Of a DNA stretch of 64,000 nucleotides, positions 1 through 64,000 are shown piece by piece. The stretch covers positions 62,001 through 126,000 of the forward strand of contig DUNN01000003.1 of the NCBI GenBank assembly GCA_012839345.1, in the 5' to 3' direction. The DNA comes from Clostridiales bacterium. Its GTDB lineage: Bacteria > Bacillota > Clostridia > Oscillospirales > Acutalibacteraceae. A model generated the notes under the pieces. It was given only the letters and a program-made list of their open reading frames with translations. It did no database searches and was not told where the DNA came from. Within the stretch, counting starts at the first letter, position 1. Each line of letters opens with the position of its first letter. The position numbers and the translations under genes are program-made.

Positions 1-357
1 GGGCCGCTTGGGCTGTGCACCGGGGGAGAGAATCAGCTTGTCATAGCTTTCTACATAGGTGCTTCCGTCCCGATGATTTATAACGTTAACAGTCTTTTGC
101 TCCCGGTTGATTTGGACAACCTCCTGCATGGTGCGAACATCCACGCCAAAGCGCCTGCGAAGCAGCTCCGGCTGAGTGACGATGAGATTTTCTTTTTCGC
201 GGATGGTTCCGCCAATATAATATGGAAGCCCGCAGTTTGCGTAGGAAATATATTCGCCCTTTTCAAACAGGATGATTTCCGCGTCCTCGCTCAGGCGGCG
301 CAGCTTTGCCGCTGCACCTGCACCCCCTGCGACACCTCCAACAATCAGTACTTTCAT
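1..357 (-). CDS. FAD-dependent oxidoreductase, CoA-disulfide reductase-like (N-terminal part; truncated by window edge)
   Basis: Reverse-complement reading from ATG at 357 gives MKVLIVGGVAGGAGAAAKLRRLSEDAEIILFEKGEYISYANCGLPYYIGG...; FAD-binding Rossmann motif and SYANCGLPYYIGG active-site Cys context. Open to the window edge, so absent from the ORF track. Confidence 0.85.
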   Translation of the reverse strand, partial: MKVLIVGGVAGGAGAAAKLRRLSEDAEIILFEKGEYISYANCGLPYYIGGTIREKENLIVTQPELLRRRFGVDVRTMQEVVQINREQKTVNVINHRDGSTYVESYDKLILSPGAQPKRP

Positions 358-607
358 AGAACAGCCGCCTTTCTGTTTATATCGAAATTTCTTCGAACAA
401 GGCTCTTGTGAGATCCGAATCGGCGTGTGAGGTATGTTTCCTTGTATCCGGACCGGGGCTTTGCTCTGAAGAAAATGAATTTGCATCCACAATCGAGCAA
501 ATTTCTTTGCTTCTATTTTAAGAAATCCCGATTGCTTTTTCCGTGACTTTATCACGAAGGCGGTTCATTCGGATGGAGTGGTGCTGCCTATGTGGTACGG
601 TTTATAA

Positions 608-634
608 AAATGCCGCCGGTTTTACCGGCGGCAT
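608..634 (-). terminator. Rho-independent terminator-like hairpin
   Basis: ATGCCGCCGGT-TTT-ACCGGCGGCAT perfect 11-bp stem; a T-tract follows on the minus strand. Confidence 0.6.
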
Positions 635-880
635 CGAAAAGAGGATGATATGGTCTTCAATCAGCGGGGTCAGCCAGCATCGGGGAAATTCCCGAAGTGG
701 TTACGGCAGATAAAAAATCGAGCTGCAAATGCTTTTCTTGCTGCTTTTGATGACATTTTTATGGGAAGACAGGCAGAATTTGCGTGAAAAAATCTATTTC
801 CGGAAATTATTACCCGGGAAATGAAAGCCAAAATAGAAGAGCCTGTCCAAACACTGCTGGTTCAGAGGCAGGTTGTCCGG

Positions 881-3508
881 CTAGTCCACAATACTTTCGT
901 CGGTCCGTTTTAAAATATCGATCATCCGCTCTGGAAATTCCTCATCGTAGCCGGCACAGGCGTATGCCACGCAGGGCCCGGGGCGGACAATGAGAGTCAG
1001 CGGGTAAAGGCCCTGTTCCAGTCCGAAACGGTTGACAAGAAGCTGTGCGGTATCGTCAAAATCCGCACTGTAAATCTCGATAAACGGCAGTTCTCTGCAG
1101 GCGAAAGCTACCGTTGGGTCCTTTTGCAGGGGATAGTCCGGGAGGATGAGGAGCACCTTGCAGTTTAAGCTGCTGATTACGGACCGCAGCGAGATGAAAT
1201 GCAAAAGAAGGCGGTCTGTGTCCGGTGTATTTTCCTGGAACCAGATTAGCACAGCGGGTTGATCTTTTACAATTTCATTCACCATTTCCGAACGGAAATG
1301 CATATCGTGCAGGCGGAACGGCGCCAGGGGCACACAGCCCGTTTCCTCCTCCGGACGGAGGTTGTGACACTTCAGTTCCAGCCGTTCGGATTCCCCGCTT
1401 TTCAGCTGAAACACCGTTTTTATGCAGTACAGGTTTTCGTTTACCCCGCGAACGGCGGTAATCAGCCGGTAGCACCCCGGCCGAAGCGAAAGTTCCAACT
1501 CTCCGTTTTCCGACCAAGATGCACCATCCAGATTTAACGTATGATAAGACCCGTCTTTCAACACAGCCAAGGTCCAGTGCCTGCGGTAAACGCGGAACCG
1601 GCTCCCACCGGAAAGAATTAGATTTGCGTTGGGTACCCGTCGGGAGGGCTTTTCGTTCACGGAATGAAACGAGCCGTTGAAAAAGTACTCGGCCGAACGG
1701 TCCACCGGATTTAGACGTGCGGGATACCCGAATGTGCGGCAGATGGCCACAAACAAAATCCTGCGGCCGGTTTCATCCATTAAGCCGGTTTTCAGCATGC
1801 TAAGCGGGGACGCATTGTACAGGGACGGTTCAGTCAGGCAGGGGATTTCCCTGATGTATTTCCACAGCAGGCGGGGATCCTTCCGCAGAATGCCGGCGTG
1901 GGCGCCCAGCTGGGCAATGATTCCGGAACGGTAGGCGGTAATCGGTTCTTCCGCAATTCTGGGGTTCATTAGATTTTTGAGATACAGTTCGTAATCATAC
2001 CGCTCACGAAACGGGAGGGACGTCTGAAAATGATCGTTCAGTACGGCGGCGTTGGTGTTGCACAGGTCGCAGTCTGAAAGGGTTTCCAGAAAATCAAGCT
2101 TCAGCGTGCGGGTATCCGCATTAAAAAAGGCAAGTAAAAACCGATTGATTTCATCAAAATTTCCCTTGGCGCGGCTCAGTAAATTCAGCGTGCGTGCGGG
2201 TTGGTTATAGCGGGCAACCAGAGCTTTGGCTTCTTCCTCTTTAAACTGGCGGGCAAGCACTTCCTTTCGGGCCTGTGCCGCCCATTCGTTTTCGCCCCTG
2301 GCGTTTGCTCGCTGTATGTCGGTCAGCGGGATGAAAAATTCCGCTGCATCTTTGGGGGGAATCATCACAAACTCTTTCTTATAGGAGGGTTCTTCCCGTG
2401 CCGCCTGCGAAAAATCGAGAGCCACATGATCGGATTCCCCGGTATGAACAAAGGCTTCCACGAAACGGTCGCCTTTCCGGGCGTGAATATGGATGCTTCC
2501 ACAGCCGATGGTAAGCGAAGCACTGCCGGTTTCATCCGTTACTAACGACAGTGCCGGATGTAGTTCTGACCCGTTCAGGATTTCAAAATCAATAACGACC
2601 CCGGCAACCGGGCCGCCCTCGGTAACGGTTAGGGACAACCGCTTTCCGACGGCATAGCGGTTGAGTACATTGACCAAAATCGTGCGTTTTCCACAGAAAA
2701 TGACTTCCTCCTCCGCCGGGGGCAGAAAGGCGGATGTGAAAAGGAACATAGCCCGGGCAGCGTTCCCGGCGAACCAGTTTTGGTTGATGAGGGGGCCGGG
2801 GCGGCAGGCCTCGATGAAGTGCCAGCTGCCCTGTGCCCAGAATTCCACCCAGCACAGACCGTGCTCTCGGTGTGCCCAGGCGGGCGTGAAGACCACCCGG
2901 GCGGGAATTCCCACACTGCGCAGCGCGGTGACTTCCAAGGTGGAGAGCTGCCGACTGTTGCCGCCGCCGGCTTTCAGAATGCCGATTGGGCTGAACCCTG
3001 TTGCCGGAAAGGGTTTGTATTCCACATGTTCCGCGCACCAGGCGTTCACCGCAAGGGCGGCCTGAAAAAGGTCCTTTCCACGAACCCGGTCCTGCAGTGC
3101 CTGATAAAAAAAGGCGCGGCTGTTTTCCACCCATTCCAGATCCGCTCTGTAATTCAGCACATAATTCAGGCGGATATCCTCCGGAATGGGTTCACCCCAG
3201 TCGGTTTTCTGCTCCAAAGAAAGACCAAATTCCGCGATTTTCCGGAGCAGTTCAAAATCGTATTCGCCCACGTCCTTCATCGGCATGGAGCCATAATAAA
3301 ATTCCATGACCGTAAGAAGATCCCCCGTGCAGCGATCGATTTTTTCGCGGATTTCGTCTTCACAGAGCCCCAAATCACCGATCCCATCCAGAAAACGGCG
3401 GTGAATCATTAATTTTAACGGGTCGGTAAACAAATCCCGATACCTCCTGATGATATGACGTCCGGCTGAAACGGTTTCGGCGTGCCGCTCGAAAAGGGAG
3501 AGAGCCAT
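881..3508 (-). CDS. Transglutaminase-like domain protein with thioredoxin-like C-terminal region
   Basis: 875-aa ORF; GGGNSRQLSTLEVTALRSVGIPARVVFTPAWAHREHGLCWVEFWAQGSWHFIEACRPGP resembles the transglutaminase core (here S in place of Cys near the GGGNSRQ segment, then H and D/E context). Confidence 0.75.
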   Translation of the reverse strand: MALSLFERHAETVSAGRHIIRRYRDLFTDPLKLMIHRRFLDGIGDLGLCEDEIREKIDRCTGDLLTVMEFYYGSMPMKDVGEYDFELLRKIAEFGLSLEQKTDWGEPIPEDIRLNYVLNYRADLEWVENSRAFFYQALQDRVRGKDLFQAALAVNAWCAEHVEYKPFPATGFSPIGILKAGGGNSRQLSTLEVTALRSVGIPARVVFTPAWAHREHGLCWVEFWAQGSWHFIEACRPGPLINQNWFAGNAARAMFLFTSAFLPPAEEEVIFCGKRTILVNVLNRYAVGKRLSLTVTEGGPVAGVVIDFEILNGSELHPALSLVTDETGSASLTIGCGSIHIHARKGDRFVEAFVHTGESDHVALDFSQAAREEPSYKKEFVMIPPKDAAEFFIPLTDIQRANARGENEWAAQARKEVLARQFKEEEAKALVARYNQPARTLNLLSRAKGNFDEINRFLLAFFNADTRTLKLDFLETLSDCDLCNTNAAVLNDHFQTSLPFRERYDYELYLKNLMNPRIAEEPITAYRSGIIAQLGAHAGILRKDPRLLWKYIREIPCLTEPSLYNASPLSMLKTGLMDETGRRILFVAICRTFGYPARLNPVDRSAEYFFNGSFHSVNEKPSRRVPNANLILSGGSRFRVYRRHWTLAVLKDGSYHTLNLDGASWSENGELELSLRPGCYRLITAVRGVNENLYCIKTVFQLKSGESERLELKCHNLRPEEETGCVPLAPFRLHDMHFRSEMVNEIVKDQPAVLIWFQENTPDTDRLLLHFISLRSVISSLNCKVLLILPDYPLQKDPTVAFACRELPFIEIYSADFDDTAQLLVNRFGLEQGLYPLTLIVRPGPCVAYACAGYDEEFPERMIDILKRTDESIVD

Positions 3509-3788
3509 TCGTACGGTCTGAATTAAAAATCGCTGATGAAGTCGTAAACACCAGTGGTTTCTGAATTAATTTTGTCACATAATTAGAAAAATATAATAGA
3601 TAAAGTTGCAACATTATCCGAATCTAACCCTTATATCGTATATCGGTCGCTTTTCATAAAAACTTTAGAACAGAAAAGTGCACCATGGGGCTGCCATTGA
3701 AAAAGGAGGTGCACTCGTCTATAATGGGTATGAAATTGCAGAAGCCAATCTTTCAGGTAAGGATTGTGCAATAGAAAGGTGTGATTTT

Positions 3789-4340
3789 ATGTATGAAGAC
3801 ATCGCCGACCAGGCACGAAAGGCAACGGAAGAACTGCTGGAAGCCGCGAAGCTGAACCGCGGGGACCTGTTTGTGGTCGGTTGTTCTTCCAGCGAGATCG
3901 CGGGGCACCGGATTGGTACGGATTCCAGTGTGGAAATCGGGGAAACGGTGTTTCAGGCGATTTATTCGGTTTTGAAAGCACGGGGAATATATCTTGCCGC
4001 GCAGTGCTGTGAGCATTTAAACCGCGCAATTATTCTGGAAGAAGAAGCCGCGCGCAAATACGGTTTGGAACCGGTCAACGTGGTTCCCCAGCCTAAGGCG
4101 GGCGGGTCGTTCGCCACTGCGGCATACCGGGGGATGGAGCACCCTGTTGCGGTGGAGGAGATTTCCGCGCGGGCCGGAATGGATATCGGTGGAACGCTGA
4201 TCGGCATGCATTTGGCGCGCGTTGCCGTACCGGTGCGGCTGTCTATTGATAAAATTGGGGACGCTCCGATTCTGTGTGCGAGAACCCGTCCGAAATTTAT
4301 TGGGGGAGAACGGGCGCATTATAATCCGGACCTGATGTAA
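3789..4340 (+). CDS. TIGR01440 / UPF0340 (YwlG-like) family protein
   Basis: MYEDIADQARKATEELLEAAKLNRGDLFVVGCSSSEIAGHRIGTDSSVEIGE...; internal ATG at 3789 preceded by a GAAAGGTG-like RBS is preferred over the longest ORF start at 3678. Confidence 0.85.
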   Translation: MYEDIADQARKATEELLEAAKLNRGDLFVVGCSSSEIAGHRIGTDSSVEIGETVFQAIYSVLKARGIYLAAQCCEHLNRAIILEEEAARKYGLEPVNVVPQPKAGGSFATAAYRGMEHPVAVEEISARAGMDIGGTLIGMHLARVAVPVRLSIDKIGDAPILCARTRPKFIGGERAHYNPDLM

Positions 4341-4350
4341 CGGCGAAAGG

Positions 4351-4398
4351 AAGAAAAAAGGTGCTGCAGAATGAACAGAAGTTCATTCTGCAGCACCT
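4351..4398 (-). terminator. Intrinsic terminator of the MCP gene (18-bp perfect stem)
   Basis: AGGTGCTGCAGAATGAAC-AGAA-GTTCATTCTGCAGCACCT (4359-4398); T-rich tract follows on the minus strand. Confidence 0.85.
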
Positions 4399-4418
4399 CT
4401 CTCATAACCGGGCAGGGT

Positions 4419-6479
4419 TCAGGCGGATTTCCCGGAGGGAATGGGCTCTGCCGAAGTCCCAGGTTTTGCTGGAAGCGGCTCCTGACCGACATCCTTTCGG
4501 ATGCGGAACTTCGAAACATGGTCGAGAAGCATCTCAGCTTGTTTGGAAAGATCCTGGCTGGCGGCGGCATTTTCTTCCGCAGAGGCAGAATTGGTCTGTA
4601 CCACGCCGGAAATTTGGTCGATGCCGCTGGTGATCTGCGCCACGGCGTCTGCCTGCCGGCTGGTCGCAACGGAAATTTCGGCGATCCGCTCGGAAGTTTG
4701 CTTTGTACCCTCACGGATTTCCTGGAAGGACTGCGCGGTGGCGTTCGCGTTTTTCACGCCGCTGTCCACCAAAGCAACCGTGGTTTGAATCAGTTCGGTC
4801 GTCTGTTTTGCTGCTTCCGCACTGCGGCTTGCCAGGCTGCGAACTTCATCAGCCACCACGGCGAAGCCCTTGCCTACCGAACCGGCGCGTGCGGCTTCTA
4901 CCGCTGCGTTCAGTGCAAGAATATTTGTCTGGAATGCAATATCTTCAATGGTTTTTATAATATCTCCAATTTTTGTGGAGGCTTCGCTGATGTCATCCAT
5001 CGATTTCATCATGGCTTCCACGTTATGGTTGCCGGCTTCCACCTGCTCAAAGGACTTCTGTGCGGTTTGATTGGCCACCAATGCGTTTTGGGCGGTCTTC
5101 TGCACTTGTTCGGAGATTTCCGCAACGGTGGCGGAAAGCTCTTCTGTGGTGCTGGCCTGCTCTGTAGCGCCCTGCGATATGGCCATGGCCGCGCTGGAGA
5201 TTTGGTCCGCGCGGGACGACACAGCCTCCGATGCGCGGTTAATATCCAGAAATACGCCGTTGAGCGAACGAGTAATTTGATTGAGCGCGTTTTTAATCTC
5301 TGTAAAATCGCCACGGTAGTTTCCGCGGGCGGATACGGTTAAATCGCCGGCGGAAATGGCGCTGAGTACCTGACGGATTTCCCCTACATAGGATTGCAGG
5401 CTGTGTACGGTGTTCAGCAGGGCGGAAACAACCTGGCCGACCTCATTTTCCGACTGCACCGTTATGGCTACTGCGTCGGGGTCGGTAATCCCGATTTCCC
5501 CGCGCTCCATGTTGTTTGCCAGGCGGACGACCTCCATCAGCGGACGCTTGACTTTAGCGGTGACAAAAATGCGAAGGATGATAATGGCGGCGATAATCAG
5601 AAGAATGGTGATGGATACGCACAGCAGCACGTTGGTCCGGAAAGTCTGTTCCTGCGTGCTGATATTTATCCCTGCAAACAGGGCGCCGACGGCTTTTCCG
5701 TCCGGACCTTTTATCGGAATATAGTCCACCATATGGTTAATCCCAAGAATATCCGTCTTCCCCAGATATTCCTGATTCGATTTCAGAACGGTCTGCTTCA
5801 CATTTTGGGGCATTTTGGTTCCGGTCTGGCGTTGGGAATCCTTTGTGATAGTCGTATTGACCCGCTCGTCCCCATAAAAGACCGTAAATTCACAACCGGT
5901 GTAGCTTTTCAACAGATCGAGCGTGTCGGTAACCAGGTACGAGCGCATGGTGGAAATAACGCCGATCAGGGTGCCGTTGTCCACCAGCGGCTGACCATAG
6001 CAGATGCACAGGTTTTTGTCCGTTACCACTTCGTTGGTAAGGGTGCCTTTTTGCTGTAAGGCGCTTTGAACATGTGCCATTTGGGCTAAGTTCTTCGGAA
6101 CAAAATCCGTGGTGGAACTGCTGAGCAGATTTCCCTGCGCATCGGTGACGAACGCATAGCTCAGCCCGTAGGTGCGCACCGAATTTTGTAATAGCTCCGC
6201 CATGTTATAGCTATTTTTTTCTTTGACCGCGTTTACCAGGTCTTGACTGTTCGAAAGGCTGGTGGCGGCGCTTTCTGCCATTGTTTCATAGTTCTTCATT
6301 GTGCTGGAAAGGCCCTTCAATGCGGTGCGGCTTTCCTGCTCGTAGGAATTTTCAAACGCGTTATTGGAGGAAACCAGCACAACGGAGGCCACCACTGTCA
6401 CAATAAGGGCCAGACAGACGGTGAAGAAAACGGATAAAACACTGCTTAGGCTTTTTAGTCTTCTTTTCAATACAACCAC
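4419..6479 (-). CDS. Methyl-accepting chemotaxis protein (cache-type sensor, HAMP, MCP signalling domain)
   Basis: 686 aa; N-terminal TM, extracellular sensor, second TM, HAMP, hairpin signature [44 protein letters not shown]. Confidence 0.95.
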
Positions 6480-6743
6480 TTCCCAATATAAATTCAGCTT
6501 GTTTTAGCCTAATTTTAAATTCCGCCCCGAAAAAACCGAGGGGTGGGATAATCCGAACAATTTCGCGCTTTCGCGTGCAGATTATCGGATAGTGAAAAAA
6601 GAATCCTCATTTGCTTTATCGGTTGAATTTTATGTAAATTAAGCCTATTAGGGCAAAAAAAGAATAATTTTTTGTGTGTTACTTATGAAGATTTTTAAGA
6701 TACAATTAAGATTTATGTGATAAACATACAAGGAAGGTGCCGC

Positions 6744-7190
6744 ATGAGAATTATAGAAATAACGGGGGAACGGGAGAAATACTGGGATTTATTTTTGCTG
6801 GCAGACCCGTCCAAAGACATGGTTCGCCGCTACCTTCACCAGGGCTTCCTGTTGGGTGCAGAAACGCAGGATAGGAGCATCGCCGGGGAAATTTTGACCG
6901 TCCCGGTGGGTACGAACGAATGGGAAATTAAGAACCTTGCCGTTTCCGAGGTGTTTCAGGGCAAGGGGCTCGGCAAAGCGCTGGTGGAAGCGGTTCAGTA
7001 CCGCCTGCCGAAGGGCACAGTTTTGCTGGTGGGAACGGATGACGTTTCCGGCAACGTCGGATTCTATGAATCCTGCGGGTTCTCCCGTTTCCGTACGGAA
7101 CCGGGCTTTTTTGTGAAAAACTATCCGGAACCGTTGTATGACCACGGTGCTCAGTGCATCGACATGATTTACCTGAAACAGATTCTTTAG
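6744..7190 (+). CDS. GNAT family N-acetyltransferase
   Basis: MRIIEITGEREKYWDLFLLADPS...; acetyl-CoA motif VSEVFQGKGLGKALVEAV; AAGGAAGG RBS before the ATG at 6744. Confidence 0.85.
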   Translation: MRIIEITGEREKYWDLFLLADPSKDMVRRYLHQGFLLGAETQDRSIAGEILTVPVGTNEWEIKNLAVSEVFQGKGLGKALVEAVQYRLPKGTVLLVGTDDVSGNVGFYESCGFSRFRTEPGFFVKNYPEPLYDHGAQCIDMIYLKQIL

Positions 7191-7224
7191 GCGCCCGCAG
7201 GGAACTCCGCGCAGGCTCTTCGGC

Positions 7225-8154
7225 TTAACCGATTTTGGTAACCATACAGTGGGGTAAAAGCGCACGATAATCCCTGGGAAGAATATGTGCTGCTTCCAGT
7301 GTCATAGCATTTGCAGAAGAAAGTGCAATCGCGTTTCGCAGCATATCAGCGGGGGAAAGGTCCTGCTGGAGGGAAATGCAGAAAGAAGCGACCATGGTGT
7401 CCCCACAGCCGAGGGTGTTTTTGACCGGAATGTTCGGCGCTGCGCCGCGCCACACCCCGTCCCCGCAGAGGAGCGCGGCTCCCCGTGCCCCCATGGAAAT
7501 CAACACGTACTCAATGCCGCTTTGCACCAGATGTTCCGCAAAGGAAATCATCTCACCGTCGGAGGCTTCGTCCCGTTCCATCAGCTCCAGCATTTCGCTT
7601 CGGTTTGGCTTGATGAAGCGTGGGTGTTCTTCCAGCGCTGCTTTTAGCAGAGGCCCGGAGGCGTCCACTGCCAGCGAAGCTCCGCTTTGTTTGGCAGCGC
7701 GCAGAAGCTCCCGATAATAGGGCTTGTCCACCCCGCCGGGCGCGCTTCCGCAGACGGCAACCACGCTGCTTTGCGCGGAAAGCTGAGCCACCTCGTTCAA
7801 TAGGGCGGTTCGCTCCTCGGCGGTGGTGTTGGGGCCTTGTTCCAGCAGTTCGGTGCGCCGGCCCTGCGCATCGTACAACTGAATGTTGGTACGCGTACAC
7901 TCCCGGATGGGGACCATCCGGTTTTCAATACCGTGCTCCTTCATTTTTTCTACGAAAATGGGGGCGACTTCGCCCCCCAAGAATCCGGTTGCGGTGACTT
8001 CCGTATCCAAGTCCCGCAGAACTTTGGCCACATTAATGCCCTTGCCCCCGACGGAGGTAAAAACGTTCTGGGTGCGGTTGGTCTCTCCGATTTGAATTTC
8101 CGCGACGGACAGCATTTTGTCGAATGCCGGGTTCAGTGTGACGGTTGTAATCAT
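7225..8154 (-). CDS. fruK: 1-phosphofructokinase family hexose kinase (PfkB fold)
   Basis: MITTVTLNPAFDKMLSV..., GGKGINVAKVLRDL, and C-terminal NTLGCGDTMVASF PfkB signature. Confidence 0.85.
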   Translation of the reverse strand: MITTVTLNPAFDKMLSVAEIQIGETNRTQNVFTSVGGKGINVAKVLRDLDTEVTATGFLGGEVAPIFVEKMKEHGIENRMVPIRECTRTNIQLYDAQGRRTELLEQGPNTTAEERTALLNEVAQLSAQSSVVAVCGSAPGGVDKPYYRELLRAAKQSGASLAVDASGPLLKAALEEHPRFIKPNRSEMLELMERDEASDGEMISFAEHLVQSGIEYVLISMGARGAALLCGDGVWRGAAPNIPVKNTLGCGDTMVASFCISLQQDLSPADMLRNAIALSSANAMTLEAAHILPRDYRALLPHCMVTKIG

Positions 8155-8287
8155 GTTTTATCCTCCGTATTTTCGGGTTCGCGCAGGTTCGGCGGTCGAC
8201 CGTCGAATTTTTGCAGGGCTTTTCTACATATCGTTTTGCAAATAACGGCGTAAGTAACAATCTGCCTCCTTGTGGAGGACGGGTAGG

Positions 8288-9202
8288 TCAGGTTCGGAAC
8301 TGCCGGAACACGAACCGGCCGGATTCGCTGATTTCCTCCTCGCGCCAGTTGCCGTTCGGGTTGGCACCGGGTTTCAGTGCAGCGGAGGTTTCATCGCGGT
8401 CGCCCAGCGACCAGTTGGCCCAGCTTAAGTTCCGTTCGTCCAGAAAGCGGAGCCACTCTTCCGACTCCCGAATGAACACGCCACCGTTCCCGTCTGCGCG
8501 GCTTGTACCCCACTCGCTGATAAAGATTGGGGTGCCAAGCTCTCGTGCGCGGTCAATTTTTTTCTGCAGTGGTTTGCCGTGGGTTCCAGCGTAAAAGTGG
8601 CAGGTGACCATAATGTTTGGGAAATCCAGCGGATGCTTTGCTGCGAGGTCTACATCCTGGCTCCAGGTGCTGCAGCCAACGAGAATGACTGCATTCGGTG
8701 AAAACTGCCGGATGACCGGAATGACTTCCTCTGCATAAGGGCGGACATCACGTTCCCAGGTGACGTCGCCGTTCGGCTCGTTGCAGATTTCGTACAGAAG
8801 GCCGGGTTGGCCGGCATACCGCTTAGCGGCTTCTGCAAAGAACTCCTTTGCCTCTTTTAAGTGTGTCATCGGATTGTTGTCGTACAGGATATGCCAATCC
8901 AGAATGGCATACATGTCCAGGGAAAGTGCGGTTTCCACCGCACGGAACGCGTCAGCCTTGACTTTTTCCGGGTGGGTCAGGTAACCGCCCTCATCCGTAT
9001 ACATAGCTACGCGCAGAAGGTTTGCACCGTAATCGCGGATGGTTGCGACGGAACCCTCCCCAGCGAACTGCGGTTGCCACTGAATTCCGTAGGTGCTCAT
9101 ACCGCGCAGGCGCACCGGCTGGCCGTGTTCGTTGGTCAGGTTCAGACCATCCACGTGCAACGCACCCCAGCGATGGATTCCATTTGGTATGATATTGTTC
9201 AT
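8288..9202 (-). CDS. Glycoside hydrolase family 5 (cellulase-like), no obvious signal peptide
   Basis: 304 aa; GH5-like acid/base segment LLYEICNEPNGDVTW and nucleophile segment PIFISEWGTS. Confidence 0.88.
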   Translation of the reverse strand: MNNIIPNGIHRWGALHVDGLNLTNEHGQPVRLRGMSTYGIQWQPQFAGEGSVATIRDYGANLLRVAMYTDEGGYLTHPEKVKADAFRAVETALSLDMYAILDWHILYDNNPMTHLKEAKEFFAEAAKRYAGQPGLLYEICNEPNGDVTWERDVRPYAEEVIPVIRQFSPNAVILVGCSTWSQDVDLAAKHPLDFPNIMVTCHFYAGTHGKPLQKKIDRARELGTPIFISEWGTSRADGNGGVFIRESEEWLRFLDERNLSWANWSLGDRDETSAALKPGANPNGNWREEEISESGRFVFRQFRT

Positions 9203-9242
9203 AAACAGCCTCCTATGTACCTTGAATTTGAAAAGCAGATTT

Positions 9243-9473
9243 TTACAGAATGCCTTTTACCTCCTCCAAAAGCTCCTGCTTCACAAGGATGGAGTAAACG
9301 GGACTCCGGTTGGCATGGTAGCGCGACAGAAAGGGTACTCGCCCACTTGGGCTGCACGGACTGCCGCTTTGAATTTTGGTACGGTACGGAATTGACCGGC
9401 CTTCCAACAGGTGTACCGCGCGGTAAAAAGCATCCGGGCTTGTGGTAAGATATGCTTCCCGCCAGCCAAACAT
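9243..9473 (-). CDS. Hypothetical small protein (76 aa)
   Basis: MFGWREAYLTTSPDAFYRAVHLLEGRSIPYRTKIQSG...; GGAGGTTTTTTTC upstream of the ATG at 9473 on the minus strand. Confidence 0.6.
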   Translation of the reverse strand: MFGWREAYLTTSPDAFYRAVHLLEGRSIPYRTKIQSGSPCSPSGRVPFLSRYHANRSPVYSILVKQELLEEVKGIL

Positions 9474-9731
9474 GAAAAAACCTCCTGCTTTTCCCAACTT
9501 TATTCCAATATCTAAATTATAGCATGAATTCAAAAGTTTTCCAGACGTTTCGGGATGTTTCGGAAACGAAAATAACGAAAATCGACATATGCTTTTTCAC
9601 ATTCCGATCTGCGGCGTTCATACCCACGAAAAGGTGATAGCGAGAAGTCTTTCTTTTTGGTATAATGAATAAAATGACTTTGACAGAGGTTCGAATTTTT
9701 AACAGGACTTGCTGAAAGGAGCATTGGGCGG

Positions 9732-10196
9732 ATGAAAGTAGAAAGATGTATGAAACAGGCATTTGCTATCATCGGAAAGGAAGGTTCTACACAGGAAGGC
9801 GACGGTTTCATTCAAAGGCTTTGGAAAGAAGCGAATTCTCATTTTCATGAAGTAGCGGAGCTGGCCCAACGGGATTCGAACGGAATGATTGTGGGAATTT
9901 GGGGCGCCATGTCCGATTTTTCGCATTCCTTCCGTCCATGGGAGGATGGGTTTTCAAAAGGGCTGTATCTTGCAGGGGTAGAGTGCCCGATGGATTCAAA
10001 AGCGCCCGAAGGGTGGACCAAATGGGTGATTCCGGGGTATGAATATGTTTATACGGAAAATGACGGGCACGATACGTTCTCACGGATGATCGCGTATTTG
10101 AAAGAAAACCAGCTGAACCTTGCAGGAGCGGCACACGAGTTCACCTGCCCCAAAACAGGAAAAGAATATTTGTATTTTCCGATTAAAAGATTATGA
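9732..10196 (+). CDS. GyrI-like / AraC-type effector-binding domain protein
   Basis: MKVERCMKQAFAIIGKEGSTQEG...; YLAGVECP...PEGWTKWVIPGYEYVYTE pattern typical of GyrI-like domains. Confidence 0.8.
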   Translation: MKVERCMKQAFAIIGKEGSTQEGDGFIQRLWKEANSHFHEVAELAQRDSNGMIVGIWGAMSDFSHSFRPWEDGFSKGLYLAGVECPMDSKAPEGWTKWVIPGYEYVYTENDGHDTFSRMIAYLKENQLNLAGAAHEFTCPKTGKEYLYFPIKRL

Positions 10197-10289
10197 GCTT
10201 TCCAAAAGCCCACATCCCATTCTGGCGACCGGTTGGCTTCACGGGGAAGGAACCCCGCTTCCCTCTGCGGGAAGTTTCGCGCTACGAAC

Positions 10290-10336
10290 AGACAGGCTCC
10301 TCACAAGGAATCATGTTCCTTGTGAGGAGCCTGTCT
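10290..10336. terminator. Long perfect inverted repeat (21-bp stem), probably a shared terminator between convergent genes
   Basis: AGACAGGCTCCTCACAAGGAA-TCATG-TTCCTTGTGAGGAGCCTGTCT between convergent 9732..10196(+) and 10368..10595(-). Confidence 0.7.
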
Positions 10337-10367
10337 TGCATGGCAAATTTAAAATGTTTATTTGTAT

Positions 10368-10595
10368 CTATTTGTATCCTTTTTCGCGGGCGATGGCTTC
10401 TTCTCGGATTTCACGGCGCATGCCCTTCAGCGCTTCTTCACGGCGTTCGTTTTTCGCTTTGAGGTTTTCCCTCATGGTGTCGTCGGAGGTTTCTTCAATC
10501 ATCTCATCTGCTTTGCGCATGTTGTTAATGGTGTGATTGATGGTGCCTTGAATCCGTTCAACGTTGTCGCTGCGGTCGTCCGGCTTTGCGTTCAT
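10368..10595 (-). CDS. tlp: Small acid-soluble spore protein Tlp
   Basis: MNAKPDDRSDNVERIQGTINHTINNMRKADEMIEE...KNERREEALKGMRREIREE; PDDRSDNVE and KNERREE motifs match the Tlp family. Confidence 0.93.
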   Translation of the reverse strand: MNAKPDDRSDNVERIQGTINHTINNMRKADEMIEETSDDTMRENLKAKNERREEALKGMRREIREEAIAREKGYK

Positions 10596-10924
10596 TTTTC
10601 GCTCTCCTTTCGTGAAACGGTGCTGATTGTATTATGTTAACTGTCCTCGGAAATATGAATGGGAAATAATTCCTAAACCCGAAAAAGGATGCGAAAAATT
10701 TTGCACAGGAAGCACTTCGCTGTTGCTACCGCAAAACTGAAAAGAAAAACAGGCACCGGGCATGAATTCAGGATTTTGGCTTTCAAAATTTAAGAATGAT
10801 TTTATAGAAAAAATAAAAAAGCTCTTTCCTTCTGCTGACCCGCACGATATAATGAAATGGAAGATTCTGCCGATAAAAGATTAGTTGAATTATGGTAACC
10901 AACGGAAACAAAGGAGGAACCGAT

Positions 10925-12733
10925 TTGAAAAAGATTTTAGGAGCGGTGCTGTGCCTGGCCGTGCTTCTTTCCACGGTACCGATGACGGCATCTGCGGCGA
11001 CGACGGAAGCCGGAATTATTGACATGCACGGAACGAAAACATATATTGGATCTGCTTCCGCGTGGAGCAAAACGTGGAACCCATCGAATTTTACCGACGT
11101 AACGAATAAAGACGCATCATGGAGCGGAAACCTTACCATTAAAAGCGGGACCGTACAGGACGTTTCGGTTTCGGGGGATAACACGAAGGTGACGGTCACC
11201 AGCGGAACCATCGGTTCCATTGACGCAGACGGCGACGTTACGCTGAACGGCGGTACGGTGAAAAACGATGTAGAGGCGGGCAAGTCCATCACCTTGAACG
11301 GTGCGGTTACGGTCAAAGGCTCCTGCATTGCGGATAATATTACCGCAACGGGCAGCACCACCGCAACGGTTGGGAAATTGGTTGGCTCAGACACCATCAT
11401 CCTTGGCAATGTTGGCGTTAAGGCGAATAAAATCAGCGGGAACGGCTCTGCAACCCTGCAATTAAAAAGTTATAAGCTGAACCTGCCCACGATTGAAGAA
11501 ATGGAAACCATTGAGGTAACGGACGATGCAACGGTCACCGGTACGATTGATACACGCACGCTTTCAATTCCGTCGAAAAAGCAGCTGACGGCGAAATCTA
11601 CGGTAGAAGTCGGAACCCTGGAAGGACCCGGAACACTGGCGTTTGTTTCCGGAAAGCTGAGAATTGACGATGGAGTTTCCGGTTCCCCAATGATTACGTT
11701 TTTGAATTCGGTCCATAACGGTTCCTTAGCCTTTAAGGCGAGCTCCGGCAGGGTGGACCCGGACGATATTGTTCTGTACGATTATTCGCTGGAAAGCGAT
11801 ACCGACGGCGGAGAGGAACTTTTTTACCTGACTGATTCCATTAAAGACGGAGTTACGCTGAGCGAATCGTCCGTTTCGGTTTCTTCGAAAGGATCTGTGA
11901 GCGTTAAGGCGTATGTGCGTCCGTCACTTTCCAAGTATGCGACGGGCACGAAGCTCAAGTGGGAGCTGCATGGCGACACCTCTTCCTTCTCCATCAGCCC
12001 AGATACCTCCAATAATACGTGCAAGGTGTCATATTCCGGCACAAAGAACGAAACGCGCACTGCTACGCTGACCTGTTACCTGGTGGACAGCCGCGGCGAC
12101 CGGCTACCGGACTACAAGTCCGGTTCCTGCACCATTACCGGTTCGCAGGGTACGAGCAGCAACAACGGCAACACCACTACAACGGGATTAACGCTGGATA
12201 CATCTGCGGTTACCATCCCGATCGGCAACACCTACTGGGTGCTGGCAATTACGAATTCCGCGACCGCTCCGGCGCAGATGTCCTACAATTCTGCTGTGGC
12301 AACGGTCGGGGCCCCAAAAGCGTATAACGCGGGCGGCAAAAAAGGCTGGCTGTACCCGGTGACCGGGGTCGCAAAAGGCGCGGTTACCATTGACATTGGC
12401 GGCCAGAAAATGATTGCTACGGTTTCGGGCGGAAGTGCCATTGTTGATACTTCCTCGTACACCATGGCGCCGGGCGGCCAGTACTGCATCGGCGTCCGCC
12501 TGTACGGAATCAATAAAAAAAGCTTGAACGTTCATTCTGCCAACAGCTGCACCACCGTGCAGTACGGCGGAAGCGTCAACGGACTGGAATTGTACCGTGT
12601 GCATGCGGAAAAGTCCGGAATCGGCGGCGTGATTTTTGAACTGCCGAACGGAAAATCCGTACGGACGCAAATCAACATCATCGCCGGGGAAACTCCCCAT
12701 GGCGTCAGCGCGCGCCTAATCGTGGCAGAATAA
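10925..12733 (+). CDS. Secreted surface-type protein of unknown function (signal peptide, repetitive beta-structure-like N-half, Ig-like segments)
   Basis: TTG start at 10925 preceded by AAAGGAGGA; LKKILGAVLCLAVLLSTVPMTASAATTEA signal peptide; Thr/Gly/Val-rich repeats such as VTSGTIGSIDADGDVTLNGGTV. Confidence 0.7.
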   Translation: MKKILGAVLCLAVLLSTVPMTASAATTEAGIIDMHGTKTYIGSASAWSKTWNPSNFTDVTNKDASWSGNLTIKSGTVQDVSVSGDNTKVTVTSGTIGSIDADGDVTLNGGTVKNDVEAGKSITLNGAVTVKGSCIADNITATGSTTATVGKLVGSDTIILGNVGVKANKISGNGSATLQLKSYKLNLPTIEEMETIEVTDDATVTGTIDTRTLSIPSKKQLTAKSTVEVGTLEGPGTLAFVSGKLRIDDGVSGSPMITFLNSVHNGSLAFKASSGRVDPDDIVLYDYSLESDTDGGEELFYLTDSIKDGVTLSESSVSVSSKGSVSVKAYVRPSLSKYATGTKLKWELHGDTSSFSISPDTSNNTCKVSYSGTKNETRTATLTCYLVDSRGDRLPDYKSGSCTITGSQGTSSNNGNTTTTGLTLDTSAVTIPIGNTYWVLAITNSATAPAQMSYNSAVATVGAPKAYNAGGKKGWLYPVTGVAKGAVTIDIGGQKMIATVSGGSAIVDTSSYTMAPGGQYCIGVRLYGINKKSLNVHSANSCTTVQYGGSVNGLELYRVHAEKSGIGGVIFELPNGKSVRTQINIIAGETPHGVSARLIVAE

Positions 12734-12773
12734 ATTGGCGGTAGGTGACCTGCCGAACCTAAAATTTCAATAA

Positions 12774-12808
12774 AAAACAGAGGAGCCTGCGCAAAATGCG
12801 CAGGCTCC
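12774..12808 (-). terminator. Intrinsic terminator (holin-like gene)
   Basis: GGAGCCTGCGCA-AAA-TGCGCAGGCTCC with T-tract on the minus side (plus-strand AAAAAAC upstream). Confidence 0.8.
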
Positions 12809-12834
12809 CTTGCGTTTATTCCTGTCTGCTGGTC

Positions 12835-13233
12835 TTACATCGTCCTTGTTGGGAAGATCGCGTCCAGGATTCCGATCGCCAGTGCGCCGATCAGCGCTCC
12901 GATGATCGTTACGCTCATATTCGGGACGAGGAACTGTGTCAGCCATAGAATTAAGGCCGCCAGTACAAATCCTTTTAGCCCCTTACCGAACGGCGATGCG
13001 TCTACCTTCATAACCAGTTCTACCAGGTAGTCCAGCAAGCTGATGACCACAGCGGCCATCAGGTAAGACCAAAGACCATTGATTGAAAAACCGGGCGTCA
13101 GGAAGGAAACGACGAACAAAATGACCGCCATAATGACCATGCGGCCCAGCCAGCGAAGAAAAGTCGTACCCGCGGATTGATCGTGAAACTCTTCCGTATA
13201 TCCCGTGTGCATATGACTTTCATGCGTTGCCAT
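12835..13233 (-). CDS. Phage-holin-family (superfamily IV, YvlD-like) small membrane protein
   Basis: 132 aa with several hydrophobic helices; PFGKGLKGFVLAALILWLTQFLVPNMSVTIIGALIGALAIGILDAIFP. Confidence 0.75.
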   Translation of the reverse strand: MATHESHMHTGYTEEFHDQSAGTTFLRWLGRMVIMAVILFVVSFLTPGFSINGLWSYLMAAVVISLLDYLVELVMKVDASPFGKGLKGFVLAALILWLTQFLVPNMSVTIIGALIGALAIGILDAIFPTRTM

Positions 13234-13494
13234 TACTTTTTCCCCCTATCGGTGTGAACTCAAGGCAAAATAATTACACCTGTTATTCCGCCCCTGACTA
13301 TCGTGCACGGAAAATCATATTTTATGTTTGTGCAAACGCGTTTCCTCTTACTTCCGAAAAAAACAGACCGGTACTTTCCTGATGCAGAAGCAATTGCCGT
13401 TTTGCTTTGCAGGATTTGCCTGAATGAAATACGGGAAGGAACACATACTGTTTGAAAAGACGTTTTTAAATCAGGGAGGAAAGGGGATGGAAAG

Positions 13495-14502
13495 ATGCAG
13501 CCGAACTGGATGCCAAAAAAAATTTATTACGAACCGGCGTCGCTGGATTATGAACTGGGCAGAACACTCTTTGAAAAATATAAAACTCTGCCATGGATAC
13601 CCATTGAAAGCCACAATCGAATTGAAACGCTTCGCAAAAGCGAAAACAGTCAGTTCCCGGAACTAAAGCAGTACCTGATTATCGGGGTCCGGAAAACGCA
13701 TCATTACACGCCTAATTATAAGTCTTCCGATTTTCTCGTGCCTTATACGTCTTCCGGCTGCAGCGCCATGTGCCTGTACTGCTATTTGGTGTGCAATTAC
13801 AATAAATGCTCTTACTTGCGTCTTTTTGTGAACCGGGAACAGATGCTCGAAAAAATTGAGCGCACGGCGGAACGCGCCGAACGGGAGCTGACCTTTGAAA
13901 TCGGCAGCAACAGCGACCTTGTGCTGGAAAATACCATTACCCACAACTTGGAATGGACGATTGAACAATTCGCAAAGTCCAAACGGGGCCGCCTGACGTT
14001 TCCGACGAAATTCGATTTTGTGGAGCCGCTGCTTACACTGGATCACCGAAGAAAAACCATCGCGCGCATGAGTGTAAACCCACCGGAAATCATCCGGCGC
14101 GTGGAATTTGGAACCGCCCCGCTCGACCGGCGCATCGCCGCCGTGAACCGCCTGTGCGAAGCCGGCTACCCGGTTGGACTGCTGATTGCGCCGGTAATTC
14201 TGACAGGAAACTGGAAGGAGCTGTATGCGGAGTTGTTCCAAACACTGGCGCAGTCCCTTTCCGAAAAGGTAAAAAAGGAAATGTTTGTAGAAATGATTTT
14301 GATGACGTACAGCTATGTGCACCGGGCCATCAACCGGGAAGCGTTCCCGAATGCCATTGACCTTTACGATGCGGAACAGATGACCGGACGCGGCAGAGGG
14401 AAATACTGCTACCGGCCGGGTGTGAGGACGCAGGCCGAGGAGTTTTTGCGAAGTGAATTTGCAAAATATTTTGACCCTGCAAAGATTCTTTATATTTCTT
14501 GA
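13495..14502 (+). CDS. splB: Spore photoproduct lyase (radical SAM)
   Basis: YKSSDFLVPYTSSGCSAMCLYCYLVCNYNKCSYLRLFVN; CX3CX2C radical-SAM cluster motif in the SplB-specific context. Confidence 0.95.
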   Translation: MQPNWMPKKIYYEPASLDYELGRTLFEKYKTLPWIPIESHNRIETLRKSENSQFPELKQYLIIGVRKTHHYTPNYKSSDFLVPYTSSGCSAMCLYCYLVCNYNKCSYLRLFVNREQMLEKIERTAERAERELTFEIGSNSDLVLENTITHNLEWTIEQFAKSKRGRLTFPTKFDFVEPLLTLDHRRKTIARMSVNPPEIIRRVEFGTAPLDRRIAAVNRLCEAGYPVGLLIAPVILTGNWKELYAELFQTLAQSLSEKVKKEMFVEMILMTYSYVHRAINREAFPNAIDLYDAEQMTGRGRGKYCYRPGVRTQAEEFLRSEFAKYFDPAKILYIS

Positions 14503-14553
14503 CGAAAAACTAGGAGCGGGTTGAAAAGGGATTTACTTTGACAAAGTTTCACA

Positions 14554-14582
14554 TTGACAAACATTTGGAAATAAGGTATACT
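14554..14582 (+). promoter_or_regulatory. Sigma-A-like promoter for the zinc-ribbon gene
   Basis: TTGACA (14554-14559), 17-bp spacer, TATACT (14577-14582). Confidence 0.7.
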
Positions 14583-14642
14583 CACTCCATAGTGTCCAGC
14601 CGGAAGCCGGGCATATTTTAGAAAAATGAGGTATACCACTAC

Positions 14643-14924
14643 ATGTACGAGGACAAAACTTTAATTTGCAAAGAATGCGGCGCTGAATTCGAGTTCACCG
14701 CCAGCGAGCAGGAATTTTACGCTTCCAAAGGTTTTACCAATGAACCGCAGCGTTGCAAGTCCTGCCGCGATGCCCGTAAGGCCGCCAGAGGCGGTAACAA
14801 TGGCGGCAGCCGTGAAATGTTCGACGCTGTCTGCGCAGAATGTGGAAAACCCTGCAAGGTTCCTTTCCAGCCCCGTGAAGATCGCCCGGTTTATTGCAGC
14901 GATTGCTTTGCAAATAGAGGTTAA
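14643..14924 (+). CDS. Zinc-ribbon domain protein (CxxC-type)
   Basis: LICKECGAEFEFTASEQEFYASKGFTNEPQRCKSCRDARK...AVCAECGKPCKVPFQPREDRPVYCSDCF; four CxxC pairs. Confidence 0.9.
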   Translation: MYEDKTLICKECGAEFEFTASEQEFYASKGFTNEPQRCKSCRDARKAARGGNNGGSREMFDAVCAECGKPCKVPFQPREDRPVYCSDCFANRG

Positions 14925-14948
14925 GCGATACATTTTCACGAATTGAGT

Positions 14949-14976
14949 GCGTCCCGTTTCGGGACGCGCTTTTTTT
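14949..14976 (+). terminator. Intrinsic terminator
   Basis: GCGTCCCG-TTT-CGGGACGC followed by GCTTTTTTT. Confidence 0.9.
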
Positions 14977-15012
14977 GCATGCAGAAATATCGGTGGAAGG
15001 AGGAAACAGAGC

Positions 15013-17004
15013 ATGAGTATTACTGTGGGGATTCTAGCGCATGTGGATGCAGGAAAAACCACCCTTTCGGAGCAGATTTTGTATCGGGCGGGCACGCTGC
15101 GTGCCCCCGGCCGCGTTGATCGAAAAAATACGTTTCTGGATTATAATGAGGTGGAGCGGGAGCGTGGAATTACCGTGTTTGCCGACCAAGCGGCGTTTCA
15201 AGCAGGCGGCCGCGCGTTTCAGCTGATTGACACCCCCGGCCACGTGGATTTTTCCGGGGAGATGGAGCGCAGCCTATGGGTGATGGACTGCGCAGTGTTG
15301 GTAATAAGCTGTGTGGAGGGCATTCAGAGTCATACAGAAACCATCTGGCGGTTGCTGCGCAGGAACCAGGTTCCAACCTTTCTATTCCTGAACAAGACCG
15401 ACCGCGCGGGCGCTGACCCGGAGGGCGTACTGCGGGAGGCAGAGCGCTTGTGGGGAGCGGTCTGCCCGGATTTCACCGGGTACCAAGGGGAAGAGATGGA
15501 ACCTCGCACAGTTGAACGGCTTGCGGAGCTGGACGAAACGCTGTTGGATACCTATTGTTCTTCGGGGTATGACCCGCAGCTCTGGCACAGCGCCGCGCGC
15601 CGCATGACCCGGGACTGCCGGATTTTTCCCGCGTTTCGCGGCTCTGCCCTGAACGGCCAAGGGGTCGAGGAGTTCCTTCGTGCCTTTTCCCTGCTTGCGC
15701 CAGAGGAAACAGGGGATGCATCTGCTCCGCTTGCAGCGCGGGTTTACAAGGTTCGGCACGAAAAACAGGGTGGCCGCGTGGCGTTCCTGAAAATTACAGC
15801 AGGTACACTGCACCCCAAAGAGGAAATTTGCTGCCCGGGTGATTCGGGGGAACCGATCACCGAAAAGTGCAACGAGCTGCGCGGATACAACGGTGCGAAA
15901 TACACGCTGATTCCGCAGGCGGTTCCGGGGGACTTGTGTGCGGTGACCGGCCTTTCCACCCCTATGCCCGGGGATGTGGTAGGCGCTTCGCCACGCCGCA
16001 TGCTGCCGTTTTCCACTCAGCCGCTGCTTGCCGCGAAGGTGCTGTTCGACACTTCCATTCCGCCCAAAACTATGCTGGAACATTTGCGGGAGCTGGAGGA
16101 CGAGGAACCTCTACTCGGCGTTTCCTGGGAAGAGGAGTTGCAGGAAATCCGTGTGCACATTATGGGCGAAATCCAGCTTGAGGTGCTGGCGGAGCTGATG
16201 CGGGAACGCTTTGGGCTGGAAATTGGGTTCGGACCGTGTGAAATCCTGTACCGCGAAACGCTGGGCGCACCGGTTGTCGGCTGCGGCCACTTTGAGCCGC
16301 TGCGCCATTACGCAGAGGTGCACCTCCGGCTTTCCCCGGGGCCGCGCGGAAGCGGAATTGTGTTTGCTAGCGAGTGTTCCACGGATGTGCTTGCCGCGGG
16401 CTGGCAGAATCTGATTCGCACCCATGTGCTGGAAAAGGAGCACCGCGGCGTTCTGACCGGAGCGCCGCTGACGGATGTGAAGGTGACGCTGCTGGCAGGG
16501 CGTGCCCATCTAAAGCATACGGAGGGCGGCGACTTCCGGCAAGCGACCTACCGCGCCATACGGCAGGGGCTGATGCATGCGCAATCCGTTCTGCTGGAGC
16601 CGTACTACGCGTTTGAAATCGAAGTGGAGCTGTCCCTGACGGGACGAGTGTTTTCCGATATCCTGCGGAGAAACGGCACCTATGAAACGCCCCAGACCGA
16701 AGGGGACCGGGCGATAATCCGCGGGCGTGCGCCCGTTTCGGAGATGATGGATTACGCGAAGGAACTGACGGCATTCAGCAAGGGAAAGGGAAAACTGTCC
16801 TTGACGTTTGACGGTTATGAACCGTGCCATAATGCACAGGAGGTCATCCAATACAAGGCGTACGACCCGGAACGGGACATTGCAAATACCCCGGATTCCG
16901 TTTTCTGTTCTCACGGTGCAGGGTACCGTGTCAAATGGGATGAAGCACCCACGATGATGCACCTGAAGTTGGAAGAGGAAAAACAAGGGGATTCATTAAC
17001 ATAA
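15013..17004 (+). CDS. Translation-factor GTPase, TetM/TetW/TetO/TetS ribosomal-protection-like family
   Basis: MSITVGILAHVDAGKTTLSEQILYRAG..., DTPGHVDFSGEMERSL, FLNKTDRAGAD; EF-G-like C-terminal domains. ATG at 15013 preferred over the ORF start at 14947. Confidence 0.9.
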   Translation: MSITVGILAHVDAGKTTLSEQILYRAGTLRAPGRVDRKNTFLDYNEVERERGITVFADQAAFQAGGRAFQLIDTPGHVDFSGEMERSLWVMDCAVLVISCVEGIQSHTETIWRLLRRNQVPTFLFLNKTDRAGADPEGVLREAERLWGAVCPDFTGYQGEEMEPRTVERLAELDETLLDTYCSSGYDPQLWHSAARRMTRDCRIFPAFRGSALNGQGVEEFLRAFSLLAPEETGDASAPLAARVYKVRHEKQGGRVAFLKITAGTLHPKEEICCPGDSGEPITEKCNELRGYNGAKYTLIPQAVPGDLCAVTGLSTPMPGDVVGASPRRMLPFSTQPLLAAKVLFDTSIPPKTMLEHLRELEDEEPLLGVSWEEELQEIRVHIMGEIQLEVLAELMRERFGLEIGFGPCEILYRETLGAPVVGCGHFEPLRHYAEVHLRLSPGPRGSGIVFASECSTDVLAAGWQNLIRTHVLEKEHRGVLTGAPLTDVKVTLLAGRAHLKHTEGGDFRQATYRAIRQGLMHAQSVLLEPYYAFEIEVELSLTGRVFSDILRRNGTYETPQTEGDRAIIRGRAPVSEMMDYAKELTAFSKGKGKLSLTFDGYEPCHNAQEVIQYKAYDPERDIANTPDSVFCSHGAGYRVKWDEAPTMMHLKLEEEKQGDSLT

Positions 17005-17060
17005 TCTTTAGCTAATCTTCACGAGTCATTCATAATTGACCGGTATACTATAACCATCGA

Positions 17061-17234
17061 ATCAAGAAATTGATCTTACAAAATATATCTGCTGCCGTTT
17101 CCCTGCCGGGCCTGGACGGAATACCGAACCGGTGGGCGGGCAGACTAATTACAAGTGCCTCGCGAGAGGTTTTTCATACAACTCTTTTTCATATTTTCTC
17201 CTCTAAAAAGTCGCCGTTGGGCGGCTTTTTTTTG
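17061..17234 (+). ncRNA. Candidate structured RNA of unknown class (or 3' UTR of the upstream gene)
   Basis: ATCAA-GAAA-TTGAT (17061-17074) and CCTC-GCGA-GAGG (17158-17169), both GNRA loops on the plus strand; ACCG-AAC-CGGT between them; ends in AGTCGCC-GTTG-GGCGGCTTTTTTTT (17209-17233). Confidence 0.35.
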
Positions 17235-17360
17235 CATCGGCATGCTTCTATGGAATGATTCGGCGGCATTTTGTCCAAAATATTGGTAAGGTGAAGGGGC
17301 GGCTGGCCGCCCTCATTCCTGCTGGGGTGTACAATGGGGTACGCTCCTTTCTTTTTGTAC

Positions 17361-17404
17361 AAAAAACCGGAGGCAGTCTGCCCGATTGAGGGAAACTGCC
17401 TCCG
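17361..17404 (-). terminator. Intrinsic terminator of mutY
   Basis: CGGAGGCAGT...ACTGCCTCCG stem (17369-17378 / 17395-17404) with T-tract on the minus side. Confidence 0.8.
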
Positions 17405-17407
17405 ATT

Positions 17408-18466
17408 TTAAGAGGACTGGATAAAATCCAAATATTCTTTCAGAAAGGCCTTGAACGCGGCCGGGATCGTGTAGGTTTGCAGCAGTTCGTCCGGCTGAGC
17501 GGGCAGCAGCCCGTTTAACGCCGGAAGTTCGGGAACAGTGGCAAGCCACCCGGCCATATGCCATTCCACATGGCTGAACACGTGCTTTGCCTTGGGCAGG
17601 CGTTTCAGGCGCTCTGGGTGAAAGCCCCGGGTGTTTAGCCATTCCAGCGCCTGCGGTTTGGTCAGGCTGCCGTCTGCAGATGGGAATTCCCACAGCCCGG
17701 CCAATAGCCCCCGCTCCGGACGTTTCTGAATCAGCACGTGGTTCCCGTTCAGAATCAGGAACACGGTGCGCTGCTCGATTTTCCGCGCTTTTTTTGCTGC
17801 TTTAACGGGGAGCTCCTCTGTGCGGTTCTGTTCCTTTGCCAAGCATAGGGCGGCAAGCGGGCATTCCCCACATTTTGGTGCGCCGTTGGGAAGACAGACT
17901 AACGCCCCCAGTTCCATCAGCGCCTGAGTAAAGTCCCCTGCGCGGCCCTGCGGGTAAATCTGTTTTAAGTCCTGCTCCATCGCCCGTTTGGTGGCAGTTT
18001 CGCTAATATCTGCGCGGTTTGCCGTAACGCGGGCAAGCACCCGCAGCACGTTACCGTCCACGGCGGGCGCGGGTTTTCCGTAAGCGATGGAAGCAATCGC
18101 GCCCGCGGTGTAAGAGCCGATTCCGGGCAGCTTAGCCAGTTTCTCCGGTTCATCCGGCAGCCTGCCGCCGTATTCGCTTATCACAAGCCGCGCCGCCTTT
18201 TGCAGGTTGCGCACACGGCTGTAATACCCAAGCCCTTCCCACAGCTTCATCAGCCGGGCTTCCTCTGCTTCGGCCAAATCCTGCAAAGTGGGCAGCTCCG
18301 CCAGAAATCGTTCAAAATAAGGGATAACGGCTTCTACCCGGGTTTGCTGCAGCATGATTTCCGAAACCCAGACCCGGTACGGTGTAGGTTCGTCGCGCCA
18401 GGGCAGAATGCGCGCGTGTGTTTCATACCAGCCGAGCAGCGGCTGTACTATTTGTAAAAGTTCCAT
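17408..18466 (-). CDS. mutY: A/G-specific adenine glycosylase
   Basis: MLQQTRVEAVIPYFERFL, LPGIGSYTAGAIASIAYG, VDGNVLRVLAR, and 4Fe-4S CPNGAPKCGECPLAALC. Confidence 0.96.
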   Translation of the reverse strand: MELLQIVQPLLGWYETHARILPWRDEPTPYRVWVSEIMLQQTRVEAVIPYFERFLAELPTLQDLAEAEEARLMKLWEGLGYYSRVRNLQKAARLVISEYGGRLPDEPEKLAKLPGIGSYTAGAIASIAYGKPAPAVDGNVLRVLARVTANRADISETATKRAMEQDLKQIYPQGRAGDFTQALMELGALVCLPNGAPKCGECPLAALCLAKEQNRTEELPVKAAKKARKIEQRTVFLILNGNHVLIQKRPERGLLAGLWEFPSADGSLTKPQALEWLNTRGFHPERLKRLPKAKHVFSHVEWHMAGWLATVPELPALNGLLPAQPDELLQTYTIPAAFKAFLKEYLDFIQSS

Positions 18467-18925
18467 TTATCGCTCCAAACTCTGCATTACGTCGATACCG
18501 CGTGGTTGAACCGGGGTGGAGAAAACAATCTGCGTGGAGGTGCTGCCGAATTTCTGAAGCTGACCGATGAAGGTGTCAAGCTCCATAGTGCTGTGATACA
18601 CCACTTTAATCAGCATGGAATAGCTCCCCGTAACGCAGTTGCATTCAATCACATTCGGGCAGGCTGCGATGAACGGATAAAACTCCGGTTTTTGGCTTGG
18701 CGTCATTTCTAGGTTAATAAAGGCAGAGATATGATACCCGAGCTTGATCGGGTCCACGGCGGCGTGGTATCCGCTGATGATTCCCTGATTTTCCAGCTTT
18801 TCAATCCGCGCAGAAATAGCGGGTGAGGATAAAAAGACCTTTTCGGTCAAAAGCTTGATTGGAATGCGGGCGTTTTTTTGCAGTTCAGAAAGTAGTATAG
18901 CGTCGATTTTATCCATTTCAATCAC
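18467..18925 (-). CDS. Lrp/AsnC family transcriptional regulator
   Basis: MDKIDAILLSELQKNARIPIKLLTEKVFLSSPAISARIEKLENQGIISGYHAAVDPIKLGY; AsnC HTH plus RAM domain. Confidence 0.93.
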   Translation of the reverse strand: MIEMDKIDAILLSELQKNARIPIKLLTEKVFLSSPAISARIEKLENQGIISGYHAAVDPIKLGYHISAFINLEMTPSQKPEFYPFIAACPNVIECNCVTGSYSMLIKVVYHSTMELDTFIGQLQKFGSTSTQIVFSTPVQPRGIDVMQSLER

Positions 18926-18935
18926 CTCGTTCTGT

Positions 18936-18978
18936 TACAAAAAGGGCACGGAGGAAAACTTTCCTCCGTGCCCCTTTG
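18936..18978 (-). terminator. Terminator-like hairpin in the 5' leader of the lrp-type gene
   Basis: Minus strand AAAGGGGCACGGAGGAAA-GT-TTTCCTCCGTGC-CCTTT then TTTTTG; one bulged G. Confidence 0.65.
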
Positions 18979-18990
18979 CACGTTACTATT

Positions 18991-19018
18991 ATTATAATTA
19001 ATTTTATAAATAAATCAA
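18991..19018 (-). promoter_or_regulatory. Predicted sigma-A promoter of the lrp-type gene
   Basis: Minus strand TTGATT (19018-19013), 16-bp spacer, TATAAT (18996-18991). Confidence 0.65.
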
Positions 19019-19147
19019 GTATTTTTCCAAAAGAAATTAACTGTACCAGAGGATAATGATGACTTAGGTGGAGTGAAGTTAATTTCATAATGAAACATAG
19101 AAACAGGGAATCGTTAATGAAATGCTTCACTCGCAGGTTCCCTGTTA

Positions 19148-19516
19148 TCAGTTTCCTTTCAACTCACGCTGAACCCGTTTCGGCAGGCGGGAAATGGCGG
19201 CGTCGTAGGCGTAGTCGATCATGGTGCGCAGCTCCTCGTCCGGCACGACGCCGTTGAGGATGACCGTATTCCAGTACGGCTGCTGAACGGGCGGGCAGAA
19301 ATACCCCCGCACCACAGTTCCAGGGTACTGTTGGCGGTAAAAATCCGCGAACATCGGGTCACATTTCAGCGTTACTTTAAAGTCGTGCGGGTCGGGGTAA
19401 AGCTGGGCGAAAATTTTCCCGCGCACCCGCACACAGATGGGCACTTCGCCAAAAGGATAATCCACATAGGCTTCCCTTTTGGTAAGGCAATAGGAAATCA
19501 TTTCGTCGGCCGTCAC
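19148..19516 (-). CDS. MmcQ/YjbR family protein
   Basis: MTADEMISYCLTKREAYVDYPFGEVPICVRVRGKIFAQLYP...FKVTLKCDP pattern of the MmcQ/YjbR family. Confidence 0.88.
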   Translation of the reverse strand: MTADEMISYCLTKREAYVDYPFGEVPICVRVRGKIFAQLYPDPHDFKVTLKCDPMFADFYRQQYPGTVVRGYFCPPVQQPYWNTVILNGVVPDEELRTMIDYAYDAAISRLPKRVQRELKGN

Positions 19517-19530
19517 CGGTACCCGCCTCC

Positions 19531-21462
19531 TTACTTTTCTTTAATGGCGCCGCTGCGGTATGCTTCCAGCAGGGCGGAAAGCTCCTCAATCTGGCGCGAC
19601 AGTTCCGCGCCCGTGTCGGTGTCCTTTACCGTTACGCGCTCCTTAATGGCCTCTACCACCATGACCTTCGGCGAATTTTCACAGGCGGTGCCGCCCGCTT
19701 TCAGCGGCATGTGCTGTGCCAAAGCTAGATAACGCGAATTTGCGATGAATGTATAGCCACCGATTCCGGTCTGCTTCTGGTATGACTTGGAGATACCGCC
19801 GTCGATCATGTATAGCAGGCCGCCGCCCTTGATGGGATTTTCCCCTTGTTTTACCGGCACGTGCCCGTTGATAATATGGCAAACCGCGGGGTCAAGCCCG
19901 AACTCGCGCAGAACCATTTCGCAGGTTTCGCGGTGTTCAATATAAGTATAATAGGGATTGAACTCCTCTGTGCGGGTTGTTTTATCCGCAATAAAATAGC
20001 GCTCAAATGTGGTCATTTTCGCTTTGCCGAACAGCGGGGACTTTGCACCGCACCAGAGGTACCACATAAAATCGCAGGCGGTTTCACGTTCCTTGCTGCC
20101 CTGCGGCGCAAAGTAGGCGCTGCGGGCCACACCATCTAGATATTCCAGATATTTGCGGCCGGAATGGGCTTCTCCACTGAACTGTACCGTGTCGAATTTG
20201 CCGTCCGGCGTCAGCGGAATGCATCCATGGTAAAGCAGATTGGAATTAACGCACAAATACATGCTGCCGTGGGAATAAAGAAACCGAATGTGCTTTTGTA
20301 ACCGCTCGCTGTGCTGGAACGAGGCCGCAATGGTCTTCATCAGCTCCATTTCCTCATGCGACAGACGCAGGGGGTCCTTCGGGTCGACGGTCGGGAACCG
20401 GGTGTCCCGCAAGGGATAAACTTTCCCGCCGAGGCAGACCGTGCCTTTTTCAAAATTCACCTGTTCCAGAAGAATGCGGTCGTTCATTCCGTACTCGGGA
20501 TGCTTTTTAATCAGCTGCCCCTCCAGCTTGAACTGAATAATCGCCATCGCCTTGTGCATTTTCGAAGCCAGCGGAATGTCTACCGGGTCGTACTGGTTTT
20601 GGTCCAGAATATGGGGAACAAATGCTTCGCAGGGATCGTCCCGGTAGGTCTGCGCTGCAAAAATGGACAGCGCGCGCAGATTGATGCCGTAGCCGTCCTC
20701 CAGAAGATCAAAGTTGTTGTAGCGGATGCCCAGACGGATTACATTGGCGATGCACGCCCAGTTCCCGGCGGCCGCACCCATCCAGGAGATGTCGTGGTTG
20801 CCCCACTGGATGTCCACATCGTGGCGCTGAATCAGTGCGTCCATAATCGCATCGGCGCGGGGGCCGCGATCGAAAATATCGCCGATAATGTGTAGCTTAT
20901 CTACCAGCAGTTGCTGAATGGTGTTGCACAGGGCGATAATAAAATCCTCACTCATCTTCGTTTCCACAATGGTGCGGATAATTTCGCAGTGATAATGGGG
21001 TTTGTTGCTGCCCCCGTTTGCATGGAGGAGCTCATCCATAATATAAGCGAAGTGCGGCGGCAGCTTTTTGCGCACCTTGGAACGGGTGTATTTCGAGGCC
21101 GCCTCACGAAAAACCTCTGTCAGGCGGTAAATCATAATCCGGTACCAGTCATCGGTTGCAATTCCACGCTGCCGTGCGCGGCTCAGCTCGCGTTCGGGGT
21201 AGTAAATCAGCGTGGCCAGCGCCCCGCGTTCCGCTTCGGAGATGGACTGTTCAAACAGTTCGTCGATCTTTTTCCGTACGATGCCGCACGCGCTTTTCAT
21301 TTGATAAAGGAATGCCTCGTGTTCACCGTGAAGGTCGCTGAAAAAATACTCCGTTCCCTTGGGCAGCCTTAGAATCGCTTTTAGGTTGATGATTTCAGAC
21401 GCCGCAGCTCGGGCGTTCGGGTATTCCTTCGAGAGGAGTTTTAGGTAACGCTCGTCAATCAT
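19531..21462 (-). CDS. fbp: Fructose-1,6-bisphosphatase, class III
   Basis: ~643 aa; YFFSDLHGEHEAFLYQMKSACG, IIGDIFDRGPRADAIMDAL, WGNHDISWMGAAAGN metallophosphoesterase motifs. Start MIDERYLKLL at 21462. Confidence 0.94.
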   Translation of the reverse strand: MIDERYLKLLSKEYPNARAAASEIINLKAILRLPKGTEYFFSDLHGEHEAFLYQMKSACGIVRKKIDELFEQSISEAERGALATLIYYPERELSRARQRGIATDDWYRIMIYRLTEVFREAASKYTRSKVRKKLPPHFAYIMDELLHANGGSNKPHYHCEIIRTIVETKMSEDFIIALCNTIQQLLVDKLHIIGDIFDRGPRADAIMDALIQRHDVDIQWGNHDISWMGAAAGNWACIANVIRLGIRYNNFDLLEDGYGINLRALSIFAAQTYRDDPCEAFVPHILDQNQYDPVDIPLASKMHKAMAIIQFKLEGQLIKKHPEYGMNDRILLEQVNFEKGTVCLGGKVYPLRDTRFPTVDPKDPLRLSHEEMELMKTIAASFQHSERLQKHIRFLYSHGSMYLCVNSNLLYHGCIPLTPDGKFDTVQFSGEAHSGRKYLEYLDGVARSAYFAPQGSKERETACDFMWYLWCGAKSPLFGKAKMTTFERYFIADKTTRTEEFNPYYTYIEHRETCEMVLREFGLDPAVCHIINGHVPVKQGENPIKGGGLLYMIDGGISKSYQKQTGIGGYTFIANSRYLALAQHMPLKAGGTACENSPKVMVVEAIKERVTVKDTDTGAELSRQIEELSALLEAYRSGAIKEK

Positions 21463-21783
21463 CCGGTTTCCTCCAGTCCATAATATGTTTGTGGAAATAT
21501 TGCATATATACATGAATCATTTGAAGCTCATAATCTGATTATACAAGAACAAAAAGGGTTTTTATTAAAAATTCGCATTATTTTTTTGAAAATGCTTTCC
21601 TCTGCAAAAAGGGAAAAAGGAAAAAACGTGTGTTTTGGTAACAGAAATGGCTGCTAAAATAATTTTCGTGAAGAATATTCAAAAATATAATTTTGAATTG
21701 AAATTTTACTTAAGAATGATATAATAGAAATTAATTTACAGATATTTACAATCATCAAAAATTATGGATAGGAGAGAGTGTGG

Positions 21784-23856
21784 GTGAAGATACGCAATTA
21801 TCTATCTATATTGCTGTTTGCCATATCCATAATTCCGGTGATTTTCATTATGTTGTTCAGCGTAGTCTGTTTTGGGAAGAGCGTTTGGCAGGATATGCAG
21901 GAAAGCGTGGAAGATAACGCACGGCTTACAGCCGACACGATTAACCAGTTTTTCACCCATAACCGGGCCGCACTTTCATCGGTTGCGGAAATGCCGGCAG
22001 TGCAGACTTTTTTAGCTCAGAACATCCATGCCGTCAATACCAAAGAGCAAACGAAGTCAAGCCGCGAGGTGAACGAGCTGCTTGCCTTGGTAACCACAAA
22101 ACGTCCCCAGCAGGGGGACGGAACGTGTGACACCTATGTCAGAAATACTTCACTGGTCAATGCACAGGGAAGCATCATCGCATCGGACGATACGGAACTG
22201 GTAGGAACCCGTTCTTCCCTTGCTGGCAATGAGAGCAGGATAGAAAAGAACGGGTTCAGTGTTTCGAATACGTTGAGGACCCCCGGTTTCCTGGACGGAA
22301 TCAAATATTTTATCATCGCGGTTCCTATTTATAAGGACGGCGTATTTGTGGGGTATATTCAAAGCGCGGTGGACATGGTGTACTTTGACCTGTCCAGTCA
22401 CCGTACTTTTATGAAGACCGGCTGGACCATGGTGGTGGACGGTTCCGGAATGATAGCCGGGGAAAAGGCGTTGGATGACCGGGGATTAGCCCTTACCAGC
22501 CTGAAGGACCCCGCATTTGAATCGGGGTTTTACCAGGACGTATGGCAGCGAATTGATTTGGTACATAAGCCGAACGGATTTCTGAATTTTCAGGAAAACG
22601 GCGGGGAAAAGCTGGGATACTACACAGCGGTTCCCGGTACGGACTGGGTTATTTTCAGCGTGGTGCCGGACTGGGAGCTGAAACAGCCAATTTACCAGGT
22701 TATGTTCTTCTTTTTTACCGTTCTGCTTTTGGTCCTGATTGTGCTGATGGTTGTGATTCGCCGCTCCGCAAAGCGGTTCCTGAACCCGCTGCACGATATG
22801 TCGGAAGCGTTTCTGCGGCTGATGCAGCGGGATTATACCGTACGGCTTTCTACAAATTATAAAGGAGAGTTCGCCGATATTTCCGCGTCGTTCAATAAAC
22901 TGGCGGAAAAAATCCGGGCGGATACGGAAGAGCTCAAGGTAAACGAGGCGCGCTACGCGTTGATTATGGAAGAAACCAATCAGGTTATTTTTGAGTGGGA
23001 TATGCAGGAGAACCAGATTTTTCATACGGTTCACTGGACCAATAAGTTCGGGTTCAATCAGATGGTGAGAAATCCCGGTTCGGAGCTGCCCGATTTTTCC
23101 ATCGTCCACCCAGATGACCGAAAAATCATTAAGCAGTTCTTCTGGGAGGCGCGCGAGGGAAGGCCGCCGAAGCCGGTGGATGTGCGCATGAAGACGATTG
23201 ACAGCAAGTACATTTGGTGTACCATCAGCATTAAAGTGATATTTGATGAAAACAAGCGGCCGTTCCGCGCTATTGGGCTGATTACCGACACTGACCACCA
23301 GAAAAAAATCATCCAGACGCTGGAAAGCAAATCTAGAATGGACCTGCTGACGCAGACCTACAACAAGGTTACGGCGGAAAAAATGATTGAGGACTTTTTA
23401 AGTACCGCTCCGCCGGAGGAAAATCATGGGTTTATTATTATTGATATCGACAATTTCAAGGGCATTAACGATACATTGGGTCATATTTATGGCGACAGCG
23501 TGCTGAAGCAGATTTCCGCACGGCTGAAGGACCTGTTCCGCGCCACGGATATTGTGGGCCGAGCCGGCGGCGATGAATTTATTATTCTGGTGAAAAACTT
23601 AAGGGATGAACAGGTTTTGAAAAATAAGCTCAGCGAGATTTGCAATATTTTCCGCAGTGTTTCCACCGGGGAAAACGAGCAGTACCGGGTTTCCGCCAGT
23701 GTAGGCGCGGCGGTTTTTCCCAATGACGGGACCACCTTCGCAGAGCTTTATCAGCACGCGGACAGTGCCCTTTACCGTGCAAAACGCATGGGAAAAGATG
23801 GGTTCAGCCTGTACTGCGAAGGCCAGCTGAAAAGTTCCAGCGAAATAGGTACGTAG
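21784..23856 (+). CDS. Diguanylate cyclase with cache-like sensor, HAMP, PAS and GGDEF domains
   Basis: RAGGDEFIILVKNL GGDEF motif; N-terminal TM/cache region; PAS-type segment. GTG at 21784 is about 9 nt from AGGAG. Confidence 0.92.
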   Translation: MKIRNYLSILLFAISIIPVIFIMLFSVVCFGKSVWQDMQESVEDNARLTADTINQFFTHNRAALSSVAEMPAVQTFLAQNIHAVNTKEQTKSSREVNELLALVTTKRPQQGDGTCDTYVRNTSLVNAQGSIIASDDTELVGTRSSLAGNESRIEKNGFSVSNTLRTPGFLDGIKYFIIAVPIYKDGVFVGYIQSAVDMVYFDLSSHRTFMKTGWTMVVDGSGMIAGEKALDDRGLALTSLKDPAFESGFYQDVWQRIDLVHKPNGFLNFQENGGEKLGYYTAVPGTDWVIFSVVPDWELKQPIYQVMFFFFTVLLLVLIVLMVVIRRSAKRFLNPLHDMSEAFLRLMQRDYTVRLSTNYKGEFADISASFNKLAEKIRADTEELKVNEARYALIMEETNQVIFEWDMQENQIFHTVHWTNKFGFNQMVRNPGSELPDFSIVHPDDRKIIKQFFWEAREGRPPKPVDVRMKTIDSKYIWCTISIKVIFDENKRPFRAIGLITDTDHQKKIIQTLESKSRMDLLTQTYNKVTAEKMIEDFLSTAPPEENHGFIIIDIDNFKGINDTLGHIYGDSVLKQISARLKDLFRATDIVGRAGGDEFIILVKNLRDEQVLKNKLSEICNIFRSVSTGENEQYRVSASVGAAVFPNDGTTFAELYQHADSALYRAKRMGKDGFSLYCEGQLKSSSEIGT

Positions 23857-23936
23857 CGTAACATCTGCATCGGGAATAGCACCCAGCCGGGGCTGCCAAT
23901 GCCGATGCGAAGGAATCACTGAGAAAAAGAGAATAG

Positions 23937-23978
23937 AAAAAGGCTGCTTCCGGTGCTCTTCCGAAAACAGCCTTTTTT
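23937..23978. terminator. Bidirectional intrinsic terminator
   Basis: AAAAAGGCTG...CAGCCTTTTTT. Confidence 0.75.
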
Positions 23979-24086
23979 ATTGACATTTGGAAAGCTCTGT
24001 TCCAGAGCAGGACGGATTCCCGTGTGCTGAATTCCTTCGGGCTGCCGCAGCCCGTTCCCCTGTGGAGCGGAGCGCCTTGAAACAGC

Positions 24087-24842
24087 TTAGGACTGGGGCT
24101 GCTGGTCCTGCGAATAGGGCGCGGGCACAACCAGACCAAGCTCTGCCGGGTTCAGCTGGCCGGTTTGGATGGCGCGGTCGCGCAGGAACACGTAAAGCTC
24201 CGACATGGTGGCATTGTAGTAGGGGATTACAAAGAGAATGCCAACGCCAAAGCAGATTGCACCCAGCAGGAACCAACCGAGGAACGAAAGTATCAAGACG
24301 AAGATCGCACCCTTTTCTCCGTTTGTCATCATCCGGCTGATTTCACGTGCGCGTGAACCGGGAATGGACGGATTGTCGGAGAGTATGTACGAAACCATGC
24401 TGTACTGCAGGGCTTTTACAATTCCGGGGATGATGAGTAAAAGCGACCACAGGCAAATGAAAAGGTTGGTTACAAACAGCGCGCCTACGCCGTTCCCGTA
24501 ATTTTGGCGGAAGCCGCTGAACAGAGTGCCAAAGTCGGTTCTGCCAAAGCGGTTTTGCACGAAGAAACGGGCCAGCCCAATTTCAAGGGGCAACCCTACG
24601 AAAATACCAAGCAGTAGATTACCGACTGAAATCAGGTTCGTGACGCCGCTTTGAGCCATAATATCAGCTTGGTTTGCAAGGGGGTTGAACGCAAGAAACT
24701 GGTATTGGATCTGAATCGGCATGGTAAAAATATTCAGAGCTTCACTGATGAGCAATGCGACCAGGCATACGGCGAAGGCAGTCCAGTAGCGCCCCCTCAA
24801 GGCAAGTTTTGCGTTGGATTTTAGGATTCCTCTGTCCCACAT
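24087..24842 (-). CDS. DUF975 family integral membrane protein
   Basis: 251 aa, N-terminal LKSNAKLALRGRYWTAFAVCLVALLI, multiple TM helices, IPGIVKALQYSMVSYILSDNPSIPGSRAREISRMMTNGEKG. Confidence 0.85.
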   Translation of the reverse strand: MWDRGILKSNAKLALRGRYWTAFAVCLVALLISEALNIFTMPIQIQYQFLAFNPLANQADIMAQSGVTNLISVGNLLLGIFVGLPLEIGLARFFVQNRFGRTDFGTLFSGFRQNYGNGVGALFVTNLFICLWSLLLIIPGIVKALQYSMVSYILSDNPSIPGSRAREISRMMTNGEKGAIFVLILSFLGWFLLGAICFGVGILFVIPYYNATMSELYVFLRDRAIQTGQLNPAELGLVVPAPYSQDQQPQS

Positions 24843-24982
24843 AAGTTCTGTCCTCCTATCAATATATAATCAAGATTTTGCCGCCGGTGCGACGGATTTT
24901 TCCACAGCCCCGGCGGCGGACAGTATTAAGAATATGCTGTTCGTGCCATATCTTATGAGTGATATTTTGCTAAAATGTAAAA

Positions 24983-26567
<1,585 letters not shown>

Positions 26568-26642
26568 GGGGAAGGCCCCTCCTTTCTCTGCGGGACGGAT
26601 CAGGATAAAACATGCGGGAAATGGGATTTATAAATCTGTCGA

Positions 26643-28268
26643 TTATATGGTCGGCGCATCGGGATTGACGCGGCAAACCAGAATAAAGGCATGCTCTGAA
26701 GCAAGCATTTTTGCCGCCAGCCGCTCCGCTTCGTCGTTACAATCCGCATAGGCCGCCTCAATGCCGTAAGCCTGTGCAAGACGGACGAAGTCGGGGCTGC
26801 CCGAAAGCTGGGTGGCAATATGATGGCCTTTGTACTTTTTGGTCTGGATTTCCCACACCATACCCAAGCGGTCGTTCTGCATTACGATGATTTTAACGGG
26901 AATCTGGTTCTGGCACAGGGTGCCCAGTTCGCACATGGCCATTTGGAACGAACCATCGCCGCAGATACACAGTACCTGGCGCTTCGGTTTTGCCAGCTTT
27001 GCGCCCAGCGCAGCGGGGAGCGCGTACCCCATGGTACCCAGCCCGCCGGAAGTGAGGAAGCGCCCTTCCTTTACGTTAAAGTTGCGCGCCGCCCAAATCT
27101 GGTTTTGTCCCACATCGGAAACCAGAATGGCATTGTCCTCCATTTTTTGGGAGAGCGCCCGGATAAACGAGCGCGGCTCCACGAAACCGGTTCCGTTTTC
27201 CGGTATTCCGGCAGGAGTGTACTCCTCTTTATAACGGAGCACGCAGGTAATCCACTCCTCCGGCACAATGTTGGTAACCTTTTCTGCGAGTTCGCGGAGC
27301 ACCAGCCGGATGTCGCCAACAATCGGGATGTGTGCAGTCATGTTCTTGCCGATTTCGGCGGGGTCAATGTCGATGTGGATGATGGTCGCCTTTTTGGCCA
27401 TTTGCTGCGGTGCGCTGACTGCGCGGTCGCCCACCCGCGCGCCACAGAGGATGACAAGGTCCGCCTCTTTCATGGCGCGGTTTGCGTTGGCATGCCCGTG
27501 CATGCCGATCATGCCCAGGTAAAGGCGGCTGTCCATTGGAATCACGCCGATGCCCATCATGGTGGAAACCACGGGAATGCCGCTGTTCTGTGCAAACGCA
27601 ATCAGTTCATTACGCGCGCCGGCCAGCACCACACCGCCACCGCAGCAGATGATGGGGCGCTGCGCCTCGGTGATGGCGATAAGCGCCTTTTTGATTTGCA
27701 TGGCGTGCCCTTGTGTGCGGGGCTTGTATCCGATAATATTTGCTTTCTGCGGATAGACAAATTCTTGAATCTCGGCGGTCTGCATGTCCACCGGAACGTC
27801 AATCAAGACCGGGCCGGGGCGACCGGTAGAGGCAATATGGAATGCTTCCTTGAAAATGCGTGGAAGGTCGGCAGTGTTTTTCACCAAATACGAATGCTTG
27901 GTGAACGGTTCGCAGGCGCCGGTAATGTCCGCCTCCTGGAACACGTCGCGGCCCAGCAATTCGGAGCTGACCTGCCCGGTAATGGCAATCAGGGGGATGG
28001 AATCCATGTACGCCGTGGCGATGCCGGTAATCAGGTTGGTGGCACCGGGGCCGCTGGTGGCAATGCAGACGCCGGGTTTTCCGCTGGCGCGGGCGTATCC
28101 GCTGGCGGCGTGCGCCGCATTTTGTTCCTCGCGCACCAGAATATGCCGAATGGACGAGCGGCTTAGATAATCATAAAATGGGCAAATTGCCGCGCCCGGA
28201 TAGCCGAAAACGAGATCCACGCCCTCGCTTTCCAAACATTTTACCATGATTTCCGCACCGCTGATCAA
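26643..28268 (-). CDS. ilvB: Acetolactate synthase large subunit, biosynthetic
   Basis: LISGAEIMVKCLESEGVDLVFGYPGAAICPFYD..., GDGSFQMAMCELGTLCQN TPP motif. Likely TTG start at 28268 after GGAGGTG. Confidence 0.96.
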   Translation of the reverse strand: MISGAEIMVKCLESEGVDLVFGYPGAAICPFYDYLSRSSIRHILVREEQNAAHAASGYARASGKPGVCIATSGPGATNLITGIATAYMDSIPLIAITGQVSSELLGRDVFQEADITGACEPFTKHSYLVKNTADLPRIFKEAFHIASTGRPGPVLIDVPVDMQTAEIQEFVYPQKANIIGYKPRTQGHAMQIKKALIAITEAQRPIICCGGGVVLAGARNELIAFAQNSGIPVVSTMMGIGVIPMDSRLYLGMIGMHGHANANRAMKEADLVILCGARVGDRAVSAPQQMAKKATIIHIDIDPAEIGKNMTAHIPIVGDIRLVLRELAEKVTNIVPEEWITCVLRYKEEYTPAGIPENGTGFVEPRSFIRALSQKMEDNAILVSDVGQNQIWAARNFNVKEGRFLTSGGLGTMGYALPAALGAKLAKPKRQVLCICGDGSFQMAMCELGTLCQNQIPVKIIVMQNDRLGMVWEIQTKKYKGHHIATQLSGSPDFVRLAQAYGIEAAYADCNDEAERLAAKMLASEHAFILVCRVNPDAPTI

Positions 28269-28420
28269 TTCGGCACCTCCGTTCCAACATGACACGATCC
28301 AATCCGAAATCGCCGTTGATTTCGGACTTCTTTTTTAAAGAATACGCCGCTGTGTTCGGCGTTATGGCGATGTATTACCGTCTGAACGACGAAATCCAGA
28401 ATTGCTTAATATTACTAATT

Positions 28421-28449
28421 ATTATAAGATTTTTCACATTGCCCGTCAA
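28421..28449 (-). promoter_or_regulatory. Predicted promoter of the ilvB operon
   Basis: Minus strand TTGACG (28449-28444), 17-bp spacer, TATAAT (28426-28421). Confidence 0.7.
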
Positions 28450-28562
28450 CGATTTTTCACCTTTAAAGTGATAAAATTAAGAAGCGCAGGAAATTATTTT
28501 GGAAATGGCCGGAGAGAAAGCCATTTGGCTGTAATTCTGGGCCGAAGTACGGTGCGCCACAG

Positions 28563-29309
28563 TTACTTTGTGAGCGCCTTATAGAGCAGCAGACCGCCCG
28601 CGCTGGCTCCGCCCAAAAGCAGAAAGAGTGCGGCGGCCTGACCGTAATTGCCGCTTTCCAGCGCATGGCCCCCGACCGAGGATGCCCAGAGGGAGGGAAC
28701 GCGGGCCAGTGTAGTAATCAGTAGAAAACGGCTGAAGTTTTGGGGCAGCAGGCCAGCAGAAAATAAAAACAGGCGTTTCGGTGTGCCAGGAATCAGGAAC
28801 AGCAGCCACAACAGTGCATCGCGTTTCTTTTCGCCGAGAAAAAACAGCACCTTTTCCTGTTGGGCGGAGGAAAAGAACAAATTTAAAAGCTTTCTGCCGC
28901 AGATTTTGGTAAAATAAAAAATCACCGTGGTTGATATCAGGACGGAGCAGATCGTCAGAAAAAAGCCCTGTGCCCGCCCGAACGCGTAGCCGCCCGCCGC
29001 GGCGGTCAGTTCCAGCGGGATGGGGAGAAACCCCTGCAGAATTTCCATGCCCAGAAACGAAATTTTTCCCAAAGCGCCCTGGCTGCGGATAAACCGGGCC
29101 AGTTCTTCAGAATTTGTAATCAGCATTAAAATCGGTCGGCAGAGCAGAACGGTCAGCCACAGGAACAAAGCCAGGCCCGCCGCCAGAATAGCCGTGCCCA
29201 AAATACGGTCGCGCAGGGGAGGCGGCTGGTTCTTTGCACGCGGAAAGGTTGCCCGTACGGGGAAGGTGTGTTTTCGGATCAATCTCTGAAATCCTTTATT
29301 CAGGGTCAT
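28563..29309 (-). CDS. TVP38/TMEM64 (VTT domain) membrane protein
   Basis: FLPIPLELTAAAGGYAFGRAQGFFLTICSVLISTTVIFYFTKICGRKLLN and multiple TM helices; start MTLNKGFQ at 29309. Confidence 0.8.
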   Translation of the reverse strand: MTLNKGFQRLIRKHTFPVRATFPRAKNQPPPLRDRILGTAILAAGLALFLWLTVLLCRPILMLITNSEELARFIRSQGALGKISFLGMEILQGFLPIPLELTAAAGGYAFGRAQGFFLTICSVLISTTVIFYFTKICGRKLLNLFFSSAQQEKVLFFLGEKKRDALLWLLFLIPGTPKRLFLFSAGLLPQNFSRFLLITTLARVPSLWASSVGGHALESGNYGQAAALFLLLGGASAGGLLLYKALTK

Positions 29310-29449
29310 CACCTTGATTCCCGGGTGTGCATCAGAATGCATCCCGGATGGAATGGAAAAGCGGGTTCTTCTGCATTGTATTCTGCATCCTTGCCGGATT
29401 ATGAGAAAAGAATGCCTTTGTCACTCGGTTTTCGCCGCCGGTTTTTCCG

Positions 29450-29491
29450 CGAAAAAAGAAACAGCGCCGGCTGCTCAAGGGCAGCCGGCGC
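29450..29491 (-). terminator. Intrinsic terminator of thiT
   Basis: GCGCCGGCTGC-TCAAGG-GCAGCCGGCGC with TTTCTTTTTT on the minus side. Confidence 0.85.
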
Positions 29492-29508
29492 CGGGAAGGG
29501 TTCTCTGT

Positions 29509-30078
29509 TTATGCTTTTTTGGGGCTTCTGTGTTCCATGCGGTCCAGCACCTGAACCAGGATGACGGACACCACAGCGGTAATGATGGTTTCTACCAGCA
29601 TATAGCTGCCGTTGTAAGTAAGGGAGTAGAGCCAAACCGGCGTTCCTTCCGGCGCGTAGCTGGCCCAAATGAGAATACCGGAAAGGAAGCTGCACACAAA
29701 GCGCAGCGCGCAGACGACCACAGAGCCCACCGCCACACTGACGGTGCGGGCTTTGAACGGTTTGCCGAAGAACGACGCCGTGCCGAGGACCGTAAACGCC
29801 AGCACGTAGTCCAGAAGAACGACGGCGATAAACGCCGCGATGGTGTTGGCCGGGGGTGCGTCGAACCGAAGCACCATTTGCAGCAGACTGTGCGTGAACG
29901 CAGTGGCAATGCCCCATTTCAGGCCGTGCCGGTACGAAACCAGCACCAACGGCACCATGCTGGCACAGGTAATGGAGCCGCCCTGCGGCAGTTCGAAGAG
30001 CTTAATCATGCTTAATACGGTGGACATGGCGATCATCAGCGCGCATTCCACAAGGGTCAAAGTCGTGTTCTTTTTCAT
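29509..30078 (-). CDS. thiT: Energy-coupled thiamine transporter ThiT
   Basis: 189-aa TM protein: LVECALMIAMSTVLSMIKLFELPQGGSITCASMVPLVLVSYRHGLKWGI; lies downstream of a TPP riboswitch. Confidence 0.93.
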   Translation of the reverse strand: MKKNTTLTLVECALMIAMSTVLSMIKLFELPQGGSITCASMVPLVLVSYRHGLKWGIATAFTHSLLQMVLRFDAPPANTIAAFIAVVLLDYVLAFTVLGTASFFGKPFKARTVSVAVGSVVVCALRFVCSFLSGILIWASYAPEGTPVWLYSLTYNGSYMLVETIITAVVSVILVQVLDRMEHRSPKKA

Positions 30079-30237
30079 GTGTGTTCCTCCAAAACATGAT
30101 TTGAACCGAATAATCCCTGAAACCTATTCAAGAATCCAGCCCTTCGTTCGGTTTCCCCGCCGGCGATTGGTTCCGACGGTCAAACCGAAGGAATGGAAGC
30201 GTTTGGATGGAGTGTAAAAGCATTGCTGCATAAATGC

Positions 30238-30266
30238 AAAAAACGCTCTGTGAATGCACAGAGCGT
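30238..30266 (-). terminator. Expression-platform terminator of the TPP riboswitch
   Basis: Minus strand ACGCTCTGTG-CATT-CACAGAGCGT followed by TTTTTTG. Confidence 0.85.
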
Positions 30267-30280
30267 CAAAAATACCGTTT

Positions 30281-30370
30281 CTTTCCTACGCTGGCATTAT
30301 CCAGATCAGGTCGAGGGTTCGAAGCGTCCATCCGCTTCATCTCAGCCGAGTATACTCAGCACCCCTTTAT
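30281..30370 (-). promoter_or_regulatory. TPP (THI element) riboswitch
   Basis: Minus strand AAAGGGGTGCTGAGTATACTCGGCTGAGATGAAGCGG...CGAACCCTCGACCTGATCTGGATAATGCCAGCGTAGGAAAG; canonical CUGAGA and ACCUGAUCUGGAUAAUGCCAGCGUAGG. Confidence 0.97.
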
Positions 30371-30607
30371 ACTTGTTCCGATGAGAAGCGTCGAATGAAA
30401 TTAAGAACAAACGGAACCAATGCCGTCTTTCAACAATACCTCTCGTTCTGCCTCTTACGGAACTCGTATTATTCAGTTCGTTCCTATCATACAATAGGGA
30501 ATTCGGTTTGTCAATTCCCTACTGGGAGGAACAGCCGGGTTCGGTTGTTTGAAAGCGGAAAGCAGTTCAAACCGGGAGTTTCGCTGCTTTGTACTGCTGC
30601 CCCGCTG

Positions 30608-31255
30608 CTACTGAAGCAGAAGTGCTTTCAAAGTGGGAATATCCTTTGCAAAAACGGACGCACCCTCGTGCTCCATTTCTTCCTGCGTGCCAAAACCGTA
30701 CAGAACGCCGATGAACTGGGTGCCGGCTTCGCGCGCACCGGCGGCGTCAAAGCGAGTGTCGCCCACCATTACGGCCTGTTCAGCGGGAACGTGGCGGGCA
30801 TTCAGCGCAGACCGGATCAGCTCATCTTTGTTGCTGCTGTGCTCGTTTTCATCCGGGGCGGAAATAAAGTCAAAGTAAGGGGTCAAATGAAAATAATCCA
30901 GCACGGGAAGGGCAATGTTTTCCGGCTTGGATGTGGCGACTGCCAGGGAGATTTTCTTTTGCTTCAGTTCTTCCAGCAGCTCCGGAATCCCGGGGTAGGG
31001 CGCGTTCTGAAATGCCCCGGTTACATTGTACGTTTCCCGGTAAAGGAGTACCGCCTGTTCGGCTTGTTCTTCCGTCAGGCCGCAGTAATTGACGAAACTG
31101 GACCACAGCGGCGGGCCAATGAATTTACGAAGGGTTTCCTGCGGCGGTACGGGAAATCCCATTTTTTTCAGTGCCAGCGCGGCGCAGCCGGTAATGCCCG
31201 GCTCAGAATTTGTTAAGGTTCCGTCCAAATCAAATAAAATCAGCGAATAGCTCAT
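30608..31255 (-). CDS. HAD-superfamily hydrolase (phosphoglycolate phosphatase-like)
   Basis: LILFDLDGTLTNSEPGI, VATSKPENIA, VMVGDTRFDAAGAREAG. Confidence 0.9.
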   Translation of the reverse strand: MSYSLILFDLDGTLTNSEPGITGCAALALKKMGFPVPPQETLRKFIGPPLWSSFVNYCGLTEEQAEQAVLLYRETYNVTGAFQNAPYPGIPELLEELKQKKISLAVATSKPENIALPVLDYFHLTPYFDFISAPDENEHSSNKDELIRSALNARHVPAEQAVMVGDTRFDAAGAREAGTQFIGVLYGFGTQEEMEHEGASVFAKDIPTLKALLLQ

Positions 31256-31659
31256 TTGGATTCCACCTGGTTTGCTTTTCTGGATTCGGCCTTGTTCAGG
31301 AAGCTTTCCTTTTTCACGCTGACGCGTTCGTGCGTGCCCTTTGCAATCAGCCCGGCTTCATCATATGCCTCCAGTGCAAAGCGGAAAAAACGTCCCTCGT
31401 TTTCCGTCAGTTCGGCGGTCACCGTCACCGTTGCCCCGAGCGGCGTGGGGTTCAGATGTTCCACTGTGATTTTGGAACCAACCGTGGTGTAAATATCTTC
31501 TAACCCTTCCTGCGCAAGCGCCGCGGCAGCTCCTTCAAACAAGGCCGCGACGGTCGGGGTGGCAAGCACGCGCAGGCTGCCGCTGCCCACGTTTACCGCT
31601 AACATGTCTTCTGTAACGGTGTATTCGCGGGTCAGTTTTGCGGATTTTATTTCTTTCAT
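31252..31659 (-). CDS. Thioesterase family protein (FlK-like hotdog)
   Basis: MKEIKSAKLTREYTVTEDMLAVNVGSGSLRVLATPTVAALFEGAAAALAQEGL...SKITVEHLNPTPLGATVTVTAEL; overlaps the HAD gene by 4 bp. Confidence 0.85.
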   Translation of the reverse strand: MKEIKSAKLTREYTVTEDMLAVNVGSGSLRVLATPTVAALFEGAAAALAQEGLEDIYTTVGSKITVEHLNPTPLGATVTVTAELTENEGRFFRFALEAYDEAGLIAKGTHERVSVKKESFLNKAESRKANQVESK

Positions 31660-31766
31660 TGTCATTTCCTCCTTGCACATGATATAATAATTCTTGCTGT
31701 TCTAACTGTTGAAATGGTAAAAGCGGTTAAAATTAATAAACGGTGCGGTGTGCTCCACGAAAGCCC

Positions 31767-32083
31767 AAAGAAATTGCGGCCGCCGAAGGCGGGAAGGCGC
31801 TGCGCGCCGCCCAGCAATTTCCGAAAGTCAAACCAGCGGCAGCGGATTTGACTATTACACCGAGCTTGACGTGATCCAAAGAAATTGCGGCCGCCGAAGG
31901 TGGGAAGGCGCTGCGCGCCGCCCAGCAAATTCCGAAAGCCAAACCAGCGACAGCGGGTTTGACTATTACACCGAGCTTGACGTGATCCAAAGAAATTGCG
32001 GCCGCCGAAGGCGGGAAGGCGCTGCGCGCCGCCCAGCAATTTCCAAAAGTCAAATCAACCGCAGTTGATTTGACTATTATACC
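31767..32083. repeat. Tandem repeat, unit 111 bp, about 2.9 copies (31767, 31878, 31989)
   Basis: Direct alignment by eye: AAAGAAATTGCGGCCGCCGAAGG(C/T)GGGAAGGCGCTGCGCGCCGCCCAGCAA... repeated with exact 111-nt period; copies 1 and 2 differ at 5 positions. Confidence 0.95.
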
Positions 32084-32222
32084 ATAAAACCAACCCGGTT
32101 AAAAATAGTTTGTTCCAAACGCCAAGGCAGCCAAGAATTTGGGCGTGCCGTGCGCGTTTTGTGCCGTCGGCTGAATTCAAACGATCGGCGGCCGATATAC
32201 ATCACGTATGGAGGATGCGATT

Positions 32223-33005
32223 ATGCCTGATTCACGGGAAGCCCCGGCACGCCGCCGGATTTATGCCATGGACGAGCTCCGTGGGTTTGCGGTGTTCTGC
32301 ATGGTGTTTTACCACGGCTTCTATACGCTCGCCTACCTGTACAATCTTCAGGTCGGCATGGTGCTGCTGCGCTTTTTTATGCCCGCGGAACCGTGGTTTG
32401 CGGGGCTTTTCATTTTGATTTCCGGCATTTCGTCCGACCTGTCGCGCTCCAACCTGAAACGCGGGTTGAAGCTGCTGGCGGTTGCCCTGGGCGTGACGGC
32501 AGTCACCGCGTTGGTGGTGCCGGAGGAGCTGATTGTGTTTGGCATTCTACATTTTCTTTCCGTCTGCATGATTGGCTACGGCCTGCTGAAACCGTTCGCC
32601 GACCGACTCCAGTTTTCGTGGGCGGCTGTTGCCGTTTGTGCGCTGCTGTATGCGTGCACCATGCACATTTCCTTCGGGTATCTTGGCATTTCCCCACAGA
32701 TGGGTGTTTTTCTGCCGGATTCCCTGTACCGGACAAACTGGCTTGCGCCGCTGGGAATTTTTAATCTGGAATTCCACAGTTCGGACTATTTTCCGCTTTT
32801 CCCATGGATGTTTGTGTTCGCCGCGGGCACCATTTTAGGAAAGCTGGCCGTGCAGGGCAAATTCCCCGCGTTTCTGTATCCCTCGCGCGTGCCGTTCTTT
32901 TCTTGGCTCGGCCGCCACGCTCTGCTGATTTATATTGTACATCAGCCGGTGATTTACGGCCTGTGCTGGGTGGGCTCCGCGGTGGTAAAACTGTTTACGC
33001 GGTGA
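32223..33005 (+). CDS. Heparan-alpha-glucosaminide N-acetyltransferase-like (DUF1624) membrane protein
   Basis: RRRIYAMDELRGFAVFCMVFYHGFYTLAYLY...FILISGISSDLSRSNLKRGLKLL; ATG at 32223 after TGGAGG. Confidence 0.85.
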   Translation: MPDSREAPARRRIYAMDELRGFAVFCMVFYHGFYTLAYLYNLQVGMVLLRFFMPAEPWFAGLFILISGISSDLSRSNLKRGLKLLAVALGVTAVTALVVPEELIVFGILHFLSVCMIGYGLLKPFADRLQFSWAAVAVCALLYACTMHISFGYLGISPQMGVFLPDSLYRTNWLAPLGIFNLEFHSSDYFPLFPWMFVFAAGTILGKLAVQGKFPAFLYPSRVPFFSWLGRHALLIYIVHQPVIYGLCWVGSAVVKLFTR

Positions 33006-33159
33006 ACCATGGAACCAATGAATGAATCACGAACCATCCGTATGAAACATGCAAAATAGGAATTTTTCACGGAACAAAAGCAAGGAAAAGGCTTTCGATT
33101 TTGCTCGGTTCGTTGTTTCTTGCTTGCTGAATTAAATTAATGTTAGGATTGAAAATAAA

Positions 33160-35331
33160 ATGGATTTTGTAAAAGAACTCTCCACTCAGTTTTCCCTGCA
33201 GGAATGGCAGGTGCAAAAGGTCATTGAACTGATCGACGAGGGCAACACGATTCCGTTTATTGCCCGTTACCGCAAGGAAGCCCACGGGTCGCTGGATGAC
33301 CAGACGCTGCGTGAAATTGCGGAGCGGCTGGAATACCTGCGCTCGCTGGAAAAGCGCCGCACAGAAGTGGCGGAGCTGATTACTGCCGCCGGCAGTATGA
33401 CGGAAGAGCTTTCCGCTGCCCTGAATGCCGCTGCAACCCTTTCGGAAATCGACGACATTTACCGCCCGTTCCGCCCCAAGCGCAAGACGCGTGCTTCCGT
33501 GGCGAAGGAAAAGGGGCTTGACCCGCTTGCGCAGGCGATTTTCGCGCAGGAGCCGGACTCCCCGTATCCGATTGACCTGGCAGAACAATATGTAAATCCG
33601 GAACTCGGCGTAGAAACGCCGGAGGACGCGCTCGCGGGCGCATTGGACATTATTGCGGAGATGATTTCCGACGACGCGGGTATCCGCAAACGCCTGCGCG
33701 TAGTGGCCATGGCACAGGGAGAACTGGTTTCCAAAGCGGCGAAGCCGGATGAGGATTCGGTGTATGCGCAGTATTACGACTTCCGTCAGCCCGCTGCCAA
33801 ACTGCCGGGGCACCGGATTTTGGCGATTGACCGCGGGGAACGTGAGGAGTTTCTGAAGGTCAGCCTGGAGCTGGACCGCACAAAGGGACTGAATATCCTG
33901 CTTTCCACCTGTGTGAAAGGGGATTCCCCTTGCGCCGAAGCGGTGCGGCAGGCCGCGGAGGACGCCTATGACCGGCTGATTTTCCCCTCCATTGAGCGGG
34001 AAATCCGCAATACTCTGACCGAACAGGCGGACGAAGCCGCCATTAAGGTATTTTCCGTCAACCTGCGCCAGCTGCTCATGCAGCCGCCGGTGAAGGGCCG
34101 CGTGACCATGGGTCTGGACCCGGGTTACCGCACAGGATGTAAGGTTGCGGTCGTGGACCAGACTGGCCGTGTGCTGGACACGGGAGTGATTTACCCCACC
34201 CATTCGCAGGCGAAGGTCGCAGAGGCCAAGGAAACCGTGAAGCGCTTGATTCAAAAGTATGGCGTAGAAGTGATTGCCATCGGCAACGGGACGGCGTCCA
34301 AGGAAACCGAAATTTTTACCGCCGACGTGATTCACGAGCTGAACACCGGCGTTTCGTACATGGTAGTCAGCGAGGCGGGTGCTTCCGTGTATTCCGCCAG
34401 CAAGCTGGCCGCGCAGGAGTTCCCGGATTATGATGTCACCCTGCGCAGTGCGGTTTCCATCGCACGCCGTTTGCAGGACCCGTTGGCCGAACTGGTGAAA
34501 ATCGACCCCAAGGCCATCGGCGTGGGACAGTACCAACATGATATGCCGAAAAAGCGCATGGATGAAGCGTTGGGAGGCGTAGTAGAAGACTGCGTGAATA
34601 CTGTGGGCGTTGACCTGAATACAGCTTCCCCCAGCCTGTTGGAAAAGGTGGCCGGCATCACACCAACGATTTCCAAAAACATTGTGGCCTACCGGGAGGA
34701 GAACGGTGCGTTTTCCTCCCGTGCGGAGCTGAAAAAGGTGCCGAAGCTTGGTCCCAAGACATTCGAGCAGTGTGCGGGCTTCCTGCGCGTGAGCGAAAGC
34801 AAAAATATTCTGGACAACACCGCCGTGCACCCGGAATCTTATGACGCGGCGAAGGCGCTGCTTCAGCTGTGCGGCTACGATATTAAAAATATGAAACGGG
34901 AAGGCTTTTCCGACCTGCGGGACAAGGTAAACGCCATTGGGGAGGAACAGGCGGCGGCTCAGCTGGGTGTCGGCGTGCCGACGCTCCATGACATTGTGAA
35001 CGAACTGCTGCGCCCGGGGCGCGACCCGCGCGATGAGCTGCCCAAGCCCATGCTGCGCACCGACGTGATGAGCATGGAGGACTTGAAGCCGGGCATGGAA
35101 CTGACCGGAACCGTGCGCAACGTCATCGACTTCGGCGCGTTTGTCGATATTGGTGTGCATCAAGACGGCCTGGTGCATATTTCGCAGATCTGCGACCGCT
35201 ACATCAAGCATCCAAGCGAGGTGCTTAAGGTGGGCGACATCGTGACCGTGCGCGTCCTTTCCGTGGATGTAAAGAAACAGCGCATTTCGCTGACCATGCG
35301 CACAGACAAAGCAGCACAAATCGTGCAGTAG
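33160..35331 (+). CDS. tex: Tex family RNA-binding transcription accessory protein
   Basis: 723 aa; NTIPFIARYRKEAHGSLDDQTLREI, GLDPGYRTGCKVAVVD, C-terminal S1 domain GTVRNVIDFGAFVDIGVHQDGLVHISQ. Confidence 0.97.
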   Translation: MDFVKELSTQFSLQEWQVQKVIELIDEGNTIPFIARYRKEAHGSLDDQTLREIAERLEYLRSLEKRRTEVAELITAAGSMTEELSAALNAAATLSEIDDIYRPFRPKRKTRASVAKEKGLDPLAQAIFAQEPDSPYPIDLAEQYVNPELGVETPEDALAGALDIIAEMISDDAGIRKRLRVVAMAQGELVSKAAKPDEDSVYAQYYDFRQPAAKLPGHRILAIDRGEREEFLKVSLELDRTKGLNILLSTCVKGDSPCAEAVRQAAEDAYDRLIFPSIEREIRNTLTEQADEAAIKVFSVNLRQLLMQPPVKGRVTMGLDPGYRTGCKVAVVDQTGRVLDTGVIYPTHSQAKVAEAKETVKRLIQKYGVEVIAIGNGTASKETEIFTADVIHELNTGVSYMVVSEAGASVYSASKLAAQEFPDYDVTLRSAVSIARRLQDPLAELVKIDPKAIGVGQYQHDMPKKRMDEALGGVVEDCVNTVGVDLNTASPSLLEKVAGITPTISKNIVAYREENGAFSSRAELKKVPKLGPKTFEQCAGFLRVSESKNILDNTAVHPESYDAAKALLQLCGYDIKNMKREGFSDLRDKVNAIGEEQAAAQLGVGVPTLHDIVNELLRPGRDPRDELPKPMLRTDVMSMEDLKPGMELTGTVRNVIDFGAFVDIGVHQDGLVHISQICDRYIKHPSEVLKVGDIVTVRVLSVDVKKQRISLTMRTDKAAQIVQ

Positions 35332-35444
35332 TTTTCTCCCCGGCAATGGTTGTACGGGAACCGGAAAAGAGCTATAATAAATCTATGATATAGTATCCGC
35401 CCATTCCGGCAGGAATATGGCGGAAGTAAATGAGGGAAACAGGA

Positions 35445-36539
35445 ATGAAGCTTGGTATTGTAGGATTGCCCAACGTGGGCAAAAGCACACTGTTCAACGC
35501 AATTACGAACGCGGGGGCACAGTCCGCGAACTACCCGTTCTGCACAATAGAGCCCAACGTGGGCGTGGTGGCGGTGCCGGACAAGCGGCTGGACCGCCTG
35601 GCTGAAATGTACCACCCGGAAAAGTATACGCCGGCCACCATTGAGTTTGTGGATATTGCCGGGCTGGTGCGCGGCGCTTCCAAAGGCGAGGGGTTGGGCA
35701 ACAAGTTCCTCGCGAATATCCGCGAGGTGGATGCCATTGTGCATGTGGTGCGCTGCTTTGTCAACGATGATATTATCCACGTGGAGGGCAGCATTGACCC
35801 GAAGCGCGACATTGAAACCATCAACACGGAGCTGATTCTATCCGATCTGGAAGTACTGGAGCGCCGGATGGAAAAAACACAGAAAATGATTAAGGCGGAT
35901 AAAAAATATCAGGCCGACTACGACTTTTTCGCACGCGTTCGGGATGCGCTGAACGAGGGAAAATCTGCCCGCAGTGTGGAATGCACGGAGGAGGAGGCTG
36001 AACTGCTTTCCTCAGTTTCCCTGCTGACCAACAAGCCGGTGATTTACGCCGCGAACATGAGCGAAGAGGATTTTAAGGGTGGCATTGAAAACAATCCGTA
36101 TTTTGCCATGGTAAAGAAAATTGCGGACAGCGAACACGCAGGTGTGCTGCCAATCTGCGCGGAAATTGAAGCGGAAATCAGCGGAATGGACAAAGAGGAA
36201 AAGGAATTGTTCCTTGCCGACATGGGCCTGACCGAATCCGGTCTGGACCGCCTGATTAACGAATGCTACAGCCTTTTGGGCTTAATTTCCTACCTGACCG
36301 CCGGTCAGCCGGAGGTGCGTGCGTGGACGATTAAGAAGGGCACCAAGGCACCGCAGGCTGCGGGAAAAATCCATTCCGACTTCGAGCGCGGCTTTATTCG
36401 TGCGGAGGTTATCTCGTTCGACGACCTGATGGCCTGCGGAAGCATGACCGCCGCCAAGGAAAAGGGCCTTGTCCGTTCGGAGGGCAAGGAATACGTGATG
36501 CAGGACGGCGACGTGGTGCTGTTCCGGTTTAATGTGTAA
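35445..36539 (+). CDS. ychF: Redox-regulated ATPase YchF
   Basis: [45 protein letters not shown] at 35445. Confidence 0.97.
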
Positions 36540-36757
36540 ATAAGAACGAAAAAACACGGGATTGTTTCTGAATCTGCCTCTTATTAACGGGAATACTGAA
36601 TTCAAAGGAATTGTATTGAATCCATTGTTTCTGGGGGAAATTATTTTTACGTATATTTTCACAAAAACACTATTATGAATGCGATATTTGAAGTATAATA
36701 TTACCAATCGATCACATCCTATAGTGATGATGTATGAAATTAAAGGAGGCTACCGAC

Positions 36758-37297
36758 ATGGAGTTAAAAGGAAGCAAGACCGAAGCAAATCTGCTGGCGG
36801 CGTTTGCGGGGGAATCGCAGGCGAGGAACAAGTACACCTTCTACGCGTCCAAAGCCAGAAAAGAAGGCTACGAGCAAATTGCGGCCATCTTCGAGGAGAC
36901 CGCCAACAACGAAAAGGAACACGCGAAACTGTGGTTTAAATATTTGCACGGCGGCGATATTGGCAAAACTGCCGACAATTTGGTTGATGCGGCCGCAGGC
37001 GAGCGGTTCGAATGGACAGAAATGTACAAGGAGTACGCCGACGTGGCGGAGCAGGAAGGCTTTAAGGAGATTGCCAACACCATGCGCCTGATTGCCACCG
37101 TGGAAAAGGAACACGAGGAGCGTTACCGCAAGCTGATTCAGAATTTGGATCAGGATATTGTGTTCAAAGCAGACGAGGAGACCGTGTGGGTCTGCCGCAA
37201 CTGCGGTTATGTCCATATCGGCAAAAATGCACCGGCTATTTGCCCGGCGTGCAAACATCCGCAGGCGTATTTCGAGCGCAAAGCCAAAAACTACTAA
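36758..37297 (+). CDS. Rubrerythrin family protein
   Basis: [41 protein letters not shown]... C-terminal rubredoxin [30 protein letters not shown] at 36758 after AAAGGAGG. Confidence 0.96.
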
Positions 37298-37308
37298 TGA
37301 GTTCCTAA

Positions 37309-37337
37309 AGAGCGGGTCAAACGGCCCGCTCTATTTT
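37309..37337 (+). terminator. Intrinsic terminator
   Basis: AGAGCGGG-TCAAACGG-CCCGCTCT then ATTTTT. Confidence 0.85.
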
Positions 37338-37369
37338 TATGGATTTCGCTCTTTTCCCGAAAATCTGCC

Positions 37370-38029
37370 TTACAGCCACTTGGGAGGGTCTATCCCCTGA
37401 TCTTCCAAAATCAGCTCTGGAAGATTAATCAGCATTTCCCGGTAATCCAAATGGTGCTTCACCCCGTGGGTAAGCAGCAAGGCACGAATGTAATTTTCGC
37501 GGTAACCGGCGCAGAAGCGGTTTTCCTTTAACAGCTGAGTCAGGTAGTTTTTGATGTAAAGAATTCCGGTTACGCTCATGTCGTCGCGGTACAGCGGGTA
37601 GTCGATCAGCCCGCCCGGCGTTTCGTGTGCAGCGTAGCGCGGGTCATATGGGGAAAGGGCGTTGCCAAACGCATGGTCAATGGTGTGGTTGTAGGCAATC
37701 AGTTCCGTGGGGACGCGGGTTGCTTTTACTTCATCCAGCAGGGTCTGGCAGTCTTTCACCGCTTGTTCCAGCAAAGATACCCCGGCTTCCCAAAGCGTTC
37801 TTACGCTCTGCGTTTTCAGCACCAAGGCAGGGTCGGGCACGGTCTGCAGATAAGCGGAAACGCCGTACAGCATGGATTCTAGCAGTGATTGGGCCTGTTC
37901 CACCCGGATAGAACTGCTTTTTTCGTGGTTAAAGCGCGGAATCTCCTCGCTGAGCAGCTGGGTCATATTCAGTTGGAATTCTGCTATTTCCTCCGCATTC
38001 AGGGATGCGGCCAGCATCGGATTATTCAA
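37370..38029 (-). CDS. DUF6179-like conserved protein (function unknown); start uncertain
   Basis: ...QAQSLLESMLYGVSAYLQTV...; TTG at 38029 is spaced from GGAGGA and overlaps the end of the upstream gene; the ORF track start at 38122 lies inside that gene. Family name from memory. Confidence 0.6.
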   Translation of the reverse strand: MNNPMLAASLNAEEIAEFQLNMTQLLSEEIPRFNHEKSSSIRVEQAQSLLESMLYGVSAYLQTVPDPALVLKTQSVRTLWEAGVSLLEQAVKDCQTLLDEVKATRVPTELIAYNHTIDHAFGNALSPYDPRYAAHETPGGLIDYPLYRDDMSVTGILYIKNYLTQLLKENRFCAGYRENYIRALLLTHGVKHHLDYREMLINLPELILEDQGIDPPKWL

Positions 38030-38579
38030 GTTCAAGTTCCTCCCATCGGTTGCGTTCCTGCTCTTCCTCTGCCTTTTCTTCCGCCTGCGCGGCGAGGTCC
38101 CCTTCAAATAGGATTTCGGCATCCATATTAAAGAAATCGGTTATGCCAAAGCGAAGGTTATCGGCCAGCTTTTCCAGTTCCCGCCCTGCGAGCAGTTCCA
38201 GTGAACCGCCGCAGCGGTTTTCAAAGCAGTCCTTTAGAAAGGCTATCAGGTCATCGTCGGAGATGCGGTCCTCCGTTTCATTTTTGACGGCGTAAAACAG
38301 CTCAGTCAACTCGCACAGCGTTGCAGCGTAGTTGTCCTGATTCAAAAAAGTAGAGCTGCCAAACGCATCCACTATCTTACCAATTGTGGCGCTGCCGATT
38401 TCAATACGCCCGGTTTCGTTCAGCGCACAGGCGCGGGTTTCCAACAGTTCTGCCGCGTCCTGCGGCGTAAGGATTAGCCCATATTGGGCGGTGGTTTCGT
38501 TTTTTTTCAACAACTCGTTGATGGCAAGCTGATTCGACAGGGCGTCCAGCGCAAACAAAGCGGACAGTGTATTTTCCAA
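38022..38579 (-). CDS. DUF6323-like conserved protein (function unknown)
   Basis: MENTLSALFALDALSNQLAINELLKKNETTAQYGLILTPQDAAELLETRACALNETGRIEIG...; coupled to the downstream gene. Family name from memory. Confidence 0.6.
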   Translation of the reverse strand: MENTLSALFALDALSNQLAINELLKKNETTAQYGLILTPQDAAELLETRACALNETGRIEIGSATIGKIVDAFGSSTFLNQDNYAATLCELTELFYAVKNETEDRISDDDLIAFLKDCFENRCGGSLELLAGRELEKLADNLRFGITDFFNMDAEILFEGDLAAQAEEKAEEEQERNRWEELELE

Positions 38580-38617
38580 GGTAATCTCCCCCAGATATTA
38601 AAATTTTCAAAAAAACC

Positions 38618-38646
38618 TTGACAACACAGCAAAATTGTGATATAGT
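38618..38646 (+). promoter_or_regulatory. Orphan sigma-A consensus promoter
   Basis: TTGACA (38618-38623), 17-bp spacer, TATAGT (38641-38646); no CDS directly downstream on the plus strand. Confidence 0.65.
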
Positions 38647-38652
38647 GTATTT

Positions 38653-38737
38653 GTAAAAATATATAACAAAATAAAATACAATCTAATAAATTCCAGTATA
38701 CCATTGATTCCACAGAGAGTCAATGGATTTTTTATTT
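38653..38737 (+). ncRNA. Candidate small RNA between an orphan promoter and a terminator
   Basis: Predicted TSS about 7 nt after TATAGT; CCATTGA...TCAATGG (38701-38707 / 38720-38726) followed by ATTTTTTATTTT. Confidence 0.4.
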
Positions 38738-38828
38738 TGGGGGAGAGCCCGAGAAGTTCCCTCCGGCGGCTTACCAAAACGCTTAATCAGAACTTGAAAA
38801 GATACCAAAGACACGGCTCTGTAAAAGC

Positions 38829-38866
38829 AAACACCTCGGACAAGTTACGCATGTCCGGGGTGTTTC
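38829..38866 (-). terminator. Intrinsic terminator of the glycosyltransferase gene
   Basis: AACACCTCGGACA...TGTCCGGGGTGTT inverted repeat followed on the minus side by TTTGCTTTT. Confidence 0.7.
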
Positions 38867-38880
38867 TGTATTTTAGTGCA

Positions 38881-39822
38881 TTATTTTTTGTATTCCTCAA
38901 TTCGGTAACGGGGGCGGGCCTTCACTTCGCTGTACAGCTTGCCCACGTATCCGCCGACCACGCCCAGGCACAGCAGCTGAATTCCGCCCAGCAGCCAAAT
39001 GGAACAGACAATAGCGGTCCAGCCTGCAACCGTTTTGCCCGTAAAGTGGGCGATTAGTGCGTACAGCAAACCGATGATACTGCACAGGGAAACCAGAATG
39101 CCCAGGTTCGAAATGATTTTCAGCGGCTTTACGCTGAATGAGGTAATGCCGTCCAGCGCAAAGGAAATCATCTTTTTCAGTGGGTACTTCGATTCACCCG
39201 CGAAGCGTTCGTGGCGGTCGTAGTAAACGTAGTCACTGCGGTAGCCGATGAGCGGCACAATGCCGCGCAGAAACAGGTTTGTTTCCCGGTATTCGCTCAG
39301 CGCGTCGAGCGCGCGGCGGCTCATCAGACGGTAATCTGCGTGGTTGTAAACAATGTCCACACCGAGCAGTTGCATGAATTTATAAAACCCCTGCGCTGTG
39401 GCGCGCTTGAAAAAGGTATCGGTTTCGCGCTTGTTGCGCACGCCGTATACCACGTCGCAGCCTTCCAGAAATTTTTCTACGAACTGGTCCAGCACCTCCA
39501 CGTCGTCCTGCAGGTCGGCGTCCATACTGATGGCGCAGTCGCAGGATTCTTTGGCGGTCATCAGGCCGGCGAGCAGCGCATTTTGGTGGCCGCGGTTGTG
39601 CGCCAGCTTAATGCCGCTAACCAGCTCGTTTTCGTCGCAGAACCGGCTGATCAGCCCCCAGGTTCCGTCTTTGCTGCCGTCGTCCACCAACAGCATTCGG
39701 CTTTCGCGGTCTGCGTGGCCGGACTCGATCATCTGGTTCAGCTTTTTGGTCAGGCGGCTTACGGTTTCGGGCAGTACGGCTTCTTCGTTATAGCACGGAA
39801 TGACTAAATATACGCAAGGCAT
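38881..39822 (-). CDS. Glycosyltransferase family 2 (GtrB/DPM1-like, C-terminal TM)
   Basis: MPCVYLVIPCYNEEAVLPETVSRL, DDGSKDGTWGLI, MDADLQDD; two C-terminal TM segments. Confidence 0.93.
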   Translation of the reverse strand: MPCVYLVIPCYNEEAVLPETVSRLTKKLNQMIESGHADRESRMLLVDDGSKDGTWGLISRFCDENELVSGIKLAHNRGHQNALLAGLMTAKESCDCAISMDADLQDDVEVLDQFVEKFLEGCDVVYGVRNKRETDTFFKRATAQGFYKFMQLLGVDIVYNHADYRLMSRRALDALSEYRETNLFLRGIVPLIGYRSDYVYYDRHERFAGESKYPLKKMISFALDGITSFSVKPLKIISNLGILVSLCSIIGLLYALIAHFTGKTVAGWTAIVCSIWLLGGIQLLCLGVVGGYVGKLYSEVKARPRYRIEEYKK

Positions 39823-39953
39823 GGGAATCTCCCTTTCCATTTTCACCGGAGCGCGGACTGCGGCTGCCGCCGCGGCGCTACCGGGTTTTCAAACGTCCTT
39901 TGCCGCGCAGTGCGGTATTTTTACAGTTTCGAACTGCCAAGGAACAACGGGGC

Positions 39954-42356
39954 TTATCCGTTTTTCAGACGGTATTTTTTCCGCTTCGGCGGCTCTGGGT
40001 CGATGTTCCGGGTCAGGTAGCCATACAGGAGGAACAGCACGATTCCGCCCGCGGTAATAAGCGCTCCCAGCTTCAGGCCGGGTGTCTGATAATCGAAACG
40101 GATCTGGGAGGTTCCCGCGGGAACCTTCACCGCCATGAAGCCGACGTTTACCTTTTGAATCGGGACGGTGCTGCCGTTGACCTGCGCGCTCCAGCCGCTT
40201 TCCCACGGAACGCTGAAAAACACCAGCCGCTCCTTGTCCGTGGTAATTTGCGCGGAAAATCCTCCATTGTCGTGGCTGAACTGGGAGCAGGCCATCGACC
40301 TGCGGTCCTCACAGTTCTGATAGTATTCTTCGTTGGTGTCGGAATAAGTGGAATAATTATAATGCTGCAGAATGCCGGAATATTTGGAAGCATCCTCGTC
40401 CGGGATGACAATGGCCTTCAACAGAAACTGGCTCCGGGTGTCCTGCGGCACCTTGTCGTATTCGCTGCGGGTGACGTAATAATCGTAGCTGAATCCCATC
40501 GGAATATAATAATCGTTCTGGTAAATGTCAAACCCGTTCTGTGTGGCGTAGTAGCTCCAGCCGGGCATGGAGGGGTCAGCGCCCCCTTCCCCGGCAAAGC
40601 TTTTTCCGGTTAGCACGGGGTCAAACAGCCAGCGGCAGCTGGTCAGCCCGCGCAGTCCGTAGTATTTGACATCCGGGCGGGAGGCTACGTCGCGCTGCAC
40701 GCCGATGGTCGGATAAAATTCCATGACTGAGCCGGGCACAATGCTGTGGAACGCCTGAATGGTAGGCATCTGCCAGTACATGGGCTGATTGTCCATGCCG
40801 TCGTAAACGTCAATTCGGTAGTTCTGTGCGTTCTGGTCAGGCAGGTTTATATCTTTCCCTGCGTTGAGCGAATACGGGATAATCTCTTTGTGCGTGTCAT
40901 CGCTCTGCGTTTTTCCCAGTGCGATAAAGTACCACGAGTAAACGACGGAAATTAGTGCCACACCAGCTAGGCTGTACCGCATGAATTTGGCCTTATCCCG
41001 TTTGTAAAATTTAAATATGATGGTCAGCAGGGTCAGGCCGAGCAAGGCGATGGCTACATAGGACCAGAATCGCGTGGGGTAATCCTCCAGACCCAAGGTG
41101 GTGGTTTTCACGCCATCCTGGTTGGTGGTTTTCACCATCAGCCCGATGGGGAGCGCAATGCCCAGCGTGATGCCGGTTGTCCAAAGAATCGCGCGTTTCC
41201 AGTCGATGCAGTCATACTGGAGCGAAAGCACGGTGGCAAGGCTCATCATCAGCGTAAGCATATAGAACCAGCGGGCGTAATAAGAAGCATTAAACAGTTG
41301 GAACATGGAGTTCAGCACGGGAACAAATGCCATGAGGAACAGCAGGAACAGCAGCTTTTTCAGCCAGTGACGGTGGCGCATTTGCAGAAAGCCGATGACA
41401 CCCGTCATGCTGAACAGCGGCAGCCACGCCCCAAGCGAAGCCCATTTTGCCTCGGAATTCGGGGTGAAGTTCGGCCTTGCCGGAATATCCGGCGGGAAGA
41501 AGAAGCATTCCAGAATGTGCACATAGCGCTGGTTCCAGTCGTAAAGCAGTGCGTTCCAGCCGTTCGGCGGATTGTTGACGCGTGGATTCTGCAAGACCGC
41601 CAGAATGGTAGGTACCAGCAGCACACCCGCGCAGAGCACGCCGATGACAGCCTCCGCAAACAGAAGCACAAAGTCGCGCAGGGTAATTTTCCAGCTACCG
41701 CAGAACAGACGCGTAAAGCCGTAAAGCAGTGCGAACACGACCTGTCCCACAAAGAAATAGTAATTCACAAAGCAGCAGGCGAACACCGTCAGCGCAAAAA
41801 GGCCCCTGCGCCGGTGGTCCATGTATTCATCCATAGCCCAGAGCATGAGCGGGAAAAATACGATTGCCTCATGAAAGTGATTGAAGAAAATATTATAAAC
41901 AGAAAATCCGGAAAACGCGTAAAGCATTCCGCCCAGCACCGCATAATCGGGGTTGCGGACGTAGCGTTTCAAATAGGTAAATCCCGTCAGCGAGGCGCAG
42001 CCGAATTTCAAAATCAACAGCGGCCCCATCAGGTGGGGAACCATCCAGCTTGGGAACGGGATGGTCAGCCAGAAAAACGGGCTGCCCAGAAGATAAAAGG
42101 AGTAGGAGCCGATGAAATTCGCCCCAAGGTCGGTGGTCCAGTTCCAACCGAAGTTTCCGCTGCGTATGGCGTCGTGGCACATCTGGTAAAATGGCACCTG
42201 TTGTACATTATAGTCGCCGTAAAACAGAAAATATCCGTCGTCAAACAGAATAAACGGAATAAAGACCAGAAACGATATCGCCATACCGGCAAGCAGTGCT
42301 TTCCAATAATAGTAGTGTTTGCCGCTGCGGTTCATCCAATGCAATCTGTCCGTCAA
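39954..42356 (-). CDS. YfhO family membrane protein
   Basis: 800 aa, many TM helices; FLVFIPFILFDDGYFLFYGDYNVQQVPFYQ; C-terminal FFSVPWESGWSAQVNGSTVPIQKVNVGFMAVKVPAGTSQIRFDY. Confidence 0.93.
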   Translation of the reverse strand: MTDRLHWMNRSGKHYYYWKALLAGMAISFLVFIPFILFDDGYFLFYGDYNVQQVPFYQMCHDAIRSGNFGWNWTTDLGANFIGSYSFYLLGSPFFWLTIPFPSWMVPHLMGPLLILKFGCASLTGFTYLKRYVRNPDYAVLGGMLYAFSGFSVYNIFFNHFHEAIVFFPLMLWAMDEYMDHRRRGLFALTVFACCFVNYYFFVGQVVFALLYGFTRLFCGSWKITLRDFVLLFAEAVIGVLCAGVLLVPTILAVLQNPRVNNPPNGWNALLYDWNQRYVHILECFFFPPDIPARPNFTPNSEAKWASLGAWLPLFSMTGVIGFLQMRHRHWLKKLLFLLFLMAFVPVLNSMFQLFNASYYARWFYMLTLMMSLATVLSLQYDCIDWKRAILWTTGITLGIALPIGLMVKTTNQDGVKTTTLGLEDYPTRFWSYVAIALLGLTLLTIIFKFYKRDKAKFMRYSLAGVALISVVYSWYFIALGKTQSDDTHKEIIPYSLNAGKDINLPDQNAQNYRIDVYDGMDNQPMYWQMPTIQAFHSIVPGSVMEFYPTIGVQRDVASRPDVKYYGLRGLTSCRWLFDPVLTGKSFAGEGGADPSMPGWSYYATQNGFDIYQNDYYIPMGFSYDYYVTRSEYDKVPQDTRSQFLLKAIVIPDEDASKYSGILQHYNYSTYSDTNEEYYQNCEDRRSMACSQFSHDNGGFSAQITTDKERLVFFSVPWESGWSAQVNGSTVPIQKVNVGFMAVKVPAGTSQIRFDYQTPGLKLGALITAGGIVLFLLYGYLTRNIDPEPPKRKKYRLKNG

Positions 42357-42714
42357 AACGCCGCCTCCATTTCCCAGCGAACTGCTGATTCAGTCGTAAG
42401 AATCAACGGCTGCCTAGGGCTAAGTTTGTAAAATGATGAGAATGGTGCGCATTGCTCAAACCAAAAAGAAGAATCGAATAAACTCCATTGTGGTTGAGAA
42501 AAAGCGTTTTCTTCTTAGAAAAACAAATAAACCTAACGGTTATTATAGCATACAAATTTTGGACAAATAAAGGGAATTTTATAAATTCAGGCGGAACGGT
42601 TGCTTTTTTTTCGAATCCTGTTTATAGTAATACCATTCAATCATGATTACATGAAATTTATGTGACCAAAAACGGAAGAATTTGCGAGGAACGCTTTTCC
42701 TGGGAGGGGTTTGT

Positions 42715-43305
42715 ATGGAGCATTTTTTTGCGATGCTTTCGCGTATGAAGTGGATTAACCGCTGGGGCCTGATGCGCAATACGAAAAGCGAAAATCTTTG
42801 TGAACACAGCTTTGAAACCGCGGTGATTGCCCATGCGCTTGCGGTGCTGCGCAACCGCCGGTTCGGCGGGCGGGTCAACCCGGAACGTGCGGCTCTGCTC
42901 GCGCTTTACCACGACGCAACTGAAATCATTACCGGCGACCTGCCCACCCCGGTAAAATACCACAATTCGAAAATCCGCTCCGCTTACCGGGAGGTAGAGA
43001 GCGAAGCACAGGGCCGGCTGCTCGGGATGCTGCCGCCTGACCTGAAGCCGGATTACGAAGCATTGTTTTGCGCGCGGGAACCGGGCGACGAAGAACTGCT
43101 GCCGCTGGTCAAGGCGGCAGATAAGCTTTCTGCCATTGCGAAGTGCGTGGAAGAACGGGAAATGGGAAACAACGAATTCACCCGCGCAGAGGCGACGCTG
43201 CGCAGCACGGTTGCCGCGATGCATCTGCCCGAGGCGGATTGCTTTCTGGAGGAATTCATGCCTTCGTACAGCCTGACGCTGGACGAGCAGGACGGCCCTG
43301 CATGA
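42715..43305 (+). CDS. yfbR: 5'-deoxynucleotidase YfbR (HD domain)
   Basis: MEHFFAMLSRMKWINRWGLMRNTKSENLCEHSFETAVIAHALAVLRNRRFGG...YHDATEIITGDLPTPVKY. Confidence 0.95.
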   Translation: MEHFFAMLSRMKWINRWGLMRNTKSENLCEHSFETAVIAHALAVLRNRRFGGRVNPERAALLALYHDATEIITGDLPTPVKYHNSKIRSAYREVESEAQGRLLGMLPPDLKPDYEALFCAREPGDEELLPLVKAADKLSAIAKCVEEREMGNNEFTRAEATLRSTVAAMHLPEADCFLEEFMPSYSLTLDEQDGPA

Positions 43306-43407
43306 ACCGGTGTAAATTGGGAAACCTGAAACTATGTAGGCTTACGCCGGGGGAAGCCGGAAGCAGCGGGACGCCCCCGAAATCCAGACACGGAGGGGAC
43401 TGGGGTT

Positions 43408-44499
43408 GTGAAAAAAAGACAGCATCTGGAACAGTCGGAAAGCCCGAACTATAATCCACAGGACAGCACCCGCGACAGGGCGAAAAAGGTTTTGTCGCTG
43501 GTATTCGGCATTCTTTTTCTTGTTTTTGGGGTGGGGTGCCTTTATGTGGACAACATGCTCAGCAAAATCAATTTTGTTCCGAACGAATCGGAAAGCTTCG
43601 GCTTGTCCTCTACTGCCGTATCTGCGCCGGTGTCCGTTCCGGAATCTGCGGCCAGCTCGGAACCAATCTCTGAACCGGGTATTGTCGGAGGGTTGTACCA
43701 TGATGATGCCATTACCAATGTGCTGCTTCTCGGGGTGGACGATTATCAGGCGAACGACCCGGGCCGCAGCGACACCATGATGCTGGTTTCCGTGGATACC
43801 CGCCACCAAAAGCTGAAGCTTACTTCCTTTATGCGCGATTTGTACGTGGCGATTCCGGGGCACAGCAGCAACAAGCTGAACACGGCGTATCACTTTGCCG
43901 GGGGCGGCGCGTCGGGCGCGGCGCAGACTGTGCTGACCATTGAAGCGAATTTCGGTGTGGACATTGACCGGTTTGTCATTATTTCGAACTCTGCGTTTGA
44001 TAAAATTGTGGATCAGCTGGGCGGGGTCAGCGTAACCATTACAGCGGAAGAAGCAAAACTGATCAACCGTTATTCCGGGGATTCGCGGCGCAACCTGACC
44101 GCAGGCACATTTAACCTGAGCGGCAAGCAAGCGCACTATTATGCCAGAATCCGTGCCATCGGCGACGATTTTGAACGTACGGAGCGGCAGCGGAAAGTGT
44201 TTGTCAGCCTGGCAAACAAATTTAAAACGCAGAATATCGGCACCATTTACAATGCCCTTTCCAATACGCTCGGGCTGGTGACGACCAATATGACCAAAAA
44301 TGAAATTCTGGGCATGGCCGCAAATTCCCTTACGTATCTGAACTACCCCATTAGCCAGTGCAGAATCCCTGCAGACGGCGAGTATTATTCGGATAATCTT
44401 ACGGTCGGGAACGTACTGGTGCCCGATATGCCGGCCTGCCAGAAGCGCGTGGCGGAGTTCATTTTTGAAGACGATCTTCCGGGGAAAAAGGCGGAATAA
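43408..44499 (+). CDS. LytR-CpsA-Psr (LCP) family protein, copy 1
   Basis: TM then LLGVDDYQANDPGRSDTMMLVSVDTRHQKLKLTSFMRDLYVAIPGHSSNKLNTAY... Confidence 0.95.
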   Translation: MKKRQHLEQSESPNYNPQDSTRDRAKKVLSLVFGILFLVFGVGCLYVDNMLSKINFVPNESESFGLSSTAVSAPVSVPESAASSEPISEPGIVGGLYHDDAITNVLLLGVDDYQANDPGRSDTMMLVSVDTRHQKLKLTSFMRDLYVAIPGHSSNKLNTAYHFAGGGASGAAQTVLTIEANFGVDIDRFVIISNSAFDKIVDQLGGVSVTITAEEAKLINRYSGDSRRNLTAGTFNLSGKQAHYYARIRAIGDDFERTERQRKVFVSLANKFKTQNIGTIYNALSNTLGLVTTNMTKNEILGMAANSLTYLNYPISQCRIPADGEYYSDNLTVGNVLVPDMPACQKRVAEFIFEDDLPGKKAE

Positions 44500-44614
44500 A
44501 ACCGGAAAAATAAAACTTAAATTTTAAATCCGAATCGTTGGGTTGAATTCATACACTATTCATATTATAATGTTATTATTGGAATTATGTTGAAAAACCA
44601 GCAGGGTATAATGA

Positions 44615-44638
44615 AAAAATCAGCTGCGGCTGATTTTT
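44615..44638. terminator. Intrinsic terminator after LCP copy 1
   Basis: AAAAATCAGC-TGCG-GCTGATTTTT. Confidence 0.75.
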
Positions 44639-44745
44639 CCGCCCGAAAATTGTCGTTTTGGCACGCTGTGCGGCGCAGTTTTTGGCTGGGTGCCTGTTTT
44701 ATGAAATCATAAAACGGTGGAATTTGGCCTTTAAGGATTGATGTT

Positions 44746-45819
44746 GTGAACAATATAAGAAAAAGCCCTGCCAGGGCAAGTTTTCAAGAGCATTTGGCAA
44801 GAAGAATTGTCTGTGTGGTTCTTGGCGTTCTTTTCCTGTTTTCCGGTGTGGTGTGCCTTTACGCGGACCGGATGTTGAGCCAGATTAACTACGCGGCGCA
44901 GGATACCCCCTCCCATGTGCAGACCGGCGAACTGTTCGGCGGGGTGAACGGAAAATCGAACGGAACCTCCAGTGCTAAGTCCGGGCTGGTGGGCGGCCTT
45001 TATCATGACGATGCGATTAATAATATTCTTTTGCTGGGTGTGGACGATTACCAGAAGAACGACATCGGCCGCAGCGACAGCATGATGATGGTTTCGGTGG
45101 ACTCCCGCCACAGCAAACTAAAGCTGACCTCATTTATGCGCGACATGTACGTCGCCATACCGGGCTTTAAAAGCAACCGCATCAACACGGCTTATTCCGA
45201 CGGCGGCGGCGGACCGGACGGCGCAAAACTGCTGGTTAGTACGCTGGAAGCGAACTTTGGAACGGACATCGACCGGTACGTGATTATCAGCAACTCCGCG
45301 TTTGATCAAATCATTGACATGCTGGGCGGCGTAACCATTACGCTGACTGCGGGGGAAGCAAAGCTGATCAACCAGAATTCCGGCGATTCACGGCGAAACC
45401 TGACTGCCGGCACGTTTAACCTGAGCGGCAAGCAGGCGCATTATTATTCCCGCATCCGTGCCATCGGTGACGACTTTGCGCGTACCGAACGGCAGAGAAA
45501 GGTTTTTTCCAGCATTGTCAGCAAATTGAAGTCTTCCAATATTGCAACCATATACAGTACACTTTACGAAGTTCTGCCGTTGGTTACCACCAATATGACG
45601 AAGAACGAAATCCTTGGCATGGCGGCCAACTCCCTTACATACCTGAACTACCCCATCAGCCAGAACCGGGTGCCTGGGGATTCGGATTACCATTCCGAAC
45701 GGGTCAGCATTGGGGGGAGTCCCGCAGATGTATTGGTACCGGATTTGCAGAAGTGCAGCCAGAACTTGGCAAGCTTTATCTATGAAAGTGATATTCCGGA
45801 TAAACAGTACGAAGACTGA
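44746..45819 (+). CDS. LytR-CpsA-Psr (LCP) family protein, copy 2
   Basis: LLGVDDYQKNDIGRSDSMMMVSVDSRHSKLKLTSFMRDMYVAIPGFKSNRINTAY; closely similar to copy 1 throughout. Confidence 0.95.
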   Translation: MNNIRKSPARASFQEHLARRIVCVVLGVLFLFSGVVCLYADRMLSQINYAAQDTPSHVQTGELFGGVNGKSNGTSSAKSGLVGGLYHDDAINNILLLGVDDYQKNDIGRSDSMMMVSVDSRHSKLKLTSFMRDMYVAIPGFKSNRINTAYSDGGGGPDGAKLLVSTLEANFGTDIDRYVIISNSAFDQIIDMLGGVTITLTAGEAKLINQNSGDSRRNLTAGTFNLSGKQAHYYSRIRAIGDDFARTERQRKVFSSIVSKLKSSNIATIYSTLYEVLPLVTTNMTKNEILGMAANSLTYLNYPISQNRVPGDSDYHSERVSIGGSPADVLVPDLQKCSQNLASFIYESDIPDKQYED

Positions 45820-45850
45820 CCAAAATACGATAGAAGCAGAATATTTTCAG

Positions 45851-45875
45851 CCGCGGCTTCTGCCGCGGTTTTTTT
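45851..45875 (+). terminator. Intrinsic terminator
   Basis: CCGCGG-CTTCTG-CCGCGG-TTTTTTT. Confidence 0.85.
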
Positions 45876-45891
45876 AAAAGGAGAATTCAAC

Positions 45892-47175
45892 ATGCCCGCA
45901 CCGCTTTACCACGCACTGCAGAAACACAAACAGATGGAACGCGCTTCGTTCCATACCCCCGGCCATAAGGGAAACCCAAATGCGCTGCCTGCCGACCTGT
46001 TTCAACTGGATTTTACGGAACTGCCGGATACCGACAGCCTGTTTGAAGCAAGCGGGCCGATTCTGGAGGCGGAACGGCTGGCGGCTTCGCTGTTCGGTGC
46101 GAAGCGGACCTGTATTTCTGCGGGAGGGTGCACGCTTTGCATTCAGGCCATGTTCCGCCTTGCTGCACCGGAAGGCGGAGCCGTCATTTGTTCGCGTACG
46201 GTGCACCGTTCTGCAGTGAACACGATGGCACTGCTCGGCATTGAGCCAATTTGGGCGCTGCCCGGCGATTTGGAAGACGTGATTCGCAGCCACCCGGAAG
46301 CGAAGGCGGTTTATGTGACCAGCCCAAACTACTATGGGCAGCTGCTCAATATTCCGGCGCTTTCCGCCGCCTGCAAGGAGATGGGGATTCCACTGCTGGT
46401 GGACAATGCCCACGGAACCCATCTGATGTTTACCGATCCGGTTCTGCATCCGCTTGCACTGGGGGCAAGCATGACCGCCTGTTCTGCGCACAAAACGCTG
46501 AACGTGCTGACCGGCGGGGCGTGGCTGAACATTGCGGACGAACGCTACGCTGACGGTGCCAAGGACGCGATGGCGCTGTTCGGCTCCACCAGCCCGAATT
46601 ATATGGTGATGGTTTCCCTTGACCTTGCGCGGGACTGGCTGGAAAGGCACCGCGGTGATTACCCGAAGCTGCAGGCGCGTGTGGCACAGATTCGGGAACA
46701 GGCAGCACAGAAAGGAATGCTGCCCCTGGGGGGGCTGATTGACCCCACACGGATTACGCTGAACACGGCTGCCATCGGAGTGAGCGGAACCAGCGCAGCG
46801 GAATTGTTCCGGGGTGCGGGTGTGGAACCCGAATACGCGGACGGCGCGCATGTGGTGCTGATTGCCACACCGTTTAACACCGAAGCGGATTTCACGCGTC
46901 TTTCCGACGCGATTGACCTTCTGCCTGTGCGTGACCCGCTGCCTCCGGTTTTGTCGTTGCCGCCGCTGCCACCGGTGAAGGTGCCGTTGAGGGAAGCGGT
47001 TTTTGCCCGTGCCTGCGAAATTCCGCTGGAACAGGCAAAAGGCCGAATCGCCGCGCAGGCCGCGTGCCCATGCCCGCCCGGCGTGCCCGTGGTAATGCCC
47101 GGCGAGGAAATTACCGCGGAGGCCATTGAGTTTTTACGCGGGTATGGCTTTTTTTCCATAAAAGTGCTAGAATAA
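45892..47175 (+). CDS. Orn/Lys/Arg decarboxylase family PLP enzyme (YaaO-like)
   Basis: PLYHALQKHKQMERASFHTPGHKGNPNALP, LLVDNAHGTHL, ACSAHKTLNVLTGGAWLN (PLP lysine). Confidence 0.92.
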   Translation: MPAPLYHALQKHKQMERASFHTPGHKGNPNALPADLFQLDFTELPDTDSLFEASGPILEAERLAASLFGAKRTCISAGGCTLCIQAMFRLAAPEGGAVICSRTVHRSAVNTMALLGIEPIWALPGDLEDVIRSHPEAKAVYVTSPNYYGQLLNIPALSAACKEMGIPLLVDNAHGTHLMFTDPVLHPLALGASMTACSAHKTLNVLTGGAWLNIADERYADGAKDAMALFGSTSPNYMVMVSLDLARDWLERHRGDYPKLQARVAQIREQAAQKGMLPLGGLIDPTRITLNTAAIGVSGTSAAELFRGAGVEPEYADGAHVVLIATPFNTEADFTRLSDAIDLLPVRDPLPPVLSLPPLPPVKVPLREAVFARACEIPLEQAKGRIAAQAACPCPPGVPVVMPGEEITAEAIEFLRGYGFFSIKVLE

Positions 47176-47199
47176 ACAGAGAGAAATCGAATTATATTT

Positions 47200-47459
47200 A
47201 TACAGAGTTTCTATGAGTGTAACCAGATTTAAAAAAGATTTTTCTTTGGACTTTTTTCAGCACCCCCAGATTCCATCGGTTGAAAAGCTGTTTGCCTGGT
47301 TGTTCCGCGGCTGAAACGCGGGTGGAATCGGAGAATGTGCAGGTTGGCTGCAGTGGAAAGTGTAGCCCCCAGGCGGATTTACGATGAGTTTTAGCCCGGT
47401 AAGGTTTCCCGGACTTTTGGGGATGGCTTCAGCCCTAACCTTAAAGAGTCCATTGATAT
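47200..47459 (+). ncRNA. Candidate structured RNA / 5' leader upstream of darA
   Basis: Nested pairings by eye: CATCG/CGATG (47274-78 / 47382-86), GCCTGG/CCAGGC (47294-99 / 47369-74), CCGCG/CGCGG (47305-09 / 47317-21), GGCTGCA/TGTAGCC (47346-52 / 47361-67), then TAAGGTT/AACCTTA (47400-06 / 47437-43) enclosing two hairpins. Confidence 0.45.
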
Positions 47460-47483
47460 ATGACCTGTAATGGAGGGATCATT

Positions 47484-47807
47484 ATGAAACTGGTACTTGC
47501 AATTGTGAGCAACGACGACAGCGGAATGGTTTCTGCAGCACTCACAAAGGAAGGCTTTTCCGTCACGAAGCTCGCGACCACCGGAGGATTTTTAATGGCC
47601 GGCAATACGACGTTTATTGTCGGCACCGAGGACGACAAAGTGGATCAGGTGATCGATGTCATCTCCCGGCAGAGCCGCCGCCGTACTCAGCTGGTGCCCA
47701 GCACTACGACGATGGATGTCGGAATGTATTCCTCGTTCCCCGTGGAGGTCACGGTTGGCGGTTCCACCATTTTTGTTCTGAACGTGGACCGTTTTGAAAA
47801 GGTATGA
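47484..47807 (+). CDS. darA: Cyclic-di-AMP receptor, PII-like (YaaQ)
   Basis: MKLVLAIVSNDDSGMVSAALTKEGFSVTKLATTGGFLMAGNTTFIVGTEDDKV; ATG at 47484 after GGAGGG. Confidence 0.94.
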   Translation: MKLVLAIVSNDDSGMVSAALTKEGFSVTKLATTGGFLMAGNTTFIVGTEDDKVDQVIDVISRQSRRRTQLVPSTTTMDVGMYSSFPVEVTVGGSTIFVLNVDRFEKV

Positions 47808-48676
47808 GCGTCCTGAACCTGCATGAAATTCCGGATGCGGGCGCGGCGGGAAAGCAGCTTTCCCTTTTGTTTCAGGAGGGAAGGCTGCCCCATGCCTTGA
47901 TTCTGGAAGGCGCGCCGGTGCGCAATAAAGTGGCGCGCCTTCTTGCCCGCGCGCTGGTTTGCGGGGGCGAGGGGGAACGGCCCTGCGGCCGCTGCCCCGC
48001 CTGTGTGAAGGTGCAGGCGGGTTCCCACCCCGATTTGACGGTGCTGGACGGCGACGCCGACCCGCGCGCATTTCCCATTGACGCAATCCGCGCCATTCGT
48101 TCGGATGCTTACGTTAAACCGAATGAAGCGCCGGGCAAGGTGTTTTTGCTGCTTGGCGTTCAGTCTATGACGGAGGTTTCCCAGAATGCGCTTTTGAAGG
48201 TGTTTGAGGAACCACCGGAAAATGTGACTTTTATTCTGACAACGGTCAGTGTTACCTCGCTTCTGCCGACCATCCGGTCGCGGGCCCAGGTGTTTTCATT
48301 CGAGGGTGAGGTCGCACCGGAGGAGGAAATCCAAAAAGATGCGGCGCAGCTCGCCCATGCGGTGCTGGCGAAAAACGAATCGGAGCTGCTGTTTCGGTTG
48401 GCCGGGCTGATTCGGGACAAGACCCGGCTTGCCTCCGTTCTGGAGCAGCTGGGGTTGATTTTCCGCGACGCAGCGGTGCTGCGTGCAGGGGGAAATGTGT
48501 GCCTTTCCGGTTCTGAGGAACCGGCGCGTGCGCTGGCCTCTGCGCTGACGCGTGACCGGCTGATGCTGCTATATGAAGAAGCGAAAAAAGCGGGGCGCGC
48601 TATGGAGCGCAATGCAAACGCCGCGCTTTTGGTCACTGCGCTGTGCTCCGGCCTGCGCGAGGCAGCAGGTAGGTAA
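47804..48676 (+). CDS. holB: DNA polymerase III subunit delta'
   Basis: LPHALILEGAPVRNKVARLLARALVC...CGRCPACVKVQAGSHPDL, SQNALLKVFEEPPENVTFILTTV. Confidence 0.93.
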   Translation: MSVLNLHEIPDAGAAGKQLSLLFQEGRLPHALILEGAPVRNKVARLLARALVCGGEGERPCGRCPACVKVQAGSHPDLTVLDGDADPRAFPIDAIRAIRSDAYVKPNEAPGKVFLLLGVQSMTEVSQNALLKVFEEPPENVTFILTTVSVTSLLPTIRSRAQVFSFEGEVAPEEEIQKDAAQLAHAVLAKNESELLFRLAGLIRDKTRLASVLEQLGLIFRDAAVLRAGGNVCLSGSEEPARALASALTRDRLMLLYEEAKKAGRAMERNANAALLVTALCSGLREAAGR

Positions 48677-48762
48677 CACACTGTTTTCCAAAGGCTCGAC
48701 GGTGGATTATAAAAGTAATATTTAAATTTTTTACGATATATAATTATGATTTGGAGGGCTTT

Positions 48763-49635
48763 ATGGCCGAAGTAATTGGCGTTCGTTTTAAAAATGTCGG
48801 AAAGGTATATTACTTTGACCCGGACGGAAATCAACTTTCCAAGGGAGATATGGTGATTGTAGAAACCGCACGCGGCGTGGAATGCGGTGAAATTGCCATG
48901 GAGAACCGCGAAATCAGCGACGAAGGGATTGTTCAGCCGCTGAAAAAGCTGATTCGCGTTGCGACCAAGGAGGACCTGAAGAAGGTTGCCGAAAACCGGG
49001 CAAAGGAAAAGACCGCGTTTGACATCTGCCTGAAAAAGATTGCCGCCCATAAGCTGGAAATGAAACTGGTGGACGTGGAGTACACGTTTGACAATTCCAA
49101 GATTCTGTTTTATTTTACGGCGGATGGTCGTGTGGACTTCCGCGAATTGGTCAAGGACCTTGCATCGGTGTTCCGCACCCGCATAGAGCTGCGCCAAATC
49201 GGCGTGCGCGACGAAGCGAAAATGCTGGGCGGGCTGGGTATTTGCGGCAGGCCGTTTTGCTGCTCCACATTTTTGGGTGGTTTTCAGCCGGTTTCCATTA
49301 AAATGGCAAAGGAGCAGGGGCTTTCTTTGAACCCCGTAAAAATTTCCGGCACCTGCGGCAGGCTGATGTGCTGCTTGAAATATGAGCAGGAGGCTTATCT
49401 GGATTTGCTCCGCACCACGCCGGTTGTCAATTCTATTGTCATGACGCCAAACGGAAAAGGAACGGTCGTGGATTCCAATGTTCTGACCGGCATTTTGCAG
49501 GTCCACCTGGATTCTTCCGCGCCGGACGCTGCCCCACAGTCGTTCAAGGTGGCGCAGGTAAAGCTGCTGAAAGGCGGCCGCATCAGCCTTGACCGGAAGG
49601 AACTGGAAGAACTAAAGGATTTGGAAAAGGACTGA
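48763..49635 (+). CDS. ricT: PSP1 domain protein RicT (YaaT)
   Basis: MAEVIGVRFKNVGKVYYFDPDGNQLSKGDMVIVETARGVECGEI; GGLGICGRPFCCSTFLGGF and TCGRLMCCLKYE Cys motifs. Confidence 0.95.
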   Translation: MAEVIGVRFKNVGKVYYFDPDGNQLSKGDMVIVETARGVECGEIAMENREISDEGIVQPLKKLIRVATKEDLKKVAENRAKEKTAFDICLKKIAAHKLEMKLVDVEYTFDNSKILFYFTADGRVDFRELVKDLASVFRTRIELRQIGVRDEAKMLGGLGICGRPFCCSTFLGGFQPVSIKMAKEQGLSLNPVKISGTCGRLMCCLKYEQEAYLDLLRTTPVVNSIVMTPNGKGTVVDSNVLTGILQVHLDSSAPDAAPQSFKVAQVKLLKGGRISLDRKELEELKDLEKD

Positions 49636-49789
49636 CTGACGAAACATCACGATAAGCGTTGATATCGGTCATAAAAAAGGAATTATTTGTATGATTGGGC
49701 CCGCTTTGTCGCTTTTTCTCGAATTTCCTGTTGCAATTTCCACTTTATATGTTAAAATGGGGATGTAATACTTATTGGAGGTGTTTCCT

Positions 49790-49960
49790 ATGGCATATGC
49801 AATCAGTGACGAGTGCATTTCCTGCGGCGCATGTGCAGCAGAGTGCCCTGTTAATGCGATTTCCGAAGGCGACGGCAAATATGAAATTAACGCGGATCTT
49901 TGCACCGAGTGCGGTTCCTGCGCAAGTGTTTGCCCGGTCGGCGCACCGGCACAGGCTTAA
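49790..49960 (+). CDS. 2[4Fe-4S] ferredoxin (clostridial type)
   Basis: MAYAISDECISCGACAAECPVNAISEGDGKYEINADLCTECGSCASVCPVGAPAQA. Confidence 0.97.
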   Translation: MAYAISDECISCGACAAECPVNAISEGDGKYEINADLCTECGSCASVCPVGAPAQA

Positions 49961-49972
49961 TCAGCCACGACG

Positions 49973-50004
49973 AAAGGCGGAGCGTTTTAACGCCCCGCCT
50001 TTTT
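49973..50004 (+). terminator. Intrinsic terminator
   Basis: AAAGGCGGAGCGTTTTAACGCCCCGCCTTTTTT. Confidence 0.85.
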
Positions 50005-50168
50005 TCTTGTTCTAAGTTCTTCCATGCCGGTTGATTATGGGCGTATGGAGTTTGCTATACTATCCATCGGGGTAATTACGGATTAGTTGCCGGCTCCCGG
50101 TTTGCCTCTGTTGGACCGGCGTGGACTTATAAAGATTCAAAAAATTAAGGAAACATCGGTGAGGTTTT

Positions 50169-50912
50169 ATGCTGCTGCCTGGGGAACATTTCGAACCACT
50201 TTCCCGCGAATGCTCTGTGATTGTGTCGGAGCACCATCGCTTTAATACAGATACCATTCTGCTGGCGCAGTTTTCCATGCCGCGTAAGGGGGAAATCTGC
50301 GCCGATTTCGGTACGGGCTGTGGTACCATTCCCCTGATTTGGTGCGCCCGTTCCAGTCCAAAGCGGGTGTATGCGGTGGAACTGCAGGAGGACGCCTGTG
50401 GTATGGCGCGCCGTTCCGTAGAACAAAACGGGTGGGAAGAACGCATTACCGTCGTGTGCGGTGACATCACGTCTTTGCCCAAAACAAAATCAGTGCCGCA
50501 CGGCCTGGACCAAATTGCCTGCAATCCTCCTTACAAGCCGATGGGCACCGGTGTGCGCAATCCGCACGAGGGGAAAAGCATTGCCCGGCACGAGGTGGCC
50601 TGCAGCTTTGCGGAGATTGCGGCGTCTGCCGCCGCGTTGCTGCGGTGGGGCGGGCGGTTCTGCTTCTGCCTTCGCCCGGAACGATTGTGTGACGCCATGG
50701 TAACGCTTCGCAGCGCCGGGCTGGAGCCGAAGCGGCTGCGCTTTGTGCAGCAGCGGGCGGGCAAAGCCCCGTTCCTATTTTTAATGCAGGCTAACCGCGG
50801 CGGCAAGCCGGGCCTGCAAACGGAGCCGGTGCTGCTGGTGGAAAACAGCAACGGAGGATTTTCAAGCGAAATGATGGAAATTTACGGAGATTACGGGGAG
50901 GGACATAAATGA
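50169..50912 (+). CDS. tRNA1(Val) (adenine(37)-N6)-methyltransferase-like
   Basis: ADFGTGCGTIPLIWCAR SAM motif; IACNPPYKPMGTGVRNPHEGKSIARHE NPPY motif. Confidence 0.88.
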   Translation: MLLPGEHFEPLSRECSVIVSEHHRFNTDTILLAQFSMPRKGEICADFGTGCGTIPLIWCARSSPKRVYAVELQEDACGMARRSVEQNGWEERITVVCGDITSLPKTKSVPHGLDQIACNPPYKPMGTGVRNPHEGKSIARHEVACSFAEIAASAAALLRWGGRFCFCLRPERLCDAMVTLRSAGLEPKRLRFVQQRAGKAPFLFLMQANRGGKPGLQTEPVLLVENSNGGFSSEMMEIYGDYGEGHK

Positions 50913-51757
50913 CGGGGAAGCTGTATGTGGTCGGCACGCCGATCGGGAACCTGTCGGACTTGTCGCCGCGCGCGGTTCAGACCCTGCGGGAAGTGGATTT
51001 TATCGCCGCAGAGGACACGCGCGTCACGCTGAAGCTATTGAACCACTTCGAGATAAAAAAACCGATGGTCAGCTATTTTGAACATAATAAATATGAGCGG
51101 GGCGACATCATCTGTGACCGCATAGAGGCGGGGGAAACCTGCGCACTGGTGACGGACGCAGGGATGCCCGCCATTTCGGACCCGGGAGAGCTGTTGGTCA
51201 AACAGTGTGCCCAGCGGGGGATTCCCGTTTTGGCGGTGCCGGGGCCAAGTGCGGTAATTACGGCGCTTGCAGTATCCGGGCTGCCCACAGGCCGGTTTAC
51301 GTTCGAAGGCTTTTTGAGCGTAAACAAAAAAAGCCGGCGCGAGCATCTGGAAGCGGTGCGGGAGGAGCGCCGCACGATGGTTTTTTACGAAGCGCCGCAT
51401 AAGCTGGCCGACACACTGGCGGACATGCTTGCCGCCTGGGGTGACCGGAAAATTGCGTTGGTGCGCGAACTCACCAAGGTGCATGAAGAGGTGATTCGCA
51501 CTACGCTGGCCGAAGCAGCAGCACGCTATGCGGACGGGGGAGCCAAAGGCGAATTCGTTTTGGTAATTGAGGGCGCATCCGCGCCGGAAAAAACGGAGTA
51601 TTCCCTGGAAGAAGCGGTGGAGTTGGCGCGCGGGTTCGCGCGGGATGGCCTTTCGGCGTCGGAGGCAGCGAAACGGGCCGCGGCGGAAACTCGATTGAAA
51701 AAAGGGGAAATCTACCGCGCGCTCCAAAGCGAAGCCCTAGCATCCGATGAGAATTAA
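50909..51757 (+). CDS. rsmI: 16S rRNA (cytidine(1402)-2'-O)-methyltransferase
   Basis: KLYVVGTPIGNLSDLSPRAVQTLREVDFIAAEDTRVTLKLLNHF; VPGPSAVITALAVSGLPTGRFTFEGFL. Confidence 0.96.
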   Translation: MTGKLYVVGTPIGNLSDLSPRAVQTLREVDFIAAEDTRVTLKLLNHFEIKKPMVSYFEHNKYERGDIICDRIEAGETCALVTDAGMPAISDPGELLVKQCAQRGIPVLAVPGPSAVITALAVSGLPTGRFTFEGFLSVNKKSRREHLEAVREERRTMVFYEAPHKLADTLADMLAAWGDRKIALVRELTKVHEEVIRTTLAEAAARYADGGAKGEFVLVIEGASAPEKTEYSLEEAVELARGFARDGLSASEAAKRAAAETRLKKGEIYRALQSEALASDEN

Positions 51758-51803
51758 AACAGCCCGCGCACCCGTTTTCGGGTGCGCGGGCTGTTGCTGT
51801 TTT
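51758..51803 (+). terminator. Intrinsic terminator (17-bp perfect stem)
   Basis: AACAGCCCGCGCACCCG-TTTT-CGGGTGCGCGGGCTGTT then GCTGTTTT. Confidence 0.85.
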
Positions 51804-51887
51804 CTCCGCAGGCTTTAGCCATGCTTGTTTTAAAAGAGGGGCGGCGGCAAACGCCGTGGGAGTGGCCGCATTGACAAACAGACCCTT

Positions 51888-52145
51888 TCACTTTAGAAGA
51901 ATGCGGGTTTCCCCGGGGTTTAGACTGACCAGTTTTGCAGAAATGCGCGGGTGTTTTAGGCTGAACCGAACCATATCCCGCAGGGTCTGACCGTTATGGT
52001 AACCGTGAATGACACGGATTTCCGTAATTTCCTTTCCTGCGCGGGACAACAGGCGTTCCAACGCCCGCTTTGCCTCTGCGGAGGTCATTCCATGAATATC
52101 CACCTCAATGACCGTACCGATTTTTGTTTCCAGCACAGCGCTCAT
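51888..52145 (-). CDS. Smr domain protein (MutS2 C-terminal-like), 85 aa
   Basis: VIEVDIHGMTSAEAKRALERLLSRAGKEITEIRVIHGYHNGQTLRDMVR; start MSAVLETK at 52145 after AGGAAAGG. Confidence 0.88.
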   Translation of the reverse strand: MSAVLETKIGTVIEVDIHGMTSAEAKRALERLLSRAGKEITEIRVIHGYHNGQTLRDMVRFSLKHPRISAKLVSLNPGETRILLK

Positions 52146-52480
52146 CGTCCTTTCCTGACCGGAAGCTGTGTTTCGTTCTGCGGCAGCGCTACATTCTTTG
52201 ATTTTATTATACATCAAATTGCGATCAAACTGTGAACAATCCGTAAAACGGGATGAAAAGTAGGTTCCGTTATGTTATAATAAGGAAGTTGGCATAGGCC
52301 GTTGTTCCGTTCGAAAATTGCTGTAACGTTTCGGACCGCACAGGTCATTCGGTGCATCGGCGGCTGATGTTCTATTCAAAAGCATAATTTGGCGCACAAT
52401 GCCTTGCCCACCCCGGCGGCGTGGTTTTACGGCATGGCGCTTCTTTTATCGGATCATAAAAGCCCCAGGGAGGGATTTTG

Positions 52481-53656
52481 ATGAAGGTTGTGGATTTACG
52501 GAATATTTTTGCAAACTGCAATGATACGCTGATTGAGGTCAACGATCATTTTATTTATTATGCAGAAGAAAAGCAGGAGGAAGGGCACAACAATCTTTTT
52601 TTGCTGGAATACAATCGGGACACCCAGCGGGAGCGCATTTTATCCACCTATTTTTTAAATAACCCAACCTTTGTCCAACATTATTTCAGCTTTCCGGATG
52701 ACATTATCATTTTGCTGGAATCCGGTGGAAGCGAGGCGTGGATTCTGCGGGTGGACAAGCACACTGGGGAAGAAAAAAATCTGGTGCGCCTGGGCCTGGT
52801 GGGGGAGTGCTCCGACTGCGCGGCACTGGACGAAAGCCACCTGATTCTTTATACAAGGGAAAACGAAAAGCATACACGCTTGTTCCGGGAATACAAGAAA
52901 CGCACGGGCTGTTCCAAAATGGCCTACCTTTATGACCTGAACGACGAAACCTACTTTTTTATTCATGACCCCCGCGTCTGCATGGCAGACAGCAGCGGGC
53001 TGATTGGATATGAATCGGAGGGGGAAAAGCAACTTTTGATGCTTCAGCCCCACGGAACCGAGGCAGAAAAAGAGAAATACTACCATGACCGGCGCTGGGT
53101 GGGGGACAGCATCTGCGACCGCGTGTGGCTTTGCCCGCTGTTTGACTTTATTGTTTCGGTCAAATCGGGCGAGGAACGCGCACCGTTTGAACTTTTACTA
53201 AGCGCCGACACCGAAGGGCTGGTGCGGTATGCCGGCATGGATGAGGAAAACCTTTATTTCCGCGCTCGGTACTTTCCGGCAAACGACCAGCGGCTCTGCG
53301 CTGTACATAAGCAGTCCGGCAAAAAATGCGTGGTGGCTGAACTGAATTTGGGCCAGGGGGAGCGTCCGGCTTCGTTTTGCATTGACATGGAAACGGGCCA
53401 CGCCTACCGCATCCGTGAAGCAGAGGATACCTGGGAGGTGGATGGCGTGCTGAATTCCGTTGTGCACGCCTCATACAGCAAAGAACTGGGTGAGTTTACC
53501 GCCTGTGTGGACGACCGCTTCATCATTGCCCGCTATGTGCTTGCCGACGACACGGATTCGTTTGAGTTCAACTCTATTTACGATGTGCAGACGGGCGAAC
53601 AGAAAAGCTTTGAATGCCGCTGCATGGTAAAAGGGAGCACAGTCGTGCTCTATTGA
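52481..53656 (+). CDS. Hypothetical protein (beta-propeller-like repeats)
   Basis: 391 aa; NDHFIYYAEEKQEEGHNNLFLLEYNRDTQ...; no recognised catalytic motif. Confidence 0.6.
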   Translation: MKVVDLRNIFANCNDTLIEVNDHFIYYAEEKQEEGHNNLFLLEYNRDTQRERILSTYFLNNPTFVQHYFSFPDDIIILLESGGSEAWILRVDKHTGEEKNLVRLGLVGECSDCAALDESHLILYTRENEKHTRLFREYKKRTGCSKMAYLYDLNDETYFFIHDPRVCMADSSGLIGYESEGEKQLLMLQPHGTEAEKEKYYHDRRWVGDSICDRVWLCPLFDFIVSVKSGEERAPFELLLSADTEGLVRYAGMDEENLYFRARYFPANDQRLCAVHKQSGKKCVVAELNLGQGERPASFCIDMETGHAYRIREAEDTWEVDGVLNSVVHASYSKELGEFTACVDDRFIIARYVLADDTDSFEFNSIYDVQTGEQKSFECRCMVKGSTVVLY

Positions 53657-53705
53657 ATCCCACAGTAAAATCAGCTGCATATACTGTGGACTGAAAAATA
53701 CAGAA

Positions 53706-53738
53706 AAAACACCTCCCGCCAATGGCGGGAGGTGTTTT
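53706..53738. terminator. Bidirectional intrinsic terminator
   Basis: AAAACACCTCCCGCC-AAT-GGCGGGAGGTGTTTT between convergent genes. Confidence 0.85.
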
Positions 53739-53753
53739 GCTGTTTGAAATCAT

Positions 53754-54899
53754 TTATTTGCTGGATGCGGTCGAAGAAGCAGCCGCGGCGGAGGAAGAAG
53801 ATGCACTGGAGGATGCTGCCGCAGAAGAGGCCGCTGGAGCCGCAGTGGAAGAGGTCGGGGTGACGAACATCGAAGGTTTATAGGAATCAATTGCAGACTG
53901 GTTAACCTTTGCCTTGTTGTACTCCTTTGCTTCCTTTTCGATGGCGTCCGTGAATTCCTTTATTTTCATGGAGGACAGTATGGAATTGCGGTTGTCGCCG
54001 GAAAGATACTCGGAAGTCTTCTTGGTAATATCGCCTTTTGAAACCAGAATGTATACGCCGGAGGAGGTCAATTCCGCCGCCTTGGTTTCTCCGTTTTTCA
54101 GGGAAGTAAGGACTGTTTTGAAATCTGCCGGGAAACTGCTGCTGTCATTGAGTATCATGGTGGCGGTGTGCAGCTGCTCATCTGTCTGTTTCGAACTGGT
54201 CTTGTAGGAGTCGGCCGCCTGCTGCATGGTCATTTTGCCGGAATTGATGTCGGAGGCGTAGCCTTCAAACTCCTTCTTCAGGGCGGCCTTTTCTGCGTCG
54301 GTCAACTCGGCGTAGCCGCTGTTGGAATCCGCTTTGTACAGCGGAGCTACTACGTAGGAAAAGTCGGTGTAATTCGATTCAAAATAGGATTTCAGGTCGG
54401 CGTCCGAAACTTCTTTTTTGCCGCCCTTCCCATAAAGTGCGTAAAACACCTTTTCGAATTTGGCGTAAAATTCGGGGCCGGCGATGCGGTAGGAGTTTTT
54501 GGAAATTCCGTATTGTTCCAGCGTAGAGCTGTACTGGCTCCACTGGGATTCAGCAGAGTCGGAGACGTTTTTGGTTTCCGCATCCGTCAAGGTAAGGTTA
54601 AGTTCCTTCATCTTGTCGTTGATGACAAACAACTCTTTGATGTAGGTCAGTGCTTTGTCTTTAATCCAGGCTTCGGCGCTCTGGTTGTCGATGGTTTGCT
54701 CCAACACCGGCTTGGAGATGTCCTTAACCGAGTAACTCGCGGTTTGATACGCGGTGTTCAGGTAGTAAATATAGGTGCCGATGGGGGCGGTAAACGAATC
54801 GGTTTTCATCGCCCAGCTTTTGTCGCCGGAGCAGCCCGCAGCGCCGGCCAGCATAGCAACGGCAAGCAGAGATGCGACCGCTTTTTTCATAAATTTCAT
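53754..54899 (-). CDS. SurA/PrsA-like foldase lipoprotein
   Basis: MKFMKKAVASLLAVAMLAGAAGCSGDK lipobox; SurA_N-like helical region; Ser/Ala-rich C-terminus. Confidence 0.7.
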   Translation of the reverse strand: MKFMKKAVASLLAVAMLAGAAGCSGDKSWAMKTDSFTAPIGTYIYYLNTAYQTASYSVKDISKPVLEQTIDNQSAEAWIKDKALTYIKELFVINDKMKELNLTLTDAETKNVSDSAESQWSQYSSTLEQYGISKNSYRIAGPEFYAKFEKVFYALYGKGGKKEVSDADLKSYFESNYTDFSYVVAPLYKADSNSGYAELTDAEKAALKKEFEGYASDINSGKMTMQQAADSYKTSSKQTDEQLHTATMILNDSSSFPADFKTVLTSLKNGETKAAELTSSGVYILVSKGDITKKTSEYLSGDNRNSILSSMKIKEFTDAIEKEAKEYNKAKVNQSAIDSYKPSMFVTPTSSTAAPAASSAAASSSASSSSAAAASSTASSK

Positions 54900-55046
54900 T
54901 GTTAAGGTCATCCTTTCACAGAGCGTTCAAACCCTGTTTTTTTCAAACTTTGTACTCCAAAATATTTTGTTATGTGGAAATTATACTCTTTAAATATAAT
55001 TTTGTCCATCGTTCCGGAATTTTCGTTTGGAATTTTTTAACCTTCG

Positions 55047-58000
55047 TCAATCTTTTTTGTTCGTGGTTTCTAGTCCAGCAGATCCCCCGGCTGTGCTGTG
55101 AATGATGTTCAGAACCTCGGTCAAGGTATCCAGCGGGGTTGCACCGGGATGAATTTTTACGCTGATGTACGGTTTGGCACCGGCGTTGACCATGACGCGC
55201 GAGCGCATGGCGCCAATCAACTCGCTGACCTGTTTCATGTCGATCTCGTTCTTATAAAGGAACAGGGTGTCGCCGTTCTGCTTGATTTCATAAATGCCAA
55301 GCGAGGAGGCAAGGTTGCGCAGCAGGGCGATTTCGATTAGGCCGTTTACGCTTTCGGGCGGCTCCCCGAAGCGGTCAATCAGTTCGTCCGTTACGTCGAG
55401 CGCGTCCTCGCGGGTGCGGATGTCCGCAATGCGGCGGTAAATTTCAAGCCGCTGATTGAGGTTGGAAATGTAGTTTTCCGGAATATGCGCCTGTACCTGC
55501 ATGTCGACCAGGCATTCCGAATCGTATTGGGGTGGATTTTCGCCCTTTTCCCGGCTGATGGCCTCGCTGAGCAAGTGAAGGTACATATCGTAGCCGACGG
55601 CTTCCATGTGCCCGTGCTGCTCCCCGCCCAGAATATTGCCGGCGCCGCGGATTTCCAAGTCGCGCATTGCAATTTTAAAACCGGAGCCGAATTCTGTGAA
55701 TTCGCGGATAGCGGAAAGGCGTTTCTGGGCCACTTCGGAAAGAACCTTGTCACGCGTAAAGGTTAGGTAGGCGTACGCACGCCGGTTGGAACGACCTACA
55801 CGCCCACGAATCTGGTGCAGCTGGGAAAGACCCATGTGGTCCGCATTTTCAATAATGAGCGTGTTGGCGTTCGGCACGTCCACGCCGGTTTCAATAATGG
55901 TAGTGCAGACCAGAACGTCGATTTCATGCTCGATGAGGCGGCGCCACACTTCGGAAAGTTCCTGTTCGCTCATTTTGCCATGGCCGAAGCCTACGCGCGC
56001 TTCTGGAATGTCTGCCTGAATTCTGGAAGCGACGCGCTCAATGCTGGCCACATCGTTGTGCAGGTAATACACCTGCCCGCCTCGGCGCAGTTCGCGTCGG
56101 ATGGCTTCGTTAATTAGCCCCTGGTCGTGTTCCAGCACATAGGTCTGCACTGGGTGGCGGTCATGCGGTGCTTCGTCGATGACGCTCATGTCGCGGATAC
56201 CGGAAAGCGCCATATTCAGGGTGCGGGGAATCGGGGTAGCGGAAAGCGTAAGGATGTCCACATTTTTGCAAAGATCTTTCAGACGTTCCTTCTGGGCAAC
56301 GCCGAAGCGCTGTTCCTCGTCGATGATGACAAGACCGAGGTCGCGGAATTTCACGTCCTTGGAAATCAGGCGGTGGGTACCGATAATCATGTCGATTTCC
56401 CCACGCTTTAAGCGGCGCAGAATTTCCTCCTGCTGCTTGGGCGTGCGGAAACGGGAAAGCAGTTCAATCCGCAGGGGAAAGCCCTCCATGCGTTTGGTGA
56501 CAGTTTGGTAATGCTGCCAGGCCAGAATCGTGGTGGGCACCAGCATGGCACACTGCTTGCCGTCCGTCATGCATTTGAACGCGGCGCGCAGGGCGACCTC
56601 GGTCTTGCCGAAGCCAACGTCCCCACACAGCAGACGGTCCATGGGGGCCTGGCGTTCCATATCGCTCTTAATTTCCTCAATGCAGCGGAGCTGGTCTTCA
56701 GTTTCTTCAAATTCAAAATGGGATTCAAAATCACGCTGCCATTCGTTGTCAGGCGGGAAGGCATGGCCCACCGCCTGCATCCGTTCGGCGTACAGCTTGA
56801 TGAGCTCCTTTGCCATGTCTTTGACGGCAGCGCGCACACGTGCTTTGGCCTTCTGCCATTCTGTTCCGCCAAGCCGGTTCAGCTTGACCGTGGAATCTTC
56901 GCGCGGGCCGATGTATTTGGACACCATGTCCAGCTGTGTAACGGGGACGTACAGGGTATCCTTTTTGGCGTAGCGCAGCTTGATGTAATCTTTGACGATG
57001 CCCTGCATTTCCAGCTTGTGAATTCCTTCGAACACGCCGATGCCGTGGGTGGCGTGTACCACGTAATCGCCAGGGGCAAGGTCCGCAAGGCTGTAAATTT
57101 CCTGGCTGTTCTTGCTGCGCTTGGCTTTTTTGGGCTTCATGCCGGCCAGCCGGCCATGGGTAATCAGGCCGAAAAACGCACCGGGATATTCCAGCCCAGC
57201 GGAAAGGGCGCCGGGCGCGACCACAACGGAACCGCGCTCTACGGTTTCCGGGTGTTCCACATAGGTTGCGGGAATGCCCTGTGCCCGCAGATCTGCGGCA
57301 ACGGTCTGGGCGCTCCGCTCGGTGCCGGCCAGTACAACACAGCCCCATTTGTTGAACAGCATGGCCTGCAAATCTTCTGTAAGAAGCTGCATGCTTCCGC
57401 CCCACACGGAAAGCTGGCGCACGGTAAAGTTAATCAGCGTCTGCACCGGGGTGTCATAGCTGCCGCGCACAAACGTGTCCATAAAAATGGTGCGGGAATG
57501 CGCCATCCGGTCGACGGCAGCCGTCCAGTCCTCGCTGTATTGGTCCAACCCGCGGCAGAGCGTTCCGTCTGCCAAATAGTCTTTCAGGTCTTCGCTCCAC
57601 TGCCAGAGCGTGCCGCGCATCCGTTCCTTGGATTTCGCTGGCTCGCTGACGAACAGGAGCGTGTCGGGATCCATATAGTCGAACAGCGTGGCGGTGCTGC
57701 TGTACAGCATGGTGATGTATTTGTCCGCACAGTCCAGATGCAGGCCGTTTTCCAGCTTTTCTGCCTGTGCCGCCAGCACAGCTTTCGCGGCGGGAGCGGT
57801 TTTACCGCGCAGGGTGGAGGCGTGTTTGGTGATTTTCTGCGCGAGCAGCGCGGGATTGTCAATCAGCACCTCAACCGAGGGGGTCAGGGTGATGTGGTCG
57901 ATGGATTCGGTGCGGCGCTGAGTTTCCAAATCGAACAGGGAAATCGTGTCGATTTCATCGCCCCAGAATTCAATGCGGGCAGGGGAGGCGGCGTCCGGCG

Positions 58001-58547
58001 TGAAAATATCCAGAATGCCTCCGCGCTGGGAGTACTGGCCGGTGCCGTCAATCTGAACGGCGCGTTCGTAGCCGCAGGCGGTCAGCTCGTCCAGAACTTG
58101 CTGCATGGTGATGTTATCCCCGGTTTTCAGGGTAAACGTGCGGCGTTTCAGCTCGTCCGGCGGAATCGTATATTGCAGCGCGGCGTCCATACAGCACACA
58201 ACGGCGTCGCACAGGCCGCTCTGAATGCGCTCCAGTACCTGAAGGCGCTGATGCTCGTATTCGTGGCTGCTAGAGGCCGTATCGCGGAAATTAAAATCAC
58301 GTACGGGGTAAATCAGGGGATGCATCCCCATGGCAGAAAGGTCTTCGCACAGGCGGGAGGCTTCGCTTTCTTCCCCGGCAACGACAAAAGCCCTGCAGCC
58401 TCGTTTGGCGCAGAGCGAATAAATCAGATTGGCTTTGTGAATTCCGGACAGCCCGGTAACTCCGGCCGGAAGTGAGCCGCTTTCAACCGCCGCCTCCAGA
58501 CTTTTAAATTCCGGAAGTCTGCTGACGGCGCTGGTGAGAAATTTCAT
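55047..58547 (-). CDS. mfd: Transcription-repair coupling factor
   Basis: ~1166 aa; VGFGKTEVALRAAFKCMTDGKQCAMLVPTTILAWQHY, IIDEEQRFGVAQKERLK, LSATPIPRTLNMALSGIRDMSVI. Confidence 0.98.
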   Translation of the reverse strand: MKFLTSAVSRLPEFKSLEAAVESGSLPAGVTGLSGIHKANLIYSLCAKRGCRAFVVAGEESEASRLCEDLSAMGMHPLIYPVRDFNFRDTASSSHEYEHQRLQVLERIQSGLCDAVVCCMDAALQYTIPPDELKRRTFTLKTGDNITMQQVLDELTACGYERAVQIDGTGQYSQRGGILDIFTPDAASPARIEFWGDEIDTISLFDLETQRRTESIDHITLTPSVEVLIDNPALLAQKITKHASTLRGKTAPAAKAVLAAQAEKLENGLHLDCADKYITMLYSSTATLFDYMDPDTLLFVSEPAKSKERMRGTLWQWSEDLKDYLADGTLCRGLDQYSEDWTAAVDRMAHSRTIFMDTFVRGSYDTPVQTLINFTVRQLSVWGGSMQLLTEDLQAMLFNKWGCVVLAGTERSAQTVAADLRAQGIPATYVEHPETVERGSVVVAPGALSAGLEYPGAFFGLITHGRLAGMKPKKAKRSKNSQEIYSLADLAPGDYVVHATHGIGVFEGIHKLEMQGIVKDYIKLRYAKKDTLYVPVTQLDMVSKYIGPREDSTVKLNRLGGTEWQKAKARVRAAVKDMAKELIKLYAERMQAVGHAFPPDNEWQRDFESHFEFEETEDQLRCIEEIKSDMERQAPMDRLLCGDVGFGKTEVALRAAFKCMTDGKQCAMLVPTTILAWQHYQTVTKRMEGFPLRIELLSRFRTPKQQEEILRRLKRGEIDMIIGTHRLISKDVKFRDLGLVIIDEEQRFGVAQKERLKDLCKNVDILTLSATPIPRTLNMALSGIRDMSVIDEAPHDRHPVQTYVLEHDQGLINEAIRRELRRGGQVYYLHNDVASIERVASRIQADIPEARVGFGHGKMSEQELSEVWRRLIEHEIDVLVCTTIIETGVDVPNANTLIIENADHMGLSQLHQIRGRVGRSNRRAYAYLTFTRDKVLSEVAQKRLSAIREFTEFGSGFKIAMRDLEIRGAGNILGGEQHGHMEAVGYDMYLHLLSEAISREKGENPPQYDSECLVDMQVQAHIPENYISNLNQRLEIYRRIADIRTREDALDVTDELIDRFGEPPESVNGLIEIALLRNLASSLGIYEIKQNGDTLFLYKNEIDMKQVSELIGAMRSRVMVNAGAKPYISVKIHPGATPLDTLTEVLNIIHSTAGGSAGLETTNKKD

Positions 58548-58686
58548 GATGTACTCCATATCCAGTCAGTGGACAATGAACCGTGAAACCTAGGCGGGAA
58601 ACCGCCGGAGCGGCGCTTCGCGCGCTAATTCAAACAGCCATCGACGTTCCCGAATGTGGTTCATTGCTTTATTATATGCGGAAAAA

Positions 58687-59316
58687 TCAGGAATTATATT
58701 GGTTCATGGCTTCGGCGGCACGGCCCTGCACCATCAGCTCAACGGAAGCGCACGCATGCTCAATAGCTTCGTTCAGCAGCTTGAGTTCCTGCGGGGTGAA
58801 CTTTGAAAGCACCCAGTCCGCCAGGTCCCATTCCGGGCTTGGCTTGGCGCCGGTGCCGAGCTTAATGCGGGGGAACTTATCCGAACCGCTCAGGTAGATG
58901 ATGTTTTTCATACCATTTTGCCCGCCGTCGCTGCCTTTCAGGCGAATTCTCATACGGCCGGGCGGCAGAGAGATATCGTCGTACAGAATGATGGTTTTTT
59001 CAGGGGGGAGTTTGTAAAAGCTCATGGCTTCCGTAATGCTCTGCCCACTCAAGTTCATATAGGTAGAAGGTTTGAGCAGCAGCACCTTTTTTCCGCCGAT
59101 GGAGGCGAACCCGCACAGCCCCTTGAACTTGATGCGATCAACGGACGCGCCCGCCTGTTCTGCAATGTAATCCAGCGCCATAAATCCGGCGTTGTGGCGG
59201 GTGCCTTCGTATTTGCTGCCGGGATTGCCCAAACCGGCAACGATATATTCCACCGGGCCGGACGGTTCGGTGGAAAAAGACTTTGCGGAAGATTTTGAAA
59301 ATAGATTCTTTAACAT
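58687..59316 (-). CDS. pth: Aminoacyl-tRNA hydrolase
   Basis: YIVAGLGNPGSKYEGTRHNAGFMALDYIAEQAG; LLLKPSTYMNLSGQSI; GSDGGQNGMKNIIYL. Confidence 0.97.
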   Translation of the reverse strand: MLKNLFSKSSAKSFSTEPSGPVEYIVAGLGNPGSKYEGTRHNAGFMALDYIAEQAGASVDRIKFKGLCGFASIGGKKVLLLKPSTYMNLSGQSITEAMSFYKLPPEKTIILYDDISLPPGRMRIRLKGSDGGQNGMKNIIYLSGSDKFPRIKLGTGAKPSPEWDLADWVLSKFTPQELKLLNEAIEHACASVELMVQGRAAEAMNQYNS

Positions 59317-59475
59317 AAAAGGACTCCAAACTCAGCGTTCTGTTAACAAGTCCGTAGTATCCTGCTGACAGGACCGGAAAAATTCGGCCTTCTGCGAAAA
59401 ACACGGAAGGCCGGGTAAAGGAATAAGGCGGGACAGCAGCCTGCCCCACCCATTCCGATTAAATTAAACTGTGAA

Positions 59476-60432
59476 TCAGACAAACATGGGGGAAACCGGT
59501 TTGTCTTCGTAAATGCGCTCAATCGCTTCTGCAAACACCGGAGCGACCGGCAGCACAGTGATGTTCGGAAGAGCCTTTTCTTCCGGCAGCGGAACGGTGT
59601 CGAGCAGCACCACTTCCTTGAGGGGGCTTGCTTTAATACGGTCGATGGCCGGGCCGGAAAGAACCGCGTGCGTTACGCAGGCGTTGACTTCCTGAGCGCC
59701 CTTTTCCATAATGGCCGCCGCGGCGTTGCACAGGGTGCCGGCGGTGTCGATCATATCGTCGACCAGAATAACTTTCTTATTCTTTACGTCGCCGATGATG
59801 TTCATCACTTCACACACGTTGGCTTTCTGGCGACGCTTGTCCACAATGGCAAGCGGGCAGCCGATGCGTGCGGCAAAGTTGCGTGCACGGGTAACAGAGC
59901 CGAGGTCGGGGGACACAACCACGTAATCGTCCGTTTGGTCGCCGACTTTTTCTTTCAGATAGGAGGAAAGAAGCGGTGCACCGAGCAAATGATCCACGGG
60001 AATGTTGAAGAAACCCTGAATCTGCGGAGCATGAAGGTCCATCGTTAGCACACGGTCCGCTCCGGCGGTGGTGATCAGGTCGGCAACCAGCTTTGCACTG
60101 ATCGGGTCACGGGCCTTGGCCTTGCGGTCCTGCCGAGCGTAGCCGAAGTACGGCATAACAGCGGTGATGCGAGCCGCGGAAGCGCGCTTCATGGCATCGA
60201 TCATAATCAGAAGTTCCATCAAATTGTTGTTGACCGGCGCGCAGGTGGACTGAACAATAAAGCAGTCTGAGCCGCGAACGGATTCGAAGAGTGAAACTGA
60301 GATTTCACCATCACTGAAGGTGCCAACCTCGCTTTTGCCCATAGGCAACCCCAAACACTCCGCAATCTGTTTTGCTACGCGCTGATTGGAATTGGCAGCA
60401 AAAATCTTAATGTCTTTGCCGTGGAAATTCAT
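59476..60432 (-). CDS. prs: Ribose-phosphate pyrophosphokinase
   Basis: MNFHGKDIKIFAANSNQRVAKQIAECLGLP; VVSPDLGSVTRARNFAARIG; VILVDDMIDTAGTLCNAA. Confidence 0.97.
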   Translation of the reverse strand: MNFHGKDIKIFAANSNQRVAKQIAECLGLPMGKSEVGTFSDGEISVSLFESVRGSDCFIVQSTCAPVNNNLMELLIMIDAMKRASAARITAVMPYFGYARQDRKAKARDPISAKLVADLITTAGADRVLTMDLHAPQIQGFFNIPVDHLLGAPLLSSYLKEKVGDQTDDYVVVSPDLGSVTRARNFAARIGCPLAIVDKRRQKANVCEVMNIIGDVKNKKVILVDDMIDTAGTLCNAAAAIMEKGAQEVNACVTHAVLSGPAIDRIKASPLKEVVLLDTVPLPEEKALPNITVLPVAPVFAEAIERIYEDKPVSPMFV

Positions 60433-60493
60433 TTGCATATCCCCCTGTATTCTGTTTTCGGAATAATATAATCGAAATTGCGCGTACCGTTCC

Positions 60494-61531
60494 TCACTTT
60501 AAAACGGTAAACGGCGCAATGGATTGGCCTGGCTCGATAGTGCTGCCGTCACAGTGAACCGAGTTCAACGTGACGCAGTCGCCGATTTGGCTGTCGCGGA
60601 CATAAGTGTTCGGGCCAAGGATACAGCCGCAGCCAACGGTGGTTTTGCCCTGCAGAATGGTGCCGGGCAAAATGCAGGTGCCGCTGCCGATGGTGACATC
60701 CGGGCCGATGATAATGCCGTCGCGGCATGGAATTTCGACTCCTTCCGCCATATGGGCGCAAAGAATCTGCTCGCGCGCAATGGAATTGAGCGCGTTTAAT
60801 TGCAGGCAGTCGTTCGCACCCAGAACGGTACGGGCGTCTCCTGTAATATGTGCGTTTGCTTTTTTACCGGCTTCAATCAGCAACCGGACGGCATCGGTGA
60901 GGTAATACTCACCCTGCGCGTTATGATTATTGATACGGGACAAAATTTCGAGCAGATCGTCGGTTTTAAACCAGAACGCGCCCGAATTAATTTCCCGGAT
61001 AGAAAGCGTTTCGGGGTCGGCGTCTTTCTGTTCCACAATGGCGCGGATAAAATGGGTTTCTGGGTCGCGCACAATGCGGCCATACCCGGTGGGGTCATCC
61101 AGCGCAGCAGAAATCACGGTGACGGAATTTCCGCTTTGCACGTGGTCATCCAGCGCTTCGCGAATTACGGCCGGCGTAACGAACGGAGCGTCGCCGTTTA
61201 AAATGAGGACATTCCCGCCGCGGTGGGAAGAGAGAAAGTCTGCAGCCATCATGACGGCATGACCGGTTCCCTTGCGCTCTTTCTGGAGCACGTGAAGCAC
61301 GTTCGGACGGTCCGGGCAGGACGCATTAAAACCTGCAAGGTACTCTTCCACCTTTTCGTGCATGTAACCGGCAACCACGCAAATGGACTCCACTCCGGCG
61401 CTCTGCGCCGAATCGATCACCCACTGGAGCATCGGTTTGAACAGAACCGGTGACAGCACCTTTGGTCGGTTGGACTTCATCCGCTTTCCTTCGCCGGCGG
61501 CAAGAATTACTGCACAGTTTTGATCTGGCAT
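60494..61531 (-). CDS. glmU: UDP-N-acetylglucosamine pyrophosphorylase (GlmU-like, short form)
   Basis: CAVILAAGEGKRMKSNRPKVLSPVLFKPML; GNVLILNGDAPFVTP; ends 345 aa after only the first left-handed beta-helix turns. Confidence 0.9.
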   Translation of the reverse strand: MPDQNCAVILAAGEGKRMKSNRPKVLSPVLFKPMLQWVIDSAQSAGVESICVVAGYMHEKVEEYLAGFNASCPDRPNVLHVLQKERKGTGHAVMMAADFLSSHRGGNVLILNGDAPFVTPAVIREALDDHVQSGNSVTVISAALDDPTGYGRIVRDPETHFIRAIVEQKDADPETLSIREINSGAFWFKTDDLLEILSRINNHNAQGEYYLTDAVRLLIEAGKKANAHITGDARTVLGANDCLQLNALNSIAREQILCAHMAEGVEIPCRDGIIIGPDVTIGSGTCILPGTILQGKTTVGCGCILGPNTYVRDSQIGDCVTLNSVHCDGSTIEPGQSIAPFTVLK

Positions 61532-61800
61532 TGTATTTCCTCCGTGAAAGAATTTCTATATTGTTCGATTCAAAGTACGGAAAACTGTCATATAAGATAA
61601 CAGTTTGAAAAGCTTTTCTAAAATTTTTAACCTGCATTTTTATAGCCAAAATAAAAACGCGGGAAATTGGTTACTATATCTATTATCTCATAAGAATTCG
61701 ATTTTTCAAGCTAAAATTGTATTTTTAAAAGTGTTTTGTTCAAGATACTCTGTTTTATTCGGATTTCTTTGAAAATGTCAGTCGCTTTTATTCAAAAAAA

Positions 61801-61831
61801 TATAGCATTTGCCATTTTTATTTGCTATAAT
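61801..61831 (+). promoter_or_regulatory. Palindrome overlapping a -10 element upstream of ppdK
   Basis: TATAGCA (61801-61807) ... TGCTATA (61823-61829); TATAAT at 61826-61831. Confidence 0.45.
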
Positions 61832-61910
61832 ATTCTCTGAGCGATTTGATGCATTATAAGAAATACGATGCTCGCGTAAAAAACTAAATATTTTTAGGAG
61901 GTATTTCCGA

Positions 61911-64000
61911 ATGGGCCACAAATATGTTTACCTTTTCTCTGAAGGTAACAAGGACATGAGAGAGCTGCTCGGCGGCAAAGGCGCAAACCTTGCTGAAATG
62001 ACGAGAGCGGGCATGCCGGTACCACAGGGCTTCACCATCACCACAGAAGCCTGCACACAGTATTACAAGGACGGCCGCCAGATTAACGATGAAATTCAGG
62101 CGCAAATCTACGAATATCTTGCCAAGATGGAAGAAATCTGCGGTAAGAAATTTGCCGATGTTAACAATCCTCTGCTTGTTTCCGTACGTTCCGGCGCACG
62201 TGCTTCCATGCCGGGCATGATGGACACAATTTTGAACCTTGGTTTGAACGACACGGTTGTCGAGGGCCTTGCGAAAAAGACCAACAACCCGCGTTTTGCA
62301 TATGACTCTTACCGCCGCTTTATCCAGATGTTCTCTGACGTTGTTATGGAACTCTCCAAGAAGAGATTCGAAGAGATCATCGACGCCAAGAAAGCGGAAA
62401 AAGGCGTAAAGCTGGACACCGAACTCGACACCGAAGACATGAAGGATTTGGTAAAGAGATTTAAGGCTTTCTATAAAGAAGAAAAAGGCGAAGACTTCCC
62501 GTCTGACCCGAAGGTTCAGCTGATGGAAGCCGTTAAGGCTGTTTTCCGTTCCTGGGATAACCCCCGTGCGAACGTTTACCGCCGCATGAACGAAATTCCT
62601 TATGACTGGGGTACCGCTGTTAACGTACAGTGCATGGTGTTCGGTAACTCCGGCAGCAAATCCGGTACAGGCGTTGCGTTTACCCGTAACCCGGCGACCG
62701 GCGAAAAGGCGCTGTTCGGCGAATACCTCATCAATGCTCAGGGCGAAGACGTGGTTGCCGGTGTTCGCACACCGTCCCCGATTAGCCAGCTGAAGCAGGA
62801 CATGCCTGAAGTTTACGAGCAGTTCGCACAGATTGCGACCCGCCTCGAGAATCATTATAAAGACATGCAGGACATGGAGTTCACCATTGAAGACGGCAAG
62901 CTCTACATGCTGCAGACCAGAAACGGCAAGAGAACCGCAGCTGCTGCTTTAAAAATTGCGGTTGACCTGGTTGCCGAGGGTATGATCGACAAGGAAGAAG
63001 CGGTTCTCCGCGTGGAACCGAAGCAGTTGGATGCTCTGCTGCACCCGCAGTTTGACGCAGCTGCTCTGAAGAAAGCACAAGAAATCGGCAAGGGCCTTGC
63101 CGCTTCCCCGGGCGCTGCCTGCGGCCGTGTGGTATTCTCTGCGGAAGACGCAAAAGAATGGCACGCAAGAGGCGAGAAGGTTGTCCTCGTCCGTTTGGAA
63201 ACCTCTCCGGAAGACATTGAAGGTATGGCAGTCGCAGAAGGTATCCTCACCGTTCGCGGCGGCATGACCTCCCACGCAGCAGTTGTTGCGCGCGGCATGG
63301 GCACCTGCTGTGTATCCGGCTGCGGTGAAATCACCGTAAACTACGAGAAGAAGCAGTTCACCCTTGGTGGCAAGACCATTAAAGAGGGCGACTATATTTC
63401 CATCGACGGCATCACCGGCAAGATTTATGCGGAAGCGATTCCGACCGTTGACGCAAGCATTTCCGGCGACTTCGGCACCTTCATGGCTTGGGCCGACTCT
63501 GTCCGCAGACTGGAAGTTTACACCAACGCAGATACCCCGCGCGACGCAAAGCAGGGCCGTGAGTTCGGTGCACAGGGCATTGGTCTGTGCCGTACCGAGC
63601 ACATGTTCTTCGAAGCAAACCGTATTAAGGCAATGCGCGAGATGATCGTTGCAAAGACCACCGAAGAGCGCGAAAAGGCACTGGCAAAGATTATGCCTTA
63701 CCAGCAGGGTGACTTCGAAGGTCTGTACGAAGTAATGGAAGGCCGTCCGGTTATTATCCGCTACCTCGATCCGCCGCTCCATGAGTTCCTCCCGACCAAG
63801 GAAGAGGACATCAAGGAAATTGCAGGCGAGCTCAACATTACCGTGGAAGAGCTGAAAGATGTTATCTCCAGCCTGCACGAATTCAACCCGATGATGGGTC
63901 ACCGCGGCTGCCGTCTGGCTGTTTCCTATCCGGAAATTGCAAAGATGCAGACCACTGCCGTCATCAACGCGGCTATCGCCGTCAACAAGAAGCATCCTGA
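61911..64000 (+). CDS. ppdK: Pyruvate, phosphate dikinase (truncated by window edge)
   Basis: ATG at 61911 after TAGGAGG: MGHKYVYLFSEGNKDMRELLGGKGANLAEMTRAGMPVPQGFTITTEAC...; GGMTSHAAVVARGMG phospho-His motif. Open to the edge, so missing from the ORF track. Confidence 0.97.
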   Translation, partial: MGHKYVYLFSEGNKDMRELLGGKGANLAEMTRAGMPVPQGFTITTEACTQYYKDGRQINDEIQAQIYEYLAKMEEICGKKFADVNNPLLVSVRSGARASMPGMMDTILNLGLNDTVVEGLAKKTNNPRFAYDSYRRFIQMFSDVVMELSKKRFEEIIDAKKAEKGVKLDTELDTEDMKDLVKRFKAFYKEEKGEDFPSDPKVQLMEAVKAVFRSWDNPRANVYRRMNEIPYDWGTAVNVQCMVFGNSGSKSGTGVAFTRNPATGEKALFGEYLINAQGEDVVAGVRTPSPISQLKQDMPEVYEQFAQIATRLENHYKDMQDMEFTIEDGKLYMLQTRNGKRTAAAALKIAVDLVAEGMIDKEEAVLRVEPKQLDALLHPQFDAAALKKAQEIGKGLAASPGAACGRVVFSAEDAKEWHARGEKVVLVRLETSPEDIEGMAVAEGILTVRGGMTSHAAVVARGMGTCCVSGCGEITVNYEKKQFTLGGKTIKEGDYISIDGITGKIYAEAIPTVDASISGDFGTFMAWADSVRRLEVYTNADTPRDAKQGREFGAQGIGLCRTEHMFFEANRIKAMREMIVAKTTEEREKALAKIMPYQQGDFEGLYEVMEGRPVIIRYLDPPLHEFLPTKEEDIKEIAGELNITVEELKDVISSLHEFNPMMGHRGCRLAVSYPEIAKMQTTAVINAAIAVNKKHP

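Follow-up and report, generated by a model that had tools for sequence, protein, structure and literature searches.

A structured non-coding repeat behind promoter -10 boxes in a Clostridiales genome, a probable mobile element

The repeat array and its neighbours

The window analysed here is a 64,000 nucleotide stretch of a Clostridiales bacterium (contig DUNN01000003.1, positions 62,001 to 126,000), and positions without a contig label refer to it. Its sole tandem array, between two divergent genes, was located by Tandem Repeats Finder at 31765-32083 (period 111, 2.9 copies, 91% matches) and consists of three units of about 95 bp, which at a period of 111 span 31767-32084. The coordinates, period and inverted repeats of the original prediction all hold on re-examination, and its count of five differences between copies 1 and 2 is correct. 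The outer arms GAAATTGC/GCAATTTC and the 12 bp inverted repeat 32048-32059/32064-32075 were both found, the latter lying within a longer inverted repeat, 32045-32059/32064-32078.

In minus-strand orientation the parts of a unit are, in order, an extended -10 box (TGGTATAATAG), a 12 bp hairpin (H1), a short linker, and a three-way junction (3WJ). The 3WJ is built from an 8 bp closing stem (GAAATTGC/GCAATTTC) enclosing two 5 bp hairpins, GGCGC/GCGCC and CCGCC/GGCGG. The extended -10 has the consensus sequence in unit 3, the gene-distal copy, where the arms of H1 are AGTCAAATCAAC/GTTGATTTGACT, and is mutated to TGTAAT in units 1 and 2. The features are as follows, with bit scores from models R1 and R2.

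31252-31680, minus strand: FlK-type thioesterase gene, downstream of the array and codirectional with it (PF22636, E 1.2e-30)
31767-31862, minus strand: unit 1, closest to the thioesterase gene, with the mutated -10 TGTAAT (R1, 108.3 bits)
31863-31877, minus strand: spacer between units, the second being 31974-31988 (sequence and period)
31878-31973, minus strand: unit 2, with the mutated -10 TGTAAT (R1, 100 bits)
31989-32084, minus strand: unit 3, the most distant from the thioesterase gene, with -10, H1 and 3WJ (R1, 115.4 bits, E 8.4e-25)
31992-32043, minus strand: 3WJ of unit 3, closing stem 31992-31999/32036-32043, hairpins 32002-32006/32010-32014 and 32018-32022/32026-32030 (inverted repeats, two-sided changes, folding)
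32048-32075, minus strand: H1 of unit 3, a perfect 12 bp, arms 32064-32075 and 32048-32059 (inverted repeat, two-sided changes)
32076-32081, minus strand: TATAAT -10 hexamer in the context TATGGTATAATAG, taken to be the -10 of the host promoter itself (sequence, flank alignment)
44604-44685, plus strand: diverged copy ahead of a codirectional LytR-CpsA-Psr gene at 44746 (PF03816) (R1, 34 bits, E 2e-5)
52273-52431, plus strand: probable relic copy behind TGTTATAAT, retaining TTCGAAAATTGCTG, ahead of an ORF at 52478 (R2, weak at 21.8 bits, E 0.095; sequence)

The other neighbour of the array is an HGSNAT_cat gene on the plus strand (PF07786), which we take to be the gene originally named DUF1624. 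The array has the orientation of a promoter and leader for the thioesterase gene only, and orthologous thioesterase intergenic regions in the genus are without the element, so that the earlier suggestion of a regulatory array for the two divergent genes is not supported in that form. When folding was compared with dinucleotide shuffles, copy 3 was far better than these on either strand, with z scores of -4.7 on the minus strand and -5.5 on the plus strand, and copy 1 gave -1.7 and -2.3. Elsewhere in the window, at 43408-45819, there are two tandem genes for similar proteins, the second being the LytR-CpsA-Psr gene by Pfam, and the diverged copy at 44604-44685 lies between them.

A dispersed family in the host genome

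The genome to which the window belongs (G000) comprises 2.53 Mb in 36 contigs, in an assembly that is 85.5% complete. A search of it with one unit, a check that had been proposed at the outset, returned copies on several contigs, so that the unit is not unique to this locus. With the covariance model R1 there are 12 strong sites, plus weaker ones and relics. All 12 are directly 3' of an extended -10 and directed into a codirectional downstream gene. By Pfam, these genes encode a thioesterase, a lepA-type GTPase, an Exo_endo_phos protein (xthA-like), a UvrD helicase, a DUF3842 protein, a lactate/malate dehydrogenase, an IMS polymerase (dinB-like), UDG, RNase H, and a bacterial sugar transferase; the remaining two are a PHP-like protein, for which Pfam gave no match, and fliW, the latter by reading of its sequence. 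Weaker copies are upstream of M16 peptidase, Obg, M29 peptidase, and LytR-CpsA-Psr genes. The array at the dinB-like gene is counted as one site, its inner 73 bp units having no -10 of their own; in this promoter (G000:C2:29773-30085, L047) each of these units is a repeat of the 3WJ that lacks the left arm of H1 as well as the -10.

Model R3, which is restricted to the 3WJ and contains neither the -10 nor H1, recovered in G000 the identical 12 sites, with 17 units in all, as well as one weak copy, all behind a -10, and no further copy away from these sites. The association with the -10 is therefore not an artefact of its presence in the query. Nor is the element a general feature of promoters here, since among 41 TGnTATAAT sites in a 464 kb sample that includes the window, five have the element and only one of the other 36 has a hairpin directly behind the -10, which rules out H1 as a general promoter hairpin.

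By Pfam, five of the 12 strong sites precede genes of repair or nucleic-acid processing (IMS polymerase, UDG, Exo_endo_phos, UvrD, RNase H), a count made post hoc. The pattern might point to a regulon, or to promoters in an open state during DNA damage.

None of the covariance models of Rfam 15 came near its gathering score on the element. Exact-pattern scans for the 3WJ core, in collections that possibly do not include the species of the window, gave no match among viral contigs and 22 among genome contigs, none above 22.2 bits with R1; the five of these that were inspected look unrelated, with no -10 or H1 seen.

Presence in other genera

The combination of -10, H1 and 3WJ is also present in three other genera of the family, represented by G127, G085 and G018 (models R1 and R2), with neighbouring genes named by reading of their protein sequences. 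In G127 there are nine matches, including a three-unit array upstream of a RuvC-like gene (L137), which adds to the repair-gene pattern. G085 has two loci, one of them a three-unit array upstream of an rlmB-like gene, and in G018 a single site precedes a response-regulator gene. The stem sequences largely differ between genera, as do the sets of genes behind the element, while the architecture is common to them and often in tandem. Arrays other than the one in the window have periods of 73 bp (the dinB-like promoter of G000), 103 bp, and about 104 bp. Under strict filters, by which weak copies are likely to be missed, 4 of 398 family genomes and 2 of 394 genomes in an order-level sample are positive, G000 being included in both counts. 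The element is therefore rare and patchy in its distribution. At the start of contig C2 of G085 (L172) a second type of tandem repeat comes after the element, and has its own hairpins and starts that resemble GGGATAAAT.

Conservation of base pairing

Across genera, in 25 aligned units fitted to the model, 94.4% of pair cells are standard and two-sided changes are seen at 24 of 29 pairs; shuffles gave means of 78.2% and 11.7 pairs, and slid partners at most 46% and 10. Within G000, two-sided changes are seen at 14 of the 29 pairs (6 of 11 in H1) in a MAFFT alignment of 13 units, two of which had one base left out to keep the register. In neither case did any of 500 shuffles reach as many two-sided changes, a statistic that ignores relatedness between the units. 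The original view that the structure looks selected is thus supported by compensatory changes, with templated mutation as the alternative.

Cells with G.U and A.C are about equal in number (9 to 7, then 19 to 15), so that no strand preference is indicated. Transcription is expected to start 6-8 nt after TATAAT, and the most variable H1 pairs involve bases between the -10 and this expected start. They would therefore be outside the RNA made from that -10, so that in the outer part of H1 either DNA-level pairing or templated mutation is favoured. It is partly for this reason that the element is not classed as a regulatory RNA.

Empty orthologous promoters and the origin of the -10

Orthologous promoters were gathered from three genomes of the same genus with a chimeric query of gene segments, and the element is absent from all of those collected; a search across the genus gave a marginal match at most. 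The left flank of the element is homologous up to and through the -10 in three of three orthologs at the M16 peptidase gene and in two of three at both uvrD and obg, with none of 300 shuffles as good. At uvrD, an unusual AAGGTACAATA is common to G000 and its ortholog in G006. Judged by these alignments, the -10 at several sites is demonstrably the ancestral -10 of the host promoter. Where orthologs can be aligned, the possibility that the -10 is part of the element is ruled out, as the empty orthologs have a matching -10.

At the thioesterase locus homology of the left flank through the -10 is seen with one orthologous promoter out of six, and by eye an extended -10 is present in this region in all relatives. 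The flanks at dinB, ung, ldh and the DUF3842 gene are too diverged from their orthologs to judge the ancestry of the -10, and a native -35 read by eye at ldh was not significant. By eye, a short hairpin of an unrelated kind often follows the -10 at 10-20 nt in the thioesterase promoters of element-free relatives (L075-L083).

Duplication of the -10 region

At the M16 peptidase locus both flanks can be compared. The left flank aligns with the same three orthologs up to the -10, and the right flank, from about 11 nt past the element, aligns with them over a stretch that begins at the -10 (TTATGGTATCATGA against TTGTGATATAATAA) and reaches the ribosome-binding site. The three orthologs thus have the -10 region once, and in G000 it flanks the element on either side, which would make this an insertion with target duplication. 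This demonstration on both flanks is at one locus only, and with a diverged copy (39 bits).

Direct repeats that include the -10 are also seen after the element at uvrD, the DUF3842 gene, and two loci of G127 (15 bp at L073; 19 bp and perfect at L138), and a second -10 lies approximately 7-10 nt past the element at L164 and L161. At L164 H1 too is contained in the right-hand repeat, which is equally compatible with target duplication and with partial tandem duplication. At most sites the right-hand -10 repeat is absent, and it may therefore fade with age or not always form.

Comparison with known repeat families

Like MITEs and the Correia elements of Neisseria, which can alter expression, the element is short, non-coding, dispersed, structured, and near genes. 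It is about 95 bp at 12 strong sites and carries no transposase gene, as is usual for MITEs; a target-site duplication, also usual for them, is seen at the M16 locus against three orthologs, with direct repeats at a few other sites and none at most. No conventional terminal inverted repeats were seen in it. A Correia element is directly downstream of the mtrCDE promoter, and Correia elements, like several other MITEs, bring promoter sequences with them (PMC10969869), whereas here the -10 belongs to the host at the testable sites and the repeated target contains the promoter -10.

The BOX, RUP and SPRITE repeats of Streptococcus pneumoniae are likewise small, interspersed and structured, and are found in only a few species. 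BOX has a modular build in which the number of boxB units varies (PMC3049150), and in this resembles the arrays described here. These repeats are enriched between convergent genes (PMC3049150), in contrast to the 12 of 12 sites at promoters in a single orientation. REPs, too, are short palindromic intergenic repeats that are sometimes clustered; they are 20-40 bp long and most are in superfamilies with a GTAG or CGTC tag at one end (PMC3733652). Neither the tag nor the consistent presence of a Y1-type transposase that would mark a REP/RAYT system was found here, there being no GTAG or CGTC at the foot of H1 and no Y1 match in two of the four carrier genomes. In the open-access literature covered, with its reviews of MITEs, REPs and pneumococcal repeats, no element was found that is described as -10-targeted.

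Y1 was the only transposase family sought as a mobilizer. There was no match in G085 or G018, an IS200-like gene in G127, and in G000 a fragment at a contig end (G000:C5:99014-99091, L170), which is the start of an IS200-like transposase gene cut by that end. The ends of Y1 elements do not match, and a Y1 mobilizer is not supported. Some H1 stems of G127 resemble the GTCCAAC/GTTGGAC of integron attC sites; those of G000 do not, and this candidate was dropped.

Interpretation

The dispersed copies, the empty orthologous sites and the duplicated -10 region support the original suggestion of an uncharacterised mobile-type repeat family. With a probability of about 0.6, this family consists of small non-coding, non-autonomous mobile repeats (approximately 85-95 bp) that insert at -10 boxes, duplicate the -10 region and become the 5' leader of the mRNA, with arrays formed by tandem duplication; this reading comes from sequence comparison, and movement is deduced from species that differ a lot.

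A rather unlikely reading is that the element is a cis-regulatory 5' leader, riboswitch-like or operator-like, which coordinates a set of genes, with H1 as an operator or a 5' hairpin over the start and the 3WJ as a ligand-binding or protein-binding RNA. The leader position and orientation of all 12 sites would be as expected, as would a fold conserved through two-sided changes and the post hoc share of repair genes. However, within the genus the element is missing from the promoters of the orthologous genes and the downstream gene sets differ between genera, while the missing Rfam match, the lack of an excess of G.U over A.C, and the position of the most variable H1 pairs outside the RNA all argue against this reading as well.

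There is a smaller chance still that no transposition was involved, and that promoter-proximal sequence was amplified by slippage, tandem duplication and hairpin template switching, the last of these also perfecting palindromes, with occasional spread by recombination. Such amplification fits the occurrence, at several loci, of tandem arrays whose unit includes the -10, and the -10 to -10 distances in single copies, which are close to the array periods, and equal frequencies of G.U and A.C are expected if templated mutation keeps the pairing; but it leaves unexplained both the presence of nearly the same unit at 12 unlinked promoters, whose flanks are otherwise unrelated, and the empty orthologous sites. 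That the array is a coding repeat, 111 being a multiple of three and the array being crossed by ORFs of 106-125 aa, is so improbable that it was ruled out, as the other array periods are not multiples of three, no ribosome-binding site was scored at the two frames in the direction of the gene, and the changes preserve base pairs.

For the mobile element reading, the working model is that the element would enter active promoters at the -10 or beside it, the target perhaps being the single-stranded DNA exposed by the open transcription bubble. Roughly 14-19 bp including the -10 would be duplicated, and the upstream -10 copy, still paired with its -35, would go on driving the gene, with an mRNA that would start inside H1 and carry the 3WJ as its leader. 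The repeated -10 segments may then allow slippage or recombination, giving rise to tandem arrays like the one of 3 x 111 bp in the window. The proposed insertion and -10 duplication steps rest on comparative evidence, which is strongest at one locus.

It is tentatively suggested, at somewhat less than even odds, that these repeats represent a class of bacterial mobile repeat that targets the promoter -10 or open transcription complex, duplicating the -10 and serving as a 5' leader, in which the 3WJ fold is kept while the sequence turns over between genera. If so, it would be a bacterial counterpart of elements that target transcription starts, with integration tied to the promoter rather than being random or directed by a simple DNA word, and would imply a natural -10-addressed integration activity with an enzyme that could be searched for. 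Promoter-proximal tandem arrays would be explained as repeats of an inserted unit, and insertions would rewrite the 5' leaders of many genes while leaving their promoters unbroken.
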